Shown: in pieces, positions 1 through 64,000 of the stretch
Position numbering within the stretch: the stretch's first letter is position 1
How the letters are laid out: the number at the start of each line of letters is the position of its first letter
NCBI RefSeq assembly: GCF_002097715.1
Contig: NZ_CP020737.1
Span: 1,302,001 to 1,366,000, forward strand
DNA length: 64,000 bases
Reading direction: 5' to 3'
Origin: Burkholderia ubonensis subsp. mesacidophila
GTDB taxonomy: Bacteria; Pseudomonadota; Gammaproteobacteria; Burkholderiales; Burkholderiaceae
Translations under genes and position numbers: made by a program
The notes under the pieces: generated by a model
Databases searched by the model: none
The model's input: the letters and a program-made list of their open reading frames with translations, nothing else
Told to the model about the DNA's origin: nothing

Positions 1-3000
1 CCGGCTGAAGAAGCCGCTCGCCGCGTTGCGCTGGGACGGCGTCGTGGAGCCGGACGAAACGGCGGAAGCAGCCGCGGCGGCGTGTTTCGCGGAGGCGGCC
101 CGGATGTGGGCGGCCGAGCGCGACGCGCTCGACACGTTGCTGCGCGCCGCGCAGCCGGCGCTCAACCAGCGTTCGCACAAGCCGGAGGCGATCGCCGATG
201 CGCTCGACGCATGGGCCGCGCATTTCGCGCAAGCCGATGCGACGGCCGCGTTGCCGAAGGCCGCGCTGAAGCTGACGCGCACGGCGCTCGCCAAGGCGAC
301 GAAGAAGGGCGGCGCGACGCCCGAGCATCCGTTCTTCGAGATCGCCGACGCGCTCGACGCGGCGGTGGCCGCGGCCGAGGCCGTGCAGCGCGCGCGCTGG
401 CTCGCGCTCATCGCCGCCTGGCTCGACGAGGCGCCGCGCGAGCTGGCCGAACGCAAGCGCACGCGGCGCATCGTGTCGTTCGACGATCTGCTCGCGAACC
501 TGTATCACGCGCTGCACGAGCATCCGTGGCTCGCCGACACGCTGCGCGCGCGCTATCCGGCCGCGCTGATCGACGAGTTCCAGGATACCGATCCGCTGCA
601 GTTCGCGATCTTCGACCGGATCTTCGCGCCCGGCGGGCCGCTGTTCCTGGTCGGCGATCCGAAGCAGGCGATCTACAGTTTCCGCGCGGCGGACCTGCAT
701 ACGTACCTGGCCGCGCGCGCGCGGGCGAGCGCGTGCTACACGCTCGCGGTCAACCAGCGCTCGACGCCGGCGATCGTCGATGCGTGCAACCGCTTCTTCC
801 TGTCGAACCCGCGCGCGTTCGTGCTCGACGGGCTCGACTACTACCCGGTGCGCGCTGGCACGCGCGTGCGCGCGCCGCTGGCCGACGAGACGGATGCGGG
901 GCCGGCGGGCGACTTCCGGATCTGGACGCTGCCGGACGGCGACGACGTGTGGCTCAAGCGCGACGCGCAGGCGTACGCCGCGCAGGCGTGCGCGGCCGAG
1001 ATCGCCCGGTTGATGCGCGGCGCGCGCGACGGCCGCGTGCGGCTCGGCGACACGCCGCTGTCGCCGGGCGACATCGCGGTGCTCGTGCAGACGCACAAGC
1101 AGGGCAGCCTAGTGAAGCGCGAGCTCGCGCGATGGGGGATCGGCAGCGTCGAGCTTGCGCAGGCATCGGTGTTCTCGACCGGCGACGCCGAGCAGCTCGA
1201 GCGCGTGCTCGCGGCGATCGATGCGCCGGGCGACCTGCGGCGTTTGCGCGCGGCGCTGGCGTCGGATTGGTTCGGTCTCGACGCGGACGCGCTGTGGCGG
1301 ATGGAGCAGGGCGGCGACGATGCCCCCGGCACGGATGCCGCCGCCAACGGCGCCGATGCGATGAGCTGGGTCGAGCGCTTTTCTCGCTACCGGCTGGTGT
1401 GGCGCGAGCGCGGCTTCGCGGTGATGTGGCGCACGTTCACGCGCGAGTTGCGGATCGCCGAGCGGCTGATGGCGGGCGCCGACGGCGAGCGCCGCGTGAC
1501 GGACGTGAACCACCTGGCCGAGCTGACCCAGGCGCGCGCGTCGGCGCAGCCGGGCATCGCGCCGACGCTGCGCTGGCTGGCCGCGCAACGGCTCGACGGC
1601 GGCGGCGAGGACGCGCAGCTGCGTCTCGAATCCGATCGCAACCTCGTGCAGATCGTGACCGTGCACAAATCGAAAGGGCTCGAATACGCGATCGTGTTCT
1701 GCCCGTTCCTGAACGACGGCGCGCTGCGCGAACCGTTCGCGTCCGGGTTGCCGGACGCGCGCGAATATCACGACGAAGCGGGCGACGCGGTGCTGCACTA
1801 CGGCTGCGACGACGAGGCCGCCGAGCATGCGGCGCGACAGGCGCTGCGCGAGCAGGCGGCGGAGCGCGCGCGGCTCGTCTACGTGGCGCTCACGCGCGCG
1901 GTCTACCGCTGTTATCTCGTCGCGGGGCCGTACCTGTCGTCGCGCTCGACGCGCGAATCGCGGCGCAGCGTGCTCAACTGGCTGGTGGCCGGCAGTGGCT
2001 GGTCGTTCGACGCGTGGCTCGACGAGCCGCCCGACGATGCGGCGCTCGAACAGGCGTGGCGCGCGCTCGCGGACGGCTCCCTGAGCGTCGCGCCGCTGCC
2101 GGTGCCTGCGCGCCGCGAGCGGCTTGCGGCCGGACACGACGCGAACGAAGCGCTGGCGGCGCGCCTGGCGTCGCGCTTGCTGCGGGATGCGTGGCGGATG
2201 GCGAGCTTCAGTTCGCTGACGGCGTCGATGGCGCGCGAGGAGGCGGGCGTCGCGGCCGTGCCGGAAGACGACCTGCGGCCCGATCACGATGCGCTCGCGG
2301 CGCTCACGCCGGACGACGATCCGGGCGACGCGGGGCTGGAGGCCGCGCCGCCCGACGACGACATCCTCGTGTTCCCGCGCGGCGCGGCGGCCGGCGAGTG
2401 CCTGCACCGCCTGTTCGAACTGAGTGATTTCACCGACGCGGGATCGTGGCACGCGGCCGCGCTCGGCGCGCTGCACGACCGGCCCGTCGAGGCCGAGCCC
2501 GAGCTCGGCGAGCGGCTGCCGGCGATGATGGCGCGGCTCGTCGACGACGTCGTGCGCACGGAGCTCGTGCCGGGCATGCGGCTGGCCGATCTCGATCCGG
2601 CCAGGCGGCTCAACGAAATGGGCTTCCTGTTCGCGGCGCCGTCGCTGGACCTGACCGCGCTGCGCCGGCTGCTGGTCGCGCACGGGTATCCGGACGTCGC
2701 GCTGGAGGCGAGCGTGCTCGCCGGCTACATCAAGGGTTTCATCGATATGATCGTCGAACATGACGGCCGCTTCTGGATCGTCGACTGGAAGTCGAACCAT
2801 CTCGGCACTACGCCGGATGCCTACGGCCCGCGCGCGCTCGAAGCGGCGATGGCCGATCACGCGTATCACCTGCAGGCGCTGCTCTATACGGTCGCGCTGC
2901 ATCGCTACCTGCGCGGCCGGCTGCGCGACTACGACTACGACACGCATATCGCGGGCTACCTGTACCTGTTCGTGCGCGGCGTGCGGCCCGGCTGGCGCAG

Positions 3001-3091
3001 CGGCGGCGGGCCGGCCGGCGTGCATGCGCGGCGGCCCGCGCGCGAGCTCGTCGACGCGCTCGACCGGATGATGGAAGGAGGCCGCGCATGA
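1..3091 (+). CDS. recB: RecB, exodeoxyribonuclease V beta subunit (5' end outside window)
   Basis: This is the C-terminal 1,030 or so residues of the helicase-nuclease subunit of RecBCD, which processes double-strand breaks. The frame is open from base 2, so the true start lies upstream. UvrD-type helicase motifs are visible: DEFQDTD near 571, VGDPKQAIYSFR near 652, VNQRST near 751, TVHKSKGLEY near 1660 and YVALTRA near 1879. The C-terminal RecB nuclease domain has GYIKGFIDM followed by VDWKSN near 2782 and a YHLQALLY helix. The stop overlaps the recD start (ATGA), so the two are translationally coupled. recC would be expected upstream. Confidence 0.95.
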   Translation, partial: RLKKPLAALRWDGVVEPDETAEAAAAACFAEAARMWAAERDALDTLLRAAQPALNQRSHKPEAIADALDAWAAHFAQADATAALPKAALKLTRTALAKATKKGGATPEHPFFEIADALDAAVAAAEAVQRARWLALIAAWLDEAPRELAERKRTRRIVSFDDLLANLYHALHEHPWLADTLRARYPAALIDEFQDTDPLQFAIFDRIFAPGGPLFLVGDPKQAIYSFRAADLHTYLAARARASACYTLAVNQRSTPAIVDACNRFFLSNPRAFVLDGLDYYPVRAGTRVRAPLADETDAGPAGDFRIWTLPDGDDVWLKRDAQAYAAQACAAEIARLMRGARDGRVRLGDTPLSPGDIAVLVQTHKQGSLVKRELARWGIGSVELAQASVFSTGDAEQLERVLAAIDAPGDLRRLRAALASDWFGLDADALWRMEQGGDDAPGTDAAANGADAMSWVERFSRYRLVWRERGFAVMWRTFTRELRIAERLMAGADGERRVTDVNHLAELTQARASAQPGIAPTLRWLAAQRLDGGGEDAQLRLESDRNLVQIVTVHKSKGLEYAIVFCPFLNDGALREPFASGLPDAREYHDEAGDAVLHYGCDDEAAEHAARQALREQAAERARLVYVALTRAVYRCYLVAGPYLSSRSTRESRRSVLNWLVAGSGWSFDAWLDEPPDDAALEQAWRALADGSLSVAPLPVPARRERLAAGHDANEALAARLASRLLRDAWRMASFSSLTASMAREEAGVAAVPEDDLRPDHDALAALTPDDDPGDAGLEAAPPDDDILVFPRGAAAGECLHRLFELSDFTDAGSWHAAALGALHDRPVEAEPELGERLPAMMARLVDDVVRTELVPGMRLADLDPARRLNEMGFLFAAPSLDLTALRRLLVAHGYPDVALEASVLAGYIKGFIDMIVEHDGRFWIVDWKSNHLGTTPDAYGPRALEAAMADHAYHLQALLYTVALHRYLRGRLRDYDYDTHIAGYLYLFVRGVRPGWRSGGGPAGVHARRPARELVDALDRMMEGGRA

Positions 3092-5301
3092 GCACGCCCG
3101 ACGATACGCTCGAGTTCACCGGCGGCCTCGTCGCGCGCCTGCCCGAGCCCGCGGATTTCGGCATCGCGCTCGCGGAAGGGTTCGCGCGCCGGATCGGCGA
3201 TCTCGCGCGCCGCGCGGGTGCGCCGGCCGCGGCGGCGCGCTGGGCCGCGCGCGCTGCGTTCGCGGCCAGCCGCGCAACCGCGGGCGGACACGTGTGCGTG
3301 TCGCTCGGCGCGCTCGCGCAGCGCTACGACGAACCGCTTGCCGACGTGCGCGCCGCGCTCGCGGCGAGCGGCGTCGCCGCGTTCGGCGTGCTCGAGCGCG
3401 GCGACGAGCGGCCGCTGATCGTCGACCGGCACGACCGTCTCTACCTCGCGCGCTATTTCGCGTACGAACGGCGGCTCGCCGAAGCGCTCGTCGCGCAGGC
3501 GGGCGCGGTGGCGGCCGATGATGCGCCGGCGCCCGACGTGCTGCGTGAGCGCCTCGCCCGCTACTTCGGGCCGGCGAGCGGCGAAACCGACTGGCAGCGC
3601 GTCGCGGCGATCGTTGCGCTGACGGGCCGCGTGACGATCGTCAGCGGCGGTCCCGGCACCGGCAAGACGACCACCGTCGTCGGCGTGCTCGCGTGCCTGC
3701 TCGACGCGCATCCGGGCCTGCGCATCGCGCTGGCCGCGCCGACCGGCAAGGCTGCGCAGCGGATGCAGGAAGCGCTGCACGCACGGGCCGGCGACCTGCC
3801 GCCCGAACTCGCCGCGCGCCTGCCGAACACGTCGTACACGCTGCACCGCCTGCTGGGCGGCGGCGGGGCGGCGGGGTTCCGCCATCATCGCGACAACCCG
3901 CTGCCCTACGATCTGATCGTCGTCGACGAGGCGTCGATGATCGACGTCGCGCTGGCCGCGCATCTGCTCGACGCGCTCGCGCCGGGCGCGCGGCTCGTGC
4001 TGCTCGGCGACAAGGACCAGCTTGCCGCGGTCGAGGCGGGCGCCGTGTTCGCCGAACTGAGCGCGCGGCCGTCGTTCAGCGCGGCAGCTCGCGCGCGCAT
4101 CGCGCAGGCGCTCGGCATCGACGAAGCGGCGTTCGTCGCGGCGCTGCCGACGCCGGACGAGGCCGAGCCGGACGCAGCCATGGCGGCGGTTGCCGTCGCG
4201 CGCACGCCCGTCGCGCCGCCCTCGGCCGCCCCCCGGCAAGCGTCGCTGTTCGATGACGAGCCGCCTGCGGCTGTGGCTCCGGCTCCGGCCGACGAAGCCG
4301 TAGGCGACACTGACGATGCGCCCGCGTGGATCGAGGCCGACGAGCTTGTGTGGCTTGACGCGGCCGCGTTGCCGCCGCTCGATGCCGGCGCCGCGCAGCG
4401 CGTCGCGGCGATGATCCCCGTTGCTCCGGAGGACGCCGGGGCGGTTGAAGCGGCGGCGCCGGCACCGCTCGCGGATTGCGTCGTGTGGCTCGAGCGCAAT
4501 TACCGTTTCGGGCTCGATTCGCCGATCGGCCGCCTGTCGCTGGCGATCCGCCGCGGCGCCGTGCAGGAGGCGCTCGACGCGCTGCCGGCGAGCGACGCGG
4601 CCGCCGCGTCGTTCCACGAGGATGCCGGCGACGCGCTCGCCGCGACGACCGTCGAACGGCTCGCGCGGCGCTTTTCCGCCTATCTGGACGCGTTGCAGGA
4701 TGCGCTCGCCGCCGCCGCGCCGGACCCATTGCCGCTGTTCGACGCGCTCAACCGTTTCCGGATCCTGTGCGCGACGCGTGGCGGGGCGCGCGGCGCCGAA
4801 CACGTGAATGCGCTCGTCGCGTCGCACGTGCGCCGCGCCGCGCGCGTGCCGCTCGCGGTCGGCGCGCACTGGTTCACCGGGCGGCCGATCATGGTGACGC
4901 GCAACGACTACGCGCTCGGGCTGTTCAACGGCGATATCGGCATCGCGCTGCCCGACGCGCAGGGCGTGCTGCGCGTGTGGTTCAAGCGGGCGGACGGCAC
5001 CGCGCGCGCCGTATCGCCGGCCGCGCTGCCGCCGCACGAGACCGCGTTCGCGCTGACCGTTCACAAATCGCAGGGCTCGGAATTCGACGAAGCCGCGCTC
5101 GTGCTGCCGGCGGCGTTCGGCCGCGTGCTGACGCGCGAGCTGGTCTACACGGCGGTGACGCGGGCGCGCACGCGCGTGCAGGTGATCGGCGCGCGCCGCG
5201 TGCTCGCGCAAGCGATCGCGACGCGCACGCAGCGCGATTCGGGCCTGTCGGCGCGCATCGCCGAGGCGCTTGCGCGCCGAGCCCGGGAGGCATCGCGATG
5301 A
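3088..5301 (+). CDS. recD: RecD, exodeoxyribonuclease V alpha subunit
   Basis: The 5'-3' helicase subunit of RecBCD, 737 residues. The Walker A motif GGPGTGKTT is near residue 187, the Walker B motif VVDEASMID near 280, and the C-terminal UvrD-like signature LTVHKSQGSEFDEA followed by YTAVTRA near 657. The protein is longer than E. coli RecD (about 608 residues). Most of the excess is an Ala/Pro/Asp-rich stretch at roughly residues 337-464, between the helicase lobes. The ATG overlaps the recB stop by four bases, and the 3' end overlaps the arfB start. Confidence 0.95.
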   Translation: MSTPDDTLEFTGGLVARLPEPADFGIALAEGFARRIGDLARRAGAPAAAARWAARAAFAASRATAGGHVCVSLGALAQRYDEPLADVRAALAASGVAAFGVLERGDERPLIVDRHDRLYLARYFAYERRLAEALVAQAGAVAADDAPAPDVLRERLARYFGPASGETDWQRVAAIVALTGRVTIVSGGPGTGKTTTVVGVLACLLDAHPGLRIALAAPTGKAAQRMQEALHARAGDLPPELAARLPNTSYTLHRLLGGGGAAGFRHHRDNPLPYDLIVVDEASMIDVALAAHLLDALAPGARLVLLGDKDQLAAVEAGAVFAELSARPSFSAAARARIAQALGIDEAAFVAALPTPDEAEPDAAMAAVAVARTPVAPPSAAPRQASLFDDEPPAAVAPAPADEAVGDTDDAPAWIEADELVWLDAAALPPLDAGAAQRVAAMIPVAPEDAGAVEAAAPAPLADCVVWLERNYRFGLDSPIGRLSLAIRRGAVQEALDALPASDAAAASFHEDAGDALAATTVERLARRFSAYLDALQDALAAAAPDPLPLFDALNRFRILCATRGGARGAEHVNALVASHVRRAARVPLAVGAHWFTGRPIMVTRNDYALGLFNGDIGIALPDAQGVLRVWFKRADGTARAVSPAALPPHETAFALTVHKSQGSEFDEAALVLPAAFGRVLTRELVYTAVTRARTRVQVIGARRVLAQAIATRTQRDSGLSARIAEALARRAREASR

Positions 5302-5702
5302 TGATCCGCTATACGCTCGATCCGGCCGAGATCGAATGGACCGCGGTGCGTGCGCAAGGCGCGGGCGGACAGAACGTCAACAAGGTGTCGAGCGCGATTC
5401 ACCTGCGCTTCGACATCCGCACGTCGTCGCTGCCGCCGCTGCTCAAGGAGCGGCTGCTCGCGCTGTCGGACCAGCGCATCACGCGCGACGGCGTCGTCGT
5501 GATCAAGTCGCAGGAGCACCGGACCCAGGACCGGAACCGGGAAGCCGCGCTGGCGCGGCTCGATGCGTTGATTCGCGGCGTCGCCGTCACACCGCGCGCG
5601 CGCGTCGCGACCCGGCCGACGCGCGCGTCGAAAGAACGGCGGCTGGAGCACAAGGCGCGCCGCGGCGTCGTGAAGTCCGGACGGGGGAAGATCGTGGATT
5701 GA
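5298..5702 (+). CDS. arfB: ArfB (YaeJ), peptidyl-tRNA hydrolase for stalled ribosomes
   Basis: A 134-residue class I release-factor-like protein. It has the catalytic GGQ at residues 23-25 in the context RAQGAGGQNVNKVSS, lacks a codon-recognition domain, and ends in a Lys/Arg-rich tail (SKERRLEHKARRG...KSGRGK). In ArfB that tail enters the empty mRNA channel of a stalled 70S ribosome. The ATG overlaps the recD stop; a second ATG follows immediately, and either may be used. It converges on the EAL gene, with only nine bases between the two stop codons. Confidence 0.93.
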   Translation: MMIRYTLDPAEIEWTAVRAQGAGGQNVNKVSSAIHLRFDIRTSSLPPLLKERLLALSDQRITRDGVVVIKSQEHRTQDRNREAALARLDALIRGVAVTPRARVATRPTRASKERRLEHKARRGVVKSGRGKIVD

Positions 5703-5711
5703 CGCGTGCCG

Positions 5712-6992
5712 TCAGCGCATCACCGTGCCCGCGCTGTCGAGCACGAAATCGACGCAGAACACGACGAGCCGATCATGCACGCGGGTTGCGACGGCGGCCG
5801 TATAGCAATCGCGGCCTTCCGTCAGCGAGAAGTGCGGCCCCATCAGCGCGACACGGCCCGGAGCGGCGATCGCGCGCTGGAAGTACGGGCGCCGCGACCA
5901 GTTGCTGTGCGTTTCCGGGAAGAGCGGCGCCAGGCGCGTCGTGGCCGGATTGCGGTCGTCGGGTTGCGCGCTGATCGACGGCAGGAACTGTTCGCCGATC
6001 TCGTTCGTGACGAACACGCGGCGCGCCGACGGCATCACGAGCACGCGCTGCGCGGCGTTGTGCAGGTCGCCGCTCGCGGCGAACGCGGCCGCGCCGGCGA
6101 GCACGAGCCGCTCGATCGCATCGAAGCCCGGTTGCGCGGCGCTCGTCTGCGCGCGGCGGCGGGCGATAAAGCGCTTCCATGCGGCGTCGAGCAGCGCGGG
6201 CGCCGCCGCGCTCGCGCGGGCGATCGACGGATCGGGCTGGCCGAACTGGAAGCCCTGCACGAAATCGATGTCGGCTTCCATCAGCGCCTGCAGCGCGTCG
6301 TCGCTCTCGACGCCTTCCGCGAGCACCATCGCGCCGGCCTGGTGCAGCATCGACACGAGGTGATGCATGATGCGGCGGTCCTCGGCGGACCACGTCGCGC
6401 GCTCGACGAGCGAGCGGTCGAGCTTGACGATGTCGGGCTTCGCGCGCCACACCCGGTCGAAATTCGAGAAGCCGGTGCCGAAATCGTCGATCGCGATCAG
6501 GAAGTCGCGGTGCTGGATCATGTCGATCGTGCGGGCGAGCGCGGCTTCGTCGCGCGACGGCTGCTCGACGACCTCGAGCACGACGCGGTTCGGCGGCAAC
6601 GCGAAATGCTTGCACAGCAACTCGACGAACTCGCGCTGCACGAGGCCCGAATCGAGCACGCGCGGCGTCACGTTCAGGAACAGCCAGCCGTCGCCGATGC
6701 CTTGTGCGACGAAATTGGCGGTATGCAGGCAGCGGGCGAGCCGGTCGAGCAGCAGCGCGTCGGCGTCGCCGCGCGCCTTGTCGAACAGGTCGCCGGGCGA
6801 CAGCGTCTCGCCGTTCGCATCGGCGGCGCGCAGTAGCGCTTCATAGCCGACGACGCGCTTGTGCGTGATCGACAGCACCGGCTGGAACACGCTGCGCAGC
6901 GTCACGCCGCGATAGTCGGTCACCCAGCCGCTGGGCGTCGGCGTGAGGTGTTCGAGCAGGGATTCGAGTGAAAGGTCACGGGGCTGCGGCAT
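5712..6992 (-). CDS. EAL-domain cyclic-di-GMP phosphodiesterase with YkuI-like C-terminal domain
   Basis: A cytosolic protein of 426 residues with no membrane segment. The EAL domain keeps its signature residues: EALLR at 51-55, the Glu in EVVEQP, DDFGTG near 170, KLDRSL, AEGVES and QGFQFG. It should hydrolyse c-di-GMP to pGpG. The C-terminal third (about 290-426; RRVFVTNEIGEQFLP, WSRRPYFQRA, FSLTEGRDCYTAAVA) resembles the PAS/Cache-like YkuI_C domain and probably senses a ligand. No Shine-Dalgarno sequence precedes the ATG. A 30-codon ORF stops one base before it, so translation is probably coupled to that ORF. Confidence 0.9.
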   Translation of the reverse strand: MPQPRDLSLESLLEHLTPTPSGWVTDYRGVTLRSVFQPVLSITHKRVVGYEALLRAADANGETLSPGDLFDKARGDADALLLDRLARCLHTANFVAQGIGDGWLFLNVTPRVLDSGLVQREFVELLCKHFALPPNRVVLEVVEQPSRDEAALARTIDMIQHRDFLIAIDDFGTGFSNFDRVWRAKPDIVKLDRSLVERATWSAEDRRIMHHLVSMLHQAGAMVLAEGVESDDALQALMEADIDFVQGFQFGQPDPSIARASAAAPALLDAAWKRFIARRRAQTSAAQPGFDAIERLVLAGAAAFAASGDLHNAAQRVLVMPSARRVFVTNEIGEQFLPSISAQPDDRNPATTRLAPLFPETHSNWSRRPYFQRAIAAPGRVALMGPHFSLTEGRDCYTAAVATRVHDRLVVFCVDFVLDSAGTVMR

Positions 6993-6993
6993 G

Positions 6994-7086
6994 TCAGCGG
7001 CGCCCGGGGACGAATGGCAACGCAGCGTCGTGGCGCGCCGCCGAAGCGGCCGCGCGCGCAGGCAGGCGCGGTAGAACGAGGTCCAT
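6994..7086 (-). CDS. 30-aa leader peptide coupled to the EAL gene
   Basis: A short ORF beginning MDLVLPRLPARAAA and ending PFVPGRR. It has a perfect AGGAGG (7100-7095) eight bases before its ATG. Its TGA is separated from the EAL ATG by a single base, and the EAL gene has no ribosome-binding site of its own. The strong signal therefore appears to load ribosomes that reinitiate on the EAL gene. I recognise no family for the peptide. The alternative is that only the coupling matters and the peptide has no function. Confidence 0.6.
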   Translation of the reverse strand: MDLVLPRLPARAAASAARHDAALPFVPGRR

Positions 7087-7116
7087 CTTGGCCGCCTCCT
7101 GCGGATAAGTCTTCTG

Positions 7117-7147
7117 AGTGTAGCGGGATACGCCCGCTTGGCGTATC
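7117..7147 (-). promoter_or_regulatory. Candidate promoter and operator of the leader/EAL operon
   Basis: Read on the minus strand, a TACACT -10-like box lies at 7122-7117. Just upstream is a perfect 8-bp inverted repeat with a 5-base spacer (GATACGCC and GGCGTATC, 7127-7147), where the -35 region should be. This layout suits a repressor operator. No regulator is identified. Confidence 0.35.
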
Positions 7148-7303
7148 AGGGTAACTCCACACGCTCGCCGCGGACAACCCGCTCCGGCGGGGTTGCGCGC
7201 AGGGGCGTCGACCTGGATCAACGAGAGTGCGTGATGCGGGAGACGCGGCGTGAACGCCGGCCGCGGGTCGGAGGGGGGAGAAAGCGGCGAATGGCGCAAA
7301 CGC

Positions 7304-7329
7304 AAAAAAACGCGCCCGTGCGGGCGCGT
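7304..7329 (-). terminator. Rho-independent terminator of the EamA transporter gene
   Basis: On the minus strand, a perfect 9-bp GC stem (ACGCGCCCG and CGGGCGCGT) is followed by seven T residues. It lies about 50 bases past the transporter stop. Confidence 0.85.
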
Positions 7330-7379
7330 TCGATTCGCTTCCTGGCGGGTATCGCGCCAGGCCGACGCCCGCGCGTCCG

Positions 7380-8288
7380 TCAGGTCGCCGGGCGCATGCC
7401 CGGCAGCCGCTTGATCACGCCGGTCGCGAGCGCCGTGCCGGCGAGCACGATCGCGCAGCCTTCGAGCATCACGGCCGACACGTGTTCGCCGAGGAACAGT
7501 GCGCCCCACAACAGGCCGAACACCGGGATCACGAACGTCACGGTGATCGCGCGGGCCGGCCCGACGTGCGCGATCAGGTAGAAGAAGATGAAATACGCGA
7601 TGCCCGTGCACGCGATGCCGAGGCCGAGGACCGAGCCCCACGCGTGCGCGCCGACCGGCGCGGTGGGCCACGTCGCGATCGCGAACGGCAGCAGCAGCAC
7701 CGTCGAGCCGATCATGCTGCCGGTCGCGTTGACGAGCGGGTCGACGCCGCTCAGCTTGCGCTTCGTGTAGTTGGCCGCGATGCCGTACAGCAGCGTCGCG
7801 CCGAGCGCCGCAGCCGCGGCGAGCGCGGTCGCGCCGGCGCCGCCGTGCGCGCTCGCCACCTGGTCCCAGACGAGCGTGAGCACGCCGGCGAAGCCGATCA
7901 CGAGGCCGAGCGCGCGCGGCAGCGACAGCTTTTCCTTCAGCCACAAGTACGCGACGAGCGCGCCCCACAGCGGCGTCGTCGCGTTGATCACCGACGTCAC
8001 GCCGGCCGACAGCGTGAGCTCGGCGAACGCGAACAGGCAGAACGGCGCGCCGGAGTTGAGCGCGCCGACGACGAACAGCGGCCATGCATGGCGGCGCAGT
8101 TGCGCGACGAGCGTGGCGGGCGCAATACGCGTCAGCGCGAGCCCGAGCAGGAACAGCGCGCCGATGCCGACACGCAGCACCATCAGCGGCGCGACGCCGA
8201 ACTCGGCGACGCCGATCCGGATGAAAAGGAACGACGCGCCCCACAGGGCGGCGAGCACGGTCAGCAGGCAGGCATTTTTGGGTGACAT
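7380..8288 (-). CDS. EamA-family (DMT superfamily) transporter
   Basis: A 302-residue inner-membrane protein with about ten hydrophobic segments arranged as two EamA repeats. The first opens with LTVLAALWGASFLFIRIGV and carries NATTPLWGALVAYLWLKEKLS, the usual repeat ending. Family members export amino acids or other metabolites. The substrate cannot be told from sequence. It is monocistronic, with its own terminator downstream. Confidence 0.85.
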   Translation of the reverse strand: MSPKNACLLTVLAALWGASFLFIRIGVAEFGVAPLMVLRVGIGALFLLGLALTRIAPATLVAQLRRHAWPLFVVGALNSGAPFCLFAFAELTLSAGVTSVINATTPLWGALVAYLWLKEKLSLPRALGLVIGFAGVLTLVWDQVASAHGGAGATALAAAAALGATLLYGIAANYTKRKLSGVDPLVNATGSMIGSTVLLLPFAIATWPTAPVGAHAWGSVLGLGIACTGIAYFIFFYLIAHVGPARAITVTFVIPVFGLLWGALFLGEHVSAVMLEGCAIVLAGTALATGVIKRLPGMRPAT

Positions 8289-8405
8289 CGGTTGTTACGC
8301 GGAGGGCAGGGGGGATGCGCTGAATCTTACACCGCGCATCCCGGCCGACGTTTCACGATCGAATGAAATGACAAGAAACGGTAGATCGGCGGCGTCATGC
8401 GGCCG

Positions 8406-8654
8406 TCAGCGGTGACGCCAGCCGCCGCGCCCGCCGAAGCCGAAGTTGAGCGATACCGCCGGCCCCCACCAGCCGCCCCAGGCCGGCGCATAGGCGGGCG
8501 CCGGATAGTAGTAGGCGGGCGCGGGCTCGACATACACCGGCGCGGTCTGGACGGGCGCCGCCGCGTAATAGCCGGACGGATAGTAGCCGTACGGGTAGTA
8601 GCAACCGGCGAGAGAGGCGCACGCGAGCGCTGCTGCGACGAAGGTCCTGGTCAT
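8406..8654 (-). CDS. Small tyrosine/proline-rich lipoprotein
   Basis: An 82-residue predicted lipoprotein. A short signal peptide ends in the lipobox LAGC (Cys18). The mature part is rich in Tyr, Pro, Ala and Gly (YYPYGYYPSGYYAAAP, YYYPAPAYAPAWGGWW) and ends in a basic GRGGWRHR. Similar YxxP-rich lipoproteins are common and uncharacterised in Burkholderia. The ATG follows a GGGGAG-type ribosome-binding site. Confidence 0.7.
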   Translation of the reverse strand: MTRTFVAAALACASLAGCYYPYGYYPSGYYAAAPVQTAPVYVEPAPAYYYPAPAYAPAWGGWWGPAVSLNFGFGGRGGWRHR

Positions 8655-8858
8655 GATGTCTCCCCGGCGAGGCGGGCGAAGCGCCGATGCTTTAGCTTAG
8701 GCTGCGCGTCCGTGACACGGTGTGCAAAACGGTAACGGATCATTTCGGGTACCGCTACGGGAACCGCCGCGGCCATCGCGTCGCGCAATGCACAAGATGC
8801 TACGTACTCCACACCGCACCGTGTCACACACGGCGCACGTCGCCGGCGCGCGCATGCG

Positions 8859-8893
8859 AAAACGGCGCTTTCCGCATACGGATAGCGCCGTCT
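8859..8893 (-). terminator. Rho-independent terminator of the glycine-zipper lipoprotein gene
   Basis: On the minus strand, ACGGCGCT and AGCGCCGT form an 8-bp stem extended by CCG/CGG inside, followed by TTTTC. It sits about 40 bases past the stop of the 8932-9144 gene. Confidence 0.75.
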
Positions 8894-8931
8894 TTCTGGT
8901 TCAGCCTGCGTCCCGTGAGGACGCACACGGA

Positions 8932-9144
8932 TTACTTGCCGACCTGGTTGCCGATGATGCCGCCGACCGCCGCGCCGCCGAGGGTCGACAGCGCATTGCC
9001 GCCGATCGCCGCACCGGCGACGCCGCCGACGCCTGCGCCGATCGCCGTGTTGCGCTGACGGGTGGTCATCGAGTCGCACGCCGACAGGCTGGCCATCGTC
9101 GCGACGAGCAGCGCGCACACCCCAATACGCCGGATCGAGTTCAT
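8932..9144 (-). CDS. Glycine-zipper outer-membrane lipoprotein (OsmB-like)
   Basis: A 70-residue lipoprotein. The ATG at 9144 is preferred because AAGGA precedes it; the frame is open further upstream. A signal peptide ends at LSAC, followed by DSMTTRQRNTAIGAGVGG. The rest is a glycine-zipper hairpin of GxxxG repeats (GAGVGGVAGAAIGGN, GGAAVGGIIGNQVG), as in OsmB/SlyB-type proteins that insert into the envelope. A role in envelope stress is inferred from the family only. Confidence 0.75.
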   Translation of the reverse strand: MNSIRRIGVCALLVATMASLSACDSMTTRQRNTAIGAGVGGVAGAAIGGNALSTLGGAAVGGIIGNQVGK

Positions 9145-9310
9145 GATCGTTGTCCTTGATGTTGTGAACGGAGGACGCGCGACCGATCGGTGGCCACGCA
9201 TGAACCCAATCTACGCGCTGGCCTGTCCGGCTGCTGTAAGGACTTGTTAGAGCGTTCGCGCTTTCGTAATGATTTGTTTCCCCGGTTTCCGGCCCGCATG
9301 CGGCAGGCGC

Positions 9311-9336
9311 AAAAAAGCCCGCTCGAAAGCGGGCTT
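9311..9336 (-). terminator. Rho-independent terminator of thiC
   Basis: On the minus strand a stem of AAGCCCGCT and AGCGGGCTT around a three-base loop is followed by a T-run. It lies about 60 bases past the thiC stop. Confidence 0.85.
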
Positions 9337-9358
9337 CGTGCATCGCGAGGCGATCCGG

Positions 9359-11347
<1,989 letters not shown>

Positions 11348-11417
11348 CTAGCTAAGCAGGAGACGAGATTCGTGAGGCGGCGGGATTCGTCAGAGGGATG
11401 GCGGCGAAACCCGTACG

Positions 11418-11509
11418 CTTCCCTGCGCTGGCATTATCCAGATCAGGTTCAAAGGGTATTTCTCACCCGCAATTGCCGGTTTCTTGACCGGGCGCATTGC
11501 AGGACCCCC
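11418..11509 (-). promoter_or_regulatory. TPP riboswitch (THI element) controlling thiC
   Basis: On the minus strand the leader contains the conserved blocks of the TPP aptamer in order: GGGTGAGA, ACCC, TTGAACCTGATCTGG and ATGCCAGCGCAGGGA. A variable stem built on GCCCGGTCAAGAAACCGG lies between the first helices. It starts about 90 bases upstream of the thiC ATG. Binding of thiamin pyrophosphate should shut off thiC expression. Confidence 0.96.
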
Positions 11510-11776
11510 GCGTTAGCAAGCGCACACGATACACCGGCTTCGCGGCGGTTTCAACCGGGGACAGATTCGTGCCGGATGTGCGGCCGCAGCATCGTGCGGC
11601 GCGCACCGGCGGCACGGCGCGCGCCGCGCACGGGGCGGCGGCCGCGCGGACACGACGGCGCAGCGCGGCATTGCACGGGTGCGGGCGTCGCGAAAAAAAA
11701 TTTTGCGACGGCCTGTCATATGGCGCCGCGTCGTCCGTCTATTCGGCTCCTTAAACCCATGTACTGGAGTGATGTC

Positions 11777-12043
11777 ATGAAAAAAGCACTGATGGCAGCC
11801 TGCGTCGCCGGCCTTGCGTTCGCGGTGACGGGCGCTTATGCGCAGAACGATGCGATGTCGAAGGATCAGGCGCCGATGTCGAAGGACGCGATGGGCCACG
11901 ACGCGATGTCGAAGGACGAAGGGATGCAGAAGGACGGCATGAAGAAACATGCGATGAAGAAAGACGCGATGAAGAAGGGTGCCATGTCGCACGACGAGAT
12001 GGGCAAGCCGAAGCAGGACGACAAGATGAGCCCGGGCTACTGA
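11777..12043 (+). CDS. Periplasmic pentapeptide MxKDx repeat protein
   Basis: An 88-residue exported protein. The signal peptide MKKALMAACVAGLAFAVTGAYA is followed by repeats of the form MSKDQ/MSKDA/MGHDA/MKKDA through almost the whole mature chain, ending MSPGY. It matches the penta_MxKDx family, whose function is unknown; Met and His residues at regular spacing could bind copper or other metals. A GGAGT site precedes the ATG. It lies 70 bases before a cytochrome b561 gene and may share a transcript with it. Confidence 0.85.
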   Translation: MKKALMAACVAGLAFAVTGAYAQNDAMSKDQAPMSKDAMGHDAMSKDEGMQKDGMKKHAMKKDAMKKGAMSHDEMGKPKQDDKMSPGY

Positions 12044-12113
12044 CGGGATGGTTGGCGCGCGGCGGCCGCTGCACGGTCGGCACGGCAGCCGCGCCCCTGG
12101 AGGAGCTTTCATC

Positions 12114-12746
12114 ATGCAAACCGTTCGCGCCACCGGGCCCGCGGCCGCGCCGCCGCCCGCGCGCCCGATCCATCCGCGGTGGGTGCGGGTGAGCCACTGG
12201 CTCAACGCGCTCGCCGCGATCGTGATGGTGCTGTCCGGCTGGCGCATCTACGATGCGTCGCCGATCTATCCGCCGTTCGTGTTCCCGCACGGCATCACGC
12301 TGGGCGGCTGGCTCGGCGGCGCGCTGCAATGGCATTTCGCGGCGATGTGGCTGCTCGCGGGCAACGGGCTGTTTTACCTGACGATGGCGGTCGCGACCGG
12401 GCGCATCGCGCGCAAGTTCTGGCCGGTCACGCCGGGCGCCGTATGGCGCGACTTGCGCGCCGCGCTGCACGGCAAGCTGTCGCACGACGACCTGAGCGTC
12501 TACAACGCGGTGCAGCGCACGGCCTATCTGGCCGCGATCGTCGATCTCGTGGTGCTGGTGCTGTCCGGTCTCGTGATCTGGAAGTCGGTGCAGTTTCCGC
12601 TGCTGCGCACGCTGCTCGGCGGCTACGACAACGCGCGCGTCGTGCATTTCTGGGCGATGTCGGTGCTGGTCGGGTTCGTCGTCGTGCACGTCGCGATGGC
12701 GCTGCTGGTGCCGCGTTCGCTGCTCGCGATGCTGCGCGGCCGTTGA
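12114..12746 (+). CDS. Cytochrome b561-type membrane subunit
   Basis: A 210-residue integral membrane protein with four or five hydrophobic helices and His residues placed for b-type haem (VSHWLNALAAIVMVLSGW, QWHFAAMWLLAGNG, HFWAMSVLVGFVVVHVAMA). It belongs to the di-haem cytochrome b561/thiosulfate reductase cytochrome b group. The ATG at 12114 follows a GGAGGAG site. The molybdopterin oxidoreductase gene begins 27 bases downstream, so this is likely its quinone-linked membrane anchor and electron partner. Confidence 0.85.
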   Translation: MQTVRATGPAAAPPPARPIHPRWVRVSHWLNALAAIVMVLSGWRIYDASPIYPPFVFPHGITLGGWLGGALQWHFAAMWLLAGNGLFYLTMAVATGRIARKFWPVTPGAVWRDLRAALHGKLSHDDLSVYNAVQRTAYLAAIVDLVVLVLSGLVIWKSVQFPLLRTLLGGYDNARVVHFWAMSVLVGFVVVHVAMALLVPRSLLAMLRGR

Positions 12747-12773
12747 GCGACCCGCGCGTCCAAGGAGATCATC

Positions 12774-13562
12774 ATGTCCGAACCCGAAGACCCGCGCGTT
12801 CGCGCGCGCTGGATGCTCGACCGGAGCGCGCTCGCGCTCGACGTGCGGCGCGAGCTCGCGATGCCGTCGCGGCGCCTGTTCAATCGCCGCATCCTGACGC
12901 TCGGCGGCCTCGCGATGCTGACCGGCTGCACGCTGCAGGACGATGCGTCGGTCAACGCGTTTCTCGAGAAAGTGTCGCGGATGAACGACCGCGTGCAGGC
13001 GTGGCTGTTCAACCCTGACCGGCTCGCGCCGACCTACACCGAAGCGGACCTGACGCGGCCGTTCCCGTTCAACGCGTACTACGGGATCGACGAGGTGCCG
13101 CACGTCGATGCGGCGACGTACCGGCTCGCGCTGTCCGGCCGCGTGAGCGGCAAGCGCGTATGGACGCTCGACGAGCTGTACGCGCTGCCGCATGCGGAGC
13201 AGATCACGCGGCACATCTGCGTCGAAGGGTGGAGCGCGATCGGGCGCTGGGGCGGCACGCCGTTCGGCGCGTTCCTGCGACGCGTCGGCGCGGATACGAG
13301 CGCGAAGTACGTCGGCTTCAAATGCGCAGACGATTACTACGAGAGCATCGACATGCCGACCGCGCTGCATCCGCAGACGCTGCTGACGTTCGAATACGAC
13401 GGGCATCGGTTGCCGGCGGAATTCGGCTTTCCGATGAAGCTGCGGATGCCGACCAAGCTCGGCTACAAGAATCCGAAGCACATCATGGAGATCTTCGTGA
13501 CCGATACGTATCCGGGCGGGTACTGGGAAGACCAGGGGTACAACTGGTACGGCGGGTCATGA
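12774..13562 (+). CDS. Molybdopterin-dependent oxidoreductase, sulfite-oxidase fold (YedY/MsrP-like)
   Basis: A 262-residue exported enzyme. An RR pair within SRRLFNRRILTLGGLAML suggests Tat export, and LTGC at the end of that segment looks like a lipobox. The single oxidoreductase molybdopterin domain carries the Mo-ligating Cys149 in HICVEGWSAIGRWGG, then KYVGFKCADDYYESID and the C-terminal PTKLGYKNPKHI. Relatives reduce or oxidise small S/N-oxides. An SD (AAGGAGA) precedes the ATG. It is paired with the cytochrome b561 gene upstream. Confidence 0.87.
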   Translation: MSEPEDPRVRARWMLDRSALALDVRRELAMPSRRLFNRRILTLGGLAMLTGCTLQDDASVNAFLEKVSRMNDRVQAWLFNPDRLAPTYTEADLTRPFPFNAYYGIDEVPHVDAATYRLALSGRVSGKRVWTLDELYALPHAEQITRHICVEGWSAIGRWGGTPFGAFLRRVGADTSAKYVGFKCADDYYESIDMPTALHPQTLLTFEYDGHRLPAEFGFPMKLRMPTKLGYKNPKHIMEIFVTDTYPGGYWEDQGYNWYGGS

Positions 13563-13568
13563 GCCAGG

Positions 13569-13594
13569 CGCCGCGCGCCGGGCGGCGCGCGGCG
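13569..13594. terminator. GC-rich hairpin between convergent genes
   Basis: A 12-bp perfect stem with a two-base loop lies just after the oxidoreductase stop and before the chemoreceptor stop. There is no T-run on either side, so termination is only inferred from position. Confidence 0.45.
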
Positions 13595-13602
13595 TGAGCC
13601 GC

Positions 13603-15318
13603 TCAGAAGGTTTCCCAGTCGTCCGCGCCGCCTGCCGTCGCGGGCGCCGGTGCGTGTGCCGTGGCGGCAGGCGCCGGGTGGGCGGCGACGCGACGCGCGA
13701 CCGGACGCGGAGCCGGCGCGCGCGGCGCGGGAGCGGGCGCCTTGGTTGCCGCGGCCGGCGCGGCCGCGCCGCTGTCGGCGAGCTTGAACACCGCCACCGC
13801 GCGCTTCTGCTGCCCGGCCTGCTGTTCGAGCGACTGCGCGGCGGCGGACGCCTGTTCGACGAGCGCCGCGTTCTGCTGCGTGACCTCGTCCATCTGGCCG
13901 ACCGCGATGTTGACCTGCTCGATCCCGCGGCTCTGCTCTTCGGACGCGGCCGAAATCTCCGCGTTGATGTCGGCGACGCGGCGGATCGCCTGCTGCACGT
14001 TGCCCATCGTGCGGCCGACCGCTTCCGCCTGTTCAGAGCCGTCACGGACCGTCTCGACCGAGCGCTGGATCAGCTCCTTGATTTCCTTCGCGGCGCTCGA
14101 CGCGCGCTGCGCGAGGCTGCGCACCTCGCCCGCGACGACCGCGAAGCCGCGGCCCTGTTCGCCGGCGCGCGCGGCCTCGACCGCGGCGTTCAGCGCGAGG
14201 ATGTTGGTCTGGAATGCGATGCTTTCGATCAGCCCCGTGATGTCCGCGATCTTCGACGAGCTCGCGCTGATTTCGGTCATCGTCACGAGCATGCGCTGCA
14301 CGACCTCGCTGCCGTTGTCGGCGACCTCCGACGCATTGGTCGCGAGCGTCGTCGCCTGGCGCGCGTTTTCCGAGTTCTGCTTGACCGTCGCGGTCAGCTC
14401 CTCCATGCTCGCGGCGGTTTCCTCGAGCGACGCGGCCTGCTCCTCGGTGCGCGACGACAGGTCCATGTTGCCGGCCGCGATCTCGCTCGACGCGACCGAG
14501 ATCGATTCGCTCGACGCCTTGATCCCGCGCACGATGTCCGCGAGATGCGTGTCCATCTGGCGCAGCGCGAGCAGCAGGCGGCCGAATTCGTCGTTCGAGC
14601 GGATCTCGATCGCGTTCTCGAGGTGGCCTTCGGCGATGCGCTGCGCGGTGTTCATCGCGGCGCCGAGCGGCTGCGTGATCGCGCGCTGCAGATACAGCCA
14701 TGCGCCGATCGCCGCAGCCACGCCGATCGCGAGGGTGCCGAGCGACGCCCACATCAGCATATGGGACGTGTCGTTGCCCTGGTCGGCCGCTTCCTTGACC
14801 TGCTTCGCGTTGATCGTGATGTCCTCGTCGATGCTGTCGGCGAGCGCGGTGCCGAGCGGGCGGAGCTTGTCGACCGCCGCGGCCGTCGCGTCGGCGTTGC
14901 CCGATTCGGCCGCGCCGAGCGCGGTCGATGCGAGAGCGCGGAAATCGCCGAGCTGGCCGGCGATCCGGTCCGCGATCTTGCGCTCGTCGGCGGCCGTCAC
15001 CTTCGCCGGGTAGTAGTCGTTCCACGCGGCCAGCACCTTCTTCTCGCGCTCGCGCGTGCGCTCGGCGATGGTCTTCACCTCGGCCGCGTCATGCGTCGCG
15101 GCCAGCCGCTCCAGGTTCAGGCGCATCTGCAGCGCACCCGCCTGGGTGTTCGCCAGGTCCTCGATCGGCACCGTGCTGTCGGTGTACATCGCGCTCATGT
15201 CGGAACTCAGCGTCGCGAGCCCCCGTATTCCTTCCAGCCCGATCGCGATCATCACGATCACGCAAGCGCCGAATGCGACCGCGATCTTGAGCTTGATGGT
15301 GCCTGTCAACTTGTTCAT
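13603..15318 (-). CDS. Methyl-accepting chemotaxis protein with CheR-docking tail
   Basis: A 571-residue transmembrane chemoreceptor. A first membrane helix near residues 8-30 is followed by a four-helix-bundle periplasmic domain to about 190, a second helix near 190-210, a HAMP domain, and the signalling hairpin ([39 protein letters not shown] is split here as two recognisable blocks around [18 protein letters not shown]). An Ala/Pro-rich linker leads to the C-terminal DWETF, which matches the NWETF pentapeptide that tethers CheR and CheB in Tar and Tsr. The ligand is unknown. Confidence 0.92.
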
Positions 15319-15376
15319 ACCCAGCTACCCATGTGAGAAAAACCTGTTGCTTCCCGGGCCCGCATCGACGCATTCG

Positions 15377-15393
15377 TCAGCTTATTAAGCTGA
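15377..15393. promoter_or_regulatory. Palindrome upstream of the chemoreceptor gene
   Basis: A perfect 8-bp inverted repeat around one base (TCAGCTTA and TAAGCTGA) lies about 60 bases upstream of the chemoreceptor start. It could be an operator. No regulator is assigned. Confidence 0.3.
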
Positions 15394-15570
15394 AAACCCA
15401 TCATGTGGGCGGGGTTGATGGCCGGGTATACGGCAACGCGAATCGGTTCATTAGGAAAAATGAACCAACAGGATCAAATATTCAATGTCGTGAGAAAACG
15501 TCAGTCAACAGCCTTTCAAATAATGCCTAAACAGCTTTCCAATTTATTTCACGCGGATAGGCGCGCCCCT

Positions 15571-15632
15571 GCCGCCGGCCATGCCGGTTCACTTCGTCGC
15601 CGTTCGCAGTCTCACGTCGTTCCGCATGTTCT
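15571..15632. repeat. Dispersed repeat, copy 1
   Basis: About 62 bases beginning GCCGCCGGCC and containing ACTTCGTCGCCGTTCGCA and TCGTTCCGCA recur at 17821-17882 with roughly eight mismatches in the same orientation. The two copies flank the metalloprotease gene. On the minus strand both copies read RTATK followed by a stop, but no gene is evident. The surrounding spacer (15319-15959) otherwise holds only the palindrome at 15377 and the 9-bp repeat at 15752. Confidence 0.65.
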
Positions 15633-15751
15633 CGTTTGCCGGTTGCCGTTTCCGGCGTGACGGATGCTGACGAATTTCGGACATGTCTGATTGCTCGCGG
15701 ATCGTCCGGAATCTAGCATTGGCTCTCCGCGGTCGCGACGCGTTCGCACGG

Positions 15752-15801
15752 GCCGCTTGTGCCGCTTGTGCCGCTTGTGCCGCTTGTGCCGCTTGTGCCG
15801 C
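15752..15801. repeat. 9-bp tandem repeat, five copies
   Basis: GCCGCTTGT is repeated five times without error, followed by a partial sixth unit GCCGC. It lies in the noncoding spacer about 160 bases upstream of the metalloprotease gene. Perfect copies suggest recent slippage, so the copy number probably varies between strains. Confidence 0.9.
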
Positions 15802-15959
15802 ACCCGTTGCCGTAGCACGCGTCGATCAATCCGCATTGAGGTGCAGTGAAGTCCATCTCGTTTTTCCGCACTGCGAATCGGAAGACCGGGCGCAGGTGCC
15901 CGGCTGGTTGGGTCGCGCGCGGTTTCCCTGTCAAGTTGTTACATGGTTGATCATCGAAT

Positions 15960-17675
15960 ATGAGTCTTGTCGTATTCCGGCGTGTTTGGTCGTTCAGTTT
16001 GCTTTGCGCGGTCGCGGGTGTGGCGTTGTCGGCCTGCGGGGGGGAGGGTTCCGACGTGCCCACCGTCGTCGAGCAGGAAAAGGCGGTGCCGCAGGAGCAA
16101 GAGGTCGTTGCGGATACCGTCGCGGTGTCCGACGAGCCGGGGGCGCCTCCGGATCCGGTGCATCCTCAGTCGCCCGAGCCGCCACCGGCGCCGAATCCGC
16201 CCGCGCCGCTCGAGCCATCGTCACCGCCCGATCCGCCCGCGCCGGTCGACATGAGTCTCTCTATCAGGAACCTGGCCACCGGAGAGCATCTTTGCCTGGC
16301 GGTTTCGACGAGCAACGGCTCGTATGTAGGATTCCAGTCGTGTTCGGGAGCGGACGCGCAGCGCTGGCGGATGGTGCGGGCCGGGAATGGCCATTTCAAG
16401 GTGAAGAACGTGTTCGCCGAATCGCAGGGCAGGGACGTCTGTCTGCGCGCGGCCCCGTCGAACCCGGGCACGGTCAACATGTGGCCGTGCGACGGCACGG
16501 ATTATCCGACGACGCGGCTGTGGCGCGCGGACGTCGACGTGAACGGCTCGTTCACGATGCTGAACAAGCACTGGTCGGATCTCGGCAGGGGCGCTTCGCT
16601 GCAATCGACGGACCGCACGCTCGCCATGCGGCCGGCCGCCGAGCAGCCGGCCGCACGCTGGACCTACGATGGCGAGTTGCCGTCGCCGGCACGAATCGTG
16701 ACGGGCGATCGCCGGGTGCTGTTGATGTCGGCGCATTTCACGGGCCAGACGGCGAATCCTGCCGAGCCGATCCGCAAGGCTGTCTTTGGCGACGGCGCGA
16801 ATTTCGGTTCGCTCGCGCACTATGTCGGATTGGCGTCGCGCGGCAAACTGACGCTCGGCGGCACGATGCTCGCGGACGTCGATCTCGGCGCATTCCCGGC
16901 CGGCTGCAATTCGCGCGCCATCCTCGATCAGGCGAGGGCCGCCGCGCGGGTGCGAGGCGTCGATCCCGGCGCGTTCGACTACCTGTTCGTCGACTTCCCG
17001 CGCTCCAGCGAATGCAAATTCGCCGGACTGGCGGCGCGGCCGGGGCAATGGGTTCTGTCGAACGGCTCCGGTCACGCGTACTGGATGTGGGCGCACGAAT
17101 TCGGTCACGGGCTGGGCGCGGGGCATCCGGATTCGCTGCGGAATTGCCCGATCGAGGGCGGCGCCGTCATGCTCGGCGCCGGCTGCGTGACGGGCGGCAT
17201 CGACGATCCGGCCGATACGTTGGGCGGTGGCGGCCGGCGTATGTATCCCGTCGATTACCAGCTGTTTGCGGGGTGGCTCGACGACACCGACGTACCGCTG
17301 CTCATGACGCCGGGTACGTACCGCCTGGCCCCGCTCTGGAGCGCGCTGCCCGGCAAGCAGGGCTATCGCCTGTCGCGCGGCGACGGCTCCTACCTGCTGC
17401 TCGAATTTCGTCGTCCGCAGGGAGCGAAGGGCACGTATGAAGACTGGCCAGACACGTCGCCGTTCGTCAATGGCGTGGCCGTGCGGATCGTCCGCTATCC
17501 GGGCAGCGGCATTCAGAACACGCTCGTCGATGCGACTCCGGACAGCAAGGACGGCACGAAGGATGCGCCGTTGATGCCCGGCAAGTCGCTCGTCGACACG
17601 GTGTCCGGGTGGCGCATCACCGTGCTGTCAGCCGATGACGGCGGCGCGGTGGTGCAGGTCGAGACGGTCCGCTAA
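15960..17675 (+). CDS. Secreted lipoprotein metalloprotease: ricin-type lectin plus metzincin-like domain
   Basis: A 571-residue predicted lipoprotein. The signal peptide ends at LSAC (Cys near 22), followed by a Pro/Glu-rich linker to about residue 97. A beta-trefoil lectin-like domain comes next (about 98-235), with CLAVS, CSGADAQRW and DVCLRAAP marking its repeats. The C-terminal catalytic domain has HEFGHGLGAGH with His379, Glu380, His383 and His389, the HExxHxxGxxH zinc site of metzincins such as the gametolysin group. It probably degrades glycoprotein or peptidoglycan-linked substrates outside the cell; that is inference. The start follows a long spacer. Confidence 0.8.
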   Translation: MSLVVFRRVWSFSLLCAVAGVALSACGGEGSDVPTVVEQEKAVPQEQEVVADTVAVSDEPGAPPDPVHPQSPEPPPAPNPPAPLEPSSPPDPPAPVDMSLSIRNLATGEHLCLAVSTSNGSYVGFQSCSGADAQRWRMVRAGNGHFKVKNVFAESQGRDVCLRAAPSNPGTVNMWPCDGTDYPTTRLWRADVDVNGSFTMLNKHWSDLGRGASLQSTDRTLAMRPAAEQPAARWTYDGELPSPARIVTGDRRVLLMSAHFTGQTANPAEPIRKAVFGDGANFGSLAHYVGLASRGKLTLGGTMLADVDLGAFPAGCNSRAILDQARAAARVRGVDPGAFDYLFVDFPRSSECKFAGLAARPGQWVLSNGSGHAYWMWAHEFGHGLGAGHPDSLRNCPIEGGAVMLGAGCVTGGIDDPADTLGGGGRRMYPVDYQLFAGWLDDTDVPLLMTPGTYRLAPLWSALPGKQGYRLSRGDGSYLLLEFRRPQGAKGTYEDWPDTSPFVNGVAVRIVRYPGSGIQNTLVDATPDSKDGTKDAPLMPGKSLVDTVSGWRITVLSADDGGAVVQVETVR

Positions 17676-17781
17676 ACGCGGGTCGTACCGGCCCCGGGGT
17701 GTCGCGCCGAAACGTCAGTCTGCAACCTTTCAGGCAGGACCCCCGCTTCCTTTCGAATCCTTGATGCCATAATGCCGGGCA

Positions 17782-17812
17782 TGCGCCGCCGCAGCGGCGG
17801 CGCACATTTTCT
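17782..17812 (+). terminator. Probable terminator after the metalloprotease gene
   Basis: An 11-bp perfect inverted repeat (TGCGCCGCCGC and GCGGCGGCGCA) with a one-base centre is followed by CATTTT. It lies about 105 bases past the stop. Confidence 0.55.
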
Positions 17813-17820
17813 GTCCCTCT

Positions 17821-17882
17821 GCCGCCGGCCCCGCCGGCTTACTTCGTCGCCGTTCGCATTGTCATGTCGTTCCGCACGTTCG
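17821..17882. repeat. Dispersed repeat, copy 2
   Basis: The second copy of the element at 15571-15632, in the same orientation and about 90 bases upstream of the next gene. The two copies share the core ACTTCGTCGCCGTTCGCA. Confidence 0.65.
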
Positions 17883-17974
17883 CTCCCGCCGTCCCGGTCT
17901 TGTCCGGGCCGTTTGCCGGTTCTTCCGGCGTCTTTCAGCGGAGCACGCGGCGCGCCGTGCGGGCAGGCTGAACG

Positions 17975-19093
17975 ATGACGCCGCTCGACCGACTCCTCGA
18001 TTTCTTCGCCCGCCACCCGATTCGCCTGCCGCAAAGCCGCGGCGGACGCGTCGCGCTCGCGCTCGTGTTCATCTACTTCGTGTGGGGCTCGACCTACAGC
18101 GGCCTGCACTTCGCGCTGCAGTCGTTCCCGCCGCTGCTGCTGTCGGGGCTGCGCAACCTGCTCGGCGGCATCGGCCTGTTCATCTTCGCGCTGCGGCGCA
18201 AGCCGGAATGGCCGACGCTCGTCGAGATCCGCAACACGGCGATCGTCGGCACGATGCTCGTCGCGCTGTCGTCCGGCACGATCGCGCTCGGGATGCGGAC
18301 CGTCAGCAGCGGCTCGGCCGCGGTGATGGTCGCCACGGTGCCGCTGTTCGCGACCGTGATCGCGGCCGTCGCGGGGCGGCGCGTGACGAAGGGCGAATGG
18401 GTGGCCGTCGCGCTCGGGATGGTCGGCATCCTCGTGCTGAATTCAGGCGGCGCGGCGGCCGCGAATTCGGCGCTCGGCACGATCTGCGTGCTGGCCGGCG
18501 CGCTGTTCTGGGCGGGCGGCGCGCATCTGTCGACGCGGCTCAAGCTGCCGTCCGACCTGTTCCTGTCCACGTCGCTGCAGATCGGCCTCGGCGGCCTGAT
18601 GTCGACCGTTGCCGCCTGGCTGCTCGGCGAGCGCATCGAGCACCTCGCGGTGGGGCCGGCGTTCGCGTTCCTGTATCTGATGGTGTTCTGCACGATGGCC
18701 GCGTATGTCGCGTACGGCTACCTGATTCGTCATACGAGCCCGATCATCGCGAGCAGCTGCATGTACGTGAACCCGATCGTCGCGGTCGCGATCGGTGCGC
18801 TGATGCTCGGCGAGCCCGTGACGATGGCGACCGTGATCGCGACGGTCGCGATCCTCGGCAGCGTCGGGCTGTCGTTCGTGTTCGACCCGGCGCGCCGGCG
18901 TGTGTCGCAGACGGCTTCGCCGAGCGTCTCGACGCCGGTGACCGCACCCGCGTCGGTGCAGGCGCCTGCGGCAGCACCTGCACCGACGCAGACAACGACG
19001 TCTGCTTCCGCACCCGAACCGACGCCGGTAACGACCTATGCGTCGGCGTCGACCGCCAAGCCGGTACCCGGCGCCCCGGCAGTCGACGCTTGA
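17975..19093 (+). CDS. EamA-family (YedA-like) transporter with low-complexity tail
   Basis: A 372-residue inner-membrane protein with two EamA repeats of about five helices each, opening VALALVFIYFVWGSTYSGLHF and closing with PIVAVAIGALMLGEPVT. This layout is typical of YedA/RhtA-like amino-acid or metabolite exporters. The last 65-70 residues are a disordered Ala/Pro/Thr/Ser tail absent from standard family members. The ATG has only a weak ribosome-binding site. It converges on an MFS gene. Confidence 0.85.
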   Translation: MTPLDRLLDFFARHPIRLPQSRGGRVALALVFIYFVWGSTYSGLHFALQSFPPLLLSGLRNLLGGIGLFIFALRRKPEWPTLVEIRNTAIVGTMLVALSSGTIALGMRTVSSGSAAVMVATVPLFATVIAAVAGRRVTKGEWVAVALGMVGILVLNSGGAAAANSALGTICVLAGALFWAGGAHLSTRLKLPSDLFLSTSLQIGLGGLMSTVAAWLLGERIEHLAVGPAFAFLYLMVFCTMAAYVAYGYLIRHTSPIIASSCMYVNPIVAVAIGALMLGEPVTMATVIATVAILGSVGLSFVFDPARRRVSQTASPSVSTPVTAPASVQAPAAAPAPTQTTTSASAPEPTPVTTYASASTAKPVPGAPAVDA

Positions 19094-19118
19094 CGGCGGC
19101 GCGCGGCGCGGCCGGCGT

Positions 19119-20324
19119 TTAGCCGCCGCGCTTGCCGCCCCGGTAGTGGCACGTGCCCGCGAGCGCGGCGAACACCAGCCCCACTGCGCACGTGCCGGTC
19201 CAGCCGAACGCGCGCCACGCGGCGACGCCGACCGACGAGCCGAGCGCGCCGCCGATGAAATAGCACACCATGTACACCGTGTTGACGCGGCTGCGCGCGT
19301 CAGGCTTCAGCGCATAGATGCGCGACTGGTTCGAGATCTGCGCGGCCTGCACGCCGACGTCGAGCACGATCACGCCGATCACGAGCCCGGCGATGCTCGC
19401 GCCGGACAGCGCGAAGATCACGTACGACAGCGCGATCAGCGCGATCGCGAGCGAGATGATCGCGCGCGGCCCGCGCTTGTCGGCGAAGCGTCCCGCATAG
19501 GGCGCGGCGAGCGCGCCCGCCGCGCCGACGATGCCGAACAGGCCCGCCGCCTGCGGCCCGAGATGGAACGGCGCGCCGGCGAGCAGCAGCGTCAGCACCG
19601 GCCAGAACGCGCTGAACGCCGCGAAGATCGCGGCGCCCGTCAGCGACGCTTCGCGCAGCCCGCGCAACTCGGCCGCGAGATGCCACATCGAACCGAGCAG
19701 CTTGCCGTACGGCAGCGTCGACGTCGGCGAGCTCTTCGGCAGGCGCAGCACGATCACCGCGGCGAGCGCGACGAGCGCGGCGACCGACGCGCCGAACACC
19801 GCGCGCCAGCCGAAATACTCGGCGACGAAGCCGGCGGCCGTGCGCGCGAGCAGGATCCCGATCAGCAGGCCGCTCATCACGGTGCCGACCGCTTGCCCGC
19901 GCGCGGCGGGCGGCGCGATTTCCGCGGCGAACGGCACCGCCTGCTGCGCAATGGTCGCGAGCACGCCGATCGCGAGGCTCGCCGCGGCGAGCACCGTGAG
20001 CGACGGCGCGGCGGCGGCCGCGATCAGCGCGACCGACAGGCCGGCGATCTGCAGCAGGATCAGCAGGCGGCGGTCGAAGCGGTCGCCGAGCGGCGCGAGC
20101 AGGAACATCCCGGCTGCGTAGCCGAGCTGCGTCGCGGTCGGTATCGCGCCGATCCACGACGCGCGATCCGGAAACGCCGCGCGGAAGCTGTCGAGCAGCG
20201 GCTGGTTGTAGTAGATGTTCGCGACCGACACGCCCGCGATCGTCGCGAGCAGCAACAGCAGGCTGCGCGAATAGTGGGGCGAGGCGGCGCCGTCGGTCGG
20301 ACGGCCGGGGGCTTCGGATGACAT
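19119..20324 (-). CDS. Major facilitator superfamily transporter
   Basis: A 401-residue 12-helix transporter. The N-terminus reads VSVANIYYNQPLLDSF, which with the motif-A loop GDRFDRR is typical of the YgaY-like drug:H+ antiporter group. The substrate is unknown. The 220-base spacer upstream (20325-20546) contains its promoter region and no gene that I can see. Confidence 0.85.
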   Translation of the reverse strand: MSSEAPGRPTDGAASPHYSRSLLLLLATIAGVSVANIYYNQPLLDSFRAAFPDRASWIGAIPTATQLGYAAGMFLLAPLGDRFDRRLLILLQIAGLSVALIAAAAAPSLTVLAAASLAIGVLATIAQQAVPFAAEIAPPAARGQAVGTVMSGLLIGILLARTAAGFVAEYFGWRAVFGASVAALVALAAVIVLRLPKSSPTSTLPYGKLLGSMWHLAAELRGLREASLTGAAIFAAFSAFWPVLTLLLAGAPFHLGPQAAGLFGIVGAAGALAAPYAGRFADKRGPRAIISLAIALIALSYVIFALSGASIAGLVIGVIVLDVGVQAAQISNQSRIYALKPDARSRVNTVYMVCYFIGGALGSSVGVAAWRAFGWTGTCAVGLVFAALAGTCHYRGGKRGG

Positions 20325-20546
20325 GGCGATACGGGGCGCTCGGGTGTGGCGTGACCCGCTCGGCCGCGGCGGCTGGCGCCGGCGCGCGCCGGGCGGCGGT
20401 CGGGGGAGCCGATGATACCGGAGCCGTGCGAAACGTGCCGGTCATGGCTTCGCCGGGCCGAGCGCGCGCGCCGGCCCGGCGGAGCAGTTGGGGTGCGCGC
20501 TGCGCTCAGGGTTGCCGCGGCGCCGGACAGGCTGCCGCGGCCGCGC

Positions 20547-21371
20547 TCAGTCGACGAGCTCGCCCGTCGGTTCGTAGAACGGATACGGGCCGTCACCTTC
20601 GTCGACGTATACGTGATGCGTGATCACGCCGGCATCCGGCGTATAGCGATGCACGGCGAACGCGGGCGGCTCGAGCCGGAACGCCGACGGCGCGCCGTCG
20701 CGCAGGTCGAACGCGACCTGGTGCGCGGGCGCCGGCACGGCCGACGCGATCGTGCCGCCGAAGCGCGCGAACATCGTCCGGTGCACGTGGCCGCACAGCA
20801 CGCGCTCGACGTTCGGATGGCCGCGCAGCAGCGCGTCGAGCTTCGCGGCGGCAGCGGGCGCGAGCCGCAGCGCATCCATGTGGCCGATCCCCGATGCAAA
20901 CGGCGGGTGATGCAGCGCGACGATCACGGGCCGGTCGCGCGCGGCGTCGAGCTGGTCGGCGAGCCACGCGAGGCGCGCGTCGCACAGGTCGCCGGCGCTC
21001 GCGCCGGGCACCTGCGAATCGAGCGCGAGCACGCGCACCGCGCCGACGTCGAGCGCGTACTGCACGAACTCGCCGTCCTGCCACTCGGGGCGATCGGCGA
21101 ACGCGCGGCGCAACGCCGCGCGGTCGTCGTGGTTGCCGACCATCAGGTAATAGGGAATCTCGAGCGGTGCGAGCAGGTCGCGCAATTGCGCGTATTCGTC
21201 GTCGCGGCCGAAATCGACCAGGTCGCCGGTGACGAGCACCGCGTCGGGGCGCGGTTCGAGCGCGTTCAGGCGCGCGATGCAGCGCGCGAGCGCGGCGGCC
21301 GTGTCGACGCGCTGGTATGCGAGCTGACCGGGCCGCTTGATGTGGAGATCGCTGATTTGGGCAAGCAACAT
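20547..21371 (-). CDS. Metallophosphoesterase, CpdA-like phosphodiesterase
   Basis: A 274-residue calcineurin-like phosphoesterase. The metal-binding signatures are in order: QISDLHI near residue 5, GDLVDFG, MVGNHDD, LHHPPF and CGHVHRT. This set marks class III cyclic-nucleotide phosphodiesterase/GpdQ relatives. The start at 21371 follows GAGGAA. It lies 41 bases downstream of the ABC ATPase gene on the same strand, so it is probably the last gene of that operon. It may hydrolyse an imported phosphodiester. Confidence 0.85.
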   Translation of the reverse strand: MLLAQISDLHIKRPGQLAYQRVDTAAALARCIARLNALEPRPDAVLVTGDLVDFGRDDEYAQLRDLLAPLEIPYYLMVGNHDDRAALRRAFADRPEWQDGEFVQYALDVGAVRVLALDSQVPGASAGDLCDARLAWLADQLDAARDRPVIVALHHPPFASGIGHMDALRLAPAAAAKLDALLRGHPNVERVLCGHVHRTMFARFGGTIASAVPAPAHQVAFDLRDGAPSAFRLEPPAFAVHRYTPDAGVITHHVYVDEGDGPYPFYEPTGELVD

Positions 21372-21412
21372 CGTCGTTCCTCGGATCGTGTTTTTGTCGT
21401 AAGTGGGGTGCG

Positions 21413-22444
21413 TCACGCGCCGAGCGCGATCAGCCCGTCGGCCGCGATCGCGATGCCGACGGCCGTGCCGCGCGCGAGCTCGATGCGGCCCGGCACGTCG
21501 ATCACGAGCGCGTCCGGCGCCGCGTGCTCGATCGTGAGCCGGGTGCGCTCGCCGAGGAACGCGCAGCCGCTGACCGCGCCGCGCAGCGGCGCATGCGCGG
21601 GATCGGCGAGCTGCGCGTCTTCCGGCCGGAAGAACCATTCGTCGGCGGCGTGCGGCGTGACGAGCCTGCCGCCCGTCGTCACGAGCGCACCGTCCCGCCA
21701 TTCTCCCGCAATGCGGTTCAGCGTGCCGATGAACTGCGCGACCGCGCGGTTCGCGGGCCGGTAGTAGATGTCGCGCGGCGTGCCGATCTGCTCGATGCGG
21801 CCCGCGCTCATCACGACGATGCGGTCGCCGAGTTCCATCGCCTCGGCCTGGTCGTGCGTCACGTACACGGTCGTCACGCCCAGCTCGCGCAGCAGCGCGT
21901 TCATCTCGCGGCGCAGCGCGTCGCGCAGCTTCGCGTCGAGCGCGGTCAGCGGCTCGTCGAGCAGCAGCACGCGCGGGCGCACCGCCAGCGCGCGCGCCAG
22001 CGCGACCCGCTGGCGCTGGCCGCCGGAGAGCTGGTCGATCGGTTTCTCCGCGTGCGCGTCGAGCCGCATCATCGCGAGCAGGTCGTCGACGCGCTCGCGC
22101 AGCACGCGCGGCTCGGTCTTGCGGATCTTCAGTCCGTAGCCGACGTTGCCGCGCACCGTCAGGTTCGGAAACAGCGCGTAGTTCTGGAACACCATGCCGA
22201 CCTGGCGGCGTTCGATCGGCAGCGCGGTGACGTCGTCGCCGCCGAACAGGATCGCGCCGCCCGCGTCCGGCGTATCGAGGCCGGCGATCAGGCGCAGCGT
22301 CGTGGTCTTGCCGCAGCCGGACGGCCCGAGCAGCACGAGTGTCTCGCCCGCGCCGATCGACAGGTCGAGCGGCTCGAGCACGCGGGTGCCGCGGAAGGTC
22401 TTCGCGCAGCGGGTCAGGGTGATCGGGATCGAATCGAGTTTCAT
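21413..22444 (-). CDS. ABC importer ATP-binding subunit (PotA/PhnT-type)
   Basis: A 343-residue ATPase. Walker A is GPSGCGKTT, the Q-loop is FQNYALFP, the signature is LSGGQRQRVALARAL, Walker B is LLLDEPLTALD and the switch His is in VTHDQAEA. A C-terminal TOBE-like domain follows from about residue 240. This build is shared by putrescine, Fe3+ and 2-aminoethylphosphonate importers. It is transcribed after the two permease genes, with 22 bases between. Confidence 0.9.
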   Translation of the reverse strand: MKLDSIPITLTRCAKTFRGTRVLEPLDLSIGAGETLVLLGPSGCGKTTTLRLIAGLDTPDAGGAILFGGDDVTALPIERRQVGMVFQNYALFPNLTVRGNVGYGLKIRKTEPRVLRERVDDLLAMMRLDAHAEKPIDQLSGGQRQRVALARALAVRPRVLLLDEPLTALDAKLRDALRREMNALLRELGVTTVYVTHDQAEAMELGDRIVVMSAGRIEQIGTPRDIYYRPANRAVAQFIGTLNRIAGEWRDGALVTTGGRLVTPHAADEWFFRPEDAQLADPAHAPLRGAVSGCAFLGERTRLTIEHAAPDALVIDVPGRIELARGTAVGIAIAADGLIALGA

Positions 22445-22466
22445 AAGGGCAACGGGTTTAGCCGAT

Positions 22467-23357
22467 TCAACGTTTGGCGCGCTTGACCGCGCGCGTGCCG
22501 GACGGATCGACGCCGAGCCACTGCATCGCGACGAGGAGCGGCAGCGTCATCAGCAGGAACAGGATCGTGTACGCGCTGCCGACTTCGAGGCGCAGCGACG
22601 CGTAGGTGTCGGCAAGCCCGACGGGCAGCGTCTTCGTGTCGGGCGTGTGCAGCATCCACGTGAGGTTGAACTCGCCGATCGACAGCGTGAGCACCGCGAG
22701 CGCGCCCGCGACGATGCCGGGCCGCAGGTTCGGCAGCACGATCGTGACGAAGCGCGTGACGAACGACGCGCCGAGACTCGCCGCGCCTTCCTCGAGCGTG
22801 CGCAGGTCGGCGCCCGCCGCGACGGCCGCGACCGCGCGCACCATAAACGGCAGCGTGAACACGACGTGGCCGGCGACGATGAACCACAGGCTCATCCGGA
22901 ACGCGGTGAAGCCGCCGTAGACGACGAGCAGCGCGAGCGCGGACGCGAGCCCCGGCAGCGCGACCGGCAGCACCAGCGCTTCCTCGATCACGCGCGCGAA
23001 GCGGCCCTTGCTGCGCGCGAGCGCGTAGCCGGCCGGCACGCCGACGGCGAGCACGATCGCGAGCGTCGCGAACGCGACGGCGAGCGACAGCACGACCGAG
23101 CCGTGATACTGCTGCCACACCTGTTCGAGCCAGCGCAGCGTAAGGCCGCTCGACACGCCGCGGAAGTAGTTGACGGTCAGCCCCGCGAGCACCGACATCA
23201 CGACGGGGATGATCAGGAACGCGCACAGCAGCAGCGTGACGAGCCATTGCAGCGCGGCGATCGCGCGTGCGCCGGTCACGCGCGGCGCGCGCCGCGCCGC
23301 GCCGTTCGCGCGGACCGGGGCGGGCGACGGCGCGGAGGAATCGGAAAGCGAATGCAT
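22467..23357 (-). CDS. ABC importer permease subunit 2
   Basis: A 296-residue binding-protein-dependent permease with about six helices. The EAA loop that docks on the ATPase reads EEGAASLGASFVTRFVTIVLP. The ATG at 23357 is chosen because GAGGTG stands eight bases upstream; a GTG at 23366 is also in frame. It directly follows permease 1. Confidence 0.88.
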   Translation of the reverse strand: MHSLSDSSAPSPAPVRANGAARRAPRVTGARAIAALQWLVTLLLCAFLIIPVVMSVLAGLTVNYFRGVSSGLTLRWLEQVWQQYHGSVVLSLAVAFATLAIVLAVGVPAGYALARSKGRFARVIEEALVLPVALPGLASALALLVVYGGFTAFRMSLWFIVAGHVVFTLPFMVRAVAAVAAGADLRTLEEGAASLGASFVTRFVTIVLPNLRPGIVAGALAVLTLSIGEFNLTWMLHTPDTKTLPVGLADTYASLRLEVGSAYTILFLLMTLPLLVAMQWLGVDPSGTRAVKRAKR

Positions 23358-23367
23358 CGGATGCACC

Positions 23368-24192
23368 TCAGGCGGCCGCGGCCGCGGTGTGGCCGGTGAA
23401 CTGGCGCGCGAGCGCGAGCGCGGCCCACGTGACGACGCCGAGCACGATCGACAGGCCGGCGGCCGTCGCGATGTTCGCGTTCAGCGTGAACTCGGTGTAG
23501 ATCGTCATCGGCAGCACGTTCAGGTCGGTCGCGAGCGTGAACGCGGTGCCGAAGGCGCCCATCGCGGTCGCGAAGCAGATCGCGCCGGCCGCGATCAGGC
23601 CCGGCGCGAGCGCCGGCAGCACGATGTCGCACAGGATCCGCCACGGCGACGCGCCGAGCGAGCGCGCCGCTTCCTCGAGCGATGGATCGAGCTTCGACGC
23701 CGCCGCGATCACGGTGACGATCACGCGCGGAATCGAGAAGTACAGGTAGCCCGCGAACAGGCCCGCGACCGAATACGCGAACACCCACTTGTCGCCGGTG
23801 AGCTTCGCGGACAGCATGCCGATCAGCCCTTGCCGGCCCGCGAGCATGATCACCATGAAGCCGACGACCACGCCCGGAAACGCGAGCGGGAAGGTGAGCA
23901 GCGCGAGCAGCACGCGCTTGCCGGCGAACTCGCGGCGCGCGAGCAAGAGGCCTGCGATCGTCGACAGCGCGAGCGTCGCGAGCGTGACGGCCGCCGACAG
24001 CGCGACCGTCTCGCCGAGGCTCTTCATGTAGCGCGCGTTGCCGAGCAGCGCCGCGTATTGCGTGAAGAACGCGCCGTTGGCCGACACCTGCGCGAGCGAC
24101 GCCATCGGCAGCAGCCAGAACGCGGTGAACACCGCGAGCGCGGGCGCGACGAGCGCGATGCGCCAGCGCAGCGGGAAAGTCAGGTCGAGCAT
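23368..24192 (-). CDS. ABC importer permease subunit 1
   Basis: A 274-residue permease of about six helices. The EAA loop reads EEAARSLGASPWRILCDIVLP. The start MLDLTFPLRW at 24192 begins 16 bases after the binding-protein stop and precedes the first membrane helix. The frame is open upstream, but that part looks like shadow sequence. Confidence 0.88.
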   Translation of the reverse strand: MLDLTFPLRWRIALVAPALAVFTAFWLLPMASLAQVSANGAFFTQYAALLGNARYMKSLGETVALSAAVTLATLALSTIAGLLLARREFAGKRVLLALLTFPLAFPGVVVGFMVIMLAGRQGLIGMLSAKLTGDKWVFAYSVAGLFAGYLYFSIPRVIVTVIAAASKLDPSLEEAARSLGASPWRILCDIVLPALAPGLIAAGAICFATAMGAFGTAFTLATDLNVLPMTIYTEFTLNANIATAAGLSIVLGVVTWAALALARQFTGHTAAAAA

Positions 24193-24208
24193 CGGTCGCG
24201 TTCCACCG

Positions 24209-25237
24209 TCACTGCATGATCTGCAGGTATTGCTGGCCGAACGCCTGCTGACCCGCGGCCATCTTGCCGAAGTCGACGGCCTTCGCGCGCGCATAGTCGC
24301 TCGCCGGCAGGAACTTCGACGCGACGTCGGCGCTCATCGCCTGTGCGCGCACCGGGCGCAGATACGCGTTCGCCCACAGCTTCTGGCCTTCGTCGGACAG
24401 CACGAAATCCAGCACCTTCTTGCCGTTCCCGTCATGCGGCGCACCCTTCACGAGGCTCATCACGTACGGCACCGCGATCGTGCCTTCCTGCGGAATCACG
24501 AACTCGACGTTCGCGTGATCCTTGTACTTCGCGCGGTATGCGTCGAAGTCGTAGTCGAGCAGGATCGGAATCTCGCCCGACAGCACGCGCGCGTATGCGG
24601 TCTGCTTCGGCACGATCGGCGCGTTGGCCTTGAGCTTGCGGAACCAGTCGAGGCCCGGCTTGAAGTTGTCGAGACTGCCGCCGAGCGCCTGGTTGACGGC
24701 GACCGCGCCCGCGTAGCCGACGAACGCGCTCGACGGATCGAGATAGCCGACCATCCCCTTGTATTCGGGCTTCAGCAGGTCCGCCCACGAGCGCGGCACC
24801 GGCTTGCCTTCGAGCGCGTCCTTGTTGACGAAGAAGCCGAGCGTGCCCGAGTGGATCGCGAACCAGTAGCCCTGCGGGTCCTTCAGGTTCGCCGGGACGT
24901 CGTTCCAGTGCGCGGGCTTGTACGGTGCGATCACGCCCTTGTCCTTCGCCTGGAATGCCGACGACACGCCGAGATAGACGACGTCCGCGACCGGGCTCTT
25001 CTGTTCGGCGATCAGCTGCGCGATCGCTTGGCCCGAGTTCTTGTTGTCGAACGGCACGCGGATGCCGGTCTTCTGCTTGATCGCCGCGATCTGCGCGGCC
25101 CAGTCGGCCCATTCGGGCGGGCAGTTGTAGCAGATCGCGGTGTCTTCCGCGTGCGCGACGGGCGCGCCTGCGAGGAGCGCGGCGCAGGCGAGCGGCGCGG
25201 CGAGCGCGCGCAGCAGGGACTTCAGTCGAAGTGTCAC
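24209..25237 (-). CDS. ABC importer periplasmic substrate-binding protein
   Basis: A 342-residue exported protein with a signal peptide ending GAPVAHAED. It belongs to the extracellular solute-binding family of Fe3+/putrescine/phosphonate type (DVVYLGVSSAFQAKDKGVIAPY, PRSWADLLKPEYKGMVGYLDPSSAFVG, FVLSDEGQKLWANAYLRPVR). A GTG start at 25237 fits a GGAG site and leaves a normal signal peptide. The substrate is not evident. The downstream phosphoesterase suggests an organophosphate or phosphodiester, which is inference. Confidence 0.85.
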   Translation of the reverse strand: MTLRLKSLLRALAAPLACAALLAGAPVAHAEDTAICYNCPPEWADWAAQIAAIKQKTGIRVPFDNKNSGQAIAQLIAEQKSPVADVVYLGVSSAFQAKDKGVIAPYKPAHWNDVPANLKDPQGYWFAIHSGTLGFFVNKDALEGKPVPRSWADLLKPEYKGMVGYLDPSSAFVGYAGAVAVNQALGGSLDNFKPGLDWFRKLKANAPIVPKQTAYARVLSGEIPILLDYDFDAYRAKYKDHANVEFVIPQEGTIAVPYVMSLVKGAPHDGNGKKVLDFVLSDEGQKLWANAYLRPVRAQAMSADVASKFLPASDYARAKAVDFGKMAAGQQAFGQQYLQIMQ

Positions 25238-25290
25238 GTGGTGGTCTCCGGGGGAGCGGGTGGGGAGCGGCGGGGGTGCTGATCTTGCGA

Positions 25291-26319
25291 TCAGGCTTCG
25301 CGCACGCGCAGGTCGGCCGGCGTGATCTTCGCGACCGTCGCGCCGTCGCGCACCGCGTGCGGCAGGATCAGCGACGTGCGTTCGATGGCCGCGCCGCCGA
25401 TGCTTTCGACGAGGCGCAGCCACGCATGGCGGCCGATGTCGCGGTTCGGCGTCGCGACGCTCGCGAGCGGCGGCGCGAGCAGCTCGCCGATCGCAATGCC
25501 GTCGAAACCGAGCACCGAGATGTCGTCGGGCACCGAGAAGCCGGCGCGCCGGAGGCCACGCATCACCACCATCGCGAGCAGGTCGTTGCTGCAGAACAGC
25601 GCGGTGGGGCGTGTCGCGCGCGCGGTCAGGTGCGCGAGCACCGCATCGGGCAGCTCGGGCGCGTTGAAGTCGATCTCGACGGGCGGCAGCGGCGCGACGC
25701 CGCTTTCGTCGAGCGCCTGCGCGTAGCCGAGATGCCGCTGCCGCGCGCGATCCGACGCGGCGAGCGAGCCGGCGAGCATCAGCACGCGGCGATGGCCGCG
25801 GGCCGTCAGCATGCGCACGCCGTCGTAGGCGGCAAGGCGGTTGTCGACCGACACCGACGGACGGCGCTGCGTGTCGTTGTGCATCAGCACGTAATGCGGG
25901 CCGTCGTGGTCGAGCATGTCGAGGAGCGGATGCGTGTCGGCATCGGCGACGGTCAGGATCAGCCCTTCGACGCGCTGCTCGCGCAGCGTTTCGATCGCGT
26001 GGCGCTCGCGCGCCGCGTCGTATTCGGTCGTCATCAGGATCAGCTTGAAGCCGGCCGCGGTCGCGAGCTCGTCGATGCCTTGCAGGCAGTCGGCGAACAC
26101 CGGGTTCGCGAGCGTCGGCAGCACGACGCCGATCAGGCGCGTGCGCTCGCCGCGCAGCTGGCGGCCGAGCGGGCTCGGGCGGAATTTCAGCGTGTCGATG
26201 GCCGTGCGGATCGCGACGAGCGTCGCGGGGCTGACGGTGTGCGGCGCGTTGAGCGCGCGCGACACGGTGGCGATCGAGAAGCCGGCGAGCGCGGCGACAT
26301 CCTTGATGGTCGGGGTCAT
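25291..26319 (-). CDS. LacI-family transcriptional repressor
   Basis: A 342-residue regulator. The N-terminal helix-turn-helix and hinge read TIKDVAALAGFSIATVSRALN, followed by a periplasmic-binding-protein-like effector domain (RLIGVVLPTLANPVFADCLQG, CSNDLLAMVVMRGLR, DDISVLGFDG). It lies 53 bases upstream of the binding-protein gene on the same strand. Two AACGTT-centred sites in its own leader suggest that it represses itself and the ABC operon until its inducer, probably the transported compound, is present. Confidence 0.92.
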   Translation of the reverse strand: MTPTIKDVAALAGFSIATVSRALNAPHTVSPATLVAIRTAIDTLKFRPSPLGRQLRGERTRLIGVVLPTLANPVFADCLQGIDELATAAGFKLILMTTEYDAARERHAIETLREQRVEGLILTVADADTHPLLDMLDHDGPHYVLMHNDTQRRPSVSVDNRLAAYDGVRMLTARGHRRVLMLAGSLAASDRARQRHLGYAQALDESGVAPLPPVEIDFNAPELPDAVLAHLTARATRPTALFCSNDLLAMVVMRGLRRAGFSVPDDISVLGFDGIAIGELLAPPLASVATPNRDIGRHAWLRLVESIGGAAIERTSLILPHAVRDGATVAKITPADLRVREA

Positions 26320-26335
26320 GGAGAAAGCACGATGT

Positions 26336-26370
26336 AAACGTTTTCGGCGAGGGAATTATCGAGAACGTTT
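26336..26370. promoter_or_regulatory. Paired LacI-type operators
   Basis: The palindrome AAACGTTT (26336-26343) and a second copy GAACGTTT (26363-26370) lie 17 and 44 bases upstream of the repressor start. CG-centred palindromes of this kind are the usual LacI/PurR-family operators. Confidence 0.65.
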
Positions 26371-26541
26371 ATGACCGTCCGATGACGCGCAATCGGGGGC
26401 AAATCGGCAGGCGGGTGCGCACAATCGTGTGAAGGATGTGGCGGCGGGGCAGCGCACGTATTGTATCGGCGGAAGGTGTGGAAGTCGCGGGAGCGGATGC
26501 GTTCGGCAGGGTCAAATGCGGACCGCGCGCGCGAGCAGTGG

Positions 26542-26547
26542 TAGAAT
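26542..26547 (+). promoter_or_regulatory. -10 box of the tRNA-Leu gene
   Basis: TAGAAT lies 13 bases before the tRNA. No convincing -35 box is visible. The rest of the spacer 26371-26541 shows nothing else. Confidence 0.4.
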
Positions 26548-26560
26548 CCCGTCCGCCCTT

Positions 26561-26897
26561 GCCGGGGTGATGAAATTGGTAAACATAGCGGACTTAAAAG
26601 ATTGAGTGCCCGGCCGGAAACGGCCGGTGCAGAACCCTTCAAATTCGGCGAAACCCCTGATGCGCGGCATCGAGGCAACGCCGAGCCAAGCCTCGCGGCG
26701 CACGCGAGGAAGGTGTAGAGACTAGACGGGGGGCGCCTAAGGCGCACGGGCAACCACACGAGCCCGCGCGCGATGGCGAAGGCATAGTCCAGCGCACGAA
26801 CGGCATCGCTTAGACGATGCCGGCTTTGAAAGAAGCAGTGTGACGAAAATCCGCCGCCTTAACTGGCTTGCCGGTTCGAGTCCGGTCCCCGGCACCA
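26561..26897 (+). tRNA. tRNA-Leu(UAA), interrupted by a group I intron
   Basis: The 5' exon is 26561-26595 and the 3' exon 26846-26897, giving a mature 87-nt tRNA with encoded CCA. The acceptor arms GCCGGGG and CCCCGGC pair, the anticodon loop of the joined exons is CTTAAAA with anticodon TAA, and the T arm reads CCGGTTCGAGTCCGG. A class II variable arm follows the anticodon stem. The break lies between anticodon positions 34 and 35, the same site as in cyanobacterial tRNA-Leu introns. The gene is also the likely attachment site of the adjacent island. Confidence 0.93.
26596..26845 (+). ncRNA. Self-splicing group I intron (IC3-like) in tRNA-Leu
   Basis: A 250-nt intron with no ORF. Core elements appear in order: P as AAATTCGGCGAAACC (26641), Q as CAACGCCGAGCC (about 26676), R as GTGTAGAGACTAGACGG (26713) and S as AAGGCATAGTCC (26779). 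A GAAA-capped P2 hairpin (CCGGCCG and CGGCCGG) and a P9-like hairpin at 26801-26822 are visible. The 5' exon ends in T, which can wobble-pair with G in an internal guide GAGT to form P1, and the intron ends in G. The core closely resembles the Azoarcus tRNA-Ile intron. Confidence 0.93.
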
Positions 26898-27483
26898 GGA
26901 TCGCTTCCTCCGAATTCCTTCCCGGTCGCAAGAACCTTGCCGTAACGCTGGCGACGGCCCGCAAAAGGCGCGACGAAGCCCGCGCAAAGCTTGCCGTAGG
27001 CGTCGTCCGAACGGAGCGACGACAATCGCGAAACGCACCGCCAAGCTGAACGCCGACAATACGTTCGAGGGGGACGCGCTTGCGCCGATGCCGTTCGTTC
27101 GTGCCGGCGAGCTTCGTCAAGCCGAATGAAGTCGGTGCGAGCTCGAGCTTTTCCCGGCGCTCGTTCGGCTGCACGGCCGAAGTGCGAAGCCGCGATCAAC
27201 GCAGCGCTGCGCCGTTTGGGCTGCGACGAACGCACGGCAATTACCGGCCACGATTTTCGCGCGATAGCCCGCACCATCCTGCACGAAGCGCTTGAGCAGA
27301 AGCCGGAGGTCATTGAACACCAGTTGGCGCACGCCGTACCGGATGCGCTTGGCTCGGCATGCAACCGCGCGAAATTCATCAATTCGTCAAGGAACGTCGC
27401 TTGATGATGCAGTCGTGGGCGGATTTCATGATTGAGCTGAAGCGGGGGCGAAGGCGATCCCGCTCAGTATCGCTGCGGCTTGA
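26898..27483 (+). pseudogene. Degenerate P4-type tyrosine integrase
   Basis: Fragments of a P4-like integrase lie in order but in different frames directly after the tRNA. They are an N-terminal piece (KNLAVTLATARKRRDEARAKLAVGV), NADNTFE, PFVRAGELRQAE, the catalytic HDFRAIARTILHE, EHQLAHAV and a C-terminal ERRLMMQSWADFMIEL, with the final AKAIPLSIAAA in another frame. The total is far shorter than the usual 400 residues, so there are internal deletions as well as frameshifts. The residue expected to be the catalytic Tyr (usual context AYNR) is Cys (ACNR). It cannot be functional. Confidence 0.85.
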
Positions 27484-27582
27484 GCAAAAGGCGCGAATAA
27501 ATTAATGAGGCCACTGGCGGGAGTATTTTCGTCTACCGTCGAGCCTGGCAATGACAAGGCACATTGGGGAAATTATTTCAAC

Positions 27583-27620
27583 ACAAAATCGGAGTGTCGC
27601 ACGATCGTGCGACACTCCGA
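27583..27620 (-). terminator. Perfect 32-bp palindrome with T-run, probable operon terminator
   Basis: Bases 27589-27620 form a perfect palindrome with 16-base arms beginning TCGGAGTGTCGCACGA. On the minus strand it is followed by TTTTGT. It lies about 75 bases past the last gene of the island operon. No other gene is seen in 27484-27696. Confidence 0.7.
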
Positions 27621-27696
27621 GGAAGCATCAAATATAAGTCTATATATATCGGCAAAATGGTCGCCGAGTACGGCGCCGCGCGACTTCGAATGCGGA

Positions 27697-27975
27697 TTAA
27701 TTCTCCGGGCAGCCATTTTGCCACCAACTGAGGAACTGGTTCACCATGTCTTGAGACCAGGGACTCTCGCCCGAGCTGGGCTCGGGCATCGATCCGCTCT
27801 TGACTCGCGTGTAGATATTGGACGCATTGCTCCTGACGGCGGTATAACTGCTCAAATCGAGCCCTCTTTTTTTCATGCAATCAATGTCCTTTTGCGTGAA
27901 CATCTGCTTAATGCCATTGTTCCATGTGACCTGGGTTTGGCCGCTCTGTGCTTCATGTGCATGGTCGTTTGTCAT
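27697..27975 (-). CDS. 92-aa protein of the LodA-like cluster, function unknown
   Basis: A small soluble protein without a signal peptide. The ATG at 27975 is chosen because GAGG stands six bases upstream; an ATG six bases earlier is too close to it. The sequence shows MFTQKDIDCMKKRGLDLSSY, then IYTRVKSGSMPE and WSQDMVNQFLSWWQNGCP. The pattern 'MFT-DI-M-DL-Y ... I--RV--G-MP ... W--F--W---G-P' is one I associate with small proteins beside copper or quinone oxidases, but I cannot name a family. It is the last gene of the four-gene cluster, 37 bases after the preceding stop. Confidence 0.65.
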   Translation of the reverse strand: MTNDHAHEAQSGQTQVTWNNGIKQMFTQKDIDCMKKRGLDLSSYTAVRSNASNIYTRVKSGSMPEPSSGESPWSQDMVNQFLSWWQNGCPEN

Positions 27976-28012
27976 TTGCATCCTCTTTCGTGGAGAAATG
28001 TTGTGGTATGGG

Positions 28013-29896
28013 CTACTTCAAGCTTCGATTACGCAAGGCAGACGCAAGTCCGCCGGCCGTTTCGGCCGCCGGAGCTTCGGGTGAGCTTACCGTGCCGCGT
28101 GCCAGGATCACGCTGAAGTCGCCGGCCTGACCTGCAGGATTCTGGCCCTGGCTGCCGTGACAGCCCATGCACCCTCCCATGTTGTGGAACACCCCGCCGT
28201 AATAAGTGTTCTTGTGCTTCGAGCCGTCCTGGTTCCAGTCGGTGCTGACGTTGGGCGACAGACCGCCACTGAACATTTGCAACGAGCGGTTCGTTTCCAC
28301 GACGATGTTCGCCATGTAATAGCTCGACGCAGCCGGATTCGAAGCACTATACGGAGCGCTCGCAGGAGTGTAGGGGGAACCGTTAGGCTTGTTGCGATCG
28401 GGATTCTTGTCGTACGGAAAATACTGGACGTTGATCAGCTTGTACGCCATCCACGGCGAGGTGGGGATGCCCGCTTGCTTGAGATGGTCCGCAATAGCAG
28501 CGTGGGCTTGCATGTTGGCTTTGACGACGTAGTCAGGAATGGCGTTGTCGCGTTTGTTCACGCAAATGTATCCACCGCTCGGATTCATGCTTTGTTCATT
28601 GCGGTAATAGAGCTGTTTCCCGGGCGCTTTGCAGTAGCTTGCGTTGGTTAGCGGCCGACAACGATCAGGATCGGAGGTCAGGATGACCGAGCCGAGGTTG
28701 CTGGGAATTTCCTGACCTTGTGGCTGCGAGGCCGGTTGCGGATCGACGAGGCAAACTTGTGGTGTCGTGGCGGTTGCAGCGGGTGAGCCGATGACCTGGC
28801 CGTCGGCGTCTTCGACGGGCTTGCCGTCCGACGTCAGAAGGTTGTCTGCTTGCTCGAACGTCGCATAGATGAAATACGGCGCGGAGGGTGTTTTCTGGAT
28901 GATGTGCAGGGCGACCAACCCCCACATCGCATCGCGAAAGCACTTGGTGCCGGTGGTCCCGACCTTCTCGTAAAAACGAACCAATTGCATGTGAAACCGG
29001 CCGGATTTGATTTCGTCGGCGCTGAGCTGACGCCATCCTGCCTTGATCTCGATCGTTCCGTCCGGCAGGCTGACATAAGTTTTGCTTCCTTTGGTTCCGT
29101 TATTAGGCGGACTCGTCTTGTATTTCGCCAGATAGTTCTTCGTATCCGTGACGACGTTTGACGGAATGCTGGCCCACCACTGCTTCGATGAATCATTCGG
29201 ATCGCTATTGCCCGCGACATAGACGTATTCCGAGCGATTGGCCTTTGCAAGAAAGCGGATAAGCTGCGGCGCACTGTTACCGCTTGCCTGAGTACTGTCG
29301 ACGACGCCCGCGAACATGTTGGCAAGCGTGATCTGATCAGTTTCGTCTAGATTGATCCAGGGCGTACTGTTGCGCTGCTGCGAGGGTCGGCATGCCTGAA
29401 TGGACGTGCCGTAGTTGTAGGCGGGCAGCGCATCATATCCGAGCGACGGATCTTTTACGCCGGGATAGCCCGGCGGCGGACCGTACGTAGGCATGCCGGA
29501 TTTGAATTGGAAGTTGCCAGGAAAGATCTCGACTTTGCTCCGAAACGTTTCCCATACCAGAGGACCGGTATAGCTGGGATCACCGAACCTGTATTTCGAT
29601 GACGGCGCATCCCGCTGCCCGATTTTGCCCTCCTGCGGACCCGCCGGCCAGTTCAGCGCGATGAACTCCTGCCATGCAAATGCCGCGGCCTGCTCTGGCG
29701 TCGCCGTCGGTGCGCCGCCACCTTTGTCGTTGAACGGCGGGTTCAATTCGCTTGGGACCGATGACGAGATCTGTATGGCGGCCGCTGTCTTGTTGGATTG
29801 CGCCTGTGAGACATGAGTCGGATTAACTGCAATAATTGCACCAATGGCGAGACTTACTGACAGAGCCAGTAGACTCTGCAGAGCGTATCGTTTCAT
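28013..29896 (-). CDS. Exported 627-aa protein with one C-terminal CxxCH haem motif
   Basis: A signal peptide (MKRYALQSLLALSVSLAIGAII) is followed by a long mature chain that I cannot assign to a named domain. Features include EFIALNWPAGP near the N-terminus, FHMQLVRFYEKVGT, MWGLVALHIIQKTPSAPYFIYATFEQ in the middle, and CMGCHGSQGQ at residues 576-585, a single c-type haem site. The ATG at 29896 is preferred because AAGGAG stands seven bases upstream. It probably acts in the periplasm as an electron-transfer or binding partner of the neighbouring oxidase. GC content is visibly lower than in the flanking genes. Confidence 0.7.
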   Translation of the reverse strand: MKRYALQSLLALSVSLAIGAIIAVNPTHVSQAQSNKTAAAIQISSSVPSELNPPFNDKGGGAPTATPEQAAAFAWQEFIALNWPAGPQEGKIGQRDAPSSKYRFGDPSYTGPLVWETFRSKVEIFPGNFQFKSGMPTYGPPPGYPGVKDPSLGYDALPAYNYGTSIQACRPSQQRNSTPWINLDETDQITLANMFAGVVDSTQASGNSAPQLIRFLAKANRSEYVYVAGNSDPNDSSKQWWASIPSNVVTDTKNYLAKYKTSPPNNGTKGSKTYVSLPDGTIEIKAGWRQLSADEIKSGRFHMQLVRFYEKVGTTGTKCFRDAMWGLVALHIIQKTPSAPYFIYATFEQADNLLTSDGKPVEDADGQVIGSPAATATTPQVCLVDPQPASQPQGQEIPSNLGSVILTSDPDRCRPLTNASYCKAPGKQLYYRNEQSMNPSGGYICVNKRDNAIPDYVVKANMQAHAAIADHLKQAGIPTSPWMAYKLINVQYFPYDKNPDRNKPNGSPYTPASAPYSASNPAASSYYMANIVVETNRSLQMFSGGLSPNVSTDWNQDGSKHKNTYYGGVFHNMGGCMGCHGSQGQNPAGQAGDFSVILARGTVSSPEAPAAETAGGLASALRNRSLK

Positions 29897-30082
29897 TGCG
29901 GACTCCTTGCTCATTTTAATTCTAGAGGGAAATCACACTATGTCGGCCTCGGCGGCCATCGTCGTTTCTTGGTGGTGCGGGGAAAATTTTACTTTTAGGT
30001 ATCCGATATTATGAGAATCGAAGGTGATCTACCAGCTAGCAAATTTGATAGTGCCTCGTTCAGATCTGAATCAGCGGTTCGC

Positions 30083-31261
30083 TCACTGGCCAGGCGCCGT
30101 GTGCGGCATCTCAACTTCACGCTGTACGGTTCGCCAAAATTCCGATTGCGGCCAACGCCGCTCGAGACAATAAAAGTAGTGTCGCATCTTCAGATATTGA
30201 CGATACTGTATCCGCAGCGCCTGCTTGAATTCCTCGATCGCACGAGGATTCCCGCCCATTCGATTCTGAATCGCCTTCGCCGCGGAAATACCGTTCATCA
30301 GTGATTTGACGATCCCTTGAGCCGTGATGGGATCGTAGGCCGATGCAGCATCGCCGATCGCAAGCCACTGATCTCCGCACAGTTTGTCCAAACAGTAGGA
30401 CGGCGCCGGGCAGGACTTCAAATGGAGATCGTGTGGATTCGGACTGAGTCCACGCACCAGCCGCGATGTATGGGAAGTGGCGCCAAGCAGGCTGTACCAG
30501 TGTTCCGGTTGATACAGGCGCATCGTTCGGACCGCTTGCGCATGCGTTGCGAGCATGACGACGACCGTGTTGCCCGGTACCGATGCAACGTACCACCAGC
30601 CTTGCTCGACGGCTTCAAGTTGAGTCAACCTGGAAAAGGGCGCATCGGCATCGAATCGTGGAAGTCTTGCGGCAATGCAGACAAGCGGATTCGAATTCAC
30701 GCGTTTGGCGCCGCGCTGCCTGGCGAACGCAGCGTGCGCACCGCTTGCGTCGACGACGAAGTCCGCTTGTACGCGCGAGACAGCCTGTCCGGCGCGTCCT
30801 ATGCTCAGCGTGTATCCGGCGCCGCTGGACGGCTCGGACGCCAACAGCGAACACTCGGTCAGCAATTCCACGCCTGCGGTACGCGCCTGCGATGCCAGGA
30901 GTTCGTCGAATTTGCGTCGATCGAGATGCCAGCCATGTCCATGGGGGCTGAGCAGGAAATCGTTGTATCCGCGCTTGTCACTCCCCCAATACGAGCAGCT
31001 TCCGTAGCACGGCTCATGCGCTTGCGCCAGGAATGCCGCGTCGATACCCAAACTCCGGAAGAGCATCCGGCCTTCCGGCGGAATGCTCTCCCCAATCCTG
31101 ACGCTGCCGTACGAGCCCGCTTCGACGATCAAGATGTCGGCGACGCCGGCCCTTGCCAATGCCAATGCACAACTGGCGCCCGCCGGCCCGCCACCGACCA
31201 CCGCTACCTGATAGCGCACCTTGCTTGGGTTTGCCACTGCCAATTTTTCAACGGTTAGCAT
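30083..31261 (-). CDS. lodB: LodB-like FAD-dependent oxidoreductase
   Basis: A 392-residue flavoprotein. The N-terminal Rossmann motif VVGGGPAGASCALALARAG is followed by GESIPPEGR, WHLDRRKFDELL and the FAD-binding GDAASAYDPITAQGIVKSL, as in the tryptophan-halogenase/geranylgeranyl-reductase fold. In lod operons LodB is required to form the cysteine tryptophylquinone cofactor of LodA. It starts 37 bases after the LodA-like stop, with a weak ribosome-binding site. The symbol is given by resemblance and gene pairing, not by a search. Confidence 0.8.
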   Translation of the reverse strand: MLTVEKLAVANPSKVRYQVAVVGGGPAGASCALALARAGVADILIVEAGSYGSVRIGESIPPEGRMLFRSLGIDAAFLAQAHEPCYGSCSYWGSDKRGYNDFLLSPHGHGWHLDRRKFDELLASQARTAGVELLTECSLLASEPSSGAGYTLSIGRAGQAVSRVQADFVVDASGAHAAFARQRGAKRVNSNPLVCIAARLPRFDADAPFSRLTQLEAVEQGWWYVASVPGNTVVVMLATHAQAVRTMRLYQPEHWYSLLGATSHTSRLVRGLSPNPHDLHLKSCPAPSYCLDKLCGDQWLAIGDAASAYDPITAQGIVKSLMNGISAAKAIQNRMGGNPRAIEEFKQALRIQYRQYLKMRHYFYCLERRWPQSEFWRTVQREVEMPHTAPGQ

Positions 31262-31298
31262 GTACGCGACCGATTAGGCAAGAATGGATCTTCGAGAC

Positions 31299-33431
31299 TC
31301 ACGTGTTTGACGTCGGAGGGGGATCAATTTCTTGGCTGGGCCAAGGATAGACCTTGTTGCTATAGTCCTTTTCGAAACGACTCTCCACTTCGACGTACCA
31401 ATTTTCCCGGCAAATCTTGCTGTCGTATCCTCTTATCGCGGGACCTTGTATGACAAAGCCGATTTTGTCCCAATTAACCAGGATGCCTTTGCGTTGCTGG
31501 TAACGCCCAACCATGTCCGCCGTCCCGGCCCACGTGCCTTCTCCTCGTACAGAATAGCGTTGATAATCCGGCAATGTGGCAGGTGGGTTGGATTGACCTT
31601 TAACAGCGGCCAAGTCATCGTAGGTGTACACCGCCACTGGCCGTTGCGCAGGCCACGACCAATATAAGTTCGTGTTTCCGTCCGGGTTAGGGTCGGGCAA
31701 ATGCGTCGCGCATGAGTTGTAGTCGGTATGCCAGGGAATCGCCATGAATTTGCCCAGATCACCTGGCTCTATTTCCTTGTGATCGGGATCAAGCGGTATA
31801 TAGCCTACGCTAAGGAATGGCTCGGCTTTGGTTGCGGCGCTGTAATCGAATTTGCGTGCATTGATTCGAAAAGGCCCGATCTTCGGGGCCATTTTGGGGG
31901 GCGTATTGGGGTCATTCGTCCAATCTGCCTTGTATAGATTCGGATCGCGGACGATAAAAGTCATATCGATTCCAGGGCCAAGACGCCCGCCCAGGCAATT
32001 CGTCAGGACTGTCTTGTCAAGCGCCTCGCCCAGGCCGAGCATCTTGGGTTTGTCATTGGAATATCGCTTATTTGCCCATTGCTCAACAAGAAAATACTGC
32101 AACGTGGTCAGCGTCAAGAAGCTTTTTTGACTGTCGCCGAGCGAAAGCGGCATCAAATAATTATTTTCCAATGCTTGATTGGGGTCGTTTGGGTTTCGAA
32201 TTTGGCTAAATGTAGCGCTTGGACTTTCCTTGAGTGAATCGACTCGGTGAAAGTCGGACCCTCCGGGGGTATTCCATGGCAAATTAGTGCTCCATCTCTG
32301 CAGTTCTGCTGCTTGAAGAATGGGAAGGATCTCGTCATCGAATTTAGGAAGGTAACTTTGTTGATAATTTTTGAGCCTGTAGAGGGTTGGGTTCAATTGG
32401 AATTTCTCGGTCCATGTGGTAAAAATATCGTCCCACAACGTAACGACATTTCTAATCTGTGGAGCATATGAAGGATCGGTCGAAACTACCCATGCATCGC
32501 TATCCACGACACGCGTGCTGCCATCATTGAAAACGAGAAACGCGGAAACCGGACCGTCTGAAGTATCGTCAAGCCAATTGTCATTATCGACGTCATGATT
32601 CAATGGCTCATCAGGATTCGCATTGCCTTGGGCGTCGAAGCCGCATGCGCGGCCATAGCCACCCATGACGAGCAAGCGCCCGTAGCGATCTGTGGTCATT
32701 TCGCCTAGCGTCGTGATCGGGTTGCTGCCCGATGGAGGCGCGACAGTTGAATTGTTCAGGAGCGGATTCACCGCATCAGAGGCGGGAAAGGATTTTGGAT
32801 AATTGGGCAGGGATTTGATTTTTTTGAATTCATTGGTGCTGCCATAGCTTGCTGTCCCGAATTTATCGAATTTGATGGTCGTCGTTTGAGACGCCTTGAT
32901 GGCGCGTGGTCCCGCGTCGATAACCAGCTTTCGCAACCTGTCCTTGCTGTTGGGATCGGACCCAAAATCCAGATTGCGCAACTCAGGACGTTTGCCGCCC
33001 TCGTAAGCGGGAAGTCCCGCCAGTCCATCATTCTTAAGCGGCTCCAGTCTCCAGCAATTGGCTTTCTTGTTGGCGAGATGAACTGTCCATACAATATCTA
33101 TCACGGTTTTCCCGGCGACAATTGAGCCAATTTTTATTTCCGTCCCGGAATACATGGGGTACTGATTATAGGGGTCCGTATCCTGCTCGGATAGAACGAT
33201 TCTGAAGCGTGCCGCTTGCCGCTTAAGGCGTCCTTCGGCATCACGCAGGTCACTGCTGGTAATCGTCGTATTTTCCGTGTCCGGCTTGATTGGGAGTCCG
33301 CCCGTAATGGATGTCGAGGCTTCCGTCGATAAGCCAGCCGAGGTTTCCGGTGCAATATAGTATTCTTCACTGTTGCCGACGCGTGCCATTCCAATGGCGG
33401 GATGAATGCGTAATACCGAGATTTTTGACAT
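31299..33431 (-). CDS. lodA: LodA-like quinoprotein amino-acid oxidase
   Basis: A 710-residue protein, close in size to lysine 6-oxidase LodA (about 726). It opens SKISVLRIHPAIGMARVGNS, the typical family start, and has DRYGRLLVMGGYGRA, a Cys479 in TNCLGGRLGPGIDMTF, Trp567 in IPWHTDYNSC and YWSWPAQRPVAVY near 590. Family members build a cysteine tryptophylquinone and oxidise lysine or glycine, releasing ammonia and H2O2. Cys479 and Trp567 are the likely precursors, though their spacing (88) exceeds that in LodA (65). The ATG at 33431 follows AAGGGG. No signal peptide is seen. Confidence 0.82.
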   Translation of the reverse strand: MSKISVLRIHPAIGMARVGNSEEYYIAPETSAGLSTEASTSITGGLPIKPDTENTTITSSDLRDAEGRLKRQAARFRIVLSEQDTDPYNQYPMYSGTEIKIGSIVAGKTVIDIVWTVHLANKKANCWRLEPLKNDGLAGLPAYEGGKRPELRNLDFGSDPNSKDRLRKLVIDAGPRAIKASQTTTIKFDKFGTASYGSTNEFKKIKSLPNYPKSFPASDAVNPLLNNSTVAPPSGSNPITTLGEMTTDRYGRLLVMGGYGRACGFDAQGNANPDEPLNHDVDNDNWLDDTSDGPVSAFLVFNDGSTRVVDSDAWVVSTDPSYAPQIRNVVTLWDDIFTTWTEKFQLNPTLYRLKNYQQSYLPKFDDEILPILQAAELQRWSTNLPWNTPGGSDFHRVDSLKESPSATFSQIRNPNDPNQALENNYLMPLSLGDSQKSFLTLTTLQYFLVEQWANKRYSNDKPKMLGLGEALDKTVLTNCLGGRLGPGIDMTFIVRDPNLYKADWTNDPNTPPKMAPKIGPFRINARKFDYSAATKAEPFLSVGYIPLDPDHKEIEPGDLGKFMAIPWHTDYNSCATHLPDPNPDGNTNLYWSWPAQRPVAVYTYDDLAAVKGQSNPPATLPDYQRYSVRGEGTWAGTADMVGRYQQRKGILVNWDKIGFVIQGPAIRGYDSKICRENWYVEVESRFEKDYSNKVYPWPSQEIDPPPTSNT

Positions 33432-34206
33432 GTTCGACCCCTTGTTTTCGTGGCGCATGACAGAATATTTCGCCCGATATGGGCTGATTGCGGAAAAGTC
33501 GAGCTGCAAACATTTTTTAAAACGTGTGATCGATACGGTTCCTTATTTGGACGCTGTTGCGCGCATGCGTCAGCGCGCCTTGCAGTCGACGGGTTTGCGA
33601 ATCAACACCCCATCTAGTGGCAACCTCTGGCGATGAGCGCCATTGACTCTTCGATGAAATGTTTGTCAGCTATTTTGAAAATAAATCGGCGGCCTGGCCC
33701 TAAATTGCAAAGGTGTGCGTCGGCTAAGGTAGATTGGATTTTAGGCCCCACGCCAACTGGGTTGAACTAGCATTTTTTATAGTTGAAGAAGGGATGGGGT
33801 GGCGCGCTCCGGAAAATTTATATTCCAATTTGGTTGACGTTGCGCGCCATTGATTTGACTTTCTTGAACAATTCGTTTTACTCGGTGGCGTCGCATTCCA
33901 GGCGTGCGTCCTCGCGCATTTGTCACCACAACGCATGCCTCAGCCGCCGCGAAGCATGCAGACAACCACCGTCACATTCCCGGCGTATAGTCCTGCCTCT
34001 GTTGTACACCGGCCAGCCGTTGCCGGTGCGTAGGGACGGACAGTGCGCGTCGGTCGAGGCTGCGTTGCGCTGCTGCGTGTCGGTCATGCCATTGATACTG
34101 GCAGACAGGAAGGACCCACCCCGACCCGCGTTCTGGTCGTCATGACGATGACGGTTGCCCGCATCGGGCGCCGTTTCTCAATCCAGGAACTCCGGAGAAA
34201 CGCACA
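33432..34206. other. Gene-poor spacer at the distal edge of the island
   Basis: About 775 bases with mixed, AT-richer composition in the first half and GC-rich sequence after about 33,890. It must hold the promoter of the lodA-like operon, but I see no convincing -35/-10 pair, RNA gene or coding sequence. I also find no copy of the tRNA-Leu 3' end that would mark the other attachment site. Confidence 0.5.
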
Positions 34207-35322
34207 ATGACAATGCATCAACCGAGGGCCCAGGCAGAACCTGCCGAGCAACCGAACCGCCAGCCGCGCCGTCGCCGTCTCGACCGCGCGCGCCGTTACC
34301 TGGCGTGCGGCGCGCTGCTCCTGACGATCGCGCCGCGCGCGTTCGCGTGGGGCGACGAAGGGCATCAGATCGTCGCGAAGATCGCCGATCAGTATCTGAC
34401 CAGCACGACCCGCGCCGCGGTCAACGCGATGCTCGCGAACGACGCGAGCGGCCTGACCGCGACGGACATCGCCAACGAGGCGACCTGGGCCGACCGCTAT
34501 CGCACCACGCATTCCGCCACCGCCAACTGGCACTTCGTCGACACCGAGATCAGCAACGGCGACATCGACGCCGCGTGCAACGGGCATCCGCCGCTGCCGG
34601 TCAACACGCCGGCGTCGGCCGGGCCCGCGAACGCGTGCGTGGTCGACAAGATCGACCAGTTCACGAAGGAACTCGCGTCACCACAGACGAGCGACGCCGA
34701 GCGTCTCCTCGCGCTGCAGTTCCTGCTGCATTTCGTCGGCGACCTGCACCAGCCGCTGCATTCGAGCGACGACAACGATCGCGGCGGCAACGACAAGATG
34801 GTGTCGGCGCCGGGCATCGCGTCAGGGAAGCTGCATAGCTACTGGGACACGGCGTTCCTCAAGGGTCTGGGCAGCGACGCCGGCACGATCGCGACGCAGC
34901 TGGCCGGCAACATCACGGCGAGCCAGCTCGCGACCTGGCAGTCGCAGACGCCGCGCGACTGGTCGCTCGAGGCATTCGACATCGCGAAGCGGGATGCGTA
35001 CGGCAAGCTGCCTGCGCCAGATAGTTCGGGTGCCTATGCATTGTCCGCCGACTACGTCGCGACCGCTCAGCAGGACGTCGCGCTGCAGTTGAGCCGCGCC
35101 GGCGTGCGGCTCGCGATGGTGCTGAACGCGGCCAACCTGCAGGCGCCGGGCTCGTCGGATGGCGGCGGCGGGGTGCAGGTGTGGGTGAACACGAGTTCCG
35201 GCGTGTATCACTGTCCCGGTTCGCCGTACTACGGCAACACGAGGAGCGGCGTCTACATGTCCGAAGGTCAGGCGAAGGCGGACGGCTATCGCGCGGCGGG
35301 CGGCAAGGCCTGCTCGGGCTGA
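34207..35322 (+). CDS. Secreted S1/P1-type nuclease
   Basis: A 371-residue zinc nuclease. A basic N-terminus and hydrophobic segment end at FAWGDEGHQIVAKIAD; cleavage before Trp would expose the N-terminal Trp that binds zinc in this family. Other zinc ligands lie in WADRYR, NWHFVD, FVGDLHQPLHSSDDNDRGGND and KLHSYWD. The enzyme should degrade single-stranded nucleic acids and may remove 3' phosphates. After about residue 315 a Gly-rich linker leads to an extra C-terminal module (WVNTSSGVYHCPGSPYYGNT...GYRAAGGKAC) found on other secreted bacterial proteins. Confidence 0.88.
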   Translation: MTMHQPRAQAEPAEQPNRQPRRRRLDRARRYLACGALLLTIAPRAFAWGDEGHQIVAKIADQYLTSTTRAAVNAMLANDASGLTATDIANEATWADRYRTTHSATANWHFVDTEISNGDIDAACNGHPPLPVNTPASAGPANACVVDKIDQFTKELASPQTSDAERLLALQFLLHFVGDLHQPLHSSDDNDRGGNDKMVSAPGIASGKLHSYWDTAFLKGLGSDAGTIATQLAGNITASQLATWQSQTPRDWSLEAFDIAKRDAYGKLPAPDSSGAYALSADYVATAQQDVALQLSRAGVRLAMVLNAANLQAPGSSDGGGGVQVWVNTSSGVYHCPGSPYYGNTRSGVYMSEGQAKADGYRAAGGKACSG

Positions 35323-35329
35323 CGCGCAG

Positions 35330-35971
35330 TCAAGGCCGCATCCGCAGCGTCACGTCGGCGTTCGGCGTCGCGCCGACCGCTTCCAGTGCCGCGACGGCCG
35401 CATCGTTACCCTGCAGGATCGCGTTCTGCAGCGCGGTGCGGCCGAGCGCATCGACGTGATCCGGATTCGCGCCGTGCGCGACGAGTACCGGCAGCAGGTC
35501 GAGCCTGCCGAACAGCGCCGCGAACGACAGCGCGGTTTCGCCGGCATGGTTGGTCTGGTCGATCGGGCAGCGGGTATCGAGCAGCCGTTTCGCGATCGCG
35601 GTCTCGCCCTTGAACAGCGCACCCATCAGCGCGGTGTTGCCGTGGCGGTCGCCGACGCACGGGTCCGCGCCGGCTCGCAGCAGGTAGTCGAGCGTTTGCG
35701 GCTGGTCGCGGTAGGCCGCGAGGATCACCGCGGTGTAGCCTTCGCGCGTCGTCGCATCGATCGGATAGTGTGCGGCGACGAGCGCCTGCAGGATGTCGAT
35801 GCGGCCGAGGCGCGCGGCGGCGAACCAGGCGTCGTCGTAGCGGCGCAGGTCGGCGTGCGCATCCGGATGCGGAACGGCCGCGGGCGGCGCGGTCTGCGCG
35901 CACGCGGCGAGCACGGCGGTGCACGCGATCGCGAGCGTGCGAAAGAGGGCGGTTCGGAATCGGTTGTTCAT
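35330..35971 (-). CDS. ankB: AnkB-like ankyrin-repeat lipoprotein
   Basis: A 213-residue periplasmic protein. A signal peptide ends in the lipobox LAAC, followed by about five ankyrin repeats (GYTAVILAAYRDQPQTLDYLLRAGADP, GNTALMGALFKGETAIAKRLL, GETALSFAALFGRLDLL, GRTALQNAILQGNDAAV). The ATG at 35971 is used; a TTG six bases upstream is also in frame. In Pseudomonas the katB-ankB pair is co-transcribed, and AnkB is needed for full periplasmic catalase activity. The catalase gene lies 97 bases upstream, with a hairpin between them. Confidence 0.82.
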   Translation of the reverse strand: MNNRFRTALFRTLAIACTAVLAACAQTAPPAAVPHPDAHADLRRYDDAWFAAARLGRIDILQALVAAHYPIDATTREGYTAVILAAYRDQPQTLDYLLRAGADPCVGDRHGNTALMGALFKGETAIAKRLLDTRCPIDQTNHAGETALSFAALFGRLDLLPVLVAHGANPDHVDALGRTALQNAILQGNDAAVAALEAVGATPNADVTLRMRP

Positions 35972-36019
35972 CGGCAAGGCGCGCCGCGTGTCGCCACGCG
36001 GCGCGATCAGACGGATGGG

Positions 36020-36046
36020 AAAACGAAGGCCGCATCGCGGCCTTCG
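36020..36046 (-). terminator. Hairpin terminator between katB and ankB
   Basis: On the minus strand CGAAGGCCGC and GCGGCCTTCG form a 10-bp stem around a three-base loop, followed by TTTT. It should stop most transcripts after katB and lower ankB expression. Confidence 0.75.
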
Positions 36047-36068
36047 CTGCGTCGCGTCGATCAGTCGA

Positions 36069-37604
36069 TCAGTTCTCGACGAGCTTGTCGGCGAGCGACT
36101 TCACGCGAGAGACGTCCGCGTGCGTCGCGCGCGCGAGGCGCGTGCCGTAGTCCGCATCGGCCTTGTAGAAGTACGACAGCATCGCGTACTTGTTCGCATC
36201 GTTCGTCACGTGATTCAGGTCGCCCGACAGCGCGGTCACGAGATCCTGCCGGCTCTGCGCGGACAGCGCGCGGTAGTACTCGCCTGCCTGCCGGAAGTTC
36301 AGCGTCTTGTGGATCGCGGCCTGCTGCGTCGTGCCCGACAGCGGCGTCGCGGCGGACTTGTAGCGCGGGTTCTGCGCGAGCTCGTTCAGCGTCGACGGCT
36401 CGTAGTTCACTTCACCCTTGCGGTCGCCGAAGTTCATCGCGCCGTCCTGGTTGTTGTTCGTGACGGGCACGCGCGGACGGTTGACCGGCAACTGATTGAA
36501 GTTCGCGCCGAGACGGTACATCTGCGTGTCGGCATACGAGAACATCCGGCCCTGCAGCATCCGGTCTTCCGACGGCTCGATGCCGGGCACCATCCGCGAC
36601 GGCGCGAACGCCGATTCCTCGGTCGCTTCGAAGTAGTTGTCCGGCACGCGGTTCAGCGTCAGCGTGCCGATCGTGCGTTCCGGAATGCCGGCCCAGACCT
36701 TCGTGTCGTCGAGCGGGTTGTAGTCGAACTTGTCGAGGTCGGACGGATTCAGCACCTGGATCGTGAGATCCCACTTCGGATACTTGCCGGCCTTCAGCGC
36801 GCCGTACAGGTCGTTCGTCATCAGGTTCCAGTCCGCGCCGATCGAGCCCGGAATGTCCTGCGGACGGAGCCCGTGCATGCCCTGCTGGCTCTTCCAGTGG
36901 AACTTCACGTAGGTCGTCTTGCCGTCGGCATTGACGAGCTTGAACGCGTGCACGCCGAAGCCGTCCATGTGCCGGTACGAGTCGGGCATGCCTTCGTCCG
37001 TATACAGCCGGGTCAGCATGCTGGTCGCTTCGGGCGCGTGCGCGAAGAAGTCGAACGCGAGGTTCGGGTCCTGCACGCCGGTCACCGCGCTCGGCTTGTT
37101 CGCATGGACGAAGTCCGGGAACTTGATCGCGTCGCGGATGAAGAAGATCGGCAGGTTGATGCCGACGAGATCCCAGTTGCCCTGCTCGGTATAGAACTTC
37201 ACCGCGAAGCCGCGCGGATCGCGCGCCTGCTCGGGCGAGCCGCGATAGCCCATCACGGTCGAGAAGCGCACGAACACGGGCGTCTTCGTGCCGGGCGTGA
37301 AGACCTTGGCCGTCGTCAGGTCGCTGAGGTCGGCGCTCGGCACGAATTCGCCGAATGCGCCGGTGCCGCGCGCGTGCACGACGCGCTCGGGGATGCGCTC
37401 GCGATCGAAGCGCTGGAGTTTCTCGATGAGGTGCGAGTCCTGCAGCAGCGCGGGACCGTTCGGTCCGGCCGTTTGCGAGTTCTGGTTGTCGCCGACGGGC
37501 GAGCCGTTGTCGCGCGTGAGTTCGGCGGCATGCGGAGAGGCGCTCAGCGCGACGCAGGTCGCGGCGATCACGCCTTGCAGAAGTCGGTTCGCGGAGTGTG
37601 ACAT
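36069..37604 (-). CDS. katB: Periplasmic monofunctional haem catalase
   Basis: A 511-residue clade-type small-subunit catalase that dismutates H2O2. A signal peptide (LLQGVIAATCVALSASPHA) precedes the catalase core. The active-site His lies in ERVVHARGTGAFGEF, the Asn in the FVRFSTV...GNWDLVGINLPIFFIRD region, and the proximal haem Tyr in RMFSYADTQMYRLG. The ATG at 37604 is preferred since AAGGAA precedes it; the frame is open further upstream. Export and the ankyrin gene downstream match KatB of Pseudomonas. Confidence 0.93.
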   Translation of the reverse strand: MSHSANRLLQGVIAATCVALSASPHAAELTRDNGSPVGDNQNSQTAGPNGPALLQDSHLIEKLQRFDRERIPERVVHARGTGAFGEFVPSADLSDLTTAKVFTPGTKTPVFVRFSTVMGYRGSPEQARDPRGFAVKFYTEQGNWDLVGINLPIFFIRDAIKFPDFVHANKPSAVTGVQDPNLAFDFFAHAPEATSMLTRLYTDEGMPDSYRHMDGFGVHAFKLVNADGKTTYVKFHWKSQQGMHGLRPQDIPGSIGADWNLMTNDLYGALKAGKYPKWDLTIQVLNPSDLDKFDYNPLDDTKVWAGIPERTIGTLTLNRVPDNYFEATEESAFAPSRMVPGIEPSEDRMLQGRMFSYADTQMYRLGANFNQLPVNRPRVPVTNNNQDGAMNFGDRKGEVNYEPSTLNELAQNPRYKSAATPLSGTTQQAAIHKTLNFRQAGEYYRALSAQSRQDLVTALSGDLNHVTNDANKYAMLSYFYKADADYGTRLARATHADVSRVKSLADKLVEN

Positions 37605-37879
37605 GTCGTTGATGTTCCTTGACTGAGGTGGGTTGCGAAGCAACGCCGCCAATGTAAAAGGTTCATCAGACGATTCGCCAATTGAATCTCGTTAAGGACG
37701 CGATAGGCAAAAGTCGCAATCGAGCAGAACGGCGTCGCATCTGCATTGCAGACAAGCGACTGCGCGACCGATAGCCCTATTGACGGCGTGCCGTGGCACG
37801 ACCGGCCATCGAGTCTGTTCCGATTCCTCCTGAGACGCTTCGCGCGTGCCGATGCCGCGCGCGAGCCTGATTGGCGAAC

Positions 37880-39448
37880 ATGTTCAGAAACGTCACGATT
37901 CGCGGCGGACTCGCCGCCACCATCGCCGGCTGCACGTTCCTGCTGATGTCGGTCATTGCGGCCGCCGTGCTGGCGCTCGCCACGAGCAACACGGCGATCG
38001 ACGCGATGTACCGCGACGACACGGCGTCCGTCGTCCACTTGAAGACGAGCTCGGAGCGATTGCTGATGTTCCGGGTGGGCATGGCCGACGTCGAGCAGCT
38101 GATCAGCGCGGGCAAGCCGGCCGTCACCGAGATCAAGCGGCTCCACGCGCTGCTCGCCGCGAGCAACCGCGAGCTGGCCGCATACCGGTCGCTTCATGAG
38201 CCGGACACGCCGGAGCGCCAGTTGCTCGATGCGCTGGTCGGCAAGCGCGACAGGTTGTTGTCGCAGGCATTTGCGAAAGGACTCAGGCAACTCGACGACG
38301 AGAACGTCGTCGATTTCCTGAGCACCCTGCGCGAGATGCCGGCCGCGTGGTTCGACGAGTATCAGCAGGCCCTCACCGCGCTGGAAGAGTTTCAGGTGCA
38401 GCGCCAGCGCGCGCGTTTCGAGCACGCGGCCGATCGCTTTCGCATGACGCTGTGGGCGTTCGGCGCGGCCGGGCTGATCGCGCTGGTCGCGGGCATCTTC
38501 GCGCATCGCGCGCTGACGCGGGCGATCGTGACGCCGATCGATTCGGCCGTCGAGTCGTTCGCGCGGATCGCGGCGGGGGATCTCACCGGGCGGGTCGAGG
38601 CCGGACGCGGCAACGAGATGGACCGCCTGCTCGATGCGCTGAACGGGATGCGGCAGGGCCTCGTCGCGGTGGTGCATCGGGTCAGGACCGGAACCGACGC
38701 GATCCGGCTGGACGCGCGCGCGATCGCGCTCGGCAACCGCGACCTGTCGATGCGCGCCGGCGATCAGGCCGAGTCGTTGCAGCAGGCCGCCGCGAGCATC
38801 GAGCAGCTGACGGCGAACGTGCGTCAGAACGCGGACAACGCCCACGATGCGAGCACGCTGGCGACGCACGCGTCGGAGATCGCCACGCGCGGCGGCGACG
38901 TCGTGCGTCAGGTGATCCGGACGATGGATGCGATCGCCGACAGCTCGACGCGCGTCGTCGGCATCGTCGGCGTGATCGAGAGCATCGCGTTCCAGACCAA
39001 CATCCTGGCGCTGAACGCGGCGGTGGAAGCGGCCCGCGCGGGCGAGCAGGGCAGGGGTTTCGCGGTCGTCGCGAGCGAGGTGCAGCAGCTCGCGCAGCGC
39101 TCGGCCGCCGCGGCGAAGGAAATCAAGGAGCTGATCGCCGCGTCGACCCGCAACGTCCACGACGGCAGCGAACTGGTCGTGCGCGCCGGCACGACGATGG
39201 ACGAGATCCTGAAAGCGGTCGGCAGCGTGAACGCGATCATGGCCGACATCAGTCTCGCGTCGCGCGAGCAGACGACCGGCATCGAGCTGGTGAACGCGAG
39301 CGTCACGCAGATGGAGGCGACGACCCAGCACAATGTCGCGCTCGTCGAGTCGGCGTCGACGGCGGCCGCCTCGCTCGAAACGCAGAGCGAGAGCCTGTAC
39401 GCGGCTGTGTCGCTGTTCCGCGTCGACGATGCGGCGCACGCCGGCTGA
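37880..39448 (+). CDS. Methyl-accepting chemotaxis protein
   Basis: A 522-residue chemoreceptor. A membrane helix near residues 15-40 is followed by a helical periplasmic sensor, a second helix near 195-215, HAMP (AIVTPIDSAVESFARIAAGDLTGR) and the signalling hairpin containing [18 protein letters not shown]. Unlike the receptor at 13603-15318 it has no WETF-type tail, so it depends on other receptors for CheR docking. The ATG at 37880 is three codons after an in-frame TTG. It is divergent from katB. Confidence 0.9.
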   Translation: MFRNVTIRGGLAATIAGCTFLLMSVIAAAVLALATSNTAIDAMYRDDTASVVHLKTSSERLLMFRVGMADVEQLISAGKPAVTEIKRLHALLAASNRELAAYRSLHEPDTPERQLLDALVGKRDRLLSQAFAKGLRQLDDENVVDFLSTLREMPAAWFDEYQQALTALEEFQVQRQRARFEHAADRFRMTLWAFGAAGLIALVAGIFAHRALTRAIVTPIDSAVESFARIAAGDLTGRVEAGRGNEMDRLLDALNGMRQGLVAVVHRVRTGTDAIRLDARAIALGNRDLSMRAGDQAESLQQAAASIEQLTANVRQNADNAHDASTLATHASEIATRGGDVVRQVIRTMDAIADSSTRVVGIVGVIESIAFQTNILALNAAVEAARAGEQGRGFAVVASEVQQLAQRSAAAAKEIKELIAASTRNVHDGSELVVRAGTTMDEILKAVGSVNAIMADISLASREQTTGIELVNASVTQMEATTQHNVALVESASTAAASLETQSESLYAAVSLFRVDDAAHAG

Positions 39449-39516
39449 CGGCGACCGTCGTTGAGAAACGGGACAGGCTGATCGACTCGACGAGTACCGG
39501 CGCGCACGCTCGCGCG

Positions 39517-40434
39517 CTATTTCGACGCCCGCCTCGCCGGCGCCCCGAACTGATCGCCCAGCTCGCGCCGGAAGACGTCGAGCACCTCGTTGTCGTCGGC
39601 GTTCTTCGACGTCGCGAGCTGGAACTCGATCGCGTAGCTCATCCTGTTCGCGAGGAGCCTGCGCAGCTTCCCGGCCGACTCCCACGGCGCCGCGATATGG
39701 TCGGGAAGAAAGCCGAGGTGCGCGCCGGACAGGATGAAGACGACGTCGGCGTCGACGTTCTCCGAGAACGCGGTGGGCGGCAGGCCGCGCAGCCGCGACG
39801 CCGGCGTGCTCATCCGGTACAGGCGCGCGACGGTGCTCGCCTGCGCGACGTCGTCGACCCCCACCGCCGGCTTCGCGAAGAGCGGATGCGCGGCGCCGCA
39901 GAACAGCGCCTGCTGCTCGACGAACAGCGGCGCGTAGTTCAGCCCGGCGTGGCGCCCGGAGAAATAGCCGATCGCGAGCTGGAGCTCGTCCTTGACCAGC
40001 TTGCGTTCGAGTTCGTCGGGCGGCAGCGCGACCATTTCGATCAGCACGTCGGGCGCGCGCGCGCGGAAGCGGCCGACGGCCCGCGCGATCGACTCGACGA
40101 CGTCCGGCGCGAGCCGCTCGGACATCCCGATGCGCAGTTCGCCGAGTAGCGTGTCGGACACGTCCTGCGTATCGCGCGTGAAGGTATCGAGCGCCTGCAG
40201 CAGCCGGCGCGTGGACTGCAGCACGCGCTCGCCCTTGGGCGTCAGCCGGAAGCCGCTCTTGCCCCGTTCGCACAGCCGAAACCCGACGCGCGTCTCGAGC
40301 TTGGCCATTTGCGTGCTGATCGTGGACTGCGCCATGCCGAGCCGGCCTTGCGCCGCGCTGAACCCGCCGCTCTCGACGATCGTCACGAACAGCCGGAGCA
40401 ACTGCAGGTCCATGTCTCTCAATTGGGTGAGCAT
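39517..40434 (-). CDS. LysR-family transcriptional regulator
   Basis: A 305-residue regulator. The winged helix at the N-terminus reads LLRLFVTIVESGGFSAAQGRLGMAQSTISTQMAKLE, and the substrate-binding domain follows from about residue 95. It is divergent from the agmatinase-like gene, with a 129-base spacer containing the small palindrome TTGAAGTCAA. It probably controls that gene. The ATG at 40434 is used; a second ATG seven codons later is possible. Confidence 0.9.
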   Translation of the reverse strand: MLTQLRDMDLQLLRLFVTIVESGGFSAAQGRLGMAQSTISTQMAKLETRVGFRLCERGKSGFRLTPKGERVLQSTRRLLQALDTFTRDTQDVSDTLLGELRIGMSERLAPDVVESIARAVGRFRARAPDVLIEMVALPPDELERKLVKDELQLAIGYFSGRHAGLNYAPLFVEQQALFCGAAHPLFAKPAVGVDDVAQASTVARLYRMSTPASRLRGLPPTAFSENVDADVVFILSGAHLGFLPDHIAAPWESAGKLRRLLANRMSYAIEFQLATSKNADDNEVLDVFRRELGDQFGAPARRASK

Positions 40435-40563
40435 GGTGATACATCGAAATTCGTTGAAGTCAACTTATGATAGTTCATGTTTTTCGTTGGATGGCGGCGC
40501 CGCAGAATCCGGGTTGACGTCGCATGAGCGACCCACTTCCCGCTGGTGAAAGGAACCCGCCCG

Positions 40564-41523
40564 ATGAGCAGCAACGATCTCGCCTTTACCCGTTCGAGCC
40601 TGTACGGCACCCAGGTCGAAGCCAATTACGCCGGCGCGACGAGCTTCATGCGCCGCCGCTACAGCCGCGATCTCGCGGGCGTCGACCTGGCCTTCACCGG
40701 CGTGCCGTTCGATTCGGCCGTCACGCACCGGCCCGGTACGCGCTTCGGCCCGCGCGGGCTGCGCGTCGCGTCGACGGGGATCGCGTGGGAGCGTCCGTGG
40801 CCGTGGGAGTTCGACCCGTTCGACGTGCTGGCGGCGGTCGACTACGGCGACTGCGCGTTCGACGCCGGGCGGCCCGAATCGGTGCCGGACGCGATCGAGC
40901 GGCACGCGGACGAGATCCTGAAGCACGGCTGCGGGATGCTCACGCTCGGCGGCGACCACTTCATCACCTATCCGCTGCTGAAGGCGCATGCGAAGATCCA
41001 CGGGCCGCTGTCGCTCGTGCATTTCGACGCGCATACCGACACCTGGCCCGATCCGGACGGAAAACGGATCGATCACGGGACGATGTTCTTCCACGCGGCC
41101 AACGAAGGCCTGGTGGTGCCCGGGCGATCCGTGCAGGTCGGCATCCGCACGACCAACGACGAGCCGATGGGGTTCGACATCCTCGACGCGCGGCAGGTGC
41201 ATCGCGCGACGCCCGAGGCGGTTGCCGCGCGGATTCGCGAACGCGTCGGCGATCATCCCGTCTACCTGACGTTCGACATCGACTGCCTCGATCCGGCCTT
41301 CGCGCCGGGCACGGGTACGCCGGTGTCGGGCGGCCTGTCGAGCCATCAGGCGCTCGAGATCCTGCGCCACCTGCGCGGCATCAACCTGGTCGGCATGGAC
41401 GTGGTCGAAGTGTCGCCGCCGTACGATCACGCCGAGATCACGTCGCTCGCGGGCGCGACGATCGCGATGGAGATGGTGTGCCTCTATGCGTGGCGGCGCC
41501 GGCAAGCGCGACCGCAAGGTTGA
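40564..41523 (+). CDS. speB: Agmatinase-family ureohydrolase
   Basis: A 319-residue binuclear-manganese hydrolase. Metal ligands are visible in GGDHFITYPLL, HFDAHTDTW and TFDIDCLDPAFAPGTGTPVSGG. The protein is annotated as agmatinase in most relatives (agmatine to putrescine and urea), but guanidinobutyrase and guanidinopropionase share these motifs. The ATG at 40564 follows AAAGGA. A divergent LysR gene and the nearby NCS1 permease suggest a catabolic role. A strong terminator follows. Confidence 0.85.
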   Translation: MSSNDLAFTRSSLYGTQVEANYAGATSFMRRRYSRDLAGVDLAFTGVPFDSAVTHRPGTRFGPRGLRVASTGIAWERPWPWEFDPFDVLAAVDYGDCAFDAGRPESVPDAIERHADEILKHGCGMLTLGGDHFITYPLLKAHAKIHGPLSLVHFDAHTDTWPDPDGKRIDHGTMFFHAANEGLVVPGRSVQVGIRTTNDEPMGFDILDARQVHRATPEAVAARIRERVGDHPVYLTFDIDCLDPAFAPGTGTPVSGGLSSHQALEILRHLRGINLVGMDVVEVSPPYDHAEITSLAGATIAMEMVCLYAWRRRQARPQG

Positions 41524-41544
41524 GGGCTGAGGCAATCTGAACAG

Positions 41545-41575
41545 GCGGCCCGGGATGTCCCGGGCCGCGCTTCCT
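41545..41575 (+). terminator. Rho-independent terminator of the agmatinase-like gene
   Basis: A perfect 10-bp stem (GCGGCCCGGG and CCCGGGCCGC) with loop ATGT is followed by GCTTCCT. The T-run is poor but the stem is very stable. Confidence 0.65.
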
Positions 41576-41667
41576 GAAGCATGCCACGTAAGACGAAAGA
41601 CGACGCACGACGGCCGGTGCGCGGTGTCCTAAGATGAATGCATCCCCCTTCGCGACAGGCCTCTTCC

Positions 41668-42330
41668 GTGTGCACCAACTACCGCGCGCCGGACGAAGAT
41701 CCGGGCATCAGCGAGCTGAAGATCGGCATCGGCGACCTGTTTCGCGATGATCCGTGGGAGCCCGACGTCTATCCCGACTACGCGGCGCCGATCGTGTGCG
41801 CTGACGGCGACGGCGCCGCGGCCGTGAAGGCGGTGTTCGGCTTCTGGCCGAAGTTCATGCAGCCGGAGCGCGTCGACGACGACGGCCGGAAACAGAAGAA
41901 GCTCGACACGATGAACGCGCGCGCCGAGACGGTCGGGACGTCGCGCCTGTACGGCAAGGCATGGCGCGACGGCCAGCGCTGCCTGATCCCGGCGCGCTGG
42001 GTCTGCGAGCCGTGCTACGAATCGGGCCGCAACGTCTGGCACCGGATCGGCCTCGCCGGCTGGCAGACCTGCTGCGTCGCCGGCATCTGGCGGCGCTACG
42101 CGCGCGACGACGGCTCGCCGGTGATCGGCATGACGATGCTGACGGTCAACGCCGACGGTCACCCGGTGTTCGCGCGCATGCACCGGCCCGGCGACGAGAA
42201 GCGGGGCGTCGTGATCCTGCGCGGCGGCGACTACGACGAATGGCTGCACACGACGAACGCCGAGGCCGCGCGCCTGATGCTGCACTTGCTGCCGGCCGGC
42301 GAGATGGCGGCGGAGCCGAATCCGAAATAG
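41668..42330 (+). CDS. SRAP (YedK/HMCES-like) abasic-site DNA-protein crosslinking protein
   Basis: A 220-residue SOS-response-associated peptidase family protein. The GTG at 41668 is chosen because the protein must start Met-Cys: Cys2, exposed after Met removal, forms the thiazolidine link with an abasic site. This gives MCTNYRAPD; a longer frame would bury the Cys. Other family residues are NARAET, RCLIPARWVCEP and RMHRPGDE with the active-site His. It shields abasic sites in single-stranded DNA. Confidence 0.9.
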   Translation: MCTNYRAPDEDPGISELKIGIGDLFRDDPWEPDVYPDYAAPIVCADGDGAAAVKAVFGFWPKFMQPERVDDDGRKQKKLDTMNARAETVGTSRLYGKAWRDGQRCLIPARWVCEPCYESGRNVWHRIGLAGWQTCCVAGIWRRYARDDGSPVIGMTMLTVNADGHPVFARMHRPGDEKRGVVILRGGDYDEWLHTTNAEAARLMLHLLPAGEMAAEPNPK

Positions 42331-42405
42331 CGGCGGCATCCCGAAGGTCCGTTCGGACGATTTTGAAATTTGACCGATTTCGGGTAATTCCCGATTTCCC
42401 GCAAG

Positions 42406-42417
42406 TTGTATATACAA
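42406..42417. promoter_or_regulatory. 12-bp palindrome upstream of the NCS1 permease, GntR-type operator candidate
   Basis: TTGTATATACAA is a perfect palindrome about 190 bases upstream of the permease start. TTGTnnACAA-like sites are typical of GntR-family repressors. The rest of the spacer (42331-42609) shows no gene. Confidence 0.4.
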
Positions 42418-42609
42418 GATGATCCGCTGGCAATGTCGGCACGCGTGCGTGTCGATGCGCGCCGGCGTGCTGACCATGCGCGCCTGGCGCAGGCCGGCGA
42501 TCCACGGCGTTCGACCAAGTTCCACCGCGACGAGTCGTTAAAGACGGTTCGGCAGGTGCGCAGCATCGATGGATGTGTTTGTGATCCTAAGCAATTTGGA
42601 GATAACTCC

Positions 42610-44043
42610 GTGTCAACCAATTCCAGCGGGAAAGCCGGCGGCAGCCTGATCGAGGTCCGTTCGATCGATTTCATCCCCGACGCCGAGCGTCACGGCGGGC
42701 TGCTCAGCCAGTTCACGCTTTGGCTGTCGGCCAACATGCAGATCACGGCGATCGTGACGGGCGCACTGGCGGTCGTGCTCGGCGGCGACGTGTTCTGGTC
42801 CCTGGTCGCGCTGCTGCTCGGGCAGCTGATCGGCGGCGCGGTGATGGCGCTGCACGGCGCGCAGGGGCCGCAGCTCGGCCTGCCGCAGATGATCTCGAGC
42901 CGCGTGCAGTTCGGCGTGTACGGCGCGATGATCCCGATCGTGCTGGTGTGCCTGATGTACGTCGGCTTTTCCGCGAGCGGCTCGGTGCTGGCGGGGCAGG
43001 CGGTCGCGCAGCTGCTGCACGTCGACGACGCGACCGGCATCCTGCTGTTCGCCGCCGTGATCGTGTGCCTGACCGTGTGCGGCTATCGCGCGATCCATGC
43101 GGTGGGCCGCATCGCGAGCGTGATCGGCATCGCCGCGTTCGTGTACATGTTCGCGCAGCTGTTCGCGAATCACGACATCGGCGCGCTGCTCGCGAACCGG
43201 CATTTCTCGCTCGCGAGCTTCCTGCTGTCGATGTCGCTGTCCGCGTCGTGGCAGATCGCGTTCGGGCCGTACGTCGCCGACTACTCGCGCTATCTGCCGC
43301 GCTCGACGTCGTCGGTCCGCACGTTCCTCGCGGTGGGCCTCGGGTCGGTGCTCGGCGCGCAGGCAGCGATGGTGTTCGGCGTGTTCGCCGCGGCGCTGGC
43401 CGGCAGCCGGTTCGCGCATCACGAGGTCGCCTATATCGTCGGGCTCGGCTCGACGGGCGCCGTTGCGGCGCTGCTGTACTTCAGCATCGCATTCGGCAAG
43501 GTGACCGTGACGGCGCTCAATGCGTACGGCAGCTTCATGTCGATGGCGACGATCGTCAGCGGCTTTCGCGGCAAGGGCGCGGTGTCGTCGAAGAGCCGCC
43601 TCGCGTACATCTTCGGGATGATCTGCGTGTCGACGATGCTCGCGCTCGCCGGCCGCCACTCGTTCCTGAAGGAATTCACCGCGTTCATCCTGTTCCTGCT
43701 CGCGTTCTTCACGCCGTGGAGCGCGATCAACCTCGTCGACTACTACTGCTTCACGCGGTCGCGCTACGACGTGCCCGCGCTGTCCGATCCGGACGGCCGC
43801 TACGGGCGCTGGAACGCGATGGCGATCACGATCTACGTGGTCGGCGTGCTCGTGCAGCTGCCGTTCATGTCGACGCACGTCTACACGGGCCCGCTGGTCG
43901 ATGCGCTGGGCGGCACCGACATCTCGTGGATCCTCGGTCTGCTCGTGCCTGCCGTGCTGTACTACATCGGTGCGCGCGCGTCGCGCCGCCAGATTCCCGA
44001 ACGGCTGATCCTCCCGCTCGAACGCGGCGAGATCCAGCACTGA
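42610..44043 (+). CDS. NCS1-family (purine/cytosine permease-like) transporter
   Basis: A 477-residue membrane protein with about twelve helices, beginning STNSSGKAGGSLIEVRSIDFIP. The NCS1 hallmarks are LGQLIGGAVMALHGAQGPQLGLPQMISSRVQFG and WQIAFGPYVADYSRYLP. Family members import nucleobases, hydantoins, allantoin or thiamin. The GTG at 42610 is selected because TTGGAG precedes it and all upstream sequence lacks family likeness. The substrate is unknown; the nearby ureohydrolase hints at a nitrogen-rich compound. Confidence 0.85.
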   Translation: MSTNSSGKAGGSLIEVRSIDFIPDAERHGGLLSQFTLWLSANMQITAIVTGALAVVLGGDVFWSLVALLLGQLIGGAVMALHGAQGPQLGLPQMISSRVQFGVYGAMIPIVLVCLMYVGFSASGSVLAGQAVAQLLHVDDATGILLFAAVIVCLTVCGYRAIHAVGRIASVIGIAAFVYMFAQLFANHDIGALLANRHFSLASFLLSMSLSASWQIAFGPYVADYSRYLPRSTSSVRTFLAVGLGSVLGAQAAMVFGVFAAALAGSRFAHHEVAYIVGLGSTGAVAALLYFSIAFGKVTVTALNAYGSFMSMATIVSGFRGKGAVSSKSRLAYIFGMICVSTMLALAGRHSFLKEFTAFILFLLAFFTPWSAINLVDYYCFTRSRYDVPALSDPDGRYGRWNAMAITIYVVGVLVQLPFMSTHVYTGPLVDALGGTDISWILGLLVPAVLYYIGARASRRQIPERLILPLERGEIQH

Positions 44044-44200
44044 CGATCCGGCGTCCGGTTCCGGCCGGACGCCCGCGTTCCCCGGTCCGGCCGCGCCACG
44101 CGATGCGGCAATCCGCCGGCCGAATCTCCCTGTTCACTCGATGACGGCACGGTGCGCCGAACGCGTTCCGCGTCGGCGCGCATTCCGTCGAATAGATAGC

Positions 44201-45271
44201 ATGACTAAATTGATGAAACATCGCGCGGCCTCGCTGCGCCTGCCGCCGGCGCGCGCCGGCCTTCATGCCGCGTGCGCGGCCGCCACCCTCGCGTGCTCGG
44301 GCGCGGCGCTGGCCCGGGACGGCGTCACGCTGTACGGCGTGATCGACGAGTTCGCGCAATACGTGAACACCGGGAACGGCTACACGGCGGCGATCGGTTC
44401 GGGCGGCCAGTGGGGCAGCCGGTTCGGCGTGAAGGGCGCCGAGGACATCGGCGGCGGGCAGAAGATCGAGTTCGATCTGGAAAACGGCTTCAATCCGAAT
44501 GACGGCACGTTCGCGGATTCGGGCCGCATGTTCAACCGGCAGGCGTGGGTCGGCGTCGCGGGGCAGTGGGGCAAGCTGCGCGCGGGCCGCCAGAATTCGC
44601 CGCTCTTCAACGACCAGGGCGGCCAGGACGCGTTCGGCGGCGTGACCCAGGCGTCCGGCATGGACAACCTGACGATCTTCGCGTTCCGCACGAGCAATAC
44701 CGTGTCGTACCAGAGCCCGGAGATCGCCGGCTTTCAGGCGGGCGTGTACTTCGGCTTCGGCGACGCGGGCGGCGTGCGCTCGGCCGGATCGAGCCAGCAG
44801 TTCGACGTGACCTACGAGCATGGGCCGTTCGCGGCGTTCGTCGCGGGCCAATGGCTCAAGAGCGCGACGGCGGCGACGACGGATCGCACGATCATGGCCG
44901 GCGCGTCGTACGCGATCGGCAAGGCGACCGTCTACGGCGGATTCTCGGCTGTGAGGTGGGACGACATCGGCATCGATTCGCGCGTCTACGGGCTGTCGGT
45001 CAAGTATCAGCTGAACCCGGCGAACTATGTGGCGCTCGGCTATGCGTACTCGCACGACCAGTCGTCGCAACGCAACCATGCCGACCAGGTCGGGCTGATG
45101 TACGAGTACGACCTGTCGAAGCGCACCAGTTTCTACGGTGCGCTGTCATACCTGCGCAACCGCAACCAGGCGGGCTACACGCTCGCCGGCGCGGCGAACC
45201 CGGGCTTGCCGCTCGCGTATCCGGGCGCGAATGCGCGCGGCGTGCAGCTCGGCATCGTGCATCGGTTCTGA
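44201..45271 (+). CDS. Gram-negative outer-membrane porin
   Basis: A 356-residue general porin of the beta-proteobacterial type. A signal peptide ends ACSGAALA, and the mature chain begins with the beta-barrel signature RDGVTLYGVIDEFAQY, continues with SRFGVKGAEDIGGGQKIEFDLENGF and ends VQLGIVHRF with the C-terminal Phe needed for barrel assembly. The ATG at 44201 is preferred to an upstream start. It follows the NCS1 gene by 157 bases and may supply it with substrate. An IS110 element is inserted within about 15 bases of its stop. Confidence 0.9.
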   Translation: MTKLMKHRAASLRLPPARAGLHAACAAATLACSGAALARDGVTLYGVIDEFAQYVNTGNGYTAAIGSGGQWGSRFGVKGAEDIGGGQKIEFDLENGFNPNDGTFADSGRMFNRQAWVGVAGQWGKLRAGRQNSPLFNDQGGQDAFGGVTQASGMDNLTIFAFRTSNTVSYQSPEIAGFQAGVYFGFGDAGGVRSAGSSQQFDVTYEHGPFAAFVAGQWLKSATAATTDRTIMAGASYAIGKATVYGGFSAVRWDDIGIDSRVYGLSVKYQLNPANYVALGYAYSHDQSSQRNHADQVGLMYEYDLSKRTSFYGALSYLRNRNQAGYTLAGAANPGLPLAYPGANARGVQLGIVHRF

Positions 45272-45287
45272 GTAACCGTCTAGCGAG

Positions 45288-46440
<1,153 letters not shown>

Positions 46441-46483
46441 ACATACAAGCGCGCCGCGCACCGGGACAGCAGGTAAACGAACG

Positions 46484-46510
46484 GCGGGCCGCCTTCGTCA
46501 GGCGGCCCGC
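46484..46510 (-). terminator. Hairpin after the MFS exporter gene
   Basis: An 11-bp perfect stem (GCGGGCCGCCT and AGGCGGCCCGC) lies 65 bases past the exporter stop. On the minus strand CGTTCGTTT follows, so the T-run is weak. Confidence 0.5.
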
Positions 46511-46574
46511 GCGTCGGGGAGGGGGAAGGGCGGCCGGCCGGGACGAGGCCGGACGCCGCGATGCGTATTACGCG

Positions 46575-47780
46575 TTACGCGTTCGTCGCGAGCGACGCGC
46601 GCCGACGTTGCACGACCTGCAGCACGACGAGCGCGAGCCCGGCGAGCGCGATCAGCGCGCCGGCCACCGGCACCGCCGCATAGCCGAACCCGCCCGAGAT
46701 CGCCGCGCCGCCGGCCGCCGCGCCGAGCGCGTTGCCGAGGTTGAACGCGCCGACGTTGACCGACGATGCGAGGCCCGGCGCTTCGGACGCGGCGCGCATC
46801 ACGCGCATCTGCAGCGGCGGCACGACCGCGAACGTCGCGACGCCCCACACGAGCAGCGCGACCGCCGCGCCCGCATGCGTCGCGGCGAGCGCCGGGAACG
46901 CGAGCATCACGGCGATCAGCAGCAGCAGGAAGCCGATCAGGCTGCCGTCGAGCGAGCGGTCCGCGAGCCGGCCGCCCGCGATGTTGCCGATCGAGAAGCC
47001 GATGCCGATCAGCACCAGCATCGCGGTCACGAAACCGGGCGTCGCGCCCGTCAGGTTCGCGAGCGTCGGTGCGACGTACGTGTACAGCGTGAACATCGCG
47101 CCGGCGCCGAGCACCGTCGTCGCGAGCGCGCCGAGCACGACCGGGCGCGTGAGCACCGCGAGTTCCGCGCGCAGGTTCGGCATCTTGCCGGCCTCGCCCT
47201 TGGGCAGCGCGGCGAACAGGCCCGCGATCGCGATCAGGCCGAGGCCCGCGGTCGCCGCGAACGACATCCGCCAGCCGATCACCTGGCCGAGCCACGTCGC
47301 GGCCGGCACGCCGCCGACGTTCGCGATCGTGAGGCCCATGAACATCGTCGCGACCGCGCTCGCCTGCTTGTCGCGCGGCACGAGGCTCGCGGCGACCACC
47401 GAGCCGAGCCCGAAGAACGCGCCGTGATTCAGGCTCGTGACGAGCCGCGCGAGCAGCAGCGTCGTGTAGTTCGGCGCGATCGCCGACAGCAGGTTGCCGA
47501 TCGTGAAGATGGTCATCAGCGCGATCAGCGCGGCGCGCCGCGGCCAGCGCGCGAGCAACAGCGTCATCAGCGGCGCGCCGGCCATCACGCCGATCGCATA
47601 CGCGCTGATCAGCATGCCGGCGGTCGGGATCGACACGTGGACGCCGTCGGCGATCACGGGCAGCAGGCCCATCGGCGAAAACTCGGTGGTGCCGATGCCG
47701 AACGCGCCGGCGGCGAGTGCCAGGAGCGGCAGCGCGGCGCTGCCGGCAGGGCGCGAAGTGGGGGAGGTCGAGGGGTTCAC
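46575..47780 (-). CDS. MFS exporter, AraJ/YdhP-like (DHA1 family)
   Basis: A 401-residue 12-helix transporter. LALAAGAFGIGTTEFSPMGLLPVIADG and SAYAIGVMAGAPLMTLLLARWPRRAALIALM are the characteristic first-helix and motif-A blocks of the AraJ/YdhP/PbuE group, which exports sugars, purine analogues or drugs. The start is GTG at 47780 with AGGAG upstream. It has its own promoter region with an operator-like palindrome. Confidence 0.87.
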   Translation of the reverse strand: MNPSTSPTSRPAGSAALPLLALAAGAFGIGTTEFSPMGLLPVIADGVHVSIPTAGMLISAYAIGVMAGAPLMTLLLARWPRRAALIALMTIFTIGNLLSAIAPNYTTLLLARLVTSLNHGAFFGLGSVVAASLVPRDKQASAVATMFMGLTIANVGGVPAATWLGQVIGWRMSFAATAGLGLIAIAGLFAALPKGEAGKMPNLRAELAVLTRPVVLGALATTVLGAGAMFTLYTYVAPTLANLTGATPGFVTAMLVLIGIGFSIGNIAGGRLADRSLDGSLIGFLLLLIAVMLAFPALAATHAGAAVALLVWGVATFAVVPPLQMRVMRAASEAPGLASSVNVGAFNLGNALGAAAGGAAISGGFGYAAVPVAGALIALAGLALVVLQVVQRRRASLATNA

Positions 47781-47906
47781 GTAAGGGCTCCTGGGTGCGG
47801 GCGGCAGCGGGGTGCGGGCATCGCCCGGTTCGGCCGGCCGTTGATGGCAGGACGGAGTGTGCCCGCTTTACTTTTGCGGAAAAAGCGGCCTTGGATCGAA
47901 ACTATT

Positions 47907-47921
47907 TTGATTTTGAATCAA
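47907..47921. promoter_or_regulatory. Operator-like palindrome upstream of the MFS exporter
   Basis: TTGATT and AATCAA are inverted around TTG, about 127 bases before the exporter start. A neighbouring inverted pair CCGCTTT/AAAGCGG lies near 47862-47887. Either could bind a regulator. Confidence 0.35.
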
Positions 47922-48012
47922 CAATGAAGGTCGGGGCCGGCGAATGCCTGGCGCTCGGGAACCCCGCCGCGACGGGGCGAGCGCGGTTGCCGCGATGCCG
48001 GGCGCGCGCCAG

Positions 48013-48087
48013 AAAAAAGCCTCGGACACGGGCGGACCGTGACCGAGGCGTGAAGGCATCCTCTCATAGGCACGAGGGTTGGATGCG
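48013..48087 (-). ncRNA. Candidate small RNA with promoter and intrinsic terminator
   Basis: On the minus strand a TATACT box (48098-48093) is followed by a 5' hairpin (GCATCC and GGATGC enclosing CTC/GAG) and then a strong terminator. The terminator is GCCTCGG and CCGAGGC around CACGG/CCGTG, ending in six T residues (48018-48013). No protein gene lies upstream on this strand to need that terminator. I do not recognise the RNA family. Confidence 0.5.
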
Positions 48088-48875
48088 CGCGCAGTATATT
48101 TCGAGTTGTAACAATTGGAAATAGTGCTCGATGACCGATTTTCGACGGATATTTCAAATGTCTGACAACAGGGTTGCCGGCGTCGTGAAACTGCAAATCG
48201 AACGAAATCGCGCCGGCCGCCGGCTGACCGGACCGATTCGCGTCGGGCGCTTCCCGGATGACCGGGCCGGATGCCGCCAACACTGCGCACGACGCGCCCG
48301 TCGCTCCCGCGCGTGTCGTTTTTGAAACATTCCGGCGGCGCGGCGACGGGCTGGCCGCAGCACGCCGAATCGTAAGAAAAATGTCGGCTTTGTCAGATTG
48401 GCGCGGTGTTCGGCCGGGATGGGCGAACGCGCGACGCTGACGGCAGCGCGCTGATTCTCGCCACTTTCGAGCGTGCGGCGGCGCACGCCGCGCTGCCTGT
48501 TTCATCCCCGCAACCGATCGTATTGGCCCGCCTGCGCACGGCGGCGCCGTTGCGCGTCTTCGGCACATGGGGATGCGGTTGCCGATCCGGTGGCATGGAA
48601 CGTGCTGTCTTACCGAACGTGACGAGAAGGTTTGGACGGAGGACCGCAACGGAGCGACATCCCGACGATGACAGGCTTCCGGCGACGCGAACGCGGAGGC
48701 AGGCGAACGACGGGCGCGAGCATCAACGAGGAGCCGCCGGAATGGCCATCTGCCCGCGAGAGGCGAGGTCGTGCGGCGGCGTGCGATCGATCAACGCGCA
48801 TTTCCAGCGCTCGGGGCGGGTGCGGCGGCGACGTGCTGTCGGGCAGCGCGACGTGCGGCCGCTGGGAGAAAGGCA

Positions 48876-49013
48876 ATGAGGGATTTCGTGGTCGCAGTGC
48901 TGTGGCTCGGCCCGCTGTCGGTGCTGCTTTACCTGTCCGACGTCGACATCCGGCAGGTCGTGACGCAGATCCCGGACTACCTGCGGCATCTGGTGGCGAT
49001 GTTCTTCAGCTGA
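48876..49013 (+). CDS. 45-aa small membrane protein
   Basis: The peptide begins MRDFVVAVLWLGPLSVLLYLS, one hydrophobic helix, and ends in the amphipathic DVDIRQVVTQIPDYLRHLVAMFFS. GAGAAAGG stands just before the ATG. The family is unknown to me. It converges on a LysR gene. The frame extends upstream without a likely start, so the short form is preferred. Confidence 0.55.
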   Translation: MRDFVVAVLWLGPLSVLLYLSDVDIRQVVTQIPDYLRHLVAMFFS

Positions 49014-49045
49014 CGAAGGCCGGCGACGGATCGGCACCGTCGCGT

Positions 49046-49945
49046 TCACGCGTCGGCCGTCGCGTGCAGCGCCGCGAGGAACTGCCGCACGACCGGCGAG
49101 ACCGCGTGGCCGTCGTACACGAATTCGACGTCGAAGCGGTCGGCGAACGTGTCGAGCGCGACCAGCCGCACGGTGTCCGGGCACGACGGCGCCGCGCTTT
49201 CCGGCACGAACGCGCAGCCCATCCCGGCCGCAACGAGCCCGATCAGCGTCGGGATGTCGCTGCCGACCTGCGCGATCCGCGGCGTGAAGCCCGCCCGCCG
49301 GCACTGCTCGATCAGGAACCGGTGATGCGCGGCGGACCGTTGCGGATCGAACCAGACGAACGGCGCGTCGGCGAGTTCGGCCGGCCGGCTCGGCGCGCGC
49401 ACGCGGCGGCCCGGCGTGGACGGCATCGCGAGCACGAACCGGTCGCTCAGCAGCCGCACGCCCGCCAGGTGCGGCGCCTCGTCTCGGCGCCACGCCATGA
49501 TCCCGCCGTCGAGCTCGCCGCGCGCGATCGCGGCCGCCTGGTCGGCCGACAGCATCGGCGCGATCGACAGCTTCACGTGCGGGCACGCGTCCCGGAACGC
49601 CTTGAGCACGTTCGACACCACCGGCAGCGGGAAATAGTTCGGCAGCACGCCGAGCCGCAGCTCGCCGAGCTCGCCGGCCGCGCTGCGCAGCGCGCGCTCG
49701 CGGCTCTCGCGCAGGTCGGCGAGCAGGCGTTGCGCATCCCGCAGGAAGCTCGCGCCGGCCGCCGTCAGCGTGACGCCGGTCGCGCGGCGGACCAGCAGCG
49801 GGGTGCCGATCGCGTCCTCGAGCTCGCGGATCTGCCGGGACAGCGCGGGCTGCACGATCCCGACCGCGCGGGCGCCCGCCATCACGCTGCCGGCCTCCGC
49901 GACCGCGACGAAGTAGCGGAGATGGCGTAATTCGACCTGTCGCAT
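49046..49945 (-). CDS. LysR-family regulator of the adjacent dehydratase gene
   Basis: A 299-residue regulator with the N-terminal helix-turn-helix ELRHLRYFVAVAEAGSVMAGARAVGIVQPALSRQIRELE and a C-terminal effector domain. It is divergent from the serine/threonine dehydratase-like gene with a 126-base spacer. It is therefore the likely regulator of that gene. Confidence 0.9.
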   Translation of the reverse strand: MRQVELRHLRYFVAVAEAGSVMAGARAVGIVQPALSRQIRELEDAIGTPLLVRRATGVTLTAAGASFLRDAQRLLADLRESRERALRSAAGELGELRLGVLPNYFPLPVVSNVLKAFRDACPHVKLSIAPMLSADQAAAIARGELDGGIMAWRRDEAPHLAGVRLLSDRFVLAMPSTPGRRVRAPSRPAELADAPFVWFDPQRSAAHHRFLIEQCRRAGFTPRIAQVGSDIPTLIGLVAAGMGCAFVPESAAPSCPDTVRLVALDTFADRFDVEFVYDGHAVSPVVRQFLAALHATADA

Positions 49946-50071
49946 GCGGCTCCCGTTCGTCGATCAGATATGCCTGACAAGCATAGCAGCCGGCATTCGA
50001 TGGTATTGGAAAGCATGGTGCGCGCGACGTAGGATGGACGGCGTCATTTCACCTGTTCGCGCCTCAATCCC

Positions 50072-50992
50072 ATGCCGCTCCATATCCAGACCCCCTATGT
50101 TCGTTCGCAGGCCGCGTCCCGCCGGCTCGGCAAGGACGTGCTGCTCAAGATCGAGGCCATGCAGCCGTCCGGCTCGTTCAAGCTGCGCGGCATCGGCGCG
50201 ATTTGCGAAGCGCGGCGCGCCGCCGGCGCGCGCCGTTTCGTGTCGTCGTCGGGCGGCAACGCGGGCATCGCGGTCGCGTATGCGGGTCGCGAACTCGGCG
50301 TGCCCGTGCTCGTGGTGGTGCCGGAAAGTACGTCCGCGCGCGCACGCGAGCTGATCCGCATCGAAGGCGCGGAGCTGGTCGTGCACGGCGCGTCCTGGGC
50401 GGAAGCGAATGCGTTCGCGCAGTCCGTGCTCGGCCCGCACGACGCGTTCGTGCACCCGTTCGACGATCCGGTGCTGTGGCAGGGCCACGCGACGATGATC
50501 GACGAGATGGCGGCGGCCGGGCCGAAGCCCGACGTGGTCGTGCTGGCGGTCGGCGGCGGCGGGCTACTGTGCGGCGTGCTCGAGGGGCTCGCGCGCAACG
50601 GCTGGCGCGACGTGCCGGTCGTCGCGGCGGAGACCGAAGGCGCGGACTGCTATGCGCGCTCGGTCGCACTGGGGCGGCCCGTCGAATTGCCGGAAATCAC
50701 CAGCGTCGCGACGTCGCTCGGCGCGAAGCGGCCCTGCGACGCGGCGCTCGAGTGGGCGACGCGCCACACGACCGACACCGTCGTCGTGTCCGACGCGGCG
50801 GCGGTTGCCGCGTCGCTGCGGTTTCTCGACGAACACCGGATCGTGGTCGAGCCGGCGTGCGGGGCCGCACTGGCCGCGCTCGACGCGGCAACGCCCGCGC
50901 TGGCCACCGCGTCGCGCATCGCGGTGATCGTCTGCGGCGGAGTGACGGCGACGGTCGAGCACCTGCACGCGTTGAACAGCCGCGGGCGATGA
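50072..50992 (+). CDS. PLP-dependent serine/threonine dehydratase-like enzyme
   Basis: A 306-residue fold-type II PLP enzyme. The Schiff-base lysine lies in QPSGSFKLRGIG (near residue 36), the phosphate cradle is VGGGGLL near 166, and SSGGNAGIAVAYAG marks the asparagine loop. It lacks the ACT regulatory domain of biosynthetic IlvA. It therefore resembles the short catabolic L-serine/threonine dehydratases that release ammonia and pyruvate or 2-oxobutyrate. Confidence 0.87.
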   Translation: MPLHIQTPYVRSQAASRRLGKDVLLKIEAMQPSGSFKLRGIGAICEARRAAGARRFVSSSGGNAGIAVAYAGRELGVPVLVVVPESTSARARELIRIEGAELVVHGASWAEANAFAQSVLGPHDAFVHPFDDPVLWQGHATMIDEMAAAGPKPDVVVLAVGGGGLLCGVLEGLARNGWRDVPVVAAETEGADCYARSVALGRPVELPEITSVATSLGAKRPCDAALEWATRHTTDTVVVSDAAAVAASLRFLDEHRIVVEPACGAALAALDAATPALATASRIAVIVCGGVTATVEHLHALNSRGR

Positions 50993-51084
50993 CGCGAACG
51001 TGTGAAACGGAAAAGGGGAAGTGAAGGGCGTTTGCGTGACGCCGCGCCGCGCGAGCGGCGGCGCGGGCGTCGACCGGACGTGAC

Positions 51085-52212
51085 TCAGCCTGCGCGGCGC
51101 GCGTCCGGCGACATCGGCGCAGCGGCCTCGATGGTCGTGACGGGCGAGGGTGCGGGCGTCTTGTCGGCTGGCGTGGTCGAGACCGGGGCCTGAGCGGGCG
51201 CATGAACGGGAGCGGAAGCAGGGGCGGCAGCCGATGCGGGAGCCGGCGTGGACGCTGGTGCAGGCGCGGATGCGGGAGCCGCAGCGGACGCAGGTGCGGC
51301 CGCCGATGCAGAAGCCGGCTTGGACGCGGCCGCCGATGCGGGAGCGGGGGCCGACGCAGGCACTGCCGCCGACGCGGAAACCGGGGCCGACGCGGGCAAG
51401 CCGGCAGCGGCCGGCGCGACTGCCGAGGCTGCTGCGGCCGCCGCACCGGATGCCTGCACCGGAGCGGCAGCCCGCGCAGCCGGAACCGCCACCGCGGAAC
51501 CCGGCGCGCCGGCCGCCGGCGCGGCAGCGGAGGCCGGCACCGGCGGCGCGGCCGGCGTCGGCACGGCCGGCGTCGTCATCTTGATCGGTTCGCCCTGCGG
51601 CGTCGGTGCGGGCTCGGGCAGCGGCGCGACGTGTTCCTTCTCCGCGGCCTTGACGGTCGCGCGGTCGCGGCGGGTCGGATCGACTTTCAGGAAATGGTCG
51701 ACGAGGTTGAAGAAGCGCTCGTAGAACACGCCGGCCGGAATCGTCTCGCTCGCGGTCTTCACGAGCGCGTCGTCGCTCGAGCCGATCGGCAGCGACAGCG
51801 AGCCGAACACGCTGAGGCCGACGCTCGCCGACGTGTTGGACTTCTTGAGCGTGTAGCGGTCCTGCACCGCGTTCACGTACGCGATGCTCGACGTGCCGTC
51901 CGCGTTCGCGTCCGCGCACACGACGTGAAATTCGATCACGACGTGCATGTCGTTGTTCGGCTGGAAATTCTTGCTGCCGTCGATCGCGTCGGAACGGGAC
52001 GACGACGCGACATAGCCCTGGCTCAGCAGCGCGCGGCGCGCGGCTTCGCAGGTCGCGTCGGATTTCGCGTGAAACGTGTGCGAGTACGGGCTGCTCGTCA
52101 CGTCGAACTGCTCCTGCTGATAGATCGGCTTGGGCGGCGACGAGCACGCCGCCAGCACGGTCGCAGCCGCGAGCGCGCACGAAACGGAGAACAGGCGAAT
52201 TCGGTTGTGCAT
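51085..52212 (-). CDS. DUF2242 lipoprotein with long Ala/Pro/Ser tail
   Basis: A 375-residue predicted lipoprotein starting MHNRIRLFSVSC, with lipobox LAAC. Residues about 25-190 form a conserved globular domain (FDVTSSPYSHTFHAKSDATCEAARRALLSQGY, NDMHVVIEFHVVCADA, FYERFFNLVDHFLK) that I match to DUF2242. The last 170 residues are a low-complexity tail of ASAPAPAS-type repeats, likely a wall-spanning or disordered segment. The ATG at 52212 is chosen because a normal signal peptide follows; function is unknown. Confidence 0.8.
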   Translation of the reverse strand: MHNRIRLFSVSCALAAATVLAACSSPPKPIYQQEQFDVTSSPYSHTFHAKSDATCEAARRALLSQGYVASSSRSDAIDGSKNFQPNNDMHVVIEFHVVCADANADGTSSIAYVNAVQDRYTLKKSNTSASVGLSVFGSLSLPIGSSDDALVKTASETIPAGVFYERFFNLVDHFLKVDPTRRDRATVKAAEKEHVAPLPEPAPTPQGEPIKMTTPAVPTPAAPPVPASAAAPAAGAPGSAVAVPAARAAAPVQASGAAAAAASAVAPAAAGLPASAPVSASAAVPASAPAPASAAASKPASASAAAPASAAAPASAPAPASTPAPASAAAPASAPVHAPAQAPVSTTPADKTPAPSPVTTIEAAAPMSPDARRAG

Positions 52213-52386
52213 GGCGTCTTTCAAAAGGCTCGGCCGGTTGCCTCGCCGGGACTGCGCGCATGTTGCGCGAAGGTCGGATGGATGCCGCCGCGCAAGCGCG
52301 CGGCCGGCAAGAAGGTACACGACGGGCGCGAGGCAATCTCGTGTGGCCGGGGCGCTATTATAGTTTCGTTTGACGTCATGCTCGCG

Positions 52387-53280
52387 TCAGCGGCCTCGCG
52401 CACCGCGCGCGACGGCGAGCACTTGCGACGTCAGCGGATGATGCTCGCCGCGCCGCGAGCGGATCGCGTGGATTTCCTCGGTCACGTCGCCGGCGCGCCC
52501 CAGCCGCCGCAATCCCCTCAGCAGCGACGCATCGTTCGCGCCCAGTTCGCTCAACGGAAACACGCCGAGGCCGCGCGCCGCGAACACCGCCATCAGCGCG
52601 CTGTCCTCGAATTCGCCGGCGATGCGCGGCACGATGCGTTCCGCTTCCAGCCAGCGGTCGAGCCGCTCGCGCAGCGCGGAATGCGTGGTCGGCAGCAGCA
52701 GCGGCAGCTCGGCGAGGCACTGCGGAAAGCGCTGGCGCGCGGCCTGCGTGACGAGCGCGGCGGGGCCATACCAGTCGACCGGCGACGCGACGAGCCGCTC
52801 GCTCGTCACCCGCAGGTTCGCATTGGGCGGCGCGCCCTGGCCCGCGAGCACCAGGTCGAGATGGTGCAGCGCGAGCTCCGCGAGCAGCGCGTCGTGTTCG
52901 CCTTCATGGCACAGCAGCCGCAGCGCGGGCGTGCCGAGCACCGGCGCGAGTGTCGCATGCGCGGCCAGCTTCGAGATGCCGTCCGACAGGCCGACCGCGA
53001 GCCGCACCGTCGGCTGGCTCGCGGCGGCGCGCACCTCGTCGGGAATCCGCCGTCCGAGCTCGAAGATCGCCTCCGCGCGCGCGAACGCCGCGCGGCCGGC
53101 GTCGGTCATCGCGACGCCGCGTCCCGCCGGCCCGAGCAGCTGATGGCCGAGCGACTTCTCCAGCTCGCGCACCTGCGCGCTGATCGTCTGCACCGCCATG
53201 TCGAGCCGTTCGGCCGCGCGCGCGAAGCCGCCTTCCTTCACGACGACCCAGAAGTAGTACAGATGTCGAAAATTCAGCAT
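52387..53280 (-). CDS. LysR-family regulator, NhaR-like
   Basis: A 297-residue regulator starting [40 protein letters not shown], closely reminiscent of E. coli NhaR, which activates the Na+/H+ antiporter gene nhaA. The ATG at 53280 is used because it gives this standard N-terminus. It is divergent from the TerC-like gene with a 107-base spacer. No antiporter gene is adjacent, so its target is uncertain. Confidence 0.87.
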
Positions 53281-53387
53281 CGGATCGATATATCGGAAAA
53301 ACCGAACCAAAGATCAGATTGTCGCTGATTTTTTCGAAGCCTGCGGATGCCGATAATCGGGTTTTCCACCTTCGTTCCCCGAACCTC

Positions 53388-54143
53388 ATGGACACTCTGC
53401 TGACGCTTGCCGCCGATCCCGCCGTCTGGGCCGCGCTCCTGACGCTCGTCGTGATGGAAGTCGTGCTCGGCATCGACAACCTGATCTTCATCTCGATCCT
53501 CAGCAACAAGCTGCCCGAGGCGCAGCGCGCCCGCGCGCAGCGGCTCGGCATCGGCCTTGCGCTGGTGATGCGGCTCGCGCTGCTCGGCACCGTCGCGTGG
53601 ATCGCGCGTCTCACCGAGCCGGTGTTCTCGCTGTTCGACCATGCGTTCTCGTGGCGCGACATGATCCTGCTCGCGGGCGGCCTGTTCCTCGTCTGGAAGG
53701 CGACCACCGAGATCCATCATCACGTGTCGCACGACGGCAGCGGCGGCGAAGCATCGAACGGCGCGGTCGGCCTGACGATGTGGGCGGCGGTCGGCCAGAT
53801 CCTGATGCTCGACATCGTGTTCTCGATCGACAGCATCGTGACCGCGATCGGCATGACCGAGCACATCCCGATCATGTTCGTCGCGGTGATCGCCGCCGTG
53901 ACCGTGATGCTGTTCGCCGCGCAGCCGCTCGCACGCTTCATCGACCGCAACCCGACGGTCGTGATGCTCGCGCTGTCGTTCCTCGTCGTGATCGGCATGA
54001 CGCTGATCGCCGAAGGCTTCGGTTCGCACGTGCCGAAGGGCTACATCTACGCTGCGATGGCGTTCTCGGCGTTCGTCGAGGGCATGAACATGCTGGCGCG
54101 GCGCGCGAAGGCGAAGCGTGCGGCGCACGCGTCCGGCCGCTGA
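53388..54143 (+). CDS. TerC-family integral membrane protein
   Basis: A 251-residue protein with about seven helices. The TerC hallmarks are [19 protein letters not shown] and [15 protein letters not shown], each with Asp residues inside the membrane that may bind metal. Related proteins export manganese or protect against tellurite. The ATG at 53388 is preferred; the in-frame sequence upstream overlaps the LysR promoter region. A zinc-finger protein gene follows 60 bases downstream. Confidence 0.87.
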
Positions 54144-54203
54144 ACGCGCGGCATGTCGCCGCGATTTCCCACCTGCACGATTCGCACCAAAAGGAGCTTC
54201 ACG

Positions 54204-54464
54204 ATGAAATGCCCGGTCTGCAAGACACCCGACCTGCTGCTTGCCGAACGTCAGTCGATCGAGATCGACTATTGCCCCGCATGCCGCGGCGTGTGGCTCG
54301 ATCGCGGCGAGCTCGACAAGCTGATCGCGCGTGGCGTCGACGGCACGTCCGGCCGGCGCGACGCACACGCGCATCGCGACCACGACGACGCGTGGGGCCG
54401 CGACCGCCGCCACGAGCCGCACCGCCGCAAGAAATCGGTGTTCGACATCTTCGATTTCGATTGA
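54204..54464 (+). CDS. TFIIB-type zinc-finger protein
   Basis: An 86-residue protein. CPVC and CPAC, 18 residues apart, form the zf-TFIIB zinc site (MKCPVCKTPDLLLAERQ...IDYCPACRGVWLDRGELDKLI). A His/Arg/Asp-rich region follows and the chain ends SVFDIFDFD. AAGGAG precedes the ATG. It is probably co-transcribed with the TerC-like gene. Function in bacteria is unknown. Confidence 0.85.
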   Translation: MKCPVCKTPDLLLAERQSIEIDYCPACRGVWLDRGELDKLIARGVDGTSGRRDAHAHRDHDDAWGRDRRHEPHRRKKSVFDIFDFD

Positions 54465-54484
54465 GCGCGTGCCAGCCGCACAAT

Positions 54485-54522
54485 GAAAAATGCCCCGTCC
54501 GGCTGTGTGCCTGACGGGGCAT
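54485..54522 (-). terminator. Rho-independent terminator of the hsp20 operon
   Basis: On the minus strand ATGCCCCGTC and GACGGGGCAT form a 10-bp stem followed by five T residues, 24 bases past the second hsp20 stop. Its stem may also end the zinc-finger transcript. Confidence 0.85.
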
Positions 54523-54545
54523 GTCACGTGCGGGCCGCTACGGCG

Positions 54546-54959
54546 TCACGCGTTGCCGGCCGCGACCTCGATGCGGCGCGGCTGCGCCGCTTCGCGCAGC
54601 GGGATCGTCAGCGTCAGCACGCCGTCGCGCAGGTTCGCGACGATGTTCGACGTATCGAGATCCGGGCTCAGCGTGAACGCGCGCGCGAAACGCGGTGCAC
54701 GCAGTTCGGCGTGCCGGACCCGCAGCTCGGCGGGCAGGTCGATGTGCACCTGCGCGTCGATCGACAACGTGTTGTCATGCACCTTTACGTCGAGGTTTTC
54801 GCGCGGCACGCCGGGCAGGTCCGCGCGCAGCGTGACGCCGTGGCGGTCCTCGACGATGTCGACGGCCGGCGCGAGCGCGGGTTGACGCGCGGTCGTTGCA
54901 GCGGCGCCGGGCTGGACGTTGGCCGATTGACGTTCGGCAAGTGGCTGGCTGGTGTTCAT
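54546..54959 (-). CDS. Hsp20/alpha-crystallin small heat-shock protein (second gene)
   Basis: A 137-residue chaperone that binds unfolding proteins. An N-terminal Ala/Pro-rich arm precedes the alpha-crystallin domain (ALAPAVDIVEDRHGVTLRADLPGVPRENLDVKV, FTLSPDLDTSNIVANLRDGVLTLTIPL). The IxI-like C-terminus is weak (PRRIEVAAG). It begins 16 bases after the first hsp20, so the two form an operon. Confidence 0.92.
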   Translation of the reverse strand: MNTSQPLAERQSANVQPGAAATTARQPALAPAVDIVEDRHGVTLRADLPGVPRENLDVKVHDNTLSIDAQVHIDLPAELRVRHAELRAPRFARAFTLSPDLDTSNIVANLRDGVLTLTIPLREAAQPRRIEVAAGNA

Positions 54960-54975
54960 TTCGATCTCCTCGTGA

Positions 54976-55416
54976 TCAGTGGACCGCGATCGCGCGCGGC
55001 TTCGACGTTTCGCGCCGGCCGACGCGGATCAGCAGGCAGCCGTTCTCGTAGCGCGCGCTCACGTTGTCGGCGTCGGCGTTGCGCGGCAGCTCGACGACGC
55101 GGCGGAACGCGCCGTGGAAGCGCTCCTGCGCATACGTGCGCACGTCGTCGCCTTTGCTGCGCGGCGCGGGCTTGCGTTCGCCGCTGATCGTCAGCAGGTC
55201 CTTGTCGATCGACACGTCGAAGTCCGCCGCGGCCATGCCGGGCGCGAACACGACGATCTCGATCGCATCGTCGGTCGCGCCGACGTTCAGCGCGGGGAAC
55301 GCGCCTTGCCGCGCCGCGCGGATGCTCGACGGCGCTTCGCCGAACAGGTCCGTCATCTGGCGCTGCATGCGGGCCAGTTCATTGAAGATGTCGTTGCCGA
55401 ATGGGAAACCGCTCAT
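54976..55416 (-). CDS. Hsp20/alpha-crystallin small heat-shock protein (first gene)
   Basis: A 146-residue chaperone. The N-terminus reads GNDIFNELARMQRQMTDLF, the crystallin domain contains VFAPGMAAADFDVSIDKDLLTISGERK and FRRVVELPRNADADNVSARYENGCLLIRVG. The ATG follows GGAGGA. The 5' leader is GC-rich and may be a thermosensor or carry a heat-shock promoter, but I could not identify either. Confidence 0.92.
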   Translation of the reverse strand: MSGFPFGNDIFNELARMQRQMTDLFGEAPSSIRAARQGAFPALNVGATDDAIEIVVFAPGMAAADFDVSIDKDLLTISGERKPAPRSKGDDVRTYAQERFHGAFRRVVELPRNADADNVSARYENGCLLIRVGRRETSKPRAIAVH

Positions 55417-55641
55417 GGTCGTGTCCTCCGTAACAGACGGGCTGGCGACGCCGCTGCGCGACGCGCGCAGGCTCGTCGGCCAGACGTGCTTCAGGTCGTC
55501 GAAACGCGCAGCGCGTAGTGCGCGACTGCGCTCACGGCACGTAATTAGTGGCCGCCGCCGCGCATTTCAAGGGGGCTGCGTCAGGTGCGCGCGCACGAAT
55601 CGATGCGACAATCGCCGCGCCATCCAAGGAAACGTAACGAC

Positions 55642-56565
55642 ATGAACAAGAACATCCGACGCATCGCCGTCGTCGGCGCCGGCGTGATTGGCGCGAGCTG
55701 GGCGGCTTTCTATCTGTCGAAGGGATTCGACGTCGTCGCGACCGATCCCGCACCGGACGCCGAAACGCGGCTGCGCGACGCGCTCGCCGCGTTTCTCGGC
55801 GACGAGGCCGCGGCGCTGACGCAGCGGCTCGCGTTCGACGCCGACCTGCCGCGCGCGCTCGATGGCGTCGATTTCGTGCAGGAGAACGGCCCCGAGCGGC
55901 TCGACCTGAAGCGTGAGCTGTACCGGCAGTTGGACGACGCGCTGCCCGCGCACGTGCTGATCGCCTCGAGCTCGTCGGGCCTCAAGATGTCCGACATCCA
56001 GACCGCGTGCGCGAAGCACCCGGAGCGCTGCCTGATCGCGCATCCGTTCAATCCGCCGCACCTGATCCCGCTCGTCGAGCTGGTCGGCGGCGCGGTCACC
56101 GCCCCGGACACGATCGCGCGCGCGAAGGCGTTCTACGACGCGCTCGGCAAGGAGACGATCGTCCTCAACAAGGAGATGGCCGGCCACGTCGCGAACCGGC
56201 TCGCGGCCGCGCTGTTCCGCGAGGTGTATCACCTCGTCGGCGAGGGCGTCGTCAGCGTCGCCGACGCGGACAAGGCGGTCGCATGGGGGCCGGGGCTGCG
56301 CTGGGGGCTGATGGGGCAGTGCCTGACCTATCACCTCGGCGGCGGCGCGGGCGGGATCGCGCACTTCCTCGAGCATCTGTCCGGCCCGATGACGAGCTGG
56401 TGGGACGATCTCGGCACGCCGTCGTTCGATCCGGACGTCGACCGCAAGCTGATCGACGAACTCGGCTCGATCCAGGGTGCGCGCTCGATGCAGGAACTCG
56501 CGGCCGAACGCGACCGGCTGCTCGTCGAGCTGATCGACGCGCGGCGGCGCAGCTTCCTGCCCTGA
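55642..56565 (+). CDS. 3-hydroxyacyl-CoA/carnitine dehydrogenase family protein
   Basis: A 307-residue NAD-dependent dehydrogenase. The Rossmann motif is IAVVGAGVIGASWAAFYLSKGFDVVATDP, followed by VQENGPERLDLK, SSSSGLKMSDIQ and HPFNPPHLIPLVE with the catalytic His. The 3-hydroxyacyl-CoA dehydrogenase C-domain follows (KEMAGHVANRLAAALFREVYHLV). Domain order and size match L-carnitine 3-dehydrogenases, but other 3-hydroxy acids are possible. AAGGAAA precedes the ATG. Confidence 0.87.
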   Translation: MNKNIRRIAVVGAGVIGASWAAFYLSKGFDVVATDPAPDAETRLRDALAAFLGDEAAALTQRLAFDADLPRALDGVDFVQENGPERLDLKRELYRQLDDALPAHVLIASSSSGLKMSDIQTACAKHPERCLIAHPFNPPHLIPLVELVGGAVTAPDTIARAKAFYDALGKETIVLNKEMAGHVANRLAAALFREVYHLVGEGVVSVADADKAVAWGPGLRWGLMGQCLTYHLGGGAGGIAHFLEHLSGPMTSWWDDLGTPSFDPDVDRKLIDELGSIQGARSMQELAAERDRLLVELIDARRRSFLP

Positions 56566-56587
56566 GCGGTTGCGGCGCGCGCGGCGC

Positions 56588-56857
56588 TTACTGCTGTGAC
56601 GCCGGCTGCCGCGCCTGCATCGCCCACGCGGGCCGCACGGCGTCGAGCCGCTCGCGGTTGCGCGCGCGGGTCGCGTCGCTCGGCGGATAGTCGGCGTCGG
56701 TGGTCGGCAAGTCGCCCTCGAGATAGGCCTGCTTCAGTTCGGCGAGGACTTCCGCGCGGTTCTTGCCCTGCGCGGGCGGCGTCGCATCGGTCTGGGCAAA
56801 GGCGGGGGACAGCAGCGCGGCGGCGGCAGCCGCGACGACGAATCGCATTACGTTCAT
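56588..56857 (-). CDS. Small exported DUF4148 protein
   Basis: An 89-residue protein with a signal peptide MNVMRFVVAAAAAALLSPAFA, then TDATPPAQGKNRAEVLAELKQAYLEGDLPTTDADYPPSD. The K(T)RAEVxxEL--a--eGxlp--d-dYP pattern is the DUF4148 signature, widespread and multi-copy in Burkholderia. Function is unknown. It converges on the preceding dehydrogenase gene. Confidence 0.85.
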   Translation of the reverse strand: MNVMRFVVAAAAAALLSPAFAQTDATPPAQGKNRAEVLAELKQAYLEGDLPTTDADYPPSDATRARNRERLDAVRPAWAMQARQPASQQ

Positions 56858-57030
56858 GGAGCGCTCCGAAAGAGGGGACGGGACAACGGACGGGCGGCGC
56901 AAGGCCGTGCGTTCCGATGGGTCCCATTGTCGCGAGCGGGTGCTGCGCGGACGCTGACGCGTCCCGGGCAGGATTGTCAGCGGCGGCGGGCGCGGGGCAG
57001 GCCGCCCGGCCGGGGCGTTGCGCCCCCGCC

Positions 57031-57879
57031 TTACAGCTCGGCCGCGGCGGCGACCAGCGTCGCCTCCAGCGCGAGCGTCGAGCGCGACGCGGCGGCGGGG
57101 CGGTCGATCACGTATTCGAGCTCGCCGAGCTCGGGCAGCCCCGCGTCGAGCCGCGCGAGTCCGGCCGGGATCACGTAGCCCGCGAACGCGCTGACCCCGA
57201 GCCCCGCGCTGGCGGCCGCACGCAGCACCGCGACGCTGCTGCTCACCACCGCGATCCGGTACGGCCGGCCGATCGCATCGAGCGTTTCGAGCACCCGGCG
57301 CCGCGACACGCTCGGCTCCGGATGCATGGCGAGCGGCAGCACGGCCTCGTGGCCGGTGATCCGCGAATCGGGGCCGGTGCACCAGTACAGCGGCTCGCTG
57401 CGGATCACGCGGCCGCGCCGGCTGCCGGCGATCCGTTTCGCGAACACCAGGTCGTGGCGGCCTTCGTCGAGCGCGTCGAACAGGTCGCCGGACAGCCCGG
57501 TCGCGATCGCCAGCTCGACTTCCGGGTTGCGCTGCACGAAGCTCGCGAGCGCGGCGGTCAGGTGCGCCGACGCGAAATCCTCCGACATCGCGAGCCGCAC
57601 CTTGCCCGACAGCGGCGGCCCGCACACCGACGTGACGGCCTCGTCCATCAGCTCGAGGATGCGCACCGCATAGCGGAAGAGGGCATCGCCGTGCTGCGAC
57701 AGGCGCACGTTGCGGGTGTCGCGCTCGAACAGCGGCCGGTCGAGCAGCTCCTCGAGGCGGCGGATGTGCTGGCTGACGGTGGACTGCGACAGGTTCACGC
57801 GCTCGGACGCGGCGGTGAAGCTGCCGGACTGGGCGACGGCGACGAAGCTGCGCAGCAGCTCGGGCGGTAACGGACGCAT
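57031..57879 (-). CDS. mdcR: LysR-family regulator of the malonate operon (MdcR-like)
   Basis: A 282-residue regulator with the N-terminal helix-turn-helix LLRSFVAVAQSGSFTAASERVNLSQSTVSQHIRRLEELL. It is divergent from madL with a 226-base spacer, so it is the likely activator of the malonate genes, as MdcR is in other bacteria. The ATG at 57879 is used; a GTG four codons upstream is also in frame. The symbol is inferred from position. Confidence 0.85.
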   Translation of the reverse strand: MRPLPPELLRSFVAVAQSGSFTAASERVNLSQSTVSQHIRRLEELLDRPLFERDTRNVRLSQHGDALFRYAVRILELMDEAVTSVCGPPLSGKVRLAMSEDFASAHLTAALASFVQRNPEVELAIATGLSGDLFDALDEGRHDLVFAKRIAGSRRGRVIRSEPLYWCTGPDSRITGHEAVLPLAMHPEPSVSRRRVLETLDAIGRPYRIAVVSSSVAVLRAAASAGLGVSAFAGYVIPAGLARLDAGLPELGELEYVIDRPAAASRSTLALEATLVAAAAEL

Positions 57880-58105
57880 TGCTAAACCCACTGAATCGGT
57901 TTCGACAACTTCATAAATGGCCGGATTTTGCGGCGCTAGTATCGGTTCACGCCCCGCGCCGGCGGCTGCTTCGGGCAGTCTACGGCATCCGGGCGCGGAC
58001 CCGAAGCCGCATCATCCCATCGACCGCCCGAGAATGCGCTCGCACGACGAGCCGCCGGGGCCGCGGCGCACCGTCGCGGCAGACACCTGGAAGGAGACGA
58101 GACTC

Positions 58106-58501
58106 ATGATCATCTACGGAACCGCGCTGCTGGCGTTCTGCCACCTGGCCGGGCTGTTCCTCGGCGACCTGCTGGGCGCCGCGATCGGCGTGAAGACCAA
58201 CGTCGGCGGCGTCGGCATCGCGATGCTGCTGCTGATCGGCCTGCGCCTGACCCTGCACCGCCGCGGCTGGCTGCCGAAGGAGACCGAGGCGGGCGTCGGC
58301 TTCTGGGGCGCGATGTACATCCCGGTCGTCGTCGCGATGGCCGCGAACCAGAACGTCGTCGCCGCGCTGAAGGGCGGGCCGGTCGCGCTGCTGGCCGCCG
58401 TCGGCGCGGTCGTGATCTGCGCGGGCTGCATCGCGGTGCTCGCGCGCACCGGCCGCGACGACACGGCGTTCGCCGTCGTCCCGCAATTCGACCAGCAATG
58501 A
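58106..58501 (+). CDS. madL: MadL, malonate transporter subunit
   Basis: A 131-residue membrane protein with about four helices (IIYGTALLAFCHLAGLFLGDLLGAAIGVKTNVGGVGIAMLLLI, GFWGAMYIPVVVAMAANQNVVAAL). Together with MadM it forms a two-component malonate:Na+ symporter. AAGGAGA precedes the ATG. Its stop overlaps the madM start. Confidence 0.92.
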   Translation: MIIYGTALLAFCHLAGLFLGDLLGAAIGVKTNVGGVGIAMLLLIGLRLTLHRRGWLPKETEAGVGFWGAMYIPVVVAMAANQNVVAALKGGPVALLAAVGAVVICAGCIAVLARTGRDDTAFAVVPQFDQQ

Positions 58502-59280
58502 CGGAGGCCGCGATGCTACAGATGCTCGAAAAAACCGTCGCCCACAACGGTCTCGTCGCGTCGTTCGCGCTGGTCGGCCTGGTCATGTGGCTCGCGTCGA
58601 TCGCGTCGCGCAAGCTCACGTTCGGCCGCGTGCACGGCTCGGCGATCGCGATCCTGATCGGCCTCGCGCTCGCGTATGCCGGCGGCGCGTTCACCGGCGG
58701 CGAGAAGGGGATCGCCGACGTGCCGCTGTTCGCCGGCGTCGGCCTGATGGGTGGCGCGATGCTGCGCGATTTCGCGATCGTCGCGACCGCGTTCGAAGTG
58801 CAGCCGGCCGAGGCGAAGAAGGCCGGGCTGGTCGGCGTGCTGTCGCTCCTGCTCGGCACCGTGCTGCCGTTCATCGTCGGCGCGTGCGTCGCCCGCGCGT
58901 TCGGCTATACCGATGCGGTCAGCATGACGACGATCGGCGCGGGCGCGGTCACCTACATCGTCGGGCCGGTCACGGGCGCGGCGATCGGCGCGAGCTCGGA
59001 CGTAATCGCGCTCAGCATCGCGACCGGGCTCGTGAAGGCGATCATCGTGATGGTCGGCACGCCGCTCGCGGCCAATTTCATGGGGCTGAAGACGCCGCGC
59101 TCCGCGATGATCTTCGGCGGCCTCGCGGGCACCGTGAGCGGCGTGAGCGCGGGCCTCGCCGCGACCGACCGCCGGCTCGTGCCTTACGGCGCGCTGGTCG
59201 CGACGTTCCATACCGGCGTCGGCTGCCTGCTCGGGCCGTCGGTGCTGTTCTTCACGACGCGCGCGCTGGTCGGCGCGTGA
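58498..59280 (+). CDS. madM: MadM, malonate transporter subunit
   Basis: A 260-residue membrane protein with about eight helices (NGLVASFALVGLVMWLASIASRKLTFGRVHGSAIAILIG, GVGLMGGAMLRDFAIVATAFEV). It partners MadL in malonate uptake. The ATG at 58498 overlaps the madL stop. A second ATG at 58513 has the better ribosome-binding site (GGAGG) and may be the real start. Confidence 0.92.
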   Translation: MTEAAMLQMLEKTVAHNGLVASFALVGLVMWLASIASRKLTFGRVHGSAIAILIGLALAYAGGAFTGGEKGIADVPLFAGVGLMGGAMLRDFAIVATAFEVQPAEAKKAGLVGVLSLLLGTVLPFIVGACVARAFGYTDAVSMTTIGAGAVTYIVGPVTGAAIGASSDVIALSIATGLVKAIIVMVGTPLAANFMGLKTPRSAMIFGGLAGTVSGVSAGLAATDRRLVPYGALVATFHTGVGCLLGPSVLFFTTRALVGA

Positions 59281-59395
59281 GCCCACCCATCGCGGCGGCC
59301 TCTGGGTCGCATTGGACATCATCATCAATCGGCGGCGGCGGCCGGCTTAGAATGCCGCTGAACCGAATCACGAGCAGGCTTGGCAGGAGAACTCT

Positions 59396-61042
59396 ATGAC
59401 GGGATGGAATCACGCGCGACTTGCGCGCGATGCACGCCTCGCGGCCGGCGCGCCTTTCGCGCAGGGCAAGCGGGTCGACGCGCGCGACGCCGTGGCATTG
59501 CTGGAAGCGGTCCTGCGGCCCGGCGACCGGGTCTGCCTCGAAGGCGACAACCAGAAGCAGGCCGACCTGCTCGCGACGGCGCTCGCCGACGTCGACAGCG
59601 CGAAGGTGCACGACCTGCACATGGTGCAGTCGGGCGTCGTACTGCCCGAGCATCTCGACGTATTCGAGCGCGGCATCGCGAAGCGCCTCGATTTCGCGTA
59701 TTCGGGCCCGCAGTCGCAGCGGATCGCGAAGCTGCTGTTCGGCGGCAAGATCGCGCTCGGCGCGGTGCACACCTATCTCGAACTGTTCGCGCGCTACTTC
59801 ATCGACCTCACGCCGCAGGTCGCGCTGATCGCCGCGGTCAGCGCCGACGCCGACGGCAACCTGTACACGGGCCCGAACACCGAGGACACGCCGACGGTCG
59901 TCGAGGCCACCGCCTTCAAGGACGGCATCGTGATCGCGCAGGTCGATCGCATCGTCGACAAGGTGCCGCGCGTCGACATCCCGGGCGACCGCGTGCATTT
60001 CGTCGTCGAGGCCGGGCGGCCGTTCTATGTCGAGCCGCTGTTCACGCGCGACCCGGCCGCGATCACCGAGACCCAGATCCTGACCGCGATGCTCGCGCTC
60101 AAGGGCATCTACCAGCCGTACGGCATCAAGCGCCTGAACCACGGGATCGGCTTCAACACCGCCGCGATCGAGCTGCTGCTGCCGACCTACGGCGAGAAGC
60201 TCGGGCTGAAGGGCAAGGTCGGCACGCACTGGGCGCTCAATCCGCACCCGACGCTGATCCCCGCGATCGAGTCGGGCTGGGTCGAGCAGATCCACTGCTT
60301 CGGCTCCGAGGTCGGGATGGACGACTACATCCGCGCGCGCTCCGACGTGTGGTTCACCGGCCCCGACGGCTCGCTGCGCTCGAACCGCGCGTTCTGCCAG
60401 ACGGCCGGCCTCTACGCGTGCGACATGTTCATCGGCTCGACGCTGCAGATCGACCTGTCCGGCCATTCGTCGACGGTCACGGCCGAGCGCATCGCCGGCT
60501 TCGGCGGCGCGCCGAACATGGGCAGCGACGCGCGCGGCCGACGCCATCCGAGCGAGCCGTGGCTGAAGGCCGGCGCGGAAAGCGACCCCGACACGCCGGC
60601 GGCGCTGCGGCGCGGCCGCAAGCTCGTCGTGCAGATCGGCGAGACCTTCGGCGACAAGAACGTGCCGATGTTCGTCGAGAAGCTCGACGCGCTGAAGCTC
60701 GCCGACAAGCTGCAGCTCGATCTCGCGCCGATCATGGTGTACGGCGACGACGTCACGCACATCGTCACCGAGGAAGGGATCGCGAACCTGCTGATGTGTC
60801 GCGACAAGGACGAGCGCGAGCAGGCGATTCGCGGCGTCGCGGGCTATACGGAAGTCGGCCGCGGCCGCGACCGGAAGATGGTCGAGCGGCTGCGCGAGCG
60901 CGGCGTGATCCGGCGCCCGGAGGATCTCGGCATCGATCCGCTCGACGCGGACCGCCGCTGGCTCGCCGCGCGCTCGATCAAGGATCTCGTGCACTGGTCG
61001 GGCGGGCTGTACGCGCCGCCGGCGCGGTTCCGCAACTGGTAA
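59396..61042 (+). CDS. mdcA: MdcA, malonate decarboxylase alpha subunit
   Basis: A 548-residue acetyl-ACP:malonate ACP transferase. It carries the acetate group from the ACP prosthetic group to incoming malonate. Sequence blocks such as RLNHGIGFNTAAIELLLPTYGEKLGLKGKVG and HCFGSEVGMDDYIRARSDVWFTGPDGSLRSNRAF are characteristic. AGGAG precedes the ATG. It is the first decarboxylase gene after madLM. Confidence 0.95.
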   Translation: MTGWNHARLARDARLAAGAPFAQGKRVDARDAVALLEAVLRPGDRVCLEGDNQKQADLLATALADVDSAKVHDLHMVQSGVVLPEHLDVFERGIAKRLDFAYSGPQSQRIAKLLFGGKIALGAVHTYLELFARYFIDLTPQVALIAAVSADADGNLYTGPNTEDTPTVVEATAFKDGIVIAQVDRIVDKVPRVDIPGDRVHFVVEAGRPFYVEPLFTRDPAAITETQILTAMLALKGIYQPYGIKRLNHGIGFNTAAIELLLPTYGEKLGLKGKVGTHWALNPHPTLIPAIESGWVEQIHCFGSEVGMDDYIRARSDVWFTGPDGSLRSNRAFCQTAGLYACDMFIGSTLQIDLSGHSSTVTAERIAGFGGAPNMGSDARGRRHPSEPWLKAGAESDPDTPAALRRGRKLVVQIGETFGDKNVPMFVEKLDALKLADKLQLDLAPIMVYGDDVTHIVTEEGIANLLMCRDKDEREQAIRGVAGYTEVGRGRDRKMVERLRERGVIRRPEDLGIDPLDADRRWLAARSIKDLVHWSGGLYAPPARFRNW

Positions 61043-61052
61043 GGACACGGTA

Positions 61053-61370
61053 ATGGAACAGTTGAACTATCGCTTCACCGCGCGCACGCGCGCGAAGGGC
61101 GAACTGGCCACGGCGCTCGTCGGCGTGGTCGCGTCCGGCAATCTCGAAGTGCTGGTCGAACGGGTGCTGCCGGGCAACGCGTGCGAGATCGACATCCGGA
61201 CAGCTGCGGTCGGCTTCGGCGCGGTCTGGCAGGCGGTGGTGTCCGATTTCGTCGAGCGGCGCGCGCCGGGCGGCCTGAAGCTGTCGATCAACGACGGCGG
61301 CGCGCGGCCCGACATGGTGTCGCTGCGGCTCGCGCAGGCGGTGCGCGCGATCGAAGGGGAGGCTGCATGA
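61053..61370 (+). CDS. mdcC: MdcC, malonate decarboxylase acyl-carrier protein (delta subunit)
   Basis: A 105-residue ACP. The 2'-(5''-phosphoribosyl)-3'-dephospho-CoA group is expected on Ser28 in ALVGVVASGNLEVLVE. It starts 11 bases after mdcA, and its stop overlaps the mdcD start. Confidence 0.94.
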   Translation: MEQLNYRFTARTRAKGELATALVGVVASGNLEVLVERVLPGNACEIDIRTAAVGFGAVWQAVVSDFVERRAPGGLKLSINDGGARPDMVSLRLAQAVRAIEGEAA

Positions 61371-62311
61371 GCGATCCTCGCGACATGACCCGCGACGCGC
61401 CCGCGTTCGTCGCAAATGCATCGAGCTGGTACGAGGCCTCCGCGCGGCAACGCATCGACGGCCTACTCGACGCGGGCAGCTTCATCGAATTCCTCGGTCC
61501 GGCCGAGCGCGTGACGAGCCCGCATCTGCCGCTGTTCGACCTGCCGCAGCAATTCGACGACGGGATGGTCGTCGGGCGCGGCCTGCTCGACGGCAAGCCG
61601 GTGCTGGTCGCCGCGCAGGAAGGCCGCTTCATGGGCGGCGCGTTCGGCGAAGTGCACGGCGCGAAGCTCACGGGCCTGCTGCGCGCCGCGCGCGAGCTGG
61701 CGTCGGCGCCGGTGCTGATCCTATTCGACACCGGCGGCGTGCGGCTGCAGGAAGCGAACGCGGGCGAGCTCGCGATCGCCGAGATCATGCGCGCGCTGGT
61801 CGACGCGCGCGCGGCCGGCGTGCCGGTGATCGGGCTGATCGGCGGGCGCGCCGGCTGCTACGGCGGCGGCGGGCTGCTTGCCGCGTGCTGCTCGGCGCTC
61901 GCGGTGTCGGAGCAGGGCCGCATCAGCGTGTCCGGGCCGGAAGTGATCGAAACCAATCGCGGCGTCGAGGAATTCGACGCGAAGGACCGTGCGCTGATCT
62001 GGCGCACGATGGGCGGCAAGCACCGGCGGCTGATCGGCGGCGCGGACCGCTACGTCGCCGATACGCCCGACGCATTCCGCGCGGCTGCGCTCGAGCTGAT
62101 CGGCCGCGCGCCGGCGTTCGACGCGGCGATGCTGCGCGCGGAACAGGCGCGGCTCGAAGCGCGGGTCGCGCGATTCGGCGCGTGCGCCGATGCGCTCGAC
62201 GTGTGGCGCACGCTCGGCGCGAGCGCGCCGGAGGAAATTCCCGGCATGCCGGACGCTGCGTTCGCCGCGCTTGCCGACCAACTCCAGGAGTCTTCGCATG
62301 ACGCTCGATGA
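61367..62311 (+). CDS. mdcD: MdcD, malonate decarboxylase beta subunit
   Basis: A 314-residue carboxyltransferase-fold protein, AccD-like. The crotonase-type oxyanion region is visible in AAQEGRFMGGAFGEVHGAKL, LFDTGGVRLQEANAGE and GGRAGCYGGGGLLAACC. With MdcE it decarboxylates malonyl-ACP to acetyl-ACP. The ATG overlaps the mdcC stop (ATGA), and its 3' end overlaps mdcE by 14 bases. Confidence 0.94.
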   Translation: MSDPRDMTRDAPAFVANASSWYEASARQRIDGLLDAGSFIEFLGPAERVTSPHLPLFDLPQQFDDGMVVGRGLLDGKPVLVAAQEGRFMGGAFGEVHGAKLTGLLRAARELASAPVLILFDTGGVRLQEANAGELAIAEIMRALVDARAAGVPVIGLIGGRAGCYGGGGLLAACCSALAVSEQGRISVSGPEVIETNRGVEEFDAKDRALIWRTMGGKHRRLIGGADRYVADTPDAFRAAALELIGRAPAFDAAMLRAEQARLEARVARFGACADALDVWRTLGASAPEEIPGMPDAAFAALADQLQESSHDAR

Positions 62312-63005
62312 AGTCCTCGTGTCGCTGTTTCCGCACGGTCACGCGATCGTGCGCGACGGCGGCCTGCTGTCCGGCCACGCGGAGCTGGCCGGCACGCGCG
62401 TCGACGTAATCGGCGTCGCCGATCGGCTGCCGTTCGGCATCGACGAAGCGCTGCGGCTCGCGTCGCATGTGCTTGCCACGCTCGAGCGCGGCGGCGCGAC
62501 GCCGATCCTCGTGCTCGTCGACAGCGACAGCCAGCGAATGAGCAAGCGCGACGAACTGCTCGGCCTGAACGAAGGCCTGTCGCATCTCGCGAAGTGCCTG
62601 ATGCACGCGGACCTCGCCGGGCACCGGACGATCGGCCTGCTGTACGGCCACACGGCGGCCGGCGCGTTCATCGCGACCGCGCTCGCGACGCGCGCGCTGC
62701 TCGCGGTGCCGGGCGCTGATCCCGAAGTGATGGACCTGCCGTCGATGGCGCGCGTGACGAAGCTGCCGCTCGACGTGCTGAAGGAGAAGGCACGCTCGAC
62801 GCCGGTGTTCGCGCCGGGGCTCGACAACCTCGTGAAGATGGGCGCGGTCGATGCGGTGCTCGATCCGGCCCGCGGGCTCGACGCGCAGGTCGCCGAATGG
62901 CTCGACCGCCCGGCCGACCGCGTCGACCGGCGCGCCGTGCGCGGCCGGCCGGTCGCGGCGGACGTCGCGCAGCGCGTATATGAACTCGCTCGCGCCGCGC
63001 AGTGA
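62298..63005 (+). CDS. mdcE: MdcE, malonate decarboxylase gamma subunit
   Basis: A 235-residue AccA-like carboxyltransferase subunit (RMSKRDELLGLNEGLSHLAKCLMHADLAGHRTIGLLYGHTAAGAFIATALA). It forms the catalytic core with MdcD. The ATG lies within the mdcD 3' end after AGGAG. Its own 3' end overlaps mdcG by 26 bases. Confidence 0.94.
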   Translation: MTLDEVLVSLFPHGHAIVRDGGLLSGHAELAGTRVDVIGVADRLPFGIDEALRLASHVLATLERGGATPILVLVDSDSQRMSKRDELLGLNEGLSHLAKCLMHADLAGHRTIGLLYGHTAAGAFIATALATRALLAVPGADPEVMDLPSMARVTKLPLDVLKEKARSTPVFAPGLDNLVKMGAVDAVLDPARGLDAQVAEWLDRPADRVDRRAVRGRPVAADVAQRVYELARAAQ

Positions 63006-63663
63006 CGCGCCGCTGCGGCGCCACACCCTCGTCACGCTGACGGCGGCGGGGTGGGCGGCGCTGTTCGCGCGCGACGCGGCGCTCGCCGCCGACGCGCCCG
63101 TGTGCCGATGGGCGGAACGCGGCTGGCCGCTCGTCGTGCGTCGCACGCTGCCCGGTGAGTCCGGTGACTCCGGCGTGCCGCTCGGCATCCCGCTGCCGCC
63201 GTCGGCGGGCAAGCGGCGCATCGCGGTCAGCGTCGGCGCGGATGCGCTCGCGTCGGTCGGCGCGCCGCCGGCATTCGCCGCGGTGCTCGGCGCCGCGCCC
63301 GCCGCGTGGCGGCAACCGCTGCTCGACCTCGATGGGCTCGGCGCGCGCTGCGGCGTGCAGGGGCGCGTGTTCGGCAGCCTCGCGTGGCAGGCGCTGACGG
63401 GCGAACCGTACCTGACCGGCGCGTCGGATCTCGACGTGTTCTTTCCGCTGCCGGGCATTGCGCACGCCGCGACGCTGCTCGACGGACTCGCGGCGATCGA
63501 CGCACACGCGCCGATGCACGTCGACGGCGAACTGCTGCGCGACGACGGCGCGGGCGTCAACTGGCGCGAACTGCACGCCGGCTTGCCGGACGTCGCGATC
63601 AAGACGGCCGACGGCGTCGCACTCGGTTCGGCCGCAGGCTTCCTCGCCGGGAGCGTGCAATGA
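62980..63663 (+). CDS. mdcG: MdcG, phosphoribosyl-dephospho-CoA transferase
   Basis: A 227-residue nucleotidyltransferase-like protein (SLAWQALTGEPYLTGASDLDVFFPL with the catalytic Asp pair). It attaches the prosthetic group made by MdcB to MdcC. The ATG at 62980 lies inside mdcE; a later start at 63003 or so is possible but lacks a clear ribosome-binding site. The stop overlaps the mdcB start. Confidence 0.9.
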   Translation: MNSLAPRSDAPLRRHTLVTLTAAGWAALFARDAALAADAPVCRWAERGWPLVVRRTLPGESGDSGVPLGIPLPPSAGKRRIAVSVGADALASVGAPPAFAAVLGAAPAAWRQPLLDLDGLGARCGVQGRVFGSLAWQALTGEPYLTGASDLDVFFPLPGIAHAATLLDGLAAIDAHAPMHVDGELLRDDGAGVNWRELHAGLPDVAIKTADGVALGSAAGFLAGSVQ

Positions 63664-64000
63664 GCGCTGCAGTGCTGCTGTGCGCGCTGCCGGCGGCGCA
63701 GTCCGAGGCCGAACGCATCGCGGCGCTCGCCGAGCGCAGCCTGCTGCTCGAGATCGAGACCTATCCGAAACCGGGGCTCGTCAGCCACGTCGATGCAGGC
63801 AGCCATGCGGACATGGATGCGTCGACGTTCGCGCGCAGCGCGCAGGCATTGCGGCCGTATTTCGCGGAACTGGCCGACGCGGGCGCGCGCGACGCGGAAA
63901 TGGCCGCGCTGCGCAAGATCGGCCTGCGCGCCGAGCACGCGATGCTCGCCGCGACGGGCGGCGTCAACACGCATCGCGGCGCGATCTTCGGGCTCGGGTT
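63660..64000 (+). CDS. mdcB: MdcB, triphosphoribosyl-dephospho-CoA synthase (3' end outside window)
   Basis: The first 113 residues of a CitG/MdcB-type enzyme. The family motif ETYPKPGLVSHVDAGSHADMD and the glycine-rich GGVNTHRGAIFGLG are visible. It makes the precursor of the ACP prosthetic group from ATP and dephospho-CoA. The ATG overlaps the mdcG stop. mdcH would be expected beyond the window. Confidence 0.93.
   Translation, partial: MSAAVLLCALPAAQSEAERIAALAERSLLLEIETYPKPGLVSHVDAGSHADMDASTFARSAQALRPYFAELADAGARDAEMAALRKIGLRAEHAMLAATGGVNTHRGAIFGLG

What the first reader, a model, noticed from the sequence alone, without database searches (positions are those of the whole stretch)
27697..33431. 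LodA/LodB-like quinoprotein oxidase operon with a haem protein on an AT-richer island
A LodA-like oxidase and LodB-like flavoprotein are followed on the same strand by an exported CxxCH protein and a small partner, all ending at one strong hairpin. Known LodA enzymes make H2O2 and can be antimicrobial. The two extra genes are not part of the classical lodAB pair, so this may be a variant that passes electrons to a periplasmic cytochrome or acts outside the cell.
Basis: partly seen in the sequence, partly recalled or inferred. Interest (0 to 1): 0.8.

Follow-up and report, generated by a model that had tools for sequence, protein, structure and literature searches.

The report
Amine oxidase operon with exported haem partner
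A stretch of foreign-looking DNA in a Burkholderia genome holds a protein-derived-quinone oxidase, the flavoprotein expected to mature it, a probably exported haem protein of an unnamed family and a small partner, and relatives suggest that this branch of oxidases is often paired with such a haem protein.

The parts
31299..33431 (-). lodA-like gene, 710 aa, CTQ-type oxidase; predicted CTQ residues C574 and W593, conserved Asp D570
   Evidence: Pfam LodA_N/LodA_C above cut-off; aligned to LodA C516/W581/D512
30083..31261 (-). lodB-like gene, 392 aa, flavoprotein expected to mature the CTQ
   Evidence: NCBIfam LodB 263.8 bits (equivalog cut-off 400), GoxB 204.7 (400), QhpG 162.7 (240); Pfam Trp_halogenase and FAD_binding_3 above cut-off
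28013..29914 (-). CYT: protein with signal-like N-terminus and one C-terminal CxxCH, 633 aa (627 aa from the ATG at 29896); P460/c'-beta-like model
   Evidence: no NCBIfam match and no Pfam match above cut-off; 1,237 hits among 7,995 scored candidates; model pLDDT 89.8; fold rows; start sites
27697..27975 (-). SMALL: 92-aa protein without hydrophobic N-terminus; relative of the AsqI C-terminal domain
   Evidence: found behind CYT in 15 of 31 named loci; N-terminus; profile matches AsqI 652-745, E 1.6e-13
27589..27620 (-). perfect palindrome followed by T-rich tail, likely terminator behind SMALL
26561..26897 (+). tRNA-Leu(UAA), read by eye, interrupted by a group I intron; left edge of the island
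   Evidence: Rfam Intron_gpI 26586-26741, 32.2 bits, E 1.8e-6, below the gathering score of 50; ARAGORN lists no tRNA; the left-flank match ends at 26897-26908 in six of six relatives, in two pieces in L156
27045..27382 (+). decayed phage-type integrase remnant with internal stops
   Evidence: frames read with their stops; 27173-27382 also present at 77% in L151; family recalled, not matched by a model
26898..33964 (.). AT-richer island carrying the four genes
   Evidence: GC 54.9% vs 69.3%; right edge from the one relative in which the flank rejoins at 33965 (L151)

Best explanation
The operon is a horizontally acquired unit built round a distinct clade of LodA-like oxidases. Step 1 (inferred from family): LodB completes the CTQ cofactor of LodA in the cytoplasm. 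Step 2 (inferred from family): LodA oxidises an unknown amine or amino acid, releasing the oxidised product, ammonia and H2O2. Step 3 (gene linkage shown, function inferred): the clade is paired with an exported P460-like c-haem protein, CYT. I take CYT to be a peroxide-handling haem enzyme that meets the H2O2 outside the inner membrane and either uses it to oxidise something or disarms it for the producer. SMALL is a helper of CYT (recurrent pair; mode unknown).
Confidence: 0.38

Rival explanations
1. Coincidence on an island: lodAB and CYT-SMALL are two self-sufficient modules that a mobile element collected side by side; CYT-SMALL has its own, unrelated task.
For: CYT-SMALL has no lodA in the stretch held at 14 of the 15 named loci that have both genes; gene order differs between the window and Roseibium; 168-base gap between lodB and CYT with one promoter-like site in it; the tRNA site holds other DNA in two relatives.
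Against: 10 of 11 clade lodA loci have a CYT-superfamily neighbour against 1 of 38 others; separate pairings in the tree; one terminator-like site behind all four genes.
Confidence: 0.27
2. CTQ dehydrogenase: CYT is the electron acceptor of reduced CTQ, as the haem subunit is thought to be in quinohaemoprotein amine dehydrogenase.
For: CTQ and c-type haems in one enzyme are known in QHNDH (PMC7876137, passages read); gene adjacency.
Against: LodA without and CYT with a signal-like N-terminus; best fold rows are P460/c'-beta; one haem motif, not two; LodA and GoxA, the characterised relatives, release H2O2.
Confidence: 0.18
3. Maturation helper: CYT, like the haem protein MauG for TTQ, takes part in making the quinone.
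For: MauG is a di-haem protein that acts in making a tryptophylquinone (PMC7876137, passages read); CYT neighbours are concentrated in one LodA clade.
Against: LodB is present in this operon; the other LodA loci mostly have LodB and no CYT; MauG has two haems, CYT one motif; CYT occurs in genomes where no LodA_N was found.
Confidence: 0.1

Closest known systems
lodAB operon of Marinomonas mediterranea (lysine epsilon-oxidase)
   Same: LodA_N/LodA_C domains, C516/W581 equivalents, LodB-like flavoprotein directly behind
   Different: 227.9 bits against a LodA equivalog cut-off of 600; clade distinct from the other LodA-likes sampled, though Marinomonas LodA itself was not in the tree; extra CYT and SMALL genes
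goxAB (glycine oxidase)
   Same: same superfamily and cofactor residues
   Different: 153.5 bits against a cut-off of 750; no twin-arginine leader, which PMC4417212 reports for its groups IIA and IIB
Quinohaemoprotein amine dehydrogenase (QHNDH, qhp operon)
   Same: CTQ and c-type haem; LodB resembles QhpG below its cut-off (162.7 bits of 240)
   Different: LodA is not the small crosslinked QhpC; single haem motif in CYT; the four genes here include no counterpart of QhpD or QhpE
Cytochrome P460 / cytochrome c'-beta
   Same: best fold rows, C-terminal CxxCH; a GxIxxKxxW-like motif lies before it in both, compared by eye
   Different: several times larger; no significant sequence-profile match; P460s keep a lysine in MxKD, while the only invariant lysine of the CYT superfamily alignment is that of GxIxxKxxW
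AsqI (solved structure 5yy2), C-terminal domain
   Same: residues 652-745 match the SMALL profile, E 1.6e-13
   Different: free-standing 92-aa protein here; a similar stretch heads a P. denitrificans tyrosinase, E 5.6e-10 with my SMALL profile

Membership tests
LodA family (Pfam PF17990 + PF18417) | both domains above curated cut-off | tested here: met
   169.1 and 124.1 bits
LodA family (Pfam PF17990 + PF18417) | Cys and Trp that form CTQ | tested here: met
   C574 and W593 align with LodA C516 and W581
LodA family (Pfam PF17990 + PF18417) | LodB-like flavoprotein gene next to it | tested here: met
   lodB 37 bases downstream
Lysine 6-oxidase LodA (NCBIfam NF038172) | equivalog score of 600 bits | tested here: not met
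   227.9 bits
Glycine oxidase GoxA (NCBIfam NF038173) | equivalog score of 750 bits | tested here: not met
   153.5 bits
LodA family (Pfam PF17990 + PF18417) | oxidase activity with H2O2 release | not testable with these tools
   needs purified enzyme
LodA groups I-V of Campillo-Brocal 2015 | placement among the named groups | not tested
   no reference sequences of the groups were placed in the tree
Cytochrome P460 (PF16694) | score above Pfam cut-off | tested here: not met
   no P460 match for the window protein at E <= 10; 4 of 16 superfamily members matched at E <= 10, best 8.1e-4, bit scores not shown
Cytochrome P460 (PF16694) | P460/c'-beta fold | tested here: inconclusive
Cytochrome P460 (PF16694) | CxxCH near the C-terminus | tested here: met
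   C582, C585, H586 of 633, invariant in 149 of 149 rows
QHNDH | two c-type haems in the alpha subunit | tested here: not met
   one CxxCH in CYT
MauG | two c-type haems | tested here: not met
   one CxxCH in CYT
AsqI C-terminal domain | sequence match over the domain | tested here: met
   profile of 15 SMALL relatives, E 1.6e-13 over profile positions 10-96 of 96

The most novel reading that the evidence does not exclude
An apparently widespread clade of LodA-like quinoproteins works as one half of a two-part quinone-and-haem system, whose other half is an exported, greatly enlarged P460-type haem enzyme that uses the oxidase's peroxide or electrons on a second substrate; the haem half has been re-recruited several times and is also paired with a tyrosinase.
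Probability: 0.25. Interest if true: 0.75.

Novelty: new variant of a known kind. Interest (0 to 1): 0.55.

Why it matters
Most LodA-like groups had no characterised member when surveyed in 2015, and the groups are thought to mark different activities (PMC4417212, sections read). A clade-wide haem partner gives a concrete handle on what one group does. CYT itself is a large family (1,237 hits among the 7,995 candidates scored) without a Pfam or NCBIfam name for the window protein; linking it to the P460/c'-beta fold and to oxidative enzymes makes its function testable. That survey mentions small genes, tyrosinases, multicopper oxidases and ferritin-like neighbours in the sections that I read, and no haem-protein neighbour (its catalase-like fusions apart); my later literature searches timed out, so wider novelty is not shown.

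Tried and rejected
The four genes as a fixed unit: rejected, lodA lies beside CYT at 1 of 31 named CYT loci. CYT as an ordinary electron-carrier cytochrome c: no Pfam match in the window protein and not among the fold rows; two of 16 superfamily members match Cytochrom_C weakly, so not excluded. P460 homology by sequence: hhalign gave probability 24 and 4.5, so the claim rests on the fold. The first AF2 model (18 sequences) had pLDDT 49.6 and was dropped. Catalase beside the island as part of the system: it lies in the flank (36069-37652) that L151 and L155 share without the operon. Positions of the LodA clade among the published groups and the contexts of the proteins listed could not be tested.

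Rows dropped before the counts: G346 (two partial LodA matches at contig ends) and G947, G951, G978 and G789 were not fetched; of 32 plasmid records with a LodA match only three were opened through that search (H4, H5, H6); L076 was fetched but gave no LodA hit with my profile. Of the 11 clade loci, the window was given and L027 and L111 were reached through CYT-bearing genomes; the other eight came from LodA searches. L053 and L054 are near-copies, and the Fisher values ignore relatedness. Several stretches are short or cut by contig ends.

Full report
What is there. Four minus-strand genes, lodA (31299-33431), lodB (30083-31261), CYT (28013-29914, or from 29896) and SMALL (27697-27975), are separated by 37, 168 and 37 bases and followed by one perfect palindrome with a T-rich tail. 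The stretch 26898-33964 has 54.9% GC against 69.3% elsewhere in the window. The window lies in a 7.84-Mb genome. Same-genus genomes share contig lengths with records titled Burkholderia (for example G019 and G048), so the genus is Burkholderia; the species is not told.

The island. Its left edge is the end of a tRNA-Leu(UAA), read by eye, that carries a group I intron. In relative L151 the flanks match up to 26897 and again from 33965, with other DNA and a piece of the same integrase remnant between; in L155 the right flank rejoins at 35288. In the other four of six relatives only the left flank was matched in the stretch fetched. So this looks like a variable site; two of six relatives show both flanks.

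LodA. The protein passes both LodA Pfam models but not the NCBIfam LodA or GoxA equivalog scores. In a profile alignment to solved LodA, C516, W581 and D512 correspond to C574, W593 and D570. In a tree of 35 LodA-like rows it lies in a nine-row clade (100/100, stem 1.14) with four same-genus loci, another genus of the family, Xanthomonas sacchari, Pseudoalteromonas xiamenensis and Roseibium. A profile of that clade gave 1,027 proteins at E <= 1e-120 among 7,994 scored candidates; the best 120 listed carry names from several phyla. How many belong to the clade was not tested.

CYT and SMALL. The window CYT has no NCBIfam match and only a weak, unrelated Pfam one (E 0.16) but 1,237 hits at E <= 0.001 among 7,995 scored candidates. 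In 31 named loci found with a CYT profile, SMALL lies directly behind CYT at 15 of 31 and lodA beside it at 1 of 31, Roseibium L027, in the order CYT-SMALL-lodA-lodA-lodB. LodA_N was found anywhere in 9 of those 31 genomes, against 12 of 398 in a phylum sample drawn in another way. So CYT-SMALL does not seem to need LodA.

The link. Over the 49 loci with LodA hits, 11 score better with a clade profile: window, L027, L053-L056, L072, L088, L089, L094, L111. A CYT-superfamily gene lies beside lodA in 10 of 11; the exception is L111, which has a ferritin-like gene and whose genome has a CYT elsewhere (L052). Among 38 other LodA loci, 1 has one, L093, where a weak LodA-like (58 bits) lies 3.4 kb from it. 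Restricted to loci reached through LodA searches the counts are 8 of 8 and 0 of 28 (Fisher, relatedness not corrected). CYT precedes lodA at nine of the ten loci, with SMALL between in L027 and a ferritin-like gene between in L053 and L054; in the window it follows lodB. In the CYT tree the ten lodA-adjacent members need at least four label changes: a short six-member group, the L053/L054 pair, and the window and Roseibium separately inside the group that mostly stands without lodA. The tree flags long branches, L093 above all.

SMALL. Its profile matches AsqI residues 652-745 at E 1.6e-13; a similar stretch heads a tyrosinase two genes from a CYT relative in Paracoccus denitrificans. The gene between them and that CYT relative correspond to the X and CYT genes of the L053 operon (36% and 35% identity). 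What AsqI does is recalled only and not used here.

Mechanism. Shown: gene content, cofactor residues, clade, linkage. Inferred: LodB-dependent CTQ, H2O2 release, export of CYT, peroxide handling. In the clade LodA proteins the nearest Met lies 5-9 residues before the His of their first motif, while the ten adjacent CYTs have hydrophobic N-termini, so direct electron transfer would need LodA to be exported by an unknown route. I therefore favour peroxide as the diffusible link, at modest confidence, with coincidence as the main rival for the window itself.

Literature. Read: PMC4417212 (abstract, sections 5-8 with their sub-sections, and found passages); passages of PMC3948610, PMC4699246 and PMC7876137. 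Searches gave listings; five further searches timed out, so absence from print is not claimed beyond what those texts show.

Noticed in passing
window 26561-26897 (+): tRNA-Leu(UAA) with a group I intron below Rfam's gathering score; the 371-base region matches in 65 of 65 same-genus genomes searched.
   Followed up: partly
window 11402-11519 (-): TPP riboswitch.
   Followed up: no
window 36069-37652 (-): Catalase gene just right of the island, in a flank that L151 and L155 share without the operon.
   Followed up: partly
L027 12146-16115: Roseibium locus has two different lodA genes in tandem before one lodB; only the first is in this clade.
   Followed up: partly
L045, L046, L048, L059: Burkholderia loci with a CYT relative, a second CxxCH protein before it and a small gene behind it that reminded me of PixA; the L048 copy of that gene has no Pfam match.
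   Followed up: partly
L057, L058, L069, L082, L083, L090, L095: Another LodA group has a ferritin-like gene directly before lodA, by my profile; PF12902 itself was checked only on the L053 copy.
   Followed up: partly
L066 and L114: lodA-like genes broken into several reading frames; described only.
   Followed up: no
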